From contig CACKZT010000009.1 of NCBI GenBank assembly GCA_902604695.1, positions 1-39,636 of the forward strand: 39,636 bases of DNA, in the 5' to 3' direction. Position 1 is the stretch's first letter. The number at the start of each line of letters is the position of its first letter. Shown here piece by piece: positions 1-39,636 of the stretch. The notes under the pieces were generated by a model, which saw nothing but the letters and a program-made list of their open reading frames with translations, was not told the DNA's origin and made no database searches. A program made the translations under genes and the position numbers. The DNA is from an uncultured Pelagibacteraceae bacterium (GTDB lineage: Bacteria; Pseudomonadota; Alphaproteobacteria; Pelagibacterales; Pelagibacteraceae).

Positions 1-1
1 A

Positions 2-421
2 AATTACCAAAAATTAATTCTAATGTTTCAAAAAGAAGTAGCTGATAAAATTGTAGCAAAAGTAAATACAAAAAATTATGGTAGACTTTCGATTATAACA
101 AATTGGAGATTAAAGGTTGTTAAAAGAATAAATATTTCAAAAACTTGCTTTTATCCTGTCCCTAAAGTTGATTCTAGTGTTTTAGTTTTTGAACCAATAG
201 AAAATAAATCCATAGTAATAAAAGATATTAAAAATTTAGAAAAAATCACTCATTATTTTTTTTCTGGCAAGAGGAAAATGATAAACAAAGCTTTTTCAAA
301 AATTTTTAAAAATTATAAATCTATATCTAGCGAATTAAAAATAGACTTGTCTTTCAGGCCTAGTCAACTTAAAGAGAATGATTATTATAAAATTGTAGAG
401 TACTTCGAGGCAAAAAAATAG
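2..421 (+). CDS. rsmA: 16S rRNA dimethyladenosine methyltransferase RsmA (KsgA), 3' part only
   Basis: This is the C-terminal part of the enzyme that dimethylates two adjacent adenosines near the 3' end of 16S rRNA using S-adenosylmethionine. The frame is open to the window edge: the codons before the first ATG at 23 read NYQKLIL and fit the family, so that ATG is internal and the gene starts upstream. The family signature YGRLSIIT is followed by the FYPVPKVDSSVL segment typical of the fold-to-tail junction, and then by the small helical C-terminal domain. The catalytic NxxF/Y motif lies outside the window. The gene converges on gmk with one base between the two stop codons. Identity is confident although only about 140 residues are visible. 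Confidence 0.93.
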   Translation, partial: NYQKLILMFQKEVADKIVAKVNTKNYGRLSIITNWRLKVVKRINISKTCFYPVPKVDSSVLVFEPIENKSIVIKDIKNLEKITHYFFSGKRKMINKAFSKIFKNYKSISSELKIDLSFRPSQLKENDYYKIVEYFEAKK

Positions 422-422
422 T

Positions 423-1013
423 TTAATTAATATTTATTTTTTTTTGTTTATTCAAATGAATAATTTTTTCTATTTGTGAAAAACAAAGTTCTAAATTATC
501 ATTTATAAGAACATAATCATAATCATGCCAATGAGTAATATCATTATCAAAAGATTTAAGTCTATTTTCAACTACATCATTTTTATCTTGATTTCTTTGT
601 ATCAATCTTTTTTTTAATTCTTTTTTATCTGGAGGCAATATAAAAATTTTTATTAAATTTAGTTCGGGATAGCTAGATAATTGTTGCGTACCTTGCCAGT
701 CTATATCGAATAAAATATCATACTTTTGATTTATTAAAGTTTTAACCGATTCAACTGAAGTACCATAATAATTATCAAAAATTTTAGCGTGTTCATAAAA
801 TTGTTTTTTTTTTATTAAATCTTTAAATTTTTCTTCGTTAACGAAAAAATAATCTATGCCCTCTATTTCGTTTGGCCTTGGTTTTCTAGTAGTGTGTGAA
901 ACTGAGATTTTAAAATTTGGAAATTTTTGTTGAATTTTTTTTGATATTGTGGTTTTGCCCGCACCTGAGGGAGATGAAAGTATGAGCATAATACTATCAT
1001 CGCTATTTTTCAT
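423..1013 (-). CDS. gmk: Guanylate kinase
   Basis: A cytoplasmic enzyme that phosphorylates GMP to GDP with ATP. At 196 residues it has the normal length. The P-loop SSPSGAGKTT is at residues 13-22 and is followed by the SHTTRKPRPNEIEGIDYFFV stretch that forms the GMP-binding region. The lid segment with R-x-x-R-x-x-D near residues 136-143 is also present. It is the last gene of the minus-strand run fabD-fabG-acpP-gmk, 27 bases after acpP, and converges on rsmA. The gmk/rsmA convergence is common in alphaproteobacteria, but the genes usually found between acpP and gmk are missing here (see findings). Confidence 0.96.
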   Translation of the reverse strand: MKNSDDSIMLILSSPSGAGKTTISKKIQQKFPNFKISVSHTTRKPRPNEIEGIDYFFVNEEKFKDLIKKKQFYEHAKIFDNYYGTSVESVKTLINQKYDILFDIDWQGTQQLSSYPELNLIKIFILPPDKKELKKRLIQRNQDKNDVVENRLKSFDNDITHWHDYDYVLINDNLELCFSQIEKIIHLNKQKKININ

Positions 1014-1040
1014 TTAAATCTTTTTAAACCTATTTTTAAT

Positions 1041-1283
1041 CTATTGAGCAGATTTACTCTCGATAAATTTAATCGCATCTCCAACAGTTAAGATTTTTTC
1101 GGCTTCACTATCTGAAATTTCTGATCCAAATTCTTCTTCGAATGCCATTACTAATTCAACTGTATCTAAACTATCAGCGCCAAGGTCATCAATAAAACTA
1201 GCCTCATCTTTAACCTTTTCTTCTTCAACGCCCAAGTGGTCTGCTACTATTTTTTTTACTTTTCCGCTTATATCTTTTGACAT
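1041..1283 (-). CDS. acpP: Acyl carrier protein
   Basis: The small acidic carrier of growing fatty acyl chains in type II fatty acid synthesis. It has 80 residues. The phosphopantetheine attachment motif GADSLD puts the modified serine at residue 38. The rest is the expected four-helix, Asp/Glu-rich sequence with the helix II segment [13 protein letters not shown]. It lies between fabG (58 bases upstream) and gmk (27 bases downstream) and is probably co-transcribed with fabD and fabG. The start is well placed and nothing is missing. Confidence 0.97.
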
Positions 1284-1341
1284 TTAAATCCTATTTTTAA
1301 GTGTTTGATTATTTTTGTTATTAAATTATTCATAAGGATTG

Positions 1342-2073
1342 TCAAGACATATACATACCGCCGTTAACATGAATGGTCTCACCGGTTATATAATTTGACA
1401 TTTCAGAGGCTAAAAAAGCTGCACAATTCGATACATCCTCCCCATTTCCAAGATCACCTGAGGGTATTTTAGATATTAATATTTTTTTAAAATCCTCATT
1501 AATATTATTCGTCATTTCGGTTTTTATAAAACCTGGAGAAATGCAGTTTACGTTAATTCCTTTTTTGGCATACTCCAAAGCTAAACTTTTTGAAAATCCA
1601 ATTATACCAGCTTTTGATGCTGCATAGTTAGCTTGACCTAAATTGCCAGTGTGTCCGACTATCGAGGTAATGTTTATAATCTTACCTTTTTTATTTTTAA
1701 GCATTTTTTTTATTCCATACTTACACATCAAGAAAGTTGCAGTTAAATTTATATCTATCACTCTTTTCCATTGATCTTCTGACATTCTTAAGGATAAATT
1801 ATCTACATTTACACCTGCATTATTAATTATGACATCTAAACCGTCTAAATTTTCGTAACATTTGTTTACAAAGTCCTCTATCTTGCTATGCTCTTCAAGT
1901 TTAAATTGTAATGTTTTTATTTTTGAAAATTGATTATTTAGACTCTTTAATTTTTCCAAATTAGTACCACTTGCTAAAATGTTAGCCCCAAGATCATCAA
2001 ATTTTTTTACTAAATCCTTGCCTATTCCTCCTGAGGCACCTGTTATAAGAATTTTTTTATTTTTTAAATTCAT
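1342..2073 (-). CDS. fabG: 3-oxoacyl-[acyl-carrier-protein] reductase FabG
   Basis: A short-chain dehydrogenase/reductase that reduces beta-ketoacyl-ACP with NADPH in fatty acid elongation. It has 243 residues, the usual size. The nucleotide-binding motif TGASGGIG is at residues 11-18 and NNAG at 84-87. The catalytic Ser137, Tyr150 and Lys154 (YAASK) are all present. The C-terminal ISPGFIKTEMT and ITGETIHVNGGMYMS segments are typical of FabG rather than other SDRs. It starts 8 bases after fabD and precedes acpP, the classic fab cluster order, which supports FabG over a generic SDR. Confidence 0.96.
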   Translation of the reverse strand: MNLKNKKILITGASGGIGKDLVKKFDDLGANILASGTNLEKLKSLNNQFSKIKTLQFKLEEHSKIEDFVNKCYENLDGLDVIINNAGVNVDNLSLRMSEDQWKRVIDINLTATFLMCKYGIKKMLKNKKGKIINITSIVGHTGNLGQANYAASKAGIIGFSKSLALEYAKKGINVNCISPGFIKTEMTNNINEDFKKILISKIPSGDLGNGEDVSNCAAFLASEMSNYITGETIHVNGGMYMS

Positions 2074-2081
2074 TTAATAAT

Positions 2082-3011
2082 TTATTGTATCATATTCTTT
2101 ATATCATCAATAGAATTAATACTTAAAGATTTTGTATCTTTATTTATTCTTTTAACCAAACCAGATAAAACTTTTCCAGGTCCAATTTCAATAAATTCTC
2201 TTACATCATTTTTTAACATATATAAAATACTCTCTCTCCATCTAACTTTTGAGTATATTTGCTCTATTAATAAATTTTTTATTGTTTCCGGATTAGACTC
2301 TGGAGTCGAATTTACATTAGTTACTATTTCTTTATGAGGTTTTTGAAATTTAGTGCTATTAATCTTAGGACTCATAACTTCAGAAGCTTTTTTCATTAAA
2401 GAGCAATGAAATGGTGCGCTGACAGGTAGCAGAATACACTTTTTTTTTATTGCTTTAAAATTTTCTTTTAATTTTTCAATTGTTTTTGTTGTACCGCTCA
2501 CAATAACTTGACCATCTGCATTATCGTTAGCTATTTCACAAACGTCTTCGGAACTTTTTGATTTGATAATTAAATCATTTATTTCTTTTATGTCTGATCC
2601 TAAAACAGCTAACATTGAACCTTGGCCGATAGGAACAGCTTCCTGCATTGCTTTACCTCTTTCATGTAAAAGATATAGTGCGTCTTCAAATGATAAAGAA
2701 TTAGAGCAAACCAAAGCGCTGTATTCTCCTAAAGAATGACCTGCAAAAAATTTAATATCTTTTAGATCGTAATTAAATTCTTTGGTAAGAACATTAAATA
2801 TTGCATAACTAACAGTAAGTATAGCCGGCTGGGTATTTTGGGTTAGTTTTAGTTCACTGTCTGGCCCCTCTTTTATAATTTTTGAAATTTTAAATTTTAA
2901 CGTTTCATCAGCTTTTGAAAAGATTTCTTTAACAATACTAAAATTCTTATAAAAATCAGAACCCATTCCTACAACTTGAGAACCTTGGCCTGGGAATAAT
3001 AAAGCTTTCAT
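2082..3011 (-). CDS. fabD: Malonyl-CoA:ACP transacylase FabD
   Basis: Transfers the malonyl group from CoA to ACP, supplying the extender unit for fatty acid synthesis. It has 309 residues. FPGQGSQ is at residues 6-12, the nucleophile elbow GHSLGE puts the active serine at residue 93, and SAPFHCSLM near residue 200 holds the partner histidine. The C-terminal EIGPGKVLSGL is also diagnostic. It is the first gene of the minus-strand fab block. Its start lies 89 bases from the divergent rpsF start, so the promoters for the lipid and ribosomal-protein blocks share that gap. Confidence 0.96.
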   Translation of the reverse strand: MKALLFPGQGSQVVGMGSDFYKNFSIVKEIFSKADETLKFKISKIIKEGPDSELKLTQNTQPAILTVSYAIFNVLTKEFNYDLKDIKFFAGHSLGEYSALVCSNSLSFEDALYLLHERGKAMQEAVPIGQGSMLAVLGSDIKEINDLIIKSKSSEDVCEIANDNADGQVIVSGTTKTIEKLKENFKAIKKKCILLPVSAPFHCSLMKKASEVMSPKINSTKFQKPHKEIVTNVNSTPESNPETIKNLLIEQIYSKVRWRESILYMLKNDVREFIEIGPGKVLSGLVKRINKDTKSLSINSIDDIKNMIQ

Positions 3012-3032
3012 TTATCTATAATATTATTACTA

Positions 3033-3061
3033 TTGAAATGAATTATTTATAATAGTATAAA
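3033..3061 (+). promoter_or_regulatory. Candidate sigma-70 promoter for the rpsF operon
   Basis: TTGAAA at 3033-3038 and TATAAA at 3056-3061 are separated by 17 bases. Both boxes match the consensus at five of six positions. Transcription would start near 3068, giving a leader of about 33 bases before the rpsF ATG at 3101. The site lies in the divergent fabD/rpsF gap. In DNA this A+T-rich, chance matches to the -10 box are common, but the pairing with a good -35 box at ideal spacing makes this one reasonable. Confidence 0.5.
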
Positions 3062-3100
3062 ACCGATCTTTATATAAATAAATAAATTAATTAACAGGAA

Positions 3101-3445
3101 ATGAACTTTTACGAACATACTTTAGTAGCAAAACAAGACCTTTCTACAGCTGAAGTAGAAAACATTGAGAATAAGTATAACGATATTATTAATTCTTCTT
3201 CAGGTAAGGTTATTAAGATTGAGAAATGGGGCCTTTTAAATTTTGCTAAAAAAATTAGGAATTACAATAAGGGCTTTTATATCCATTATAAATTTGAAGG
3301 TGGTCCCGAAACACTTAATGAAATTAAAAAAAATATTTTAATTGATAATTCGGTATTAAGGCATTTAACAATTAAATACAAAAAACTTGATTTAGAAAAA
3401 GAATATTTTAGTAAGGAAAATAAAGATAATGAAAAGAAAAAATAA
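3101..3445 (+). CDS. rpsF: 30S ribosomal protein S6
   Basis: A primary component of the small-subunit platform that pairs with S18. It has 114 residues. The start [15 protein letters not shown] and the segment [18 protein letters not shown] match the S6 alpha-beta fold, followed by a short lysine-rich tail. It is the first gene of rpsF-rpsR-rplI-dnaB. Its last 17 bases overlap the start of rpsR, so the two partner proteins are probably translationally coupled. No priB or ssb gene is present between rpsF and rpsR. Confidence 0.95.
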
Positions 3446-3698
3446 AAAATTTACTAGATCACAAAACCCTTTAAATAAATTAAGTTTATTTCAAAAATCA
3501 GATTCTAAATTTAATAAAAAATGTCCTCTATCAGTTAAGAATGCCCCTGTAATTGATTATAAAAATATTAAATTACTCAAACGATATATTTCAGACACAG
3601 ACAAGATTTTGCCATCAAGAATTACGTCTGTTTCCCTAGGTAAACAAAAAAAATTGACTAACGAAATCAAAAAAGCAAAAATTTTAGGACTGTTGTAA
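3429..3698 (+). CDS. rpsR: 30S ribosomal protein S18
   Basis: Binds S6 and the central domain of 16S rRNA. It has 89 residues. The core [25 protein letters not shown] is the S18 signature, and the C-terminal KAKILGLL is typical of the family. The N-terminal extension of about 38 residues is basic and rich in Asn, Lys and Ser, as in many alphaproteobacterial S18 proteins. It overlaps rpsF by 17 bases and its stop codon abuts the rplI start codon with no gap. Confidence 0.95.
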
Positions 3699-4154
3699 AT
3701 GGAAGTAATTCTCTTAGAAAATATAATTAAGCTTGGAAAAATAGGTGACCAGGTAAAAGTTAAAAACGGTTACGGTAGAAATTATCTTTTAAGAAATGGT
3801 AAAGCCTTAAGAGCAAATAAAGAAAATATTGATTTAGTAAATAAAAAAAAAGATGAATTAAATAAGAAGAACAATGAGCAAAAAAAACAATTTAAGGAAA
3901 GAGCGCTTAAGATAAATAATAAAATATTAAAATTCAGTAAAGAAGCTAAAGATAACGGTGAACTTTTTGGCTCGATTAAGCCTAAAGAAATATCTAGTGC
4001 ATTCTTAGATCAAATTAAAACTGAAATTAACCCATCTGAAATAACTCTTAAACAATCCATAGATAAAGTTGGAAAATATAAAGTTGAGATAAATTTACAC
4101 GCTGAGGTAAATGCAACCGTAACTATCCTAGTAGAAAAATCAAAAACAAACTAA
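3699..4154 (+). CDS. rplI: 50S ribosomal protein L9
   Basis: A 23S rRNA-binding protein with two globular domains joined by a long helix. It has 151 residues. The N-terminal domain MEVILLENIIKLGKIGDQ with VKNGYGRNYLLRNGKA is diagnostic. A charged, lysine- and asparagine-rich helix spans roughly residues 45-75, and the C-terminal domain carries GELFGSIKPKEIS. The ATG follows the rpsR stop directly. It is the third gene of the S6/S18/L9 unit and is followed by 83 bases and dnaB. Confidence 0.96.
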   Translation: MEVILLENIIKLGKIGDQVKVKNGYGRNYLLRNGKALRANKENIDLVNKKKDELNKKNNEQKKQFKERALKINNKILKFSKEAKDNGELFGSIKPKEISSAFLDQIKTEINPSEITLKQSIDKVGKYKVEINLHAEVNATVTILVEKSKTN

Positions 4155-4237
4155 TTTTTTAAATTATTATTTTTCCACAGGTTGAAAAAAACGTGTGTAA
4201 CTTTTAAGTTTATATACAAAATACTTTTAAATATAAA

Positions 4238-5671
4238 TTGTTTGTGGAAAAAGTAAAAATCAACATTAGTAGACAGGAAGAAAAAAAATTACCTTCAAAT
4301 CTTGAGGCTGAACAAGCTCTTATAGGTTCAGTTTTAGTTAATAACGACATAATTGATGAAATATCGAATATCGTAAATTCCTCAAAGTTTTTTGATCCTA
4401 TTCATAGGAAAATTTTTGAAGTAATTGAAAGTCTTAATAACAAAGGAATGATTGCAAATCCAATTACTTTAAAAAATTTTTTTGAAAATGAATCCGGTTT
4501 ATCTGAAGTCGGAGGAGTAGATTATTTAATAAAACTTACTAGATTTTCTTCTTCAGTAAGACAAGCTATAGACTATGCAAAAGTTGTTCACGAAATGTAT
4601 ATTAAAAGAGAGCTTATAAATATTTCAGAACATATATCTGAGGACTCCCAAAATAAAGAGTTGGAAAAAACTGGAGAAAATATAATTGAAGATGCTGAGC
4701 AGTCTTTATTTCAATTAGCTGAAAGAGGAAATTTTTCACAATCCTATATGAAATTTAATCAAGCCTTAGATCAAACTATTGAGATGGCAACTATGGCTAT
4801 GAAGAGTGATACAGGAATAGTTGGTGTTCCAACAGGGCTAACTGATCTAGATGCTAAACTTGGAGGGATGCATAAATCAGATCTTATAATTATAGCAGGA
4901 AGACCATCTATGGGTAAAACAGCATTAGCCACTAATATTTCTTATTATGCTGCAAAACATATACAAGAAAGTAATGAAAAAGGTTCCATTGCTTTTTTTT
5001 CTTTAGAGATGTCTTCAGAGCAGCTTTCTACTCGTATCTTATCAGAAACAGCTAGAATTTCATCTCATGAGATAAGAACTGGTAAAGCTACTGAAGAAAC
5101 TTTAAATAAATATATTGAAACTTCAAGAGATATATATGAGCTGCCTCTTTATATCGACGAAACTCCAGCAATAGCTGTATCAACATTAAGTAATAGGGCA
5201 AGACGAATTAAAAGGCTTTTTGGTCTTAATTTAATTGTTGTTGATTATATTCAGTTAATGAAAACAAATTCAAATAAAATGGATGGAAGAGTGCAAGAAA
5301 TATCAGAAATTACTCAAGGCTTAAAAGCTTTAGCTAAAGAGCTTAATGTGCCAGTTGTGGCATTATCTCAATTATCTAGAGCAGTTGAACAGAGAGATGA
5401 TAAAAAACCTCAGCTTTCAGATTTAAGGGAGTCCGGATCTATAGAGCAAGATGCTGACGTAGTAGTTTTTGTTTATAGAGAACAGTATTACCTCGAAAAA
5501 AAAATGCCTAAAGAAGGATCAATAGAACATGCTGAATGGCAATCAAAAATGAATGATATTCACGGTCAAGCTGAATTAATAATTGGTAAACATAGACATG
5601 GTTCAACAGGAATTGTGCACGTTGAATTTGAAGGAATGTACACAAAATTCAAAGATTTAAAGAAAAATTAA
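4238..5671 (+). CDS. dnaB: Replicative DNA helicase DnaB
   Basis: The hexameric 5'-3' helicase that unwinds DNA at the replication fork. It has 477 residues with this start. The N-terminal DnaB domain begins at PSNLEAEQALIGSVL (residues 19-33). Walker A is GRPSMGKTA at 221-229, and Walker B LIVVDYIQLM lies near 329-338. The DLRESGSIEQDADVVVF motif follows. There is no intein. The start is uncertain: I use the TTG at 4238 because it is the first in-frame candidate, but a GTG at 4244 is equally possible and neither has a clear Shine-Dalgarno sequence. It follows rplI, the standard gene order. Confidence 0.95.
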   Translation: MFVEKVKINISRQEEKKLPSNLEAEQALIGSVLVNNDIIDEISNIVNSSKFFDPIHRKIFEVIESLNNKGMIANPITLKNFFENESGLSEVGGVDYLIKLTRFSSSVRQAIDYAKVVHEMYIKRELINISEHISEDSQNKELEKTGENIIEDAEQSLFQLAERGNFSQSYMKFNQALDQTIEMATMAMKSDTGIVGVPTGLTDLDAKLGGMHKSDLIIIAGRPSMGKTALATNISYYAAKHIQESNEKGSIAFFSLEMSSEQLSTRILSETARISSHEIRTGKATEETLNKYIETSRDIYELPLYIDETPAIAVSTLSNRARRIKRLFGLNLIVVDYIQLMKTNSNKMDGRVQEISEITQGLKALAKELNVPVVALSQLSRAVEQRDDKKPQLSDLRESGSIEQDADVVVFVYREQYYLEKKMPKEGSIEHAEWQSKMNDIHGQAELIIGKHRHGSTGIVHVEFEGMYTKFKDLKKN

Positions 5672-5714
5672 CTCTTTAGTTATTTAAAATTTAAGATATA
5701 TCTGAATAGTAATC

Positions 5715-8183
5715 ATGTTTGCGTACATTTATAAAAAACTTGTAATAGATTTTCCCAAAATAACATTAGCTATAATTTTTCTCTTATTATCATATTCTTT
5801 ATATTTTGCTAAAGATTTTAACCTAGATGCCTCTTCAGATGCATTATTATTAGAAGGAGATGAAGACCTTAGTTACTTGAGAGAAATAAATGAAAGATAC
5901 GGATCCAAAGACTTTTTAGTTTTAACCTATTCACCTCTAGGTAGTTTTGAGGATGATGAGACAATCATTAATCTTCAATTACTTAAATCAAAAATAGAAA
6001 AGCTATCATGGGTAGAGAGCGTTATTACAGTAATAGATGTGCCTTTGCTTAAAAGCACAGATGAGCCTTTGATGGAAAGGTTAAAAAATTATAAAACTTT
6101 AGTGCATCCAGAAATTGATAAAAAAAGAGGCTTTGAAGAAATATTAAATAGCCCAATTTATCAAGACTATGTAATTAGCAAAGATGGAAAAACCTCTGGA
6201 ATTGTGGTTTATCTAAAGCAGGATAAACGACTAAAAGATTATATTAAAATTAAAAATGATTTCTATAATCAATCTATAAGTTCAACTTTAAGCAAAATCG
6301 ATAAAAAAAAATATTCATCTTTTATAAAAGAATATGAGGAATATAAGAATCTATACAATCAAAGAAACCATCAAAACATAAATGAAATCAGAGACATAAT
6401 AAGTAAACATAGTGGAAATGCAACTATTCATTTAGGAGGTATACCTATGATTGCTGATGATATGATGACTTATATAAAAAATGATATCGTAATTTTTGGT
6501 ATTGGAGTTTTTGTTTTTATAATAATCACTCTCTGGCTTATATTTAGAAATATTAAATGGGTTATAATGCCTTTATTAGGTTGCGCTACTTCAGTAATAA
6601 TTATGGTTGGATTACTGGGTTTCTTAGGTTGGAAGGTAACAGTTATATCCTCTAATTTTATTGCCTTGATGTTAATTCTTAACATGGCCATGAATATTCA
6701 CGTTACAGTGAGATTTCTACAATTAAAAAAAGAGTTTCCAGATTTACCAACAAAAGAAATAGTTTTTAATGCAGCCAATAAAATGTTTATGCCTATTTTG
6801 TATACAGTTTTAACAACAATTTGTGCATTTTTATCTCTATTATTCAGTGGAATAAAACCAATTATTGATTTTGGATGGATGATGACTCTTGGTTTGACGG
6901 TTTCAATAATTGTAACATTTTCTCTACTACCTGCTCTATTAAGTATTTTTACACAAAATGAGAATATTGAAGTAAGCGACTCACAAAAATCTATTATTAC
7001 TAATGCACTTGGTAATTTTTCTAAAAATAATACTAAATTTATTTTTGGATTCACAATTTTGGTTTTTGTCATGAGTGTTTATGGTATTTCTAAATTACAA
7101 GTTGAGAATAGCTTTATAAATTATTTTGATGAAAGTACTGAAATTTATAAAGGAATGAAAAAAATCGATGATGAGCTTGGCGGAACTACGACTTTAGATC
7201 TTATTTTAAAGTTTCCTACACAAAAGAAATCAAAAAATACAGAAGAAGATGAATTTTCTGAGTGGGAAGAGGAAGAGGAAAATAATGAAGATAAATCAAA
7301 ATATTGGTTCACAAGAAATAAAATTGACAAAATCATAAAAGCACATGAATATTTAGACTCTCTTCCTGAAATAGGAAAAGTTTTATCTTTTGGATCAATT
7401 ATTAAAGTCGCTGAAGATTTAAATAAAAAACAATTACAAAGTTTAGAAATTGCAGTTTTGTATAGTAAAATTCCTGAAGAAATCAAAAAAGAAATTATAA
7501 GTCCTTATATATCTGTAGAAAATGATGAGGCAAGAATTTCTGCTAGAATAAAGGATTCTTTGGAAGATTTGCGACGTAATGATTTAATTAAAAAAATAAA
7601 CTTAGAACTTAATGCTAAAGTTGGAATAGAAAAAGATGAGTTTAAATTAGCGGGAGTTGTTATTTTGTTCAATAATCTTCTTCAAAGTTTATTTAAATCA
7701 CAAATACTTACCCTGGGAGTAGTTATGCTTGGAATTTCTTTTATGTTTTTTATTTTATTTAGAAATATCACCGTTTCAATAATTGGTGTAGTCCCAAACT
7801 TTATTGCAGCTTTTTTTATTTTAGGAATTATTGGAATTTTAGAAATCCCTTTAGATATGATGACGATAACAATAGCAGCGATCACTATTGGTATAGCTGT
7901 TGATAATAGCATTCATTATATTTACAGATTTAAAGAAGAATTTAGTAAAATTAAAAATTATAATTTAACTATAGATCGTTGTCATAGTACTGTTGGCATA
8001 GCAATTTTAAATACATCTATAACAATAGTTTTTGGATTTTCTATTTTAGTTTTATCAAATTTTATACCAACAATATATTTTGGAGTGTTTACCGGAATAG
8101 CAATGTTATTAGCTCTAATTTCTGTATTAACTTTGCTGCCAAAATTAATTTTAGTTTTTAAACCTTTTGGTATTGAAAGTTAA
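5715..8183 (+). CDS. RND-superfamily (MMPL/SSD-like) membrane transporter
   Basis: A large inner-membrane protein of 822 residues with the two-fold layout of RND exporters of the MMPL/Patched-like type. There is one membrane helix near residues 15-31, a soluble loop to about 250, a five-helix block at about 254-413, another helix near 440-460, a second soluble loop, and a second five-helix block at about 654-818. The helix-rich segment with GIAVDNSIHYIYRF in the last block resembles the conserved TM4 region of this family. The second soluble loop contains an acidic run at about residues 509-529. The substrate is unknown; hopanoid, lipid or drug export are all conceivable. It sits between dnaB and cvpA with 43 and 9 bases of spacing. 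Confidence 0.82.
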   Translation: MFAYIYKKLVIDFPKITLAIIFLLLSYSLYFAKDFNLDASSDALLLEGDEDLSYLREINERYGSKDFLVLTYSPLGSFEDDETIINLQLLKSKIEKLSWVESVITVIDVPLLKSTDEPLMERLKNYKTLVHPEIDKKRGFEEILNSPIYQDYVISKDGKTSGIVVYLKQDKRLKDYIKIKNDFYNQSISSTLSKIDKKKYSSFIKEYEEYKNLYNQRNHQNINEIRDIISKHSGNATIHLGGIPMIADDMMTYIKNDIVIFGIGVFVFIIITLWLIFRNIKWVIMPLLGCATSVIIMVGLLGFLGWKVTVISSNFIALMLILNMAMNIHVTVRFLQLKKEFPDLPTKEIVFNAANKMFMPILYTVLTTICAFLSLLFSGIKPIIDFGWMMTLGLTVSIIVTFSLLPALLSIFTQNENIEVSDSQKSIITNALGNFSKNNTKFIFGFTILVFVMSVYGISKLQVENSFINYFDESTEIYKGMKKIDDELGGTTTLDLILKFPTQKKSKNTEEDEFSEWEEEEENNEDKSKYWFTRNKIDKIIKAHEYLDSLPEIGKVLSFGSIIKVAEDLNKKQLQSLEIAVLYSKIPEEIKKEIISPYISVENDEARISARIKDSLEDLRRNDLIKKINLELNAKVGIEKDEFKLAGVVILFNNLLQSLFKSQILTLGVVMLGISFMFFILFRNITVSIIGVVPNFIAAFFILGIIGILEIPLDMMTITIAAITIGIAVDNSIHYIYRFKEEFSKIKNYNLTIDRCHSTVGIAILNTSITIVFGFSILVLSNFIPTIYFGVFTGIAMLLALISVLTLLPKLILVFKPFGIES

Positions 8184-8192
8184 TTTTAAAAT

Positions 8193-8738
8193 ATGTTTGA
8201 AAATTTAATCGATTTTTTTAAAAACTTGAATTTATTTGACCTATTTTTTACTATCATTATGATTTATTCAATTGTTCAATGTTTCATAAAAGGATTTTCA
8301 TTGAGTTTTTTATCTTTTATGAAATGGGTTTTGTCATTAATTATTACGATAATTATTGTTCCAAAATTACAACCTTGGGTAAGAGAATATATAAACTCAG
8401 AATTCATTAACTCTGTTGGATTAGGAATTGCGGTATTTATATTTTCTTTGTTTATAATTGTTGTTATTGGAAGATCTTTAAATAGAGCGGTTACTTGGAC
8501 TGGATTAGGCTCTATAGATAAGTCTTTTGGTCTAATTTTTGGAGTATTTAAGGGGTATGTAGTAACAGTTTGTTTATTTTCTATTTTAAATTGGTTTTAT
8601 CCTTATCAAAATTGGGGTATATCAGCTGAAGAGGCTTTTACTTTTAATGCTGTCAAAAAAGGAAGTGAAGTTTTAGTAGAAGAATTCCCAGGTAGTGAAG
8701 ATTTTATAGATACAAAAGAAAAAATTGAAAAAATTTAA
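8193..8738 (+). CDS. cvpA: CvpA family membrane protein
   Basis: A small inner-membrane protein of 181 residues with about four hydrophobic helices (roughly 15-35, 38-58, 75-98 and 110-130), matching the CvpA family. The segment GLGSIDKSFGLIFGVFKGYVV matches the conserved core of that family. CvpA was named for a role in colicin V production, but its wider function is unclear. As in E. coli, it lies directly upstream of purF, and here its last 14 bases overlap the purF start, implying coupled expression. Assignment rests on topology, the core motif and the neighbour. Confidence 0.85.
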   Translation: MFENLIDFFKNLNLFDLFFTIIMIYSIVQCFIKGFSLSFLSFMKWVLSLIITIIIVPKLQPWVREYINSEFINSVGLGIAVFIFSLFIIVVIGRSLNRAVTWTGLGSIDKSFGLIFGVFKGYVVTVCLFSILNWFYPYQNWGISAEEAFTFNAVKKGSEVLVEEFPGSEDFIDTKEKIEKI

Positions 8739-10176
8739 ATCAGATAAATTAAGAGAAGAATGTGGAATATTTGGTATTTCATCTGCAGAAGACGCTTCGG
8801 CAGTTGTTGCTCTGGGATTGCATGCTTTACAACATCGTGGGCAAGAGGGATGTGGAATAGTTTCTTATGACGGTAAAAATTATCATTCTGAGAAAAGACA
8901 AGGATTAGTCGGTGATCATTTCACAAAAAGTAATGTTATAAAAAAATTACCAGGAAATTTTGCTATAGGTCATAATCGATATTCTACTACAGGTGAAACC
9001 TCCTTAAGAAATATTCAGCCGTTTTTCGCAGATTTACACGGAGGTGGTTTAAGTATTGCTCATAATGGAAATCTAACAAATGCGATAACTCTAAGGGATG
9101 AACTGGTTAGAAACGGTGCAATTTTTAGAACCACTAGTGATACAGAGACGATTGTTCAACTGATTGCTAAATCAAAAAGAACAAAAATTATAGATAAAAT
9201 TATTGATTCATTATTTCAAATTCAAGGTGCTTACGCTTTGATAATAATGACTAATAAAAAATTAATAGGCATAAGAGATCCTATGGGAATAAGACCTTTA
9301 GTAATTGGTAAAATAAAAAATTCTTATATTTTTGCATCAGAAACATGTGCTTTAGATATTGTTGGTGCAAAATTTATTAGAGAAGTAGAAAATGGAGAAA
9401 TTGTCACAATAGAGAATGATAAGCTTACTAGTATTAAACCCTTTCCAAAACAAAAGCAAAGACCATGCGTTTTTGAATACATTTATTTTGCAAGACCGGA
9501 TAGTATCATTAATGGTCGATGCGCTTATGAATATAGGAAAAAATTAGGTGAAGAACTAGCAAAAGAAACTGATATAAACTCAGATTTTGTTGTGCCTGTT
9601 CCAGACTCAGGAGTGCCGGCTGCTTTAGGTTATGCTCAATATACTAAAAAAAAATTTGAGTTAGGACTAATCAGAAATCACTATGTCGGTAGGACTTTCA
9701 TAGAACCTACACAAAATATTAGGAGTCTAGGCGTAAAATTAAAATTAAGTGCAACAAAATCTATGATAAAAAATAAATCAATAATTCTTATCGATGATTC
9801 TTTAGTAAGAGGGACTACCTGTTATAAGATTACTAGAATGCTTTATGAAGCCGGAGCAAAAGAAGTTCATGTAAGAATAGCTTGTCCAGAGATTTTATTT
9901 CCAGACTTTTATGGAGTAGATATGCCTACTAAAGAGGAATTACTTGCTCACAATAAAAATAATGACGAAATGTGTAATTATATAAATGCTAAATCTCTGA
10001 AGTTTTTAAGTTTAGAGGGTCTTTACAAAGCTTTAGGTTGTGAAAAAAGAAATAAAGAATATCCTCAGTTCAGTGATCATTATTTCACTGGAGATTATCC
10101 TATAAAACCTTCTGATTTACTTGGCAAAGGAAAGGTAACACAATTATCTTTATTAAGTAATAAATCAAATAATTAA
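8725..10176 (+). CDS. purF: Amidophosphoribosyltransferase PurF
   Basis: Catalyses the first committed step of purine synthesis, PRPP plus glutamine to phosphoribosylamine. It has 483 residues. The glutamine amidotransferase nucleophile is Cys13 in EECGIFG, so a 12-residue propeptide must be removed to expose it. HRGQEG, GHNRYSTTG and IAHNGN follow. The phosphoribosyltransferase domain has the PRPP motif IILIDDSLVRGTT. The start is the TTG at 8725, inside the end of cvpA. The cysteines that ligate the [4Fe-4S] cluster in the Bacillus enzyme are not conserved near the C-terminus (SDHYFTGDYP instead of a CxxC), so it should be a cluster-free type. It converges on the bamB-like gene with a 4-base overlap. 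Confidence 0.96.
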   Translation: MKKFKSDKLREECGIFGISSAEDASAVVALGLHALQHRGQEGCGIVSYDGKNYHSEKRQGLVGDHFTKSNVIKKLPGNFAIGHNRYSTTGETSLRNIQPFFADLHGGGLSIAHNGNLTNAITLRDELVRNGAIFRTTSDTETIVQLIAKSKRTKIIDKIIDSLFQIQGAYALIIMTNKKLIGIRDPMGIRPLVIGKIKNSYIFASETCALDIVGAKFIREVENGEIVTIENDKLTSIKPFPKQKQRPCVFEYIYFARPDSIINGRCAYEYRKKLGEELAKETDINSDFVVPVPDSGVPAALGYAQYTKKKFELGLIRNHYVGRTFIEPTQNIRSLGVKLKLSATKSMIKNKSIILIDDSLVRGTTCYKITRMLYEAGAKEVHVRIACPEILFPDFYGVDMPTKEELLAHNKNNDEMCNYINAKSLKFLSLEGLYKALGCEKRNKEYPQFSDHYFTGDYPIKPSDLLGKGKVTQLSLLSNKSNN

Positions 10177-11585
10177 TTATATTTTCTTAACCTGAAACTT
10201 CCATCAAAGAAATAAATAGATCCTTTAGAAACCACTGGAATACTAGAAATTTTTGATTTTAAAATTCTATCTTTAGAGTAAATTTTTCCATCAAAATAAT
10301 TGAATAGAAGAACATGTCCATTGTTTGTTATTACTATAATTTTAGAGTTTGCAATAATAATGTTGGTAGCGGCACCAATTTTTTTCATAGTTTTTTCTAA
10401 CTTTTTTTCTTTATCAACTTGCTTATATAAATTTTGAGACCAAACAGTCTCGCCAGATAAAAGGTCAATACACATTAAATAATGATCACTTGTGATTAGA
10501 AATAAATAATTTTGAGTCAATATAGGCTTTGTTTTACTAACGATAAAACGTTCCCAAACTTTGAAGCCAGTAGCTGTATTGAATAAAGATATAGATTTAT
10601 TAGTAGATAACATTAAATTATTTTCTTTAATAATTATTGGTAGACTACTAAATAAATCTGTTTCTGTGCTTGGAGTTAATTTTTTTAAATATAAAATCCA
10701 ATTTACTTTCTTTGTTAAATAATTTACTGAATAAAGCTCTCCACTTGTATTAACAAAAAGTATATTTTTATTTATTTCGTCAACAGCTATATTATTAATA
10801 AAATTTGTCTTTAAATTAGTCATTTGAGTCTGATATTCCCAATTTTTAGCTCCAGTATTTAATTGAATTGAAAATAATGTATTATCTTGATTAGAAATAA
10901 TTAATTGATTATCCACTATTTGAGCATTTGATCTGAATGGTATTCCATAGTTTTTGGCCCATTTTAATTTGTTTGAATTTATATCTATAGAATACATATA
11001 ACCAAGATTATCACTAGCGTATATAACACCGTCTTGAACAGTTAAGTATATTGTTTTTTTATATCTTTTGTATTTATTTTTATAGAAATTAAATTCATAG
11101 ATTTTTTTTTTTTGATCGATTGAATAAACATAAATATTTCCTCTTTGATCGTACGAAATTATATGATCTTCATAAATAAGAGGTGTTAAAGAATCGTTTA
11201 ATGCTGAAAAACTATTTTTAGGAAATTTTGCAAGTTTTGAACTTTTAAAAGCTAATTTTCTTTTATTAGTATAAAAGTAATTAGATAAATTATTTTGACC
11301 ATTAAAATAGATTTTCGTCCAATTTCGGTTTTCTACCTCAGGATCAATTGAAATTTTAATTGAAGGTTGAATAACCTCTCCTTTTTCAATTTTGTATGGA
11401 TCTAAAAATGCTTCTTTAAGATTTTTTATATTCAAATTTTTATTAAGTTTGCCAATATCTTTTTTGGAGTTACTTAATACTGACTCAGCCTCAAGAGATT
11501 GATCTCTCCAAATGCCTGTCTTATTATCAAATGAACAATTTTGAATAAATATAATCAAAAATAAAAGTTTTACTATTTTTTTCAT
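10173..11585 (-). CDS. bamB: BamB-like PQQ-repeat beta-propeller protein
   Basis: A probable envelope protein of the BamB family, which assists the BamA complex in inserting outer-membrane proteins. It has 470 residues. Residues 1-16 form a hydrophobic export signal ending in QNC, with a possible lipidated cysteine at residue 17, although this is not a strict lipobox. From about residue 115 there are repeated beta-propeller blades of the PQQ type, for example GNIYVYSIDQKKK, GYMYSIDINSNKLKW, NTLFSIQLNTGAKNW, LFNTATGFKVW and CIDLLSGETVW. It lies one base after a YfgM-like gene, the same pairing as yfgM-bamB in E. coli, which supports the call. The gene symbol is by similarity and context. Confidence 0.78.
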   Translation of the reverse strand: MKKIVKLLFLIIFIQNCSFDNKTGIWRDQSLEAESVLSNSKKDIGKLNKNLNIKNLKEAFLDPYKIEKGEVIQPSIKISIDPEVENRNWTKIYFNGQNNLSNYFYTNKRKLAFKSSKLAKFPKNSFSALNDSLTPLIYEDHIISYDQRGNIYVYSIDQKKKIYEFNFYKNKYKRYKKTIYLTVQDGVIYASDNLGYMYSIDINSNKLKWAKNYGIPFRSNAQIVDNQLIISNQDNTLFSIQLNTGAKNWEYQTQMTNLKTNFINNIAVDEINKNILFVNTSGELYSVNYLTKKVNWILYLKKLTPSTETDLFSSLPIIIKENNLMLSTNKSISLFNTATGFKVWERFIVSKTKPILTQNYLFLITSDHYLMCIDLLSGETVWSQNLYKQVDKEKKLEKTMKKIGAATNIIIANSKIIVITNNGHVLLFNYFDGKIYSKDRILKSKISSIPVVSKGSIYFFDGSFRLRKYN

Positions 11586-11586
11586 T

Positions 11587-12159
11587 TTATTCTAATTCTA
11601 TTAATTTAAAATATTCTTCAGATTTTAATTTATCTCCTTTACTTAAAAAAAAATTAGCTAACAGCTCTAATGCTGTATTTTTCCAAACAGAGTTTTTATT
11701 TATGATTGGATTTAAGATTTCTAATATCTTTTGTTCATCTTCATAATCCATTAAGAAAAGAGCCTTTTTAATTTTAATAAGATTAATTTCTTCCTCATCT
11801 AAATCTTTTATTGATATAATTTTATCAAATAATGAATCAATTTCATTTTTATTACTTATTAAATTTAATTCTAAAATTAAATATAAGGACAAAGGAGAGT
11901 AGACTTTATTTTTTTTATTTATAATACTTAGCAAAATTGAATTTGCTTCTTCCTTGTTATTTTTTTGTATTAAAATTTGTGCTGTATTGTAATTTTCTGA
12001 TAACTTTTCATTTTCTTTACTATTTTTAATGTCAAAAAAAATAATTGATAAAGAAATAAAAACTATTATTACAACAAAAATTATTATTTTTTTTAAGTTT
12101 TTTCTTAGAAAATAAGAAATTTTTTCTTGAAAGCCTTTTTCTAGTTGTTCATTGCTCAT
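11587..12159 (-). CDS. YfgM-like TPR membrane protein
   Basis: A 190-residue protein with a basic cytoplasmic N-terminus, one membrane helix at about residues 24-45 and a helical C-terminal domain facing the periplasm. That domain carries degenerate TPR-like pairs, including NTAQILIQKNNKEEANSIL and KNTALELLANFFLSKGD. This matches the YfgM (ancillary SecYEG translocon subunit) family, which helps hand over exported proteins. Residue-level similarity is weak, so the evidence is topology plus its place one base upstream of the BamB-like gene. It follows panB by 5 bases. Confidence 0.65.
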   Translation of the reverse strand: MSNEQLEKGFQEKISYFLRKNLKKIIIFVVIIVFISLSIIFFDIKNSKENEKLSENYNTAQILIQKNNKEEANSILLSIINKKNKVYSPLSLYLILELNLISNKNEIDSLFDKIISIKDLDEEEINLIKIKKALFLMDYEDEQKILEILNPIINKNSVWKNTALELLANFFLSKGDKLKSEEYFKLIELE

Positions 12160-12164
12160 AATTT

Positions 12165-12938
12165 TTAATAACTGTTATTTTTTTTTGGAAAAATTTTTTT
12201 CTTAACTTCATTAGTATATTTTTTAACACTTTTATTTATTGTTTTGGCTATGTCCGAATATCTTTTTACGAATCTTGGCTTAAATCCACTTAAACCCACT
12301 AAATCATCTGTAACTAAAACTTGACCATCACAATTTACAGATGAACCTATTCCAATTGTAGGTATTTTTAAAGCTTTTGTTATTTTTTTTGAAGAAGAGG
12401 AAGCTACACACTCTAAGACTATTGAAAAGGCTCCTGCTTCTTGAATCTTTTTAGCTTCATTAATTAACTTAATAGTGTCTTTTTGAGAATAGCCTGCAAC
12501 TTTAAATTTTTTTTTAAATTGGGGTGTGAAACCAATATGCCCCATTACTGGTATGTTTGATTTAACTAAGTGTTTAACAATATTATAATTTTTTTTATTA
12601 CTTTCAATTTTAATACCATCACACTTCGTTTCTCGCATTACTTTCATTGCATTTTTTAATGCTTGATTTTTATTATCATAAGTATGTAGTGGCATATCTA
12701 CAATTAAAATTGATTTTTTGATACCTTTCTGAACGCTACATGTATGTAATATCATCATATCTATCGTTACTTTATGGGTATTGTTCATTGAATATAAAGT
12801 ATTAGCTAACGAATCTCCTACGAGAACTATATCGCAATATTTGTCTAATATTTTGGAAACACTTCCAGAATAAGCAGTAAGCATAACGATTGGAGTTTTA
12901 TTTTTTTTTTTAATTAAATTTTTTATTTTTTTTTTCAT
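12165..12938 (-). CDS. panB: 3-methyl-2-oxobutanoate hydroxymethyltransferase PanB
   Basis: Makes ketopantoate, the first step of pantothenate (coenzyme A precursor) synthesis, from ketoisovalerate and methylene-tetrahydrofolate. It has 257 residues with a very basic N-terminus. Recognisable family blocks are MLTAYSGS, DIVLVGDSLAN with a metal-ligand aspartate, HKVTIDMMILHT, LIVDMPLHTY with the second aspartate, VMGHIGFTPQ, and IPTIGIGSSVNCDGQVLV. All are in order. It lies between guaA and the yfgM-like gene with spacers of 3 and 5 bases, so it is expressed with the purine genes. panC and panE are not in the window. Confidence 0.9.
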   Translation of the reverse strand: MKKKIKNLIKKKNKTPIVMLTAYSGSVSKILDKYCDIVLVGDSLANTLYSMNNTHKVTIDMMILHTCSVQKGIKKSILIVDMPLHTYDNKNQALKNAMKVMRETKCDGIKIESNKKNYNIVKHLVKSNIPVMGHIGFTPQFKKKFKVAGYSQKDTIKLINEAKKIQEAGAFSIVLECVASSSSKKITKALKIPTIGIGSSVNCDGQVLVTDDLVGLSGFKPRFVKRYSDIAKTINKSVKKYTNEVKKKIFPKKNNSY

Positions 12939-12941
12939 TTA

Positions 12942-14498
12942 TCACTCTAATTCTATTGTGCTAGGTGGTTTTGAGGTTATATCATAAACAACTCTATTGA
13001 TACCCTTAACACTATTGATAATTTTGTTAGATATTTTGTCTAAAAAATATTTAGGAAAATTAAAATAATCAGCAGTCATACCGTCCTCGGAAGTTACTGC
13101 TCTTATTACACAAGTGTATTCATAAGTTCTGGAGTCGCCCATAACACCAACTGTTTTTATTGGAAGTAGAGCTGCATACGCCTGCCATATCTTATCATAC
13201 AATTTATTTTTAATTAATTCTTGAATAAAAATATGGTCAGCTTCTTGTAAAATCTTTACTTTTTGTACAGTCACTTCACCTAATATTCTAATTGCTAAAC
13301 CTGGACCTGGAAAAGGATGTCTGTTAGATATTGATTGAATTAATCCTGATGCAGCACCTAGTTTCCTAGCTTCATCTTTAAAAAATTCTTTTAAGGGTTC
13401 AATTAGTTTTAAATTCATTTTTTTTGGTAAACCACCAACATTGTGATGTGATTTTATTTTCGAAGTTTTGCTCCCCGTAGCTGATTTACTTTCAATAACA
13501 TCAGGGTATAACGTGCCTTGGGCTAAATATTTTACTTTTTCATATTTTCTAGCTTCTTTCTCAAAAATTTTAATAAAAAGTCTGCCTATAATTTTTCTTT
13601 TTTTTTCAGGATTTGAGACACCCTTCAATTTTTTGAGAAAAATTTTTGAAGCATTTATCAATTTCACATTAAGCTTATATTTATTTTTAAATATTCGATA
13701 AGTAAACTTAAATTCATTTTTACGCATTAATCCTGTATCTACCATGATACATATTAAATTTTTATTAATAGCTTTACTGATCAACAAAGCTACTACGCTG
13801 CTATCTACTCCACCTGATAAAGCACAAATTACTTTTTCGTCACCAACAGTATTTTTTATATCATTTATAATTCTTTTTTTTTCAGACTCAATTTTCCATT
13901 GTTTTTTGATTTTACATATTGAAAAAATAAAATTTTTTATAATTGATAATCCTTTTTTAGTATGTGTAACTTCAGGATGAAATTGTATGCCATATATTTT
14001 ATTTTTTTTATTTTCAATAATTGTCAAAGGTGAGTCATTTGTTGATGCAAGTTTTGTAAAACCTTTAGGTAATTTATAAACTTCATCTTGATGACTCATC
14101 CAAACTTCAGATTTGTTATTTATATAAAAATTTTTTGTAAGAAGTGAGTTTTTATTTTTTTTTAAAATCACTCTTCCAAATTCCCTTTTTCTTCCACCAG
14201 ATTTTATTTTACCTCCAAAATTTTTAGCAATAAGTTGCAAGCCATAGCAAATGCCTAAGATTGGAATTCTTTTTAAAAAGATACTTTTAGGTATATTTGG
14301 AAAATTTTTACTATTAACTGTTGCAGGCCCTCCTGAAAGAATAATTCCCTTAATAGTGCTAAAGTCATATATTTTTTTTAAATCATTAAGAGTTACTATC
14401 TCAGAAAAAACACCTAGATCCCTTATTCTTCTTGCTATTAATTTTGTTACTTGAGACCCAAAATCAACTATTATGATTTTTTCCTTAGTTTTAAACAT
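12942..14498 (-). CDS. guaA: GMP synthase (glutamine-hydrolysing)
   Basis: Converts XMP to GMP with ATP and glutamine. It has 518 residues, the usual length. The N-terminal class I amidotransferase domain has ILSGGP, the nucleophile Cys84 in GICYGLQL, and the histidine-glutamate pair in [11 protein letters not shown]. The ATP pyrophosphatase domain starts with the P-loop SGGVDSS near residues 227-233. The C-terminal dimerisation domain carries [18 protein letters not shown] and ends in the canonical KPPSTIELE. It is part of a guaB-TPR-guaA-panB run, so the two GMP-pathway enzymes are co-transcribed. Confidence 0.97.
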
Positions 14499-14501
14499 GA
14501 A

Positions 14502-14930
14502 TTATTTCTTATTTGTATTATCTAAGGTTTCTTGAAGCTTTTTTTTAGATGAACAAAGATTTTTACAAACTTTATCAAAAGTATTGATCAACTCTTTTGA
14601 TTTTGAAAAGTTTGATTTTTTAATATTTAGAAGGGCTAGATTAAAAATTGCCTCTTCGTTTTTTGGGTTCAAAAGTAGTGTTGTTTTTAGGTTGCTCTCT
14701 TCTAAAATTTCTTTTTTTTCAATTTTAAATATTTTTGCAAGATATAGATATGAATTTTCATTTTTTGGATTAAAAACTATATCTTTTTCGAAGAAAAATT
14801 TAGCTTCATTATATTGTTTTTTATCAAACAATTCTTTTCCATCTGTAAAATAATTATTTTCTGCAAAACTTACATTATTTAAAATAAATGCAAATAATAA
14901 TATTAAAATTAAATTTTTAAATTTTTTCAT
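14502..14930 (-). CDS. Exported small TPR protein between guaB and guaA
   Basis: A 142-residue protein that I do not recognise as a named gene. Residues 1-23 form a signal peptide (basic start, hydrophobic core, cleavage probably after FAE). The rest holds about three tetratricopeptide-like helix pairs, for example ELFDKKQYNEAKFFFEKD, NENSYLYLAKIFKIEKKE and NEEAIFNLALLNIKKSNFSK. TPR proteins scaffold other proteins, so a periplasmic partner-binding role is likely. Its start codon overlaps the guaB stop as ATGA and guaA begins 3 bases later, so it is translated with the two purine enzymes although it is exported. Confidence 0.75.
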   Translation of the reverse strand: MKKFKNLILILLFAFILNNVSFAENNYFTDGKELFDKKQYNEAKFFFEKDIVFNPKNENSYLYLAKIFKIEKKEILEESNLKTTLLLNPKNEEAIFNLALLNIKKSNFSKSKELINTFDKVCKNLCSSKKKLQETLDNTNKK

Positions 14931-16006
14931 AATTTATAATTTGTTTCGTTATTTAAAGTTTCTACACTATGTACCATACTCTCATAAAATCCAGCTTTTG
15001 TAATTTTAATAAATTTCGCATTTTTTTGAATATCTTCTAAGTTTTTAGCACCTATATATCCCATAGATGATCTAAGACCTCCTTGTAATTGGTAAATTAT
15101 TTTTGAAGTTGGGCCTTTAAATTCAACACGTCCTTCTACACCTTCGGGCACAAATTTTGACTTATCTTTATAATTTTTTTGAAAATATCTGTTCGAAGAA
15201 CCGGATGACATAGCTCCTATTGAACCCATACCTCTATAAAATTTATATTTTTTATTTCTTATTTTGAAAATTCTTCCTGGACTTTCTGATGTTCCAGCAA
15301 AAATTGAGCCCATCATAATAGCGTCGGCCCCAGCAGCTAATGCTTTTACAATGTCTCCTGAAAATTTAATACCTCCATCTGAAATAATTTTTATATTCTT
15401 TTTTTTTAAACTTTTTTTAACTTCCATGATAGCAGTAATCTGCGGAACTCCAATTCCTGCAATCATTCTTGTTGTGCATATCGATCCAGGACCAATACCA
15501 ACTTTTAATATATCAGCTCCACAATTATAAAGTTTTTTTGCAGCTTCACCAGAAGCTATATTTCCAACACAAATCGGAATCTTATTGGAAATTTTTCTTA
15601 TCTTAGATAAAATCTTCAAAACTTTTTCACTGTGTCCATGGGCGGTATCGATTACTATCATGTCTACGCCTGCATCTATTAATTTATTTGCTCTTAATAA
15701 GTCTTCCGATCCAGTTCCAATTGCTGCACCTACTAACAATCTATTTTTTTTTACTTTTGAGACCTCAATACTTTGTTTTTTTATATTTAGATTCCTATGA
15801 ATGACTCCCATGCCCCCAGATTTTGCTAAAGCGATTGCCATTGATGACTCTGTAACGGTATCCATAGCAGATGAGAAAAAGGGGACTTTAAGCTTTATAT
15901 TTTTTGTTAACTTTGTTTGAATGTTTACTTCAGAAGGTAAAACTGCTGAGTAACGAGGAACTAATAACACATCATCAAAAGTTAAAGCTTCTTTAATTGG
16001 TTCCAT
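14927..16006 (-). CDS. guaB: IMP dehydrogenase without CBS domains
   Basis: Oxidises IMP to XMP with NAD, the rate-limiting step towards GMP. It has only 359 residues; bacterial enzymes usually have close to 490. The catalytic barrel is complete: FDDVLLVPRYS, FFSSAMDTVTE, the NAD loop VIDTAHGHS, the catalytic Cys177 in GIGPGSICTTR, ISDGGI, and the flap with SSNRYF and VPEGVEGRV. What is missing is the two-CBS Bateman domain: MGVIHRNL at residues 66-73 runs through a short link straight into RLLVGAAIG at 89-97. There is no frameshift or remnant, so the deletion is clean and the enzyme is probably active. Confidence 0.95.
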   Translation of the reverse strand: MEPIKEALTFDDVLLVPRYSAVLPSEVNIQTKLTKNIKLKVPFFSSAMDTVTESSMAIALAKSGGMGVIHRNLNIKKQSIEVSKVKKNRLLVGAAIGTGSEDLLRANKLIDAGVDMIVIDTAHGHSEKVLKILSKIRKISNKIPICVGNIASGEAAKKLYNCGADILKVGIGPGSICTTRMIAGIGVPQITAIMEVKKSLKKKNIKIISDGGIKFSGDIVKALAAGADAIMMGSIFAGTSESPGRIFKIRNKKYKFYRGMGSIGAMSSGSSNRYFQKNYKDKSKFVPEGVEGRVEFKGPTSKIIYQLQGGLRSSMGYIGAKNLEDIQKNAKFIKITKAGFYESMVHSVETLNNETNYKL

Positions 16007-16032
16007 ATAAACTTATAAACGATTTTATAAAT

Positions 16033-16659
16033 TTATAAAGTATTTAATGTTGAACAATGTATATAAGTTTCTTTTGATTCTGAGCGACTTGAGTCAGGTT
16101 TAAAAAACTCAACTTTTTTAAATCTTTTTCTTGCTTTGTCCTTTACTGTTAAAAAATCTTCACCCATAAATACCTTGGATATCAATTTTCCCTGAGGTTT
16201 CAGTATTGAAAAGGCAAAATCTATGACCTCTGCACAGAGGAGATTCGTTCTAATACAATCTAAATTTTTGTTCCCAGTGGTATCAGCAGCCATATCTGAT
16301 AAGACAACATCTGCTTTCTCTTTGCATTCTTTCAAAATTTTATTTTTCGTATCTTTTTCCATAAAATCGCAATTTAAAAAAGTTACTCCTTCTAGAACCT
16401 TCATTTCTTTAATATCTATGGCGATTATTTTTCCTCTTTTAATTATATTTCTTGCCACTTGGGACCAGCCTCCTGGAGTAGAACCAATATCAATTAATTT
16501 TGTATCAGATTTTAAAAATCTAAATTTAGTATTTAATTCTAATAATTTAAAAGCTGATCTGGATCTATACCCTAAAACTTTAGATTTTTTGAAAAACTGA
16601 TCTCGGTGTTGTTTTATTACCCAACCTCGACTCTTTTTTTTTCTTTTTGTTTTTTTCAT
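16033..16659 (-). CDS. rlmE: 23S rRNA 2'-O-ribose U2552 methyltransferase RlmE (FtsJ/RrmJ)
   Basis: Methylates the 2'-OH of U2552 in the A-loop of 23S rRNA, a late step in 50S assembly. It has 208 residues with a lysine- and arginine-rich start suited to RNA binding. RSRSAFKLLEL carries the first catalytic lysine, DIGSTPGGWSQVA is the SAM-binding loop, LSDMAADTTGNKNLD holds the aspartate, LISKVF the second lysine, and SRSESKETYI the glutamate. The SAM loop reads STPGG where AAPGG is usual. Its start shares one base with the pssA stop (TAATG), a coupling arrangement, and guaB follows after 26 bases. Confidence 0.92.
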   Translation of the reverse strand: MKKTKRKKKSRGWVIKQHRDQFFKKSKVLGYRSRSAFKLLELNTKFRFLKSDTKLIDIGSTPGGWSQVARNIIKRGKIIAIDIKEMKVLEGVTFLNCDFMEKDTKNKILKECKEKADVVLSDMAADTTGNKNLDCIRTNLLCAEVIDFAFSILKPQGKLISKVFMGEDFLTVKDKARKRFKKVEFFKPDSSRSESKETYIHCSTLNTL

Positions 16660-17447
16660 TATAAAATGTCTTCATGATCATCCTCTTTAGAATCATCTTT
16701 AAATTTTTTATCTTGTTTATTAAAAAAATAAAAACTTAATGGTAAAGTTAAAATATAAAACAATCCAATTAGTAATAAAGTTTCAAATGTATAAAATATT
16801 AGAGAGACGAATAAAATTCCAACCGTGAATAATATAAAGATTGTCATTTTGCTTTGAATAGTAATTTTCTTAAAAGAAAAAGTTGGTAGTTTACTAATTA
16901 GCAAAATTGCAATAAAAATTTCTAAATAAGGAGCAATACTTCTTACGTTTAGGTTGATATCTAAATTAGATAACTCATAAATTAGTGGTAATAAAATAAG
17001 TATTCCACCAGCTGGAGATGGTATTCCTTGAAAATAATTCATCTTCCAAGATTCATTTTCGTAAATTTTAGTTAAGTTAAATCTAGCTAATCTTAAAACA
17101 CAACAAACTGAATAAATTAAAGTAATAGCCCATCCTATTTTACCTAAATTTTTTAATTCCCAAAAATAAATTACAAACGCAGGGGCTATTCCAAAACTTA
17201 CAAAGTCAGTAAGAGAGTCAAGTTCTTTTCCAAATTCCGAGGTTCCTTTAATTAATCTTGCTATTCTTCCATCTAGAGCATCTAATAATGCTGCAAATAT
17301 TAAAAAAATTACCGCTAAACTGAAATTTTCATCTAATGCAAATTTAATGGAGCTAATTCCTAAACACACTCCTATCAGTGTCAATAAATTTGGTAATATA
17401 TATCTTGATTTTTTTGAGTGAACGACTGTAAATTTTTTTTCTTGCAT
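16659..17447 (-). CDS. pssA: CDP-diacylglycerol-serine O-phosphatidyltransferase
   Basis: An integral membrane enzyme that makes phosphatidylserine from CDP-diacylglycerol and serine. It has 262 residues and about eight hydrophobic segments. The CDP-alcohol phosphotransferase motif is perfect: Asp59-Gly60, Ala63-Arg64, Gly73, Asp77 and Asp81, with the expected spacing. It lies 3 bases after psd, which encodes the next enzyme in the pathway, so the two are co-expressed to make phosphatidylethanolamine. The acidic tail DDSKEDDHEDIL is unremarkable. The call rests on the motif and the psd neighbour; other CDP-alcohol transferases are less likely. Confidence 0.93.
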   Translation of the reverse strand: MQEKKFTVVHSKKSRYILPNLLTLIGVCLGISSIKFALDENFSLAVIFLIFAALLDALDGRIARLIKGTSEFGKELDSLTDFVSFGIAPAFVIYFWELKNLGKIGWAITLIYSVCCVLRLARFNLTKIYENESWKMNYFQGIPSPAGGILILLPLIYELSNLDINLNVRSIAPYLEIFIAILLISKLPTFSFKKITIQSKMTIFILFTVGILFVSLIFYTFETLLLIGLFYILTLPLSFYFFNKQDKKFKDDSKEDDHEDIL

Positions 17448-17450
17448 TAT

Positions 17451-18092
17451 TTAACCTGCAATTAAACTTTCTCCTGCAACAACGTTTTGACCTAATTTTG
17501 CTAAAGTTTTTTTATTATTAAAATAAATATCTACTCTACTTCCGAATCTTATCATGCCAATTCTTTCTCCTTGTTTTAGTTCTTGTTCTTTTTTAACTTC
17601 ACAAACAATTCTTCTAGCTATTAAGCCTGCTATTTGAACTATAACTATTTCATCATTTGAAGCAGTTTTTAATTTATAATAATTTCTCTCATTTTCCTCA
17701 CTTGCTTTATCAAGAGATGCGTTTAAAAATTTTCCTGGCTTATAAATAATGTCATCAATTTGACCCGAGGTTGGAATTCTATTAACATGACAATTGAATA
17801 CATTCATAAATATACTTACCTTAGTAAATGTTTTACTTTCTAAGCCCATTTCAATTGGTCCATTTGTGCTAATTATATTTGTTATTAGTCCATCAGCTGG
17901 ACTAACAAGAAAATTGTCATCGTTTATAGGGAATCTCTCTGGATCTCTAAAAAAGTAATAAACCCATATGCTAAGAATTACAAAAATTATTCCAATAGTT
18001 TTGGAAAAGAGTAAACCAAAAAACGTGATTATTATTGAAATAGCTAAAAATTTGTAGCCTTCTTTGTGTATTTTTGGAAAAATATTATTCAT
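17451..18092 (-). CDS. psd: Phosphatidylserine decarboxylase proenzyme
   Basis: Decarboxylates phosphatidylserine to phosphatidylethanolamine. It has 213 residues, the short type common in alphaproteobacteria. Two hydrophobic segments lie at about residues 14-48, followed by RDPERFP, SPADGLI, and FMNVFNCHVNRIP with the conserved histidine. Self-cleavage at Gly184-Ser185 (RFGSRVDIY) would generate the pyruvoyl cofactor on a short alpha chain. It heads the nine-gene minus-strand block and is divergent from icd across 75 bases. A TATAAT box lies only about 8 bases upstream of its ATG. Confidence 0.94.
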   Translation of the reverse strand: MNNIFPKIHKEGYKFLAISIIITFFGLLFSKTIGIIFVILSIWVYYFFRDPERFPINDDNFLVSPADGLITNIISTNGPIEMGLESKTFTKVSIFMNVFNCHVNRIPTSGQIDDIIYKPGKFLNASLDKASEENERNYYKLKTASNDEIVIVQIAGLIARRIVCEVKKEQELKQGERIGMIRFGSRVDIYFNNKKTLAKLGQNVVAGESLIAG

Positions 18093-18099
18093 TGTTATT

Positions 18100-18105
18100 A
18101 TTATA
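18100..18105 (-). promoter_or_regulatory. Candidate -10 box for psd
   Basis: TATAAT on the minus strand at 18105-18100 ends about 8 bases before the psd ATG at 18092. Transcription from it would begin within a few bases of the start codon, giving a nearly leaderless message for the nine-gene block. The -35 region is A+T-rich with no good match, so confidence is low. Confidence 0.3.
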
Positions 18106-18109
18106 TAGT

Positions 18110-18137
18110 TTGCTAATTTTTTATTAATATGTATAAA
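18110..18137 (+). promoter_or_regulatory. Candidate sigma-70 promoter for icd
   Basis: TTGCTA at 18110-18115 and TATAAA at 18132-18137 are separated by 16 bases. Transcription would start near 18144, leaving a leader of about 24 bases before the icd ATG at 18168. The site lies in the 75-base divergent gap between psd and icd. The -35 match is only moderate. Confidence 0.4.
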
Positions 18138-18167
18138 AATCGAACTTAATCAATTAATTTTTAAAAT

Positions 18168-19382
18168 ATGGCTAAAATTAAAGTTAAAAACCCAGTAGTT
18201 GAGCTTGATGGAGACGAAATGACTAGGATTATTTGGTCATTTATAAAAGATAAACTTATTAAACCTTACCTAGATATAGACTTAAAATATTACGACTTGG
18301 GTATGGAGAATAGAGACAAAACTAATGACCAGGTAACAACTGATTGTGCAAAAGCAATTCAAAAATATGGAGTTGGCGTAAAGTGTGCAACTATAACACC
18401 TGATGAAGCACGAGTTGAAGAATTTAAACTTAAAAAAATGTGGAGATCACCTAATGGTACAATTAGAAATATTGTTGGAGGAACAATCTTTAGAGAACCC
18501 ATTATATGTAAAAATGTTCCTAGATTAGTTCCACACTGGAGTGATAGTGTAATAGTAGGAAGACACGCTTTTGGAGATCAGTACAAAGCAACAGATTTTA
18601 AAGTTCCAGGTAAAGGTAAAATGACCGTTAAATGGGAGTCTGAAAATGGAAAAGATAAAATTGAGCATGAGGTTTTTAATTTTGATGGTCCCGGCATAGC
18701 GATGTCAATGTACAATTTAGATAAATCAATAAAAGATTTTGCTAGAGCTTGTATGAATTACGGTCTAGATCGAAAATGGCCAGTTTATTTTTCATCTAAA
18801 AATACAATTTTAAAAGCGTACGATGGAAGATTCAAAGATATATTTGAAGAAATTTTTCAAAAAGAATTTAAAGAAAAATTTAAAGAAGTGGGTATTACAT
18901 ATGAACACAGATTAATAGATGATATGGTTGCTTGCGCAATGAAATGGAGTGGAAAATATATATGGGCTTGTAAAAATTATGATGGCGATGTTCAATCTGA
19001 TACCGTGGCTCAAGGCTATGGTTCACTAGGTTTAATGACAAGTGTGCTAAGAACTCCAGATGGCAAAATAGCTGAAGCTGAGGCCGCTCACGGAACAGTT
19101 ACGAGACATTTCAGACAACACCAAGCTGGAAAAGAAACTTCTACGAATCCAATAGCATCAATTTTTGCTTGGACACGAGGTTTGTCTCATCGAGGAAATC
19201 TTGATGATAACCAAGAATTAATAAAGTTTTCAGAAACACTGGAAAAAGTTTGTATAGAAACAGTTGAAGGTGGATCTATGACTAAAGATTTAGCGATTTT
19301 AATAAGTAAAGATCAAAAATTTTTAACAACAAATCAATTTTTAGAAGCTATAGACTCTAATCTCAAAAAAAAACTTAATTAA
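18168..19382 (+). CDS. icd: NADP-dependent isocitrate dehydrogenase
   Basis: Oxidatively decarboxylates isocitrate to 2-oxoglutarate in the TCA cycle, giving NADPH. At 404 residues it belongs to the eukaryote-like subgroup found in alphaproteobacteria rather than the E. coli type. Marks of that subgroup are [13 protein letters not shown] at the start, the substrate loop [47 protein letters not shown] with metal-ligand aspartates, and the cofactor region [15 protein letters not shown] with [16 protein letters not shown]. It is transcribed alone. Its 3' end overlaps the alaS 3' end by 8 bases. Confidence 0.97.
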
Positions 19383-22050
19383 TTTTTTCAATTATTGCTT
19401 TAAAAGCATTATCAATTTCATTTTTATTATTTCCTCCAGCTTGAGCAAAATCTTTTCTACCTCCTCCACCTTTTCCACCAAGTATTTCTGAAGCAATTTT
19501 TACCAATTTTACTGCATCATATTTTGAAATTAAATCATTTGTAACTCCAACTGCTACTCCTACTTTTTCCTCAAATATAGAGACACAAATAACTATACCT
19601 TTTTTTATATCTTTTTTTCCTTGATCAATAATACTTCTTAATTCTTTTGGCGGGAAGTCTAGGAGAATTTGCTGTCTAACTTTGAAGTTACCAACTTTCT
19701 CATCCTTAATTTTGTTTTTGTTTTTATCTTTAATTAAGCTAGAAATCTTAATTTTTTCCAGTTGTTTAATTAATTGTTTTAAATTTTCTGCTAAGTTTTT
19801 GTTTTTATCTAGGTCGGGTTTTGCTTTATAATTTAAAAGTTCTTTTTGAATTTTTTCTAATTGTTCTTTAACATTTTTTTCTTTCAGAGATTTATTCTCT
19901 TTTAGAGATTTTAGATATTTACTAAGCTGGTAATCTCTTAAAGCTTCCACTCTTCTCACTCCTGATGCTATAGAAGATTGACTTATAATGCCAAATTTTC
20001 CAACTTCTTTTGTATTTTTAACATGTGTTCCTCCACATAATTCTGTGGAAAAAAAACCATTAGCTTCTTTTCCCATAAATACTACTCTTACCTCTTCGCC
20101 ATATTTTTCTCCAAAAAGCGCTAATGCGCCCGTTTTAACTGCTTCTTTTGGTGTCATTATTCTCGTTTGAACTTCAGTTGCAGCTTCGATTATTTCATTT
20201 ACTACTTTGTTAATTTTCAACATCTCCTCTTTTTCAATAGGTTTATTATGACTAAAATCAAATCTTAATCTATCTGGTGAAACTAGCGATCCCTTTTGAG
20301 TTACATGTTTACCAAGAGTTCTTCTTAAAGATTCGTGTAACAAATGAGTTGCAGAATGATTGGCTTTTGAATTATTTCTTTTTATAATATCAATTTCAAG
20401 ATTTACACTCTGACCTATTTTAATTGAACCTTCAATAACTTTACCTGTATGAACGAAAAGATCTCCCATTTTTTTTTGGGTATCAGTTATATTTATTTTA
20501 CAATTAGAATTAAAAATAATTCCTTGATCTCCAACCTGCCCACCTGACTCACCATAAAAAGGGGTTTGATTGGTAATTATTTCAATATCGTCTCCACTAC
20601 TGACGCTATCAACAAATTTATTTTTTTTTGATATTTTCAAAACAACTCCTTCGGCTTTTTCAAATTCATAACCTAAAAATTCTGTAGGATTTAATTCTTC
20701 TCTTACTTTAAACCATTTTTCCTCAACTGACTTATCTCCAGAACCTTTCCAATTAGCTCTTGCTAGTGTCTTGCTTTTTTCCATCTCTTTTTCAAAAGCA
20801 TTGCTATCTACTTTAATATTTTTTGTTCTTAAGATATCTGCAGTCAAATCAACTGGAAAACCATATGTATCATATAATTTAAAAGCAACTGAGCCCGGTA
20901 ATATATTTTTTTGAACTTTATTTAAATTTTCTTCTAAAATTTTCATTCCCCTTTCTAATAAAGATGAAAATTTTTCCTCTTCGTTTTTTAAAGTCTCAAT
21001 AATAAGATCTTTACCAATTTCTAACTCGGGATAACTATCTTTCATTTCACTTAATAAGACTTCGAATAGTTTATAAAAAACGGGTGCTTTACTTCCTAGA
21101 GAATGAGCATGTCTCATACCTCTTCTCATTATTCTTCTCAATACATATCCGCGGCCCTCATTAGAGGGAAGTATTCCTTCTGCTATCAAAAAGCTACTTG
21201 CTCTTAAATGGTCTGAAATTACTCTGTGGCTAGCTATGGTGGTATTATTAATTGGTGCTTTAATAATATTTGATGATGCCTCTATAATTTTTTTAAAGTG
21301 ATCGATGTTATAATTATCATGAGTCCCTTGAAGAACAGCTGTCATTCTCTCAAGTCCCATTCCTGTGTCTACTGATGGTTTTGGTAAATCAATTCTTTTT
21401 TCTTTAGAAATTTGCTCATATTGCATGAAAACAAGATTCCATATCTCAATAAATCTGTTTCCATCTTGGTCTACACTTCCTGGAGGTCCTCCTTCAAGTT
21501 TCTCTCCATGATCATAAAAAATTTCAGAGCAAGGACCACATGGTCCTGTTTCACCCATAGACCAAAAATTATCAGAAGTTGCAATTTTTATTATTTTATC
21601 TTCACTTAAACCTGCAATTTTTTTCCACAAATTAAATGACTCTTCGTCTTCGTGAAAAACTGTTACTAAAAGCTTTTCTTTAGGTAAATTAAAATCTTTA
21701 GTTAATAAGTTCCATGCATGGAGAATGGCTTGTTCTTTAAAATAATCTCCAAATGAAAAATTTCCTAGCATTTCAAAAAAAGTATGGTGTCTGGGAGTAT
21801 ATCCAACATTTTCCAAATCGTTATGTTTACCGCCCGCCCTAACACATTTTTGAGAGGTCACAGCTGTTTTAAATTGCTTCTTTTCTAAACCTGTAAATAC
21901 ATTTTTAAATTGAACCATTCCAGAGTTGGTGAACATAAGGGTTGGGTCATTATTTGGGACTAAGTTACTCGAGTCTACTATTTGATGATTATTTTTTTTA
22001 AAATAATTTAAAAATTTACTTCTTACATCTGTCAATAAAATCTGACTCAT
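19375..22050 (-). CDS. alaS: Alanine-tRNA ligase
   Basis: Charges tRNA-Ala and edits mischarged tRNA. It has 891 residues. The class II aminoacylation core carries [26 protein letters not shown] and [17 protein letters not shown]. The editing domain has the zinc-binding HSATH near residues 565-569 and CGGTH near residue 672. A coiled-coil segment around residues 715-775 leads to the C-terminal Ala domain ending with [13 protein letters not shown]. All domains of a full bacterial AlaRS are present. In many alphaproteobacteria alaS directly follows recA; here an aldehyde dehydrogenase and a DUF779 gene lie between them. Confidence 0.97.
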
Positions 22051-22082
22051 TCTCTATTAAATACAGATATTTTTTGAGTTGT

Positions 22083-22430
22083 CTATTTAGTTTTCTCATC
22101 TTCAACCAGACAAATTTCTGATTTAGTCAAAAATCTGCGGCCAGTGCCATTATCTAGGGAAAACATTCCTCCAATGCCTTTTACTGCATCTATAGTTAAA
22201 TCAGTGTGTTTCCATTTATCATATTGCTCTTCATTCATGTAGAACGGTGTTCCATCAATTTCTCCGAGTTTGACGTCACTATTTCCAACCATATATTCTT
22301 TCGCAGGAAAACACATAGGTGCGCTTCCATCACAGCAGCCTCCAGACTGGTGAAACAAAAGATCTGCTCCATGAACTGCTTTGAGATCGTTTAATAATTT
22401 TTTTGCTGATAAAGTTGCTTTTACTTTCAT
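22083..22430 (-). CDS. DUF779 family protein
   Basis: A 115-residue protein matching the DUF779 family, whose genes are often found next to aldehyde dehydrogenases. Its biochemical role is not established. The conserved core is LLFHQSGGCCDGSAPMCF, with a pair of cysteines and a third four residues on, followed by GTPFYMNEEQYDKWKHT and GRRFLTKSEIC. The cysteine-rich patch suggests metal or thiol chemistry, but this is inference. It follows the aldehyde dehydrogenase on the same strand, and a 12-bp stem-loop ends only 6 bases before its start codon. Confidence 0.85.
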   Translation of the reverse strand: MKVKATLSAKKLLNDLKAVHGADLLFHQSGGCCDGSAPMCFPAKEYMVGNSDVKLGEIDGTPFYMNEEQYDKWKHTDLTIDAVKGIGGMFSLDNGTGRRFLTKSEICLVEDEKTK

Positions 22431-22436
22431 AAATTT

Positions 22437-22464
22437 AATAGCCCGTGAAGACTCACGGGCTATT
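22437..22464 (-). terminator. Perfect 12-bp stem-loop between aldehyde dehydrogenase and DUF779 genes
   Basis: AATAGCCCGTGA at 22437-22448 is the exact reverse complement of TCACGGGCTATT at 22453-22464, with a 4-base loop. In the direction of transcription it begins 12 bases after the aldehyde dehydrogenase stop codon and ends 6 bases before the DUF779 start. There is no long T-run after it, so it could be a terminator or attenuator, a 3'-end stabiliser, or a structure that limits DUF779 translation. Confidence 0.65.
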
Positions 22465-22476
22465 ATAATAAATATT

Positions 22477-24030
22477 TTAAAAGAAACCTAGTTTTTTCTC
22501 ACTGTAAGACACGTGTAAATTTTTAACCTGTCTATAATGATTTAGCATCATTTTATGAGTTTCTCTTCCAATACCAGACTGCTTATACCCTCCAAATGCA
22601 GCATGAGCAGGATACGCATGATAACAGTTTGTCCAAACTCTACCAGCTTGTATCTCTCTTCCCATTCTGTATGCAAGATTACCATTTCTAGTCCAAACAC
22701 CTGCGCCTAATCCATAAAGAGTGTCATTAGCTATTTCTAATGCTTCTTTTTCATCTTTAAACTTAGTCACTGAAACGACTGGTCCAAAGATTTCCTCCTG
22801 GAATATTCGCATTTTGTTGTTTCCTTCAAAAATAGTTGGTTGGATATAGTTTCCTTTTTCTAATCCACTATTTAATTTTGCAACACTTCCTCCTGTTAGA
22901 ACTTTGGCACCTTCTTTTTTACCTAAATCTAAATAAGATTTAATTTTTTCCATTTGTTCTAGTGAAGCCTGTGCTCCAATCATAGTTTCCATCTTTAAAG
23001 GATTATCTTGTTTAACAGCTTTTGTTCTAGCAATCGCCTTTTTCATGAATTTATCATAGATAGACTCTTGAACTAGTACTCTGCTTGGACAAGTACATAC
23101 CTCACCTTGATTAAGTGTAAACATTGCGAAACCTTCTAGACATTTATCAAAGAAGTCATCATCTTTATCCATAACATCCTCGAAGAAAATGTTTGGAGAT
23201 TTTCCACCTAGTTCCAAAGTTATTGGTATTAAGTTTTGAGATGCATACTGCATGATTAAACGTCCAGTAGTTGTTTCACCTGTAAAAGCAATCTTCTTAA
23301 TTCTTTTTGAAGATGCTAAAGGTTTACCTGCTTCTAAACCATAACCACTTACTACGTTTACAACACCTTTAGGTAATAAATCACCTATTAATTCCATCAA
23401 TATCAATATTGAAGCTGGTGTTTGTTCTGCTGGCTTTAACACTACGCAATTTCCTGCTGCTAATGCTGGGGCCAACTTCCAAGTAGCCATAAGTAATGGA
23501 AAGTTCCATGGTATTATTTGTCCAACTACTCCAAGAGGTTCAGGTATATGATAAGAATATTCACTATTACTTATCTCAGCTACAGAACCTTCTTCTGCTC
23601 TTATTACTCCTCCAAAATACCTCCAGTGATCTACCACTAATGGAAGATCGGCAGCCATACATTCTCTTATAGGCTTACCATTATCAAGGCACTCTGCTAC
23701 TGCTAAAAGATTAAGATTTTTTTCAATGACATCAGCAATTTTATTGAGAATATTTGATCTCTCACCAATTGAAGTCTTTCCCCAACTAGGAAAAGCCGCA
23801 TGGGCTGCGTCTAAAGCAAAATCAATATCTTTGTCATTCGAACGTGGCACTTTACATATTACCTCATTAGTAATCGGTGAAGTATTATCAAAATACTTAC
23901 CTGATTTAGGCTCTTCAAATTTACCATTGATAAAGTTTCCGTATTTAGCTTTGAATGGAAATTTAACCTTTAAATGAGAAGTATCTAAAGAAGATGACAC
24001 TTTCGAGCTTCCTGCTTGTTGTGTGCTCAT
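22477..24030 (-). CDS. NAD-dependent aldehyde dehydrogenase (AldB/ExaC-like)
   Basis: Oxidises an aldehyde to the carboxylic acid, probably with NAD. It has 517 residues. IPWNFPLLM and [13 protein letters not shown] belong to the cofactor site, FTGETTTG to the nucleotide loop, Glu273 in LELGGKSP is the general base, and Cys312 in [10 protein letters not shown] the nucleophile. The [10 protein letters not shown] and [14 protein letters not shown] segments resemble acetaldehyde dehydrogenases of the AcoD/ExaC group. Pairing with a DUF779 gene supports that group, but the true substrate cannot be read from sequence. A clear AAGGAG ribosome-binding site lies about 6 bases before the ATG, stronger than for most genes here. 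Confidence 0.88.
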
Positions 24031-24157
24031 ATTTACTCCTTTTGTTCTATTGTGTAATTAAACTTAAATTAAGTGAAATTGTATAGAGGTAATTTTGTCT
24101 TAAATTTTTTATTCACTATATATAGATTTTAACAATTTAGAGTTGTTATTTCATGGG

Positions 24158-24182
24158 AAACGGGAGAAGTTTTCTCCCGTTT
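24158..24182 (-). terminator. Stem-loop downstream of recA
   Basis: AAACGGGAGAA at 24158-24168 pairs perfectly with TTCTCCCGTTT at 24172-24182 around a 3-base loop, an 11-bp stem with a G+C-rich core. It begins 23 bases after the recA stop codon in the direction of transcription. It lacks a strong T-run afterwards, but its position and stability make it the likely end of the recA transcript. Confidence 0.65.
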
Positions 24183-24205
24183 AAAGTGTAAAGATAGCTT
24201 TAGAA

Positions 24206-25309
24206 TTATTCGTCTTCTTTTTTTTCTTTAATCTTCTCTTTTGGTGAAGGGTTACCTTCTAACTCTTTTGAGATTGCTGCAGCTTTATCTCTTATAACTT
24301 TTTCTATTTCTGAAGCAACATTAGGATTTTGTTCAAGGTATATTTTTGCATTTTCACGACCTTGGCCAATTTTTTCTCCTTTATATGCATACCAAGCTCC
24401 TGATTTCTCAACTACACCAGCTTTAGCTCCAAGATCAACTAATTCACCGGATTTACTAATTCCCTTTCCATACATTAAATCAAATTCAACTACTTTAAAT
24501 GGTGGTGCTACTTTATTTTTAATGACTTTGACTCTTGTAGAGTTACCAATTATTTGATCTTTATCTTTTATCGCTCCTATTCTTCTAATGTCCATTCTCA
24601 CAGAAGAATAAAATTTTAGAGCATTTCCACCTGAAGTCGTTTCTGGATTGCCGAACATAACACCAATTTTCATTCTTATTTGATTTATAAAAATTACCAT
24701 TGTGTTAGATTTTGAAACTGAACCAGTGATTTTTCTCAATGCTTGACTCATCAATCTAGACTGTAATCCAACATGATGGTCTCCCATTTCACCCTCGAGT
24801 TCTGCTTTTGGAGTCAATGCAGCAACTGAATCTACAACAAGTACTGAAACTGAGCCAGATTTAATTAGTGTATCAGTTATTTCTAAAGCTTGTTCTCCAG
24901 TATCAGGTTGCGAGATTAAAAGTTCTTCTGTCTTAACACCTAATTTTTTTGCATATATTGGGTCCATTGCATGTTCTGCGTCAACAAAAGCACAAATTCC
25001 TCCAGCCTTTTGAGCCTCAGCAACAACTTGTAATGCCAATGTTGTTTTTCCTGAAGATTCTGGTCCGTATACTTCTATAATTCTCCCTTTTGGTAGACCA
25101 CCTATTCCTAGAGCAAGATCTAAACTTAATGACCCTGTCGAGATTGACTCGATATCTAGCGCTTGTTGCTGACCAAGTCTCATAACTGAGCCTTTTCCAA
25201 AATTTTGATCTATTTGGCTTATAGCTGCTTCTAATGATTTGTTTTTTTCCTTTAATTCCTGGGCTTTTTTATTGTCTGTTTTAACTACTTTTAGTCCATT
25301 TTTTATCAT
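24206..25309 (-). CDS. recA: Recombinase RecA
   Basis: The ATP-dependent strand-exchange protein of homologous recombination and repair. It has 367 residues. Walker [10 protein letters not shown] is at 82-90, [10 protein letters not shown] follows, then [29 protein letters not shown] with Walker B, and the loop-2 region [28 protein letters not shown]. The acidic-lysine tail ends in [11 protein letters not shown]. An AAGGAA ribosome-binding site precedes the ATG. It is transcribed on its own, with a stem-loop behind it and a possible SOS-like box upstream. Confidence 0.98.
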
Positions 25310-25348
25310 TTTATTTCCTTTTTTTTGTTTCGAATCGTTAATCTAAAT

Positions 25349-25363
25349 GTACACATTTTGTTC
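25349..25363 (-). promoter_or_regulatory. Possible LexA (SOS) box upstream of recA
   Basis: On the plus strand GTAC at 25349-25352 and GTTC at 25360-25363 are separated by seven bases. This is one mismatch from the alphaproteobacterial SOS box GTTC-N7-GTTC. It lies about 40 bases upstream of the recA ATG, a sensible operator position. A TTGAAA box at 25373-25368 (minus strand) could be the -35 element. No lexA gene is visible in the window, so the role is inferred. Confidence 0.4.
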
Positions 25364-25428
25364 TTTTTTTCAAGTAATTAAAATATCCATAGAAATCGTC
25401 AATTTTACGTTTTTTTAAAGAGGTTGGT

Positions 25429-26721
25429 TTATTGTTTAATGCTATCTAAAGTTAAATTTCCTATTGCTGCTAAAAGTTCAAACTTGGATACTCTAAAATC
25501 TCTTTCTGATTTAGCGTTAGCTATTCTCGCATCCAAAAGTAAACTTGTTGATTGAATAACTTCTAATGTCGTTCTTGTATTTCCAGAGTCATATTCTAAA
25601 GTTATACCTTCATTAGCTATCTCCGCCGCTTTAACTTGGGACTCCGTAGCTTTTAAAACACTTTGTGCAGATTGATAGGTTGACCAAGCATTCGCAGTAT
25701 TAGTCTTAACTTCATTAATAGTATCCTGTAAAATTAAGCTCATTTTTTCTTTTTTCAATTTAGATTTTTTGACTGAGGAAAAATTTTTTCCTCCTTTAAT
25801 AATTGGCCATGTTACAGTTGCTTTAACTGTTTCTTGCTCTACCTGATCCACTGTGGCGCTAAAATCATCAATCTCAGATTTTGAGTAATTTAAAGATGCT
25901 GAGGGAGAAAATTGCGCTTTTTCAATATTTAATTCTCTTTCAGAAATTTTGAAATTTAATTTTGCAATTAATAACTTTGGATTTTGATCTTCAGCAATTT
26001 TAAGCGCGTTGGTTAAATCTTTAGGTAAATTTATATTAAGTTCAAAATCATCATTTATTTCATTGGGAGCACTTAGTCTAATAATTCTTTCAAAATTTGT
26101 TTTTGTAGTAAGAAGTTCAGTATCAGCAGATATCAAGTCCGCTTTAGCTCCAGCTAAAGATGACTCTGATTGCGCTAAATCTGTTAATGTTATTTCACCT
26201 TTTTGAACTCTAGAACTATCTGACTCTACTTGTCTTTCAAATAAATCTACATTTAAGATATTAAATTTTTTATTTTTAGACTTGTAAATTAAATCATAAT
26301 ATACACTAGCTGCATTCAATAAAGTATTTTGTTCAACATTTTTTAATTCTAAATCTGCAACTTTAACTTCTAGTTGAGATTTTTTTAAAGAATTGTAACC
26401 TTCAAAACCTTGAAAAATTTTTTGATCTACGGATATTTTTTTTGTCTCCGTATTTAAACTGGTGTCTGATAAGCTTGCTCCAGATTTATTTGTTCTATTT
26501 GAAGATTGGCTGCTATCAACATTTCCTTCAAGGGAAAGATTAGGTAAAAATTCACTCCTTGAGATATTAATATTTTCTTTGGTAGCCTTAAAATTTTTTC
26601 TTTCAGCATTTAGCCTAGGATTATTTTGATAAGCTGAGTCTAGAAAAAATGTTAAATTTGACTCTGCTTTAATTAAATTAAATTGAAATAAAATAAAGAT
26701 TACTAAAAATATTTTTTTCAT
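25429..26721 (-). CDS. TolC family outer-membrane efflux protein
   Basis: An outer-membrane channel of type I secretion or multidrug efflux. It has 430 residues. A signal peptide occupies residues 1-19. The two OEP repeats are visible as long amphipathic helical stretches: NPRLNAERKNFKATKENI opens the first and NPKLLIAKLNFKISERELN the second. The ending has LEYDSGNTRTTLEVIQSTSLLLDARI, typical of TolC, with DSGNTRTTLEV at the equatorial helix. Its start codon directly abuts the stop of the upstream kinase gene. No inner-membrane pump or adaptor lies beside it. Confidence 0.88.
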   Translation of the reverse strand: MKKIFLVIFILFQFNLIKAESNLTFFLDSAYQNNPRLNAERKNFKATKENINISRSEFLPNLSLEGNVDSSQSSNRTNKSGASLSDTSLNTETKKISVDQKIFQGFEGYNSLKKSQLEVKVADLELKNVEQNTLLNAASVYYDLIYKSKNKKFNILNVDLFERQVESDSSRVQKGEITLTDLAQSESSLAGAKADLISADTELLTTKTNFERIIRLSAPNEINDDFELNINLPKDLTNALKIAEDQNPKLLIAKLNFKISERELNIEKAQFSPSASLNYSKSEIDDFSATVDQVEQETVKATVTWPIIKGGKNFSSVKKSKLKKEKMSLILQDTINEVKTNTANAWSTYQSAQSVLKATESQVKAAEIANEGITLEYDSGNTRTTLEVIQSTSLLLDARIANAKSERDFRVSKFELLAAIGNLTLDSIKQ

Positions 26722-27639
26722 CTAATTAAATTTTATTTTATTTAGTCTGTGTTTTTTATCAATCGTAACTAAAATATCAGATTTCTGGCTTAAATTTTTT
26801 AACATATAATTTGTAATTCTTTCATAGTACATAATAAAATTTTTTACTTGAATTTTATTCATTGTTTTTTTTCCTTTAGAGGAAACTTTAAGTTTTTTTT
26901 CTTGAAGCAGTCTCCATTTATAAACGTACTTGAAACTTGGAACTTTAAGAAAAATTAAACTATCAATTAAATTAAATAATTTATTATATCTTGTTTTTAG
27001 TTCCTTGTTAACTTTTTTTCTCCAAATTAGGTTTTCATCAAATTTTTTTTCTAAAAGATTAGTTGGTTTTTTTAATTGATGTGTTTTCTGATGTTCTGCG
27101 CCAACGCACCAGCCTTCAAAAATCACAATATTTGGCTTTTTTCGAACTTTTCTCCATTTATTTTTAGGATACCTATCATCTATTGATTTATCAAATTTAG
27201 GAATATTAAATGTCTTAAATTTCTTGTTTAAGATTAATTTAAATGTTTTTTTTAAAAGTTTTATATCATGTGTTCCAGGAACTCCCCTTGTATAAAATAA
27301 TTGATGAACATTTTTTGACATTTTTTTTCTTTCTTTTCGTGTTTTGTAAAAATCATCAATTGAAAAATTTATAGTATTTAATTTGTATTTTGTTTTAAGT
27401 ATTAACTTAAGTATCTCAGTAATTGTTGTTTTCCCCGAACCCTGCCCACCTGATAAACCAATTACTATAGTTTTTAATTTAGATTGATATTTTTTATTAA
27501 TAAAATCACATATTGGAATATAAAAATTATTTAATTGACCTAGTTTATCAAAAAAAGGCTCTCCAAGAACCTCTTGTTTTTTTAAAAAATTTAAGTATTT
27601 TTTTTTAGTATCTAAATACCGCGATTTTGCTGCGTACAT
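26722..27639 (-). CDS. P-loop kinase, probable D-glycerate 3-kinase
   Basis: A 305-residue kinase with the P-loop GLSGGQGSGKTTIT at residues 61-74. NFSIDDFYKTRKER and YTRGVPGTHDIKLL follow, then FDKSIDDRYP and VIFEGWCVGA. This set of motifs matches the plant/fungal-type glycerate kinases (D-glycerate to 3-phosphoglycerate) that also occur in proteobacteria, and it would salvage carbon from glycolate or glyoxylate. A uridine-kinase-like or YggC-like role is the alternative. The sequence is unusually rich in lysine. It lies 2 bases after the GFA gene and directly before the TolC gene. Confidence 0.75.
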   Translation of the reverse strand: MYAAKSRYLDTKKKYLNFLKKQEVLGEPFFDKLGQLNNFYIPICDFINKKYQSKLKTIVIGLSGGQGSGKTTITEILKLILKTKYKLNTINFSIDDFYKTRKERKKMSKNVHQLFYTRGVPGTHDIKLLKKTFKLILNKKFKTFNIPKFDKSIDDRYPKNKWRKVRKKPNIVIFEGWCVGAEHQKTHQLKKPTNLLEKKFDENLIWRKKVNKELKTRYNKLFNLIDSLIFLKVPSFKYVYKWRLLQEKKLKVSSKGKKTMNKIQVKNFIMYYERITNYMLKNLSQKSDILVTIDKKHRLNKIKFN

Positions 27640-27641
27640 TT

Positions 27642-28007
27642 TTATTTTTTATCAAGAGGATGATTTTTCCCATCCTTAATAGTTATATCTTTAAACTCAA
27701 AGGGATCTATACCTTCCAAGCAACCAACATTAAAACCGGTCATTGCAGGATTAACTCTAGGATGATGATGGGTGTATATTCCACAATCAGAGCAAAAATA
27801 ATGTTTAGCAACCTTTGAGTGAAATTGATAAAGTTTTAGTTTACTTTTTCCTTTTGTAACTTTGAAATCTTCATTTTTAACAATGGACATAATAGCTCCT
27901 TTTCTTTTACAAATTGAACAATTGCATCTCATTACTTGCTCTATATTTTTTATATTTATCTCTGCCTCGACTTCTCCACAGTGACATTTTAATATTTTCA
28001 TAATCAA
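27642..28007 (-). CDS. GFA (glutathione-dependent formaldehyde-activating-like) family protein
   Basis: A 121-residue zinc protein of the GFA/CENP-V fold. The full cysteine set is visible: Cys8 and Cys10, Cys28, Cys30 and Cys33, then Cys72 and Cys75. The family was named for spontaneous formaldehyde-glutathione condensation, but most members have no proven reaction, so only the fold is claimed. The start could also be the second Met (MKILKCHCG). It opens a tight three-gene run with the glycerate-kinase-like and TolC genes. Confidence 0.85.
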   Translation of the reverse strand: MIMKILKCHCGEVEAEINIKNIEQVMRCNCSICKRKGAIMSIVKNEDFKVTKGKSKLKLYQFHSKVAKHYFCSDCGIYTHHHPRVNPAMTGFNVGCLEGIDPFEFKDITIKDGKNHPLDKK

Positions 28008-28056
28008 TACTCTTTCGTTTATTCACATAAAAATCAATAATTAATCAAATGTTCAC

Positions 28057-28077
28057 CTTTTGATTCACTTTTGATTC
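28057..28077. repeat. Two copies of a 10-base direct repeat, 11-base period
   Basis: CTTTTGATTC occurs at 28057-28066 and again at 28068-28077, one helical turn apart, in the 95-base gap between the GFA gene start and the end of the glycosyltransferase gene. It is about 50 bases upstream of the GFA start codon and could be a tandem binding site, or chance in A+T-rich DNA. Confidence 0.5.
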
Positions 28078-28102
28078 CTTTGTGGACTCTAAATACAACC
28101 TA

Positions 28103-28975
28103 TTAGCGTGTATAGGTATTTTCTTCCCCCTTGCTTTTATCTGAGTTAATAAAATCGTCTTTGTTTTCTCTTAAAGAAACAAGAAAAATTATTAAATTAA
28201 AAATAACTAAAATAATTTGCAGACTTATAGAAATTATACCAATCATAGAATTTAGATAAGCAAGTATAATTAATAATATTGCAGATCTTAAAAATACATT
28301 TGTTTTAAAAACTGCAATTATAGAAAAAGAGTGAATACCGAGTTTGAATAAAGACATTTTCGAAGGTCCAAAATATCTTAATCCTCTAATAGAATTAATA
28401 TTATTCAATTCATGAATGTGCTTTTTTACAGACCCTGAAAAACTACTCCACAAGCTTTCTTTAGTAGATAAAATTAAAACATCTTTTTTTGTTAAACAGC
28501 TATAATTTCCAAAATTAATATTTTTACCTGTAAAAACAAATGTAATTAATTTGTGAATCCTATATAGAAATTGAAAAAAAGGACCCTCTGATCTTTTTAT
28601 TCTCTTAGCAACAACAGAAATATTTCCATTTTCTAATGCCTTTTCTACAAGCAATTTGATTTCTTCTGGCCTATCCTCTCCATCACCATCCATAAGTATT
28701 AGATGATCATAGTCATTTTTTTTTGCAAGATATCTAATTCCAAAAGCATTACATCTAGCATGGCCTTTATTTTTTTTCATATTAACAACTTTTATAGAAT
28801 CTATGTTGGTGGGAACCTTTATATCGTGTGGAGGTTCTGTAGAGGCGTCATTTATAACGATACACTTAAACTCAGCGTTATTGATATTTTGAATATTTGA
28901 ATTAATTTCAAACAAAAGTTTTATCAAGGATTCCCAATCATTATAAACAGGTATTAAGATAATAAATTTTTTCAT
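28103..28975 (-). CDS. Family 2 glycosyltransferase with C-terminal membrane helices
   Basis: A 290-residue GT-A enzyme that would transfer a sugar from a nucleotide-sugar, probably to a lipid carrier. IILIPVYNDW opens the fold, CIVINDAST follows, and the metal-binding DxD region is LMDGDGEDRPEE near residues 95-106. Two hydrophobic helices at about residues 228-265 anchor the end to the membrane. The layout recalls polyprenyl-phosphate glycosyltransferases of the DPM1/GtrB type, but the target is not known. Its start overlaps the following gene's partner: the family 39 gene upstream ends in an ATGA overlap with it, so the two are coupled. Confidence 0.85.
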   Translation of the reverse strand: MKKFIILIPVYNDWESLIKLLFEINSNIQNINNAEFKCIVINDASTEPPHDIKVPTNIDSIKVVNMKKNKGHARCNAFGIRYLAKKNDYDHLILMDGDGEDRPEEIKLLVEKALENGNISVVAKRIKRSEGPFFQFLYRIHKLITFVFTGKNINFGNYSCLTKKDVLILSTKESLWSSFSGSVKKHIHELNNINSIRGLRYFGPSKMSLFKLGIHSFSIIAVFKTNVFLRSAILLIILAYLNSMIGIISISLQIILVIFNLIIFLVSLRENKDDFINSDKSKGEENTYTR

Positions 28976-30330
28976 TTAGACCCCACTAATCTTACAGGTG
29001 TTTTATCAGAAATCATAATATCAAGATTAGAATTATAAATTTCTTTATTTAAATTTACTATTGATATTTCGTTTCCAAACACAGAAAAAGAATTAGTTGG
29101 TAGCCAAACAGGTCTAGAGTCTAGATGATAAGATAAATTTCCTGCTAACCATTCGTCTCCTATAACGTACTTTATTTTAGATGTAAATTTTTTTTCCCAT
29201 TCTTTTTGAACTTCTATTGAAATTTTTTTTCCTGGATAATCTGTTCTTTTATCTTTTTGAGTTATTGAAACATATGCGTAAGAGAGTGGAGATAAGAAGA
29301 AAAAGATAAGAAATACTGAAACAAAATTTTTTAACTTTTTCAAATTTATTTGAGATTTAAAAATATAAATAATTAAGGTTCCTGCAAATAAATAAAATGG
29401 TGTCATCCACATAGTCCTTATTTTTGCACCCATAATAATTGAAGTTAATAACATGAAAAATATTGGGACTATAATTGTTAAAATAAGGAATGCTAATTTC
29501 TCATCCTTGAGATTAATTTTAAATTTATTTTTTTTAACAAGAAAACTGGTCATTATTACAAAAGGAATTAATAAACCAATTTGTTTTGCTAAAAAATATA
29601 ATGGATAAATAAAATGATCTAAAATATCTCCAACACCTCCAGTTCTTTGTAAGCCATAGGTAATTGTAGTATAATTATTTTCTGTTAACCATATTAGATG
29701 AGGCAATAAAATTATTAAAGTAATTGGTCCAGCAATAAAATAATGTGAAAATTTAATTCTTTTTCCTTTTTTTATAAAGTAAATAAAAACGAGTTTTATC
29801 CCTATAACTAAATAAATAAAAAGATATTTTGATAAAATTCCTAAACCAACAAATAAACCTAAAAAAACATAATCAATTGCTTTATCATATTTTATACATC
29901 TCCAAGTATAATAAACACTTAAAGCCCAAAAAGGTAGTTGAGCTACGTTTACGTTAAATTCTGGTGTTGTAAAATTAAAAAAATAAATACCCTCTAATAA
30001 AAGCACTGATAAAAAACCAATTTTTTCATTGTTAAAAAACTCCACAGAAAATTTATAAACTACGAAAAAAGAAATTATTATAAAAAGTTGACTTAAAAAA
30101 TAATAAGCCCAATCCTGATTTCCAAAAATTTGATAAAATATTTCAACAGCAAAAGCGCTGAAAGGTGGATGTTTATTAAAACCCCAGTCTAAATTACTGC
30201 CCCATGCCAAAGCTTCTATAGTATCAAGTGGTAGATTAATATTTGTCAATGCGGGTACTAACGTCCAAATAAAAAGATGAATCAATAAAAATTTATAAAA
30301 AAAGTTAGTGACTGATTTTTTCTTAATCAT
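28972..30330 (-). CDS. Family 39-type membrane glycosyltransferase (ArnT/PMT-like)
   Basis: A 452-residue membrane protein with about ten helices. The first periplasmic loop has the acidic and KHPP motifs typical of PMT_2/ArnT-like enzymes (LDTIEALAWG and NKHPPFSAFAVEIF near residues 36-64). Such enzymes take a sugar from a polyprenyl-phosphate donor and attach it to a lipid or protein outside the inner membrane. The partner GT2 gene follows with an ATGA overlap and could make that donor, so a two-step envelope glycosylation unit is inferred. The acceptor is unknown. It is divergent from dksA. Confidence 0.8.
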   Translation of the reverse strand: MIKKKSVTNFFYKFLLIHLFIWTLVPALTNINLPLDTIEALAWGSNLDWGFNKHPPFSAFAVEIFYQIFGNQDWAYYFLSQLFIIISFFVVYKFSVEFFNNEKIGFLSVLLLEGIYFFNFTTPEFNVNVAQLPFWALSVYYTWRCIKYDKAIDYVFLGLFVGLGILSKYLFIYLVIGIKLVFIYFIKKGKRIKFSHYFIAGPITLIILLPHLIWLTENNYTTITYGLQRTGGVGDILDHFIYPLYFLAKQIGLLIPFVIMTSFLVKKNKFKINLKDEKLAFLILTIIVPIFFMLLTSIIMGAKIRTMWMTPFYLFAGTLIIYIFKSQINLKKLKNFVSVFLIFFFLSPLSYAYVSITQKDKRTDYPGKKISIEVQKEWEKKFTSKIKYVIGDEWLAGNLSYHLDSRPVWLPTNSFSVFGNEISIVNLNKEIYNSNLDIMISDKTPVRLVGSK

Positions 30331-30359
30331 TTATTCATAAATATACAATTTAATGACTA

Positions 30360-30387
30360 TTGACACCTATAAAATGATTCATATACT
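30360..30387 (+). promoter_or_regulatory. Strong sigma-70-like promoter for dksA
   Basis: TTGACA at 30360-30365 is a perfect -35 box and TATACT at 30382-30387 a good -10 box, separated by 16 bases. It is the closest match to the consensus that I found in the window. Transcription would start near 30394, only about 8 bases before the dksA ATG at 30403, with no room for a Shine-Dalgarno sequence. Confidence 0.65.
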
Positions 30388-30402
30388 CGCCATTTTTAAA
30401 TC

Positions 30403-30825
30403 ATGCCAAAAAAGACAACAAAAAAACGTTATGTGCCCAACAGTAAAGAAAAATATATGTGCGCGAAGCACAAAAAATTTTTTACCGAGGAGTTAATTCG
30501 TTGGAAAAAAGATATTGTTAAGTCAAATAATTTAGGAAATATTTTAAACTCTTCAGATGACAACGTGTCGTCTGCAGATATTGTTGACCAAGCATCATCG
30601 TATACGGATAAATCTGTAGAAATGAAAGCATTAACCAGAAGTAGAAAACTTGTTGAGAAGATTGAATCTGCACTTAAAAGATTAAAAGATGGAACTTATG
30701 GATATTGTGAGGAAACTTCAGAGCCTATTGGTTTAAAAAGATTAATGGCGAGACCGATTGCTACTCTTTCAATTGAAGCACAAGAAAGACATGAAAGAGA
30801 TGAAAAAATTTTTATAGATGACTAA
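30403..30825 (+). CDS. dksA: RNA polymerase-binding transcription factor DksA
   Basis: Binds the RNA polymerase secondary channel and works with ppGpp to reset rRNA and amino-acid promoters. It has 140 residues. A basic N-terminus leads to the coiled coil at about residues 25-95, with LKRLKDGTYGYCEETSEPIG and RLMARPIATLSIEAQERHER at its base. Of the four zinc cysteines of the classical protein only the first (GYC) remains; the others are Thr, Ser and Ala. This pattern is common in alphaproteobacterial DksA, which keeps its fold without zinc. A shorter start at Met19 is possible. It converges on the GST gene with a CTAA overlap. Confidence 0.92.
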   Translation: MPKKTTKKRYVPNSKEKYMCAKHKKFFTEELIRWKKDIVKSNNLGNILNSSDDNVSSADIVDQASSYTDKSVEMKALTRSRKLVEKIESALKRLKDGTYGYCEETSEPIGLKRLMARPIATLSIEAQERHERDEKIFIDD

Positions 30826-31448
30826 GGTCTAGGAATAACCTCGCCTTTTTTTAATAAATCATATCCTTTTTGAACCGCTTCTCTCTTTGAAATTTCTTCA
30901 TACCAACGTTTAAGATTTGTAAATTTTTTTAGGCCGATATCATGCCAATCATGTCTTGCAATCCAAGGAAAAGTAGCAATATCTGCTATGGTGTAATCTT
31001 GACCTGCCAAAAAATTTGATACTGAAAGTCTCTCGTCTAAGTCTTTGTAAATTTGTGTAGCAATTTTTAGATACCTATTTTCACCAAATTCGCTTTTTCC
31101 AGGATTATAATGATGAAATTGATGATGTTGTCCTAGCATAGGGCCGACGTATGCCATTTGCCCCATTAACCATTGATTGATAATTGTTTTTTGTTTTTCA
31201 TCGTAGAATTTTCCACTTTTTTCCCCAAGGTACATCAAAATAGCTCCTGACTCAAAAAGACTTTTGTTATTATCATGATCTATTATTACTGGTATTTTGC
31301 TAAAAGGACTTAATTTTCTAAATTCAGTTTTGAACTGTTCATCTTTAAATAGATTTATTTTTGTGACTTTATAATCAAATTTTATTTCTTCAAGCATGAT
31401 TGATATTTTTTTACCGTTTGGTGTATCGGCTGTCAAAAGCTCAATCAT
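30822..31448 (-). CDS. Glutathione S-transferase family protein
   Basis: A soluble 208-residue protein with the thioredoxin-like N-terminal domain (KISIMLEEIKFDY, then PFSKIPVI with the cis-proline, and LFESGAILMYLGEK with the glutathione-binding Glu-Ser). An all-helical C-terminal domain follows, including ADIATFPWIARH. It resembles the YfcG/YghU-like group, which acts on glutathione disulfide and related thiols. Its start overlaps the ferredoxin reductase stop as ATGA, so it belongs to the ferredoxin-reductase-GST unit and may serve redox balance. The exact substrate is unknown. Confidence 0.88.
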   Translation of the reverse strand: MIELLTADTPNGKKISIMLEEIKFDYKVTKINLFKDEQFKTEFRKLSPFSKIPVIIDHDNNKSLFESGAILMYLGEKSGKFYDEKQKTIINQWLMGQMAYVGPMLGQHHQFHHYNPGKSEFGENRYLKIATQIYKDLDERLSVSNFLAGQDYTIADIATFPWIARHDWHDIGLKKFTNLKRWYEEISKREAVQKGYDLLKKGEVIPRP

Positions 31449-32458
31449 TTTTTTCCAAGTCTACTTTGGATGCTTTTAGAAGAAGTAGTAAATTCAAATT
31501 TGTATTTTTCGTTCGGTCGTGCCCTTTTGAAACACTCTACAGAAGCTAACGCTACTTCATGAAAACCTGAGAGTATTAATTTTAATTTTCCAGGATAATT
31601 ACATATATCTCCTACGGCAAATATTCCTTTTTTATTTGTTTCAAAGTTTATTGAATTAACTGAGATTTTTTTTTTATCCATATTTAGACCCCATTCAGCT
31701 ATTGGACCTAATTTCATTACTAGGCCAAAAAAACTTAATATTACGTCTGTTTTGATTTTTTCGACCTTACCATTATCGTCTTTAATTGTTATGGATTGAA
31801 TTTTTTCATTTCCTTCAATATTTTCTATCTGGTAAGGGGTTTTAATTGAGATCTTCCCTTGTTTTTCTAATTTTTTTATTTCACTTAAAGTATGAAGAGC
31901 ACCTCTAAATTCTTCTCTCCTATGAATTAATGTTATTTTAGAGAATTTTGAAAGTTCCAATGCCCAATCTAGAGCTGAATCTCCTCCTCCAAAAATAGAA
32001 ATGTTTTTATTTTTAAAATTTTCCTTATTTTTTACAGCGTAAAATATTGATTTATTCTCAAACTTCTCCGCATCTTTTATCGAAATTCTTCTAGGTTCAA
32101 ATGAACCAACACCACCTGCGATCATTATATTAGGGGAAATAAATTCATTGCCGTTATTTGTTTTAACTATCCATTTGTCTCCCTCTGATCTTACCTCTTC
32201 AACTCTCTCGTTAAGGTAAAAATTTGTTTTAAAAGGTTTTATTTGCTCGAGTAATCTGTCTGTCAGTTCTTTACCTGTGCATTCTGGAACAGCTGGAATA
32301 TCATATATTGGTTTATCTGGATAAAGCTCAATACACTGACCTCCAGCTTTATCTAAATTATCAATAACTACAGCTTTGAGTCCTTTAATACCCAATTGAT
32401 GAACAGCAAATAAACCAACTGGACCAGCTCCTATAATAATTACATCAGTTTTGTTCAT
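31445..32458 (-). CDS. Ferredoxin-NADP+ reductase, thioredoxin-reductase-like type
   Basis: A flavoprotein of 337 residues that moves electrons between NADP(H) and ferredoxin. The FAD motif IIGAGPVGLF lies at residues 8-17, GGQCIELYP follows, the NADP motif is FGGGDSALDWALEL near 156-169, and FAVGDICNYPG closes the FAD site. The CxxC redox pair of true thioredoxin reductase is absent, which fits the YumC-type reductases. The next gene upstream encodes a [2Fe-2S] ferredoxin, its likely partner; the two share one base (TAATG). A GST gene follows with an ATGA overlap. Confidence 0.9.
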   Translation of the reverse strand: MNKTDVIIIGAGPVGLFAVHQLGIKGLKAVVIDNLDKAGGQCIELYPDKPIYDIPAVPECTGKELTDRLLEQIKPFKTNFYLNERVEEVRSEGDKWIVKTNNGNEFISPNIMIAGGVGSFEPRRISIKDAEKFENKSIFYAVKNKENFKNKNISIFGGGDSALDWALELSKFSKITLIHRREEFRGALHTLSEIKKLEKQGKISIKTPYQIENIEGNEKIQSITIKDDNGKVEKIKTDVILSFFGLVMKLGPIAEWGLNMDKKKISVNSINFETNKKGIFAVGDICNYPGKLKLILSGFHEVALASVECFKRARPNEKYKFEFTTSSKSIQSRLGKK

Positions 32459-32778
32459 TAACTTTGTTTTTCCGGCGTTGTTACTTTTAGACCGTCTAAT
32501 TCGTCTGTAACAGTAATTTGACAGCTCAATCTACTATTTTTTTTTGGTTCAAATGCCATATCTATCATATCAATTTCTGCGTCTTCAGCTTTTGGTAATT
32601 TATTTAACCATTTTTCTTCGACATAAACATGGCAAGTAGCACAGGCCATTGAGCCTCCACAATCTGCATCAATTCCAGGAATGTCATTTTGGATAGCTCC
32701 CTCCATGACAGTAAGACCGTTTTCTACCTCTATGGTTTTTGAATTTTTTTGAACGTCTATATATGTAATCTTAGGCAT
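32458..32778 (-). CDS. [2Fe-2S] ferredoxin (adrenodoxin-like)
   Basis: A 106-residue electron carrier. The four cluster cysteines are at 40, 46, 49 and 86, the C-x5-C-x2-C spacing plus distal Cys of adrenodoxin/ISC-type ferredoxins. CGGSMACATCHVYV and RLSCQI are the flanking family segments. It is the likely partner of the ferredoxin reductase encoded next. It starts 71 bases after proteorhodopsin on the same strand, beyond a strong terminator, so it probably also has its own promoter in that gap or depends on readthrough. Confidence 0.95.
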   Translation of the reverse strand: MPKITYIDVQKNSKTIEVENGLTVMEGAIQNDIPGIDADCGGSMACATCHVYVEEKWLNKLPKAEDAEIDMIDMAFEPKKNSRLSCQITVTDELDGLKVTTPEKQS

Positions 32779-32800
32779 TTTAATAATATAAGCACATAAA

Positions 32801-32834
32801 AAAATAGGGCAAGTAGTTAAACTCGCCCTATTTT
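32801..32834 (-). terminator. Intrinsic terminator downstream of proteorhodopsin
   Basis: AAAATAGGGC at 32801-32810 pairs exactly with GCCCTATTTT at 32825-32834; the stem can extend inward with one mismatch. On the minus strand the stem is followed by a run of T residues, the best match to a classical rho-independent terminator in the window. It starts 16 bases after the proteorhodopsin stop codon and separates it from the ferredoxin gene. Confidence 0.85.
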
Positions 32835-32849
32835 AAAAGATTGTTCTAA

Positions 32850-33620
32850 TTACTTAGATGCTAATCTTGTATTCTGCATTGCAGCTGCCCAGATAACTAG
32901 ACCAAAAGCGATCTTGTTAACGAAGTCAGCTAAATTGTAGATTATGTTTAGTGAGTTAGCGTCAACTCCACCAGTTAGGTAACCTAATACATATCCTAAC
33001 GGATATATAGCCCAACCGATTGTTACGATTACTCTCATTGCACTAAATGCAGTAGTCATTGCTTTGTTACCGCCTTTAGCAGCTAATTGACCTGCTTCAC
33101 CAGAGAAGATTTCAAATAGAATGTAAATCCATCCAGCCATTCCGATTATAAATCCTACGAATGGTTGTATGTAACCAGCTTCTCCCATGTATCCACCGAT
33201 TAACATTACTAATGAACCTATTAATAGTTTCCAGAATATTGAGCTCGGTACTTTTTTTACCGCAGCTAATATTAAATAGAATTCTATCATTTGAAGTGGA
33301 ACAGTAATTAACCAGTCAATATATCTATATACTGTTGGTGTATCGCCTGTTGTCACCCAAACTTCTCTCATATACATGTAGTGAACAAATGCAACACCAG
33401 TAACTAATCCAGCTACTGTTATTGATGTTCTCCAAGATGCAGCTACCGTTCCTCTTTCAGCAAAGAAGAATACAGTTGTTGCAATCATACCCATTGATAC
33501 AAGCCAAAATGATATTCCTACGAAATCATTTGTTTGTAAAAGGGCAGTCGATGCATTAGCTGAACTAGTAATACCTAAAAAGGCTACTGCTGCTAAAGCA
33601 ATTAGACTTAATTTTCTCAT
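32850..33620 (-). CDS. Proteorhodopsin, blue-absorbing proton pump
   Basis: A retinal-binding light-driven proton pump in the inner membrane. It has 256 residues: a signal peptide of about 23 residues and seven membrane helices. Key residues by position here are His80 (proton acceptor partner), Asp102 (acceptor), Glu113 (donor) and the retinal Schiff-base Lys236 in NKIAFG. The spectral-tuning residue, position 105 in the reference protein, is Gln110, the blue-absorbing variant. A strong GGGAGG ribosome-binding site lies 6 bases before the ATG. It is followed by its own terminator. No retinal synthesis gene lies in the window. Confidence 0.98.
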   Translation of the reverse strand: MRKLSLIALAAVAFLGITSSANASTALLQTNDFVGISFWLVSMGMIATTVFFFAERGTVAASWRTSITVAGLVTGVAFVHYMYMREVWVTTGDTPTVYRYIDWLITVPLQMIEFYLILAAVKKVPSSIFWKLLIGSLVMLIGGYMGEAGYIQPFVGFIIGMAGWIYILFEIFSGEAGQLAAKGGNKAMTTAFSAMRVIVTIGWAIYPLGYVLGYLTGGVDANSLNIIYNLADFVNKIAFGLVIWAAAMQNTRLASK

Positions 33621-33848
33621 GAAAACCTCCCTCGTTGTTAGTTTTCTACTCAGTTTAATATATTAAACTACTCAAATAATGATTTACTCTTCATTCCCTG
33701 AGTAACTTGGCCGAACCATAATGAAAAATAAAGTTACAGTGAAGCTTTTTTTTTGTTAAAAAGTGTTGATTTTAGCGGATTTTCTATTTTTTTTTGGGGA
33801 TAATTGTGAAATAGTAGCTTTAAATTAACATTTCGGAGGAGGAGTGAT
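33621..33848. other. Divergent intergenic region between proteorhodopsin and acyl-CoA synthetase genes
   Basis: At 228 bases this is the longest non-coding stretch in the window. It contains the strong ribosome-binding sites of both flanking genes (GGGAGG for proteorhodopsin, GGAGGAGG for the synthetase), the 18-bp palindrome, several TACTC/GAGTA repeats and a T-rich tract at 33747-33755. I could not fix -35/-10 boxes with confidence; GATAAT at 33799-33804 is a possible -10 box for the synthetase. No small open frame or RNA gene stands out. Confidence 0.6.
33652..33669. promoter_or_regulatory. Perfect 18-bp palindrome in the proteorhodopsin control region
   Basis: AGTTTAATATATTAAACT equals its own reverse complement over all 18 bases and lies 31-49 bases upstream of the proteorhodopsin start. 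TACTC repeats stand at 33647, 33669 and 33685, and the inverted pair TTACTC (33684-33689) and GAGTAA (33700-33705) lies just beyond. The arrangement suggests an operator for a dimeric regulator, possibly overlapping the promoter, but an A+T-rich palindrome may also arise by chance. Confidence 0.5.
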
Positions 33849-35747
33849 TTGAGTCAAAAATACAAAGAAATCTACGAGTCATCGATAAAAGATAAAGAAA
33901 ATTTTTGGAAAAAAATTTCTGAGGAGATTTTTTGGTATAAAAAACCAAGTAAAATTTTAAATTCCAGCAATCCTCCTTTCTATAAATGGTTTGAAGACGG
34001 TATTACCAACACTTGTTACAACGCTATAGATTTTCATATCGATAAAGGAAGAGGAGATAAGCTTGCAATAATTTATGACAGTCCGATTACAGGTGTTCAA
34101 AAAAAAATTAGTTATAAAGAGTTAAAAGAAAAAGTTTCTTTATTTGCTGGAGCATTAAAAAATCAAGGTGTAGGAAAAGGAGATAGAGTTATTATTTACA
34201 TGCCGATGATTCCTGAAGCTGTCATAGCTATGTTAGCTTGTGGAAGAATTGGAGCAGTTCATTCCGTTGTTTTTGGAGGTTTTGCTGCAAATGAGTTAGC
34301 AAGTAGAATAGATGACTCGAAGGCAAAATTAATTGTTTCAGCTTCTTGCGGTTACGAACCAGGAAGGACAGTTCATTACAAACCACTAGTGAACAAAGCT
34401 TTAGACCTTTCAAAACATAAACCTAACAAATGCATAATCTTTCAAAGAGAAAAAGATAAAGCAGAATTAAATCCTTCTATGGATATAACATGGGAAGATT
34501 CTCTTAAAAACGCTAAACCTACTGAATGTGAAAAAATGAATGCAAATGATTATGCTTACATTTTGTATACCTCTGGTACTACTGGTTTACCAAAAGGTAT
34601 TGTAAGAGATATTGGTGGTCACATTGTTGCATTGAAATGGACAATGAAAAACATCTACAACATTGAACAAGATGATGTTTGGTGGTCTGCTAGCGACATT
34701 GGATGGATCGTTGGACATTCTTACATTGTTTACGCTCCACTTTTTTATGGTTGCACTACAGTTTTGTTTGAAGGAAAACCAGTAGGGACCCCAGATGCTG
34801 GAGCATTTTGGAGAGTTATCTCTGAACATAAGGTAAAATCTCTCTTTACTGCTCCTACGGCAATTAGAGCAATCAAAAAAGAAGATCCTAATGGAGATTT
34901 TTTTAAAAAATATGATTTAAGCAAATTTGATAAACTTTTTCTTGCTGGAGAAAGAGCTGATCCAGATACTATTAAGTGGTTTGAAAAACTTTCAGGTTCT
35001 CCGGTTATTGATCATTGGTGGCAAACTGAAACAAGTTGGGCAATAACATCAGACTGTACAGGTATAGAGTCTTTCCCTGTTAAATATGGTTCAGCATTTA
35101 AACCGGTTCCAGGTTATGATTTAAAAGTTCTAAACTCCGATGGTAAAGAAGTAGGCCCAGGGAAAATGGGCGATATTGTAGTTAAGCTCCCTCTCCCTCC
35201 AGGTACTTTTCCAACTCTTTGGGGTGCAGATAAAAGATATAAAGAAAATTATATGTCTACCTACCCAGGTTATTATTTAACTTATGATGCGGGGCACATT
35301 GATGAAGATGGTTATGTTTGGATTATGTCCAGAACCGATGACATAATAAATGTTGCAGGACATAGACTGTCCACCGGAGCAATTGAAGAAGTTTTAGCAG
35401 AACATAAAAATGTTGCTGAATGTGCTGTCCTTGGAATAGCTGATAAACTTAAAGGTCAATTACCTATTGGACTTCTTGCTTTAAAAGCAGGAGTAACTAA
35501 AGATAAAAAAGAAATAATTTCTGAATGTGTAAAAATGGTTAGAGATAAAGTGGGTCCAGTTGCTGCTTTTAAAATTGCAATTGTAGTCAAAAGACTTCCT
35601 AAAACAAGATCAGGGAAGATATTAAGAGGAACTGTAAGGAAAATAGCTGACAATGAACCTTATAAGATGCCAGCTACAATTGATGATCCAGCTATTTTAG
35701 ATGAAATCAAACAAGACTTAAAAGACAATAATATTTTAAAAAGTTAA
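33849..35747 (+). CDS. prpE: Propionyl-CoA/acetyl-CoA synthetase (PrpE-like)
   Basis: An AMP-forming acyl-CoA synthetase of 632 residues that activates a short-chain acid such as propionate or acetate with ATP and CoA. The AMP-binding motif YTSGTTGLPKG and HWWQTETSWAIT are typical, and the C-terminal lysine motif is RLPKTRSGKILRG. SCGYEPGRTVHYKPLV and LAGERADPDTIKW resemble PrpE/ACSS3 more than AcsA, so propionate is the better guess. The start is the TTG at 33849, chosen because a very strong GGAGGAGG ribosome-binding site lies just upstream and the nearby GTG runs at once into a stop. It is divergent from proteorhodopsin. Confidence 0.88.
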   Translation: MSQKYKEIYESSIKDKENFWKKISEEIFWYKKPSKILNSSNPPFYKWFEDGITNTCYNAIDFHIDKGRGDKLAIIYDSPITGVQKKISYKELKEKVSLFAGALKNQGVGKGDRVIIYMPMIPEAVIAMLACGRIGAVHSVVFGGFAANELASRIDDSKAKLIVSASCGYEPGRTVHYKPLVNKALDLSKHKPNKCIIFQREKDKAELNPSMDITWEDSLKNAKPTECEKMNANDYAYILYTSGTTGLPKGIVRDIGGHIVALKWTMKNIYNIEQDDVWWSASDIGWIVGHSYIVYAPLFYGCTTVLFEGKPVGTPDAGAFWRVISEHKVKSLFTAPTAIRAIKKEDPNGDFFKKYDLSKFDKLFLAGERADPDTIKWFEKLSGSPVIDHWWQTETSWAITSDCTGIESFPVKYGSAFKPVPGYDLKVLNSDGKEVGPGKMGDIVVKLPLPPGTFPTLWGADKRYKENYMSTYPGYYLTYDAGHIDEDGYVWIMSRTDDIINVAGHRLSTGAIEEVLAEHKNVAECAVLGIADKLKGQLPIGLLALKAGVTKDKKEIISECVKMVRDKVGPVAAFKIAIVVKRLPKTRSGKILRGTVRKIADNEPYKMPATIDDPAILDEIKQDLKDNNILKS

Positions 35748-35748
35748 A

Positions 35749-36246
35749 TTATATATTATCAATTTTAGCTTTCATGCCAACATCGTAGTGACCTGGAACA
35801 TTACACGCAGCTTCTATATCTACTGTATTACTAAATTTCCAAATCAATTCCGCTTTTTCGCCAGGAGATAGCAAAACACTATTAGAATGTGAATGTGCCA
35901 TAGTGGGATTTTTTTTTGACATCTCCTTCATTTTTTTTTTATCAATTTTATCGGCTAGAAGTATTTCGTGTTCTACCATCATCATCATTTCTGGCTGATG
36001 TTTTAAATGCATTTCTTTGGTAGCAATATTAAATTCATGAACTAATTGGCCTTTATTTTCTACAACAAATTTGATTGTCTCATTCTTTTTAATCTTAAAG
36101 CTATTTGGCTGATAATAATTGTCATACATTGAAACTTTTATAACCCTATCAATGTTTTCTTCTTGACCTTTAACTCCTATTGCTTTCATTGAACCGGCAA
36201 AAAGAATATTTGGGATAAAAATAAATAATAGTATTAGTTTTTTCAT
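35749..36246 (-). CDS. Exported cupredoxin-like copper protein
   Basis: A 165-residue periplasmic protein with a signal peptide of about 17 residues. The type 1 copper ligands are visible as His70 (LVHEFNI), Cys148 and His153 (ACNVPGHYD) and Met158. An insert at about residues 76-123 is rich in Met and His, including four consecutive Met at 87-90 and AHSHS near 117-121, and may bind extra copper. Roles could be electron transfer or copper handling; neither can be chosen from sequence. It follows the dihydroorotase gene with an ATGA overlap and converges on prpE with one base between stops. Confidence 0.82.
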   Translation of the reverse strand: MKKLILLFIFIPNILFAGSMKAIGVKGQEENIDRVIKVSMYDNYYQPNSFKIKKNETIKFVVENKGQLVHEFNIATKEMHLKHQPEMMMMVEHEILLADKIDKKKMKEMSKKNPTMAHSHSNSVLLSPGEKAELIWKFSNTVDIEAACNVPGHYDVGMKAKIDNI

Positions 36247-37562
36247 AGTTTAAACTCAAGAGGTTTTCCTACTTGATTAGAAACTATTTTACCATTTTCC
36301 ATAACGATTAAACCATTTACAATTGTCGCAATGGGAAATCCCTTTACTTTGTAATTATTAAATGGCGTCCAACCGCACTTACTTGCAATCATTTCGTCTT
36401 TAATGATTTGCTCTTTATTCATATCTACTATTGTTAAGTCAGCATCAAAATCTTCTTTGATAAAACCCTTTTCTTTAATTCCAAATATTATGCATGGATT
36501 TTCACACATAAGCTTGATTAATTGTTCTAAAGTTAATTTACCATTATTTACATGATCTAGCATTACGGGGAATATAGTTTGTACACCTGGCATTCCTGAA
36601 GGAGAATTAGGATATTCTTTTTTTTTATTTTCTTTTGTATGTGGAGCATGATCAGAGCCTAGCACATCAACAATATTATTTTTAATTGCTGTCCACAGTC
36701 TATCATAGTGATCTTTAGTTCTTAAAGGAGGGTTCATTTGAGCATATGTTCCTAATTTATCGTAACAATCGGGAGCATACATCGTTAAGTGTTGAGGAGT
36801 AGTTTCAAAAGTTACATTCTTTTTATGCATTGCTAAAAAATCTACTTCTTCTTTTGTTGTTACATGGAGCACATGGATTTTTTTATTATATCGTTCAGCA
36901 ATCCTAACAACTCTTCTTGTTGAAGACATTGCGGTCTCACTATTTCTCCACTCGGGATGTGAATGAACATCTCCTTTTCTAATAAATTTTTTTCTTAAAT
37001 TTAATATCTCTTCGTCTTCTGAATGAATTGAAACTATTCTATCACAGTTAGAAATTACCTTTTCAATATCTGCTTCCTTATCAACTAATAAATTCCCTGT
37101 GGATGAACCTGCAAAAAGTTTAATTCCACAACATCCTTTTAAATTTTTTAGTTTAGCAAGTTGCTCAATGTTATTTGGTGTAGCTCCAAAATAAAAAGCG
37201 TAGTTGCTATGCATTCTGTCTTTTGCAAGTAAAAGTTTTTTATCAAATTCGATAAGATTAGATGTTGGAGGATTTGTGTTTGGCATTTCAAATAAAGAAG
37301 TAACTCCACCTAATACAGCAGCTCTACTACCGCTTTCTAAATCTTCAGCGTCTGTTGAACCAGGTTCCCGAAAGTGAACTTGTGTGTCAATTATTCCTGG
37401 AAGAATGACTTTGTTTGTTGCGTCAAAGACTTTTGAACTATTTAATTGAATTTTGCCTATTTTTTTTATTTTATTTCCAGATAAACCTAGGTCCGTTTTG
37501 ACTAGTTTCCCGTCAATATAACACAACCCATTTTTAATAATTAAAGTATAATTGTCAGACAT
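36243..37562 (-). CDS. pyrC: Dihydroorotase (class I amidohydrolase)
   Basis: Cyclises carbamoyl-aspartate to dihydroorotate in pyrimidine synthesis. It has 439 residues. The metal site contains IDTQVHFREPG (residues 58-68), Lys148 in GIKLFAG, a candidate for carboxylation, His residues in VLHVTTKEE, and Asp-His in LGSDHAPHT. The first His of the usual HxH pair is Gln61 here, a change I believe also occurs in related alphaproteobacterial proteins. Allantoinase or another cyclic amidohydrolase is an alternative. It is divergent from ygfZ across only 31 bases and is coupled to the cupredoxin gene. Confidence 0.85.
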   Translation of the reverse strand: MSDNYTLIIKNGLCYIDGKLVKTDLGLSGNKIKKIGKIQLNSSKVFDATNKVILPGIIDTQVHFREPGSTDAEDLESGSRAAVLGGVTSLFEMPNTNPPTSNLIEFDKKLLLAKDRMHSNYAFYFGATPNNIEQLAKLKNLKGCCGIKLFAGSSTGNLLVDKEADIEKVISNCDRIVSIHSEDEEILNLRKKFIRKGDVHSHPEWRNSETAMSSTRRVVRIAERYNKKIHVLHVTTKEEVDFLAMHKKNVTFETTPQHLTMYAPDCYDKLGTYAQMNPPLRTKDHYDRLWTAIKNNIVDVLGSDHAPHTKENKKKEYPNSPSGMPGVQTIFPVMLDHVNNGKLTLEQLIKLMCENPCIIFGIKEKGFIKEDFDADLTIVDMNKEQIIKDEMIASKCGWTPFNNYKVKGFPIATIVNGLIVMENGKIVSNQVGKPLEFKL

Positions 37563-37576
37563 GATTTAAGTAATAT

Positions 37577-37586
37577 ATTATATAAT
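37577..37586. promoter_or_regulatory. Symmetric -10 element shared by pyrC and ygfZ
   Basis: ATTATATAAT is a palindrome that reads TATAAT on both strands: 37581-37586 on plus and 37582-37577 on minus. The plus-strand box ends 7 bases before the ygfZ ATG, and the minus-strand box 14 bases before the dihydroorotase ATG. TTGTCT on the minus strand at 37607-37602 could be a -35 box with a long 19-base spacer. The 31-base gap has no space for two separate promoters. Confidence 0.45.
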
Positions 37587-37593
37587 TAAAAAT

Positions 37594-38475
37594 ATGGAAA
37601 AAGACAAAATAATTATTTTGAAAGACAGAGGTTTGATATCAATTAACGGCGAGGAATCAATAAGTTTTTTACAAAATATTATTACTAATGATATTGAAAA
37701 AGTTAGTAGGCAAAAATCAATTTTTTCGGCAATTTTTACTCCACAGGGGAAATATTTATTCGAATTTTTTATAATAAAAGATGAAAATGGATATTTATTA
37801 GATTGTGATATTAATTTAAAAAATGAGTTAATTAAACATTTCAATAAATATAAACTTCAATCAAAGATAAGAATATCTGATTCAACCGACAATTATTTTG
37901 TTGGAGTTATTAGTCTAGAAAAATTTTTAAAACTTCAAAGCGAGTCTGAGAGACAAAATAATACAATATTTTTTAAAGAAAGTTTAATATTTGTTGATGC
38001 AAGGTCTAAATTACTAGGTGCGAGAGTTATATCAAAAAAAGATAATGAGAAAAAAATTATTGAAGAATTAAATTTAAAAGAATGCGATGAGAAAAAATAT
38101 GTAGATTTGGCTCATAAAAATGGCATACCTATAAAAGATTTGAGTAATTTGCAAGATCAATTATTTGGGTTAGAGGCAAATTTAGAAGAGCTTCAGGCCA
38201 TAGACTTTAAAAAAGGTTGTTATATTGGACAAGAAAATACAGCAAGAATGAAATTAAAAAACAAAATTCGAAGAAAACTAGTTGCTGTCAATTCTGAAAA
38301 AAAATTAAAATTATTTAGTGAAATATTTATAGATAAAAAAAGTGTTGGAAAAATTTTGATTAATGGCGATTACCCTTTTGCACTTATCAAAATTTATGAG
38401 GAAGATTTAAAGAGTAATAAGAATAATCTAATTTGTGAACAATCCAAAATTAGCATTTTTCTAGAAAAAAATTAA
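37594..38475 (+). CDS. ygfZ: YgfZ/GcvT-like folate-binding Fe-S maintenance protein
   Basis: A cytoplasmic tetrahydrofolate-binding protein that helps keep certain iron-sulfur enzymes active. It has 293 residues and is related to the GcvT aminomethyltransferase. The family signature K-G-C-Y-x-G-Q-E is seen as KKGCYIGQENTARM near residues 206-219, with the conserved cysteine. The N-terminal ISINGEESISFLQNIITNDI segment is also typical. It is transcribed alone from a very short 31-base divergent gap, and its stop overlaps that of the acyltransferase gene. Confidence 0.92.
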   Translation: MEKDKIIILKDRGLISINGEESISFLQNIITNDIEKVSRQKSIFSAIFTPQGKYLFEFFIIKDENGYLLDCDINLKNELIKHFNKYKLQSKIRISDSTDNYFVGVISLEKFLKLQSESERQNNTIFFKESLIFVDARSKLLGARVISKKDNEKKIIEELNLKECDEKKYVDLAHKNGIPIKDLSNLQDQLFGLEANLEELQAIDFKKGCYIGQENTARMKLKNKIRRKLVAVNSEKKLKLFSEIFIDKKSVGKILINGDYPFALIKIYEEDLKSNKNNLICEQSKISIFLEKN

Positions 38476-39636
38476 TTTTTTTCCTCAATCAATTTTATTT
38501 TATCAATAATTTGATCAATAATTTTTTTATTGCCGGCTTTTGAAAGGTGATTTGTATCTAAATAATAAATTCCATTTTCATCATGTAATATACATCTTTT
38601 CTTTATACTTGTTCCACAAAACATTTTTTCTGGAATAACTCTGTATAAATTTGGGTGATCTATTGAGTTGAGTATTTCGTTGCTCTCTGAAACCCACTTA
38701 GAAAAGTTAGGATACGATGTAGTAAAGGGGTTATCACTAACAAATTGATCAAAGTTTTTATCGTTTATTACATAAGCATCAAATATTTTTTTCATAACAT
38801 CAAAACCTACTGGCGGGATTGGATAAACAATAATTACTCTCACTCCATTATCTAAAAGTTCTCTTATTCCATTTTGTACGCCAGTTTTAATTGAAATATT
38901 TTCTTTATTTCTGAAACGATACCACTCTCTTTGTTCAATGCCTCCTTCTCCATTATCGTATTTATTGCCAGTTAAATAAACTGGTAGCCTACCGACTAAA
39001 ACTACAATTGAATTTTCTTTTGTTAAAATTTCTTTTTTCCTATTTTCTTGAACAGCTACGTCGCAATAATCTTCAGCTTTTCTTTTAAACATATGAAATT
39101 TGTCAAATCCTGGAATATAGTAGCATCCGCTTCCTCCCTGTTTAACAATATTATATTTAGAGAGTTCTTTGTTTGACTCCATATCTTTTCCTAGAAGAAC
39201 AGCGTGACTATCTCCAGTAACAAAAACATTTACTTTGTTTTTAATATTTAGGTTCGTATTTATTATGATATCTTTTTGAAGTATTTCTTGACCAAAATTT
39301 TTCTCTAAAAGAAGATCGTTAATAATTTTTGGATATTTTGCAGGATTATAGAAACCATCTTTATAAATAGTAAAGCTGTTTAAAGAAAAAACGATAATAA
39401 ATAGTAAGGATATTGTTTTAATACTAAAAAATTTAGAGTCAGTTTTTTTTCTAAAAGGTTGTTCAATATATTGGTAGGTAAATATTGATAAAACGAAAGT
39501 GATAATAATTAAATAAATTAAATCTATTTGTTTAAAAAAAATATAGACTGGATAATGCCATATATAGAGAGAATAAGAAATTAATCCTGTTCCTACCATT
39601 ATCTTGCTTGAAAGGAACTTAACCATCACATTGTTT
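38472..39636 (-). CDS. Acyltransferase-3/SGNH-hydrolase fusion, 3' part only
   Basis: The C-terminal part of a membrane O-acyltransferase of the OafA type that modifies cell-surface polysaccharide. The frame is open to the window edge, so the true start and most membrane helices lie outside. Visible are the last helices (GTGLISYSLYIWHYPVYIFF and the next two), a YQYIEQPFRKK segment typical of the acyltransferase-3 domain end, and then a periplasmic SGNH hydrolase domain. Its catalytic serine is in VFVTGDSHAVL and its Asp-His pair in DTNHLSKAGN. Such fusions acetylate O-antigen or similar glycans. It converges on ygfZ with a TTAA overlap. Confidence 0.88.
   Translation of the reverse strand, partial: NNVMVKFLSSKIMVGTGLISYSLYIWHYPVYIFFKQIDLIYLIIITFVLSIFTYQYIEQPFRKKTDSKFFSIKTISLLFIIVFSLNSFTIYKDGFYNPAKYPKIINDLLLEKNFGQEILQKDIIINTNLNIKNKVNVFVTGDSHAVLLGKDMESNKELSKYNIVKQGGSGCYYIPGFDKFHMFKRKAEDYCDVAVQENRKKEILTKENSIVVLVGRLPVYLTGNKYDNGEGGIEQREWYRFRNKENISIKTGVQNGIRELLDNGVRVIIVYPIPPVGFDVMKKIFDAYVINDKNFDQFVSDNPFTTSYPNFSKWVSESNEILNSIDHPNLYRVIPEKMFCGTSIKKRCILHDENGIYYLDTNHLSKAGNKKIIDQIIDKIKLIEEKN

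Follow-up and report, generated by a model that had tools for sequence, protein, structure and literature searches.

Hairpins located a few nucleotides from the 5' end protect ompA-type mRNAs, as in the E. coli ompA and papA and the B. subtilis aprE leaders. SAR11 proteorhodopsin (PR) is one of the most common light-harvesting genes in the ocean, in a group with few regulators. In the open-licence literature we found no account of how SAR11 PR expression is set and, at the level of titles and abstracts, no report of the PR leader. For Ca. Pelagibacter ubique, a 2009 survey (PMC2704228), which targeted long gaps of relatively high GC content, gives candidate structured RNAs (rpsB, rhtB, pntA, SAR11_0636 and others); 'rhodopsin' appears nowhere in its main text, nor inside a word. 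Here we analysed a stretch of 39,636 nucleotides (the window) from an uncultured Pelagibacteraceae bacterium whose genome comprises 815,218 bases and is an estimated 78.6% complete. An earlier note had described the gap between PR and an acyl-CoA synthetase gene as a control region, and a possible operator, shared by the two genes. We consider its repeats to be the template of a structured PR leader (Table 1), for which constitutive mRNA protection and translation tuning is the likeliest role that we infer; we give this reading a probability of roughly 0.6.

Table 1 Features of the PR-synthetase gap and its flanking genes in the window. Basis denotes the evidence on which each assignment was made.
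Feature	Position	Strand	Basis
Proteorhodopsin (PR) gene, 256 aa	32850..33620	-	ORF and translation
Predicted 87-nt PR mRNA 5' leader, start 33707	33621..33707	-	start transferred from G182 spacing
P3, hairpin around ribosome-binding site, GAAAACT (33646-33640)/GGTTTTC (33627-33621)	33621..33646	-	
Shine-Dalgarno sequence GAGGGAGG of PR	33626..33633	-	
P2, zero-spacer perfect palindrome AGTTTAATATATTAAACT	33652..33669	-	kept as palindrome in relatives
P1, 5'-terminal hairpin, stem TACTCAGG..TTTGAGTA	33669..33704	-	covariation and half-swap folding
-10-like element TATGGT of PR promoter	33715..33720	-	fixed distance from CTTC
-35-like element CTTCAC of PR promoter	33739..33744	-	conserved block in genus
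Conserved block, probable synthetase promoter	33788..33819	+	identity 0.85 vs 0.724 (PR four-fold sites)
-10-like GATAAT, probable synthetase promoter	33799-33804	+	kept where PR elsewhere
Propionate/acetate-CoA ligase-like synthetase gene, TTG start	33849..35747	+	NCBIfam

The name PR follows the call of the earlier note and a reading of the protein sequence, to which NCBIfam assigned no family. For the synthetase, the top NCBIfam score was that of propionate-CoA ligase, under its cut-off, and the cut-off of the acetate-CoA ligase subfamily NF001208 was passed. The gap of 228 nt between the two genes is the longest, as had been claimed: it exceeds every other upstream gap of 25 nt or more among those determined for 21 window genes. 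Between PR and a ferredoxin gene, an inverted repeat AAAATAGGGC..GCCCTATTTT (window 32800-32838) is probably the PR terminator. A half copy of it, ATAGGGCAAGC, lies between the ferredoxin and synthetase genes in three genomes (G024, G085 and G094) in which PR is absent from that place.

The repeats listed for the gap are there: the perfect 18-bp palindrome, + strand copies of TACTC at 33647, 33669 and 33685 (spacings of 22 and 16), and GAGTA at 33700-33704. A palindrome this long has p = 0.002 (500 shuffles of the 70 nt before PR), and palindromes of at least 16 nt occurred in 8 of 2000 shuffled 80-nt leaders. TACTC over the whole window is at chance level (51 seen, 51.06 expected), with four copies inside the gap. 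The boxes at 33669-33673 and 33700-33704 make up the basal part of P1, a hairpin, and the TACTC/GAGTA boxes at 33647, 33669, 33685 and 33700 are identical in 1, 37, 3 and 8 of 65 aligned leaders, respectively. The proposal that they are protein-binding sites was rejected, since two are not kept in relatives and two are the arms of P1. The inverted pair TTACTC/GAGTAA at 33684-33705 exists as described, but its half at 33700-33705 had been paired with a copy that relatives do not keep. This pair could form a second hairpin competing with P1 in the window genome; the GAGTA copy at 33685-33689 of that possible hairpin is identical in just 3 of the 65 leaders. In the alignment across SAR11 that had been suggested as a check, the palindrome is kept as a palindrome but not by its letters, and two of the four TACTC/GAGTA boxes are not kept.

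PR is present in 113 of the 151 genomes of our genus sample. Among the first 70 distinct loci, 64 have PR and the synthetase head to head across a gap of 221-237 nt; of the other six loci, contig ends or misreading account for three, and in the remaining three PR is located elsewhere. In other genera, with one locus of misread start (L157) excluded, the head-to-head pair with a 199-219-nt gap was found in 36 usable loci (7 in g2, 26 in g4, and one each in g10, g13 and g14), and it was not seen in three g3 loci. The genus alignment (64 loci) contains a synthetase-side block, the block CTTCACTGTAAC, the palindrome and the PR ribosome-binding site. The gap is conserved and holds control elements for both genes, and the earlier note was right to this extent. 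The synthetase block and the PR promoter block each have a mean pairwise identity of 0.85, the palindrome one of 0.891 and the last 15 nt one of 0.979; the P1 stretch reaches only 0.598, compared to 0.724 at PR four-fold degenerate sites. As to gene content, 36 of the 38 genus genomes without PR are also without a close copy of the synthetase, their best match being at the level of a distant paralog or fragment. Genomes lacking both include two at 93-98% completeness (G134 and G150), and two genomes without PR keep the synthetase (G017 and G125). It seems that the two genes are gained or lost as a pair.

In order to place the elements relative to the mRNA, we used the promoter spacing and a published start site. 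The CTTCAC and TATGGT elements are separated by a spacer of 18 nt, and CTTC with TA at +24 is found in 137 of 139 leaders (groups g1, g1x, g2, g4 and g14). Table 2 of Hou et al. 2016 (PMC5069720) lists a bacteriorhodopsin transcript of HTCC7211 at 529616-530457, tenth by start-site reads. In genome G182, the PR ATG is at 529690 and the stop ends at 530457, the glcB start is 162 nt after the listed 61961, in agreement with the paper, and the positions of hupA and acpP are also consistent with that list. Because these coordinates agree, G182 is presumably HTCC7211, and the listed first base, 529616, presumably the start site. In G182 this start is 74 nt before the PR ATG, 7 nt after TATTTA (the -10 equivalent) and 5 nt before P1; it was obtained by mapping an environmental sample to one strain, and we moved it to the window by alignment. 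The palindrome would then sit at about +39 to +56 of the predicted window PR mRNA, inside the transcribed leader, and a promoter operator is therefore not supported. Leader length was 66-97 nt among the 137 leaders analysed.

Three genomes in which PR does not adjoin the synthetase (G024, G085 and G094) separate the elements of the two genes. There, PR diverges from a gene that we interpret as phytoene desaturase (an amine oxidoreductase by Pfam), which is followed by a squalene/phytoene synthase gene; longer reads of G024 and G085 give a lycopene cyclase gene next, and in G024 also a beta-carotene dioxygenase. ATP synthase genes are on the other side of the relocated PR, with subunit C confirmed in G024 and G085, and with the G094 assignment made from a similar reading frame only. 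A perfect palindrome precedes the relocated PR in all three (AGTTTAATATTAAACT twice and TATTTATTAATAAATA once), together with a recognisable CTTC block. In the 220 nt upstream of the synthetase, the same three genomes have no palindromes of at least 8 nt and G071 has a single 8-nt one, while GATAAT is kept in the three and is not clear in G071. The palindrome and the CTTC block thus belong to PR, and the GATAAT block belongs to the synthetase; the palindrome does not travel with the synthetase, and the shared operator has to be given up. PR proteins encoded beside carotenoid and ATP synthase genes (L084, L085 and L086) carry Leu in the motif ITVPLxM and the window PR carries Gln, at the green/blue tuning position.

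The structure of the leader was examined with an alignment of 65 leaders (A1), which gave the helices P1, P2 (the palindrome) and P3, the named structure having 22 pairs; A33669 is common to P1 and the palindrome. Of the cells of this structure, 94.1% pair compared to 89.0% in shuffles, two-sided changes are found in 75 cells compared to 19.5, and the covariation score of the whole structure is 0.205 compared to 0.131, with 0 of 500 shuffles reaching the observed value in each case. Partners slid along the same alignment as a control pair in 34-56% of cells. The covariation support comes mainly from P1. Pairing holds in 97.3% of the cells of its outer helix, where 5 of 6 pairs have both-sided changes, and, as aligned, in only 72.0% of those of its inner helix; in P2 as well as in P3, 4 of 6 pairs are invariant. 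P3 has G-C in place of A-U in L047 and L048, and L049 and L050 keep AAAAAC/GTTTTT if shifted one column. The octamer that overlaps the Shine-Dalgarno sequence, CGAGGGAG (33627-33634), is unchanged in 63 of 65 leaders. Mean z of P1 was -3.57 against mononucleotide shuffles (121 distinct segments, from 137 leaders), and its own halves fold better than the mean of chimeras with swapped halves in all 121 segments. With starts set by promoter spacing, 2-5 unpaired nucleotides precede P1 in 112 of these 121 segments (range 0-6). Eight whole leaders folded singly gave z values of -1.29 to -4.11, that of the window being only -2.10. The P1 and tree sets exclude g3, g6, g10 and g13, whose leaders are not clearly of the PR form; the palindrome, P1 and tree sets exclude four truncated or misread loci (L010, L067, L070 and L157), a duplicate (L001), identical leaders and distant rhodopsins; and the set used for promoter spacing and P1 also excludes L094 and L103, where the promoter spacing was not found. 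In seven g2 leaders (L144-L146 and L193-L196), the P1 region holds GAGGGAGA, which resembles the downstream ribosome-binding site.

When 34 loci from other genera were searched with a model derived from A1, the leader was recovered in 27 with E below 0.001; the seven loci with no match to this model are in g3, g6 and g10. In 22 whole genomes, the sole matches below E 0.3 were PR leaders, in 17 genomes, and in the other five PR is lacking or distant. This search scored 150 of roughly 1,400-2,800 first-look candidates per genome, and weaker relatives could be missed. The leader as a multi-gene RNA class in its exact PR form was rejected, the model strongly matching PR alone. Compared with Rfam (Rfam 15), the leader has no family at the gathering score, and the one sub-threshold match in the gap lies on the opposite strand, at chance level (E 0.72), so that a known RNA family was also rejected.

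We favour a protective, translation-tuning leader because a hairpin of free sequence lies near the 5' end as in ompA-type mRNAs and because SAR11 PR, according to a statement in PMC3090418, is constitutive and unchanged by light. We found nothing for the suggested link of the gap to light. In the favoured reading, transcription would start at about 33707 on the minus strand and P1 would fold within a few nucleotides, its letters being free to vary while pairing holds, with P2 directly after. An A-rich stretch would follow, and then P3, holding part of the ribosome-binding site. P1 and P2 may shield the 5' end from RppH and RNase E, and steady, high translation may be set by the A-rich tail together with a weak P3; the result would be constitutive strong PR expression. 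The synthetase would use its own promoter at the opposite end of the gap. RNase E/G family TIGR00757 and RppH family NF001938 were found above cut-off in all four genomes searched (that of the window and three relatives).

The palindrome might instead be a DNA operator of a dimeric transcription factor, acting inside the leader as a roadblock or by repression, with P1 incidental. We consider this improbable, although P2 has the dyad symmetry of such a site. Of 102 distinct genus leaders, 95 have a perfect palindrome of at least 16 nt, six have one of 14 nt, and in one (L113) it is broken. The centre is self-complementary in 136 of 137 leaders, L113 being the exception, and on the PR tree it takes the forms TATA, ATAT, AATT, TTAA, TA and ATATAT with at least 13 changes of form; the tree of the 137 leaders is a quick one with 43 of 134 inner branches weakly supported, and fewer changes are forced when only its strong branches count. 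Such symmetry is not needed for a hairpin. When all 16 AT centres of the 16-mer are compared, hairpins with an asymmetric centre are equally stable or more so (up to -6.1 kcal/mol compared to -4.8 to -4.9 kcal/mol for symmetric ones), whereas homoduplex energies are -23.0 to -24.5 kcal/mol for symmetric and -12.6 to -19.1 kcal/mol for asymmetric AT centres. Since hairpin energy does not explain the symmetry, DNA symmetry or RNA-RNA pairing are left as readings of the centre. The arms AGTTTA..TAAACT are likewise kept, in 93 of 100 genus leaders and in all 26 of g4.

Other properties of P2 do not fit an operator. The half-site spacing is 2, 4 or 6 bp, the last only in the genome of the window, and the arms change together to TATTTA..TAAATA in L051 and differ in other lineages. 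The genus has one-sided arm changes in six rows with GGTTTA..TAAACT, which is a G-U wobble in the sense RNA, and in the broken L113; g2 has four G-U changes and three T-T mismatches. Palindrome sites are without excess over control, both in the own genome (7 vs 8) and summed over 16 genomes (18 vs 16). A global regulator was rejected on these counts, and a regulator with a single site stays possible; with the variable spacing and the lack of excess sites, a fixed site for the dimeric regulator that had been envisaged is not supported either. Finally, an operator leaves the covariation of P1 unexplained.

An unlikely alternative of another kind is that the leader is a sensor (a riboswitch, an RNA thermometer or the target of a small RNA) that opens or closes the ribosome-binding site in P3. 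P3 does include part of the Shine-Dalgarno sequence. The predicted probability of the P3 C-G pair is 0.53-0.96 depending on genus and temperature, with the Shine-Dalgarno sequence unpaired at 0.32-0.60, and the predicted pairing of P2 in the genus drops from 0.91 to 0.66 between 10 and 37 C. However, P1 and P2 have no conserved unpaired aptamer core, Rfam has no family for the leader at its gathering score, and PR of SAR11 is reported constitutive in PMC3090418. P3 pairing and Shine-Dalgarno exposure are also predicted to be nearly constant from 10 to 37 C: the unpaired value goes from 0.44 to 0.48 in the genus, from 0.32 to 0.35 in g4 and from 0.59 to 0.60 in g2. A thermometer was rejected on this prediction, even though P2 weakens.

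It is also conceivable, if quite unlikely, that the palindrome is an RNA dimerisation site by which two leaders pair and shield their 5' ends. The symmetric centres are by far the best homoduplex and yet not the best hairpin, and palindromes of the zero-spacer type recur close to the 5' ends of further top mRNAs of SAR11. An in-line hairpin would compete with dimerisation. We know of no general RNA-dimerisation device of this kind in bacteria.

The recurrence was looked at in several gene sets. When the first 41 nt of 25 listed HTCC7211 start sites were folded, PR was the strongest (-18.0 kcal/mol, z -5.03) and yhdW the second by z (-2.49); the yhdW leader has a plan like that of PR, a hairpin and then a perfect palindrome TTATTTGTTAACAAATAA. 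Upstream of yhdW, an amino-acid transporter binding protein gene, loci L271 and L274-L352 have a hairpin, a zero-spacer palindrome mostly around GTTAAC, and a ribosome-binding site. The longest zero-spacer palindrome there is at least 14 nt in all 75 distinct SAR11 loci, a count made without a shuffle control and excluding L353, duplicates and loci with too little upstream DNA; in L316, L337 and L345 it is the upstream hairpin instead. For potD, with the set being the best 30 of 53 genomes with a match and duplicates dropped, a palindrome of at least 10 nt was found in the last 32 nt in 21 of 23 distinct loci, compared to 107 of 2300 shuffles. By reading of the rows, 17 of these loci have CGTTTAAACG, three have ACGTTAACGT and one has CGATTAATCG; some rows also contain an A/T run close by that exceeds the palindrome in length.

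In a set of 13 HTCC7211 leaders that contains PR and yhdW, the lengths of the longest palindromes add up to 124, compared to a mean of 67.4 and a maximum of 92 in 1000 shuffles. Palindromes of at least 10 nt are in 8 of the 13, while amt, hupA, groS, acpP and PB7211_1146 have at most 4 nt. These are 13 of the 25 published start sites; the other 12 were dropped for being leaderless or under 13 nt, long (glcB and atpD), or unclear in start (atpC). Leader lengths were set by hand, that of PB7211_130 from its Shine-Dalgarno sequence. In G182, the potD, tauA, opuAC, PB7211_641 and PB7211_298 leaders have perfect palindromes of 10-14 nt from +1 or +2, and that of PB7211_130 has one at +10 (among loci L245, L247, L249, L253, L254 and L256). 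Palindromes are without general excess in the 21 window genes (sum 166, shuffle mean 151, reached by 47 of 500 shuffles), and a habit of all SAR11 genes was rejected on that basis. We treat the recurrence as a lead and not as proof, since expression governed the choice of the start-site list and the pattern was tested on the genes in which it had first been noticed.

One conjecture to which we assign a low probability is that SAR11 marks its top mRNAs (PR and periplasmic binding proteins such as yhdW and potD) with short zero-spacer palindromes near the 5' end, which may let leaders pair or may be recognised as symmetric DNA by a single protein of broad specificity. The sequences would be gene-specific with symmetry kept by coordinated changes, and paired leaders may shield 5' ends in tiny cells. 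If true, this would be a class of expression signal absent from the literature searched; the recurrence, if confirmed genome-wide, would hint at a general signal. Very improbable, lastly, is that the symmetry is mutational, with template switching perfecting any palindrome without function: perfect palindromes of differing sequence do recur at one place, but the adjoining P1 hairpins retain mismatches, bulges and open loops, and the 21 window genes have no general palindrome excess.

The structured PR leader, as a conserved element with a published start site, is concrete and testable, and it suggests why PR is expressed strongly and without a light response. Like the candidates of PMC2704228, it is a SAR11 leader or intergenic RNA found by comparison. 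The conserved core of a riboswitch is not present: the loop and stem of P1 are hypervariable, and what is conserved are the arms of P2, the linker and the Shine-Dalgarno region. With the palindromic operators of dimeric regulators the PR palindrome has dyad symmetry in common, and it differs from them in its variable half-site spacing, its lack of site excess and its position inside a transcribed leader. Unlike in the ompA, papA and aprE stabilisers, the PR hairpin directly precedes a zero-spacer palindrome and a ribosome-binding-site hairpin, and its stabilising effect is one that we infer. Like them, it lies within a few nucleotides of the 5' end with its pairing kept and its sequence free, in a genome that, as in the setting of ompA-type stabilisers, encodes RNase E and RppH.
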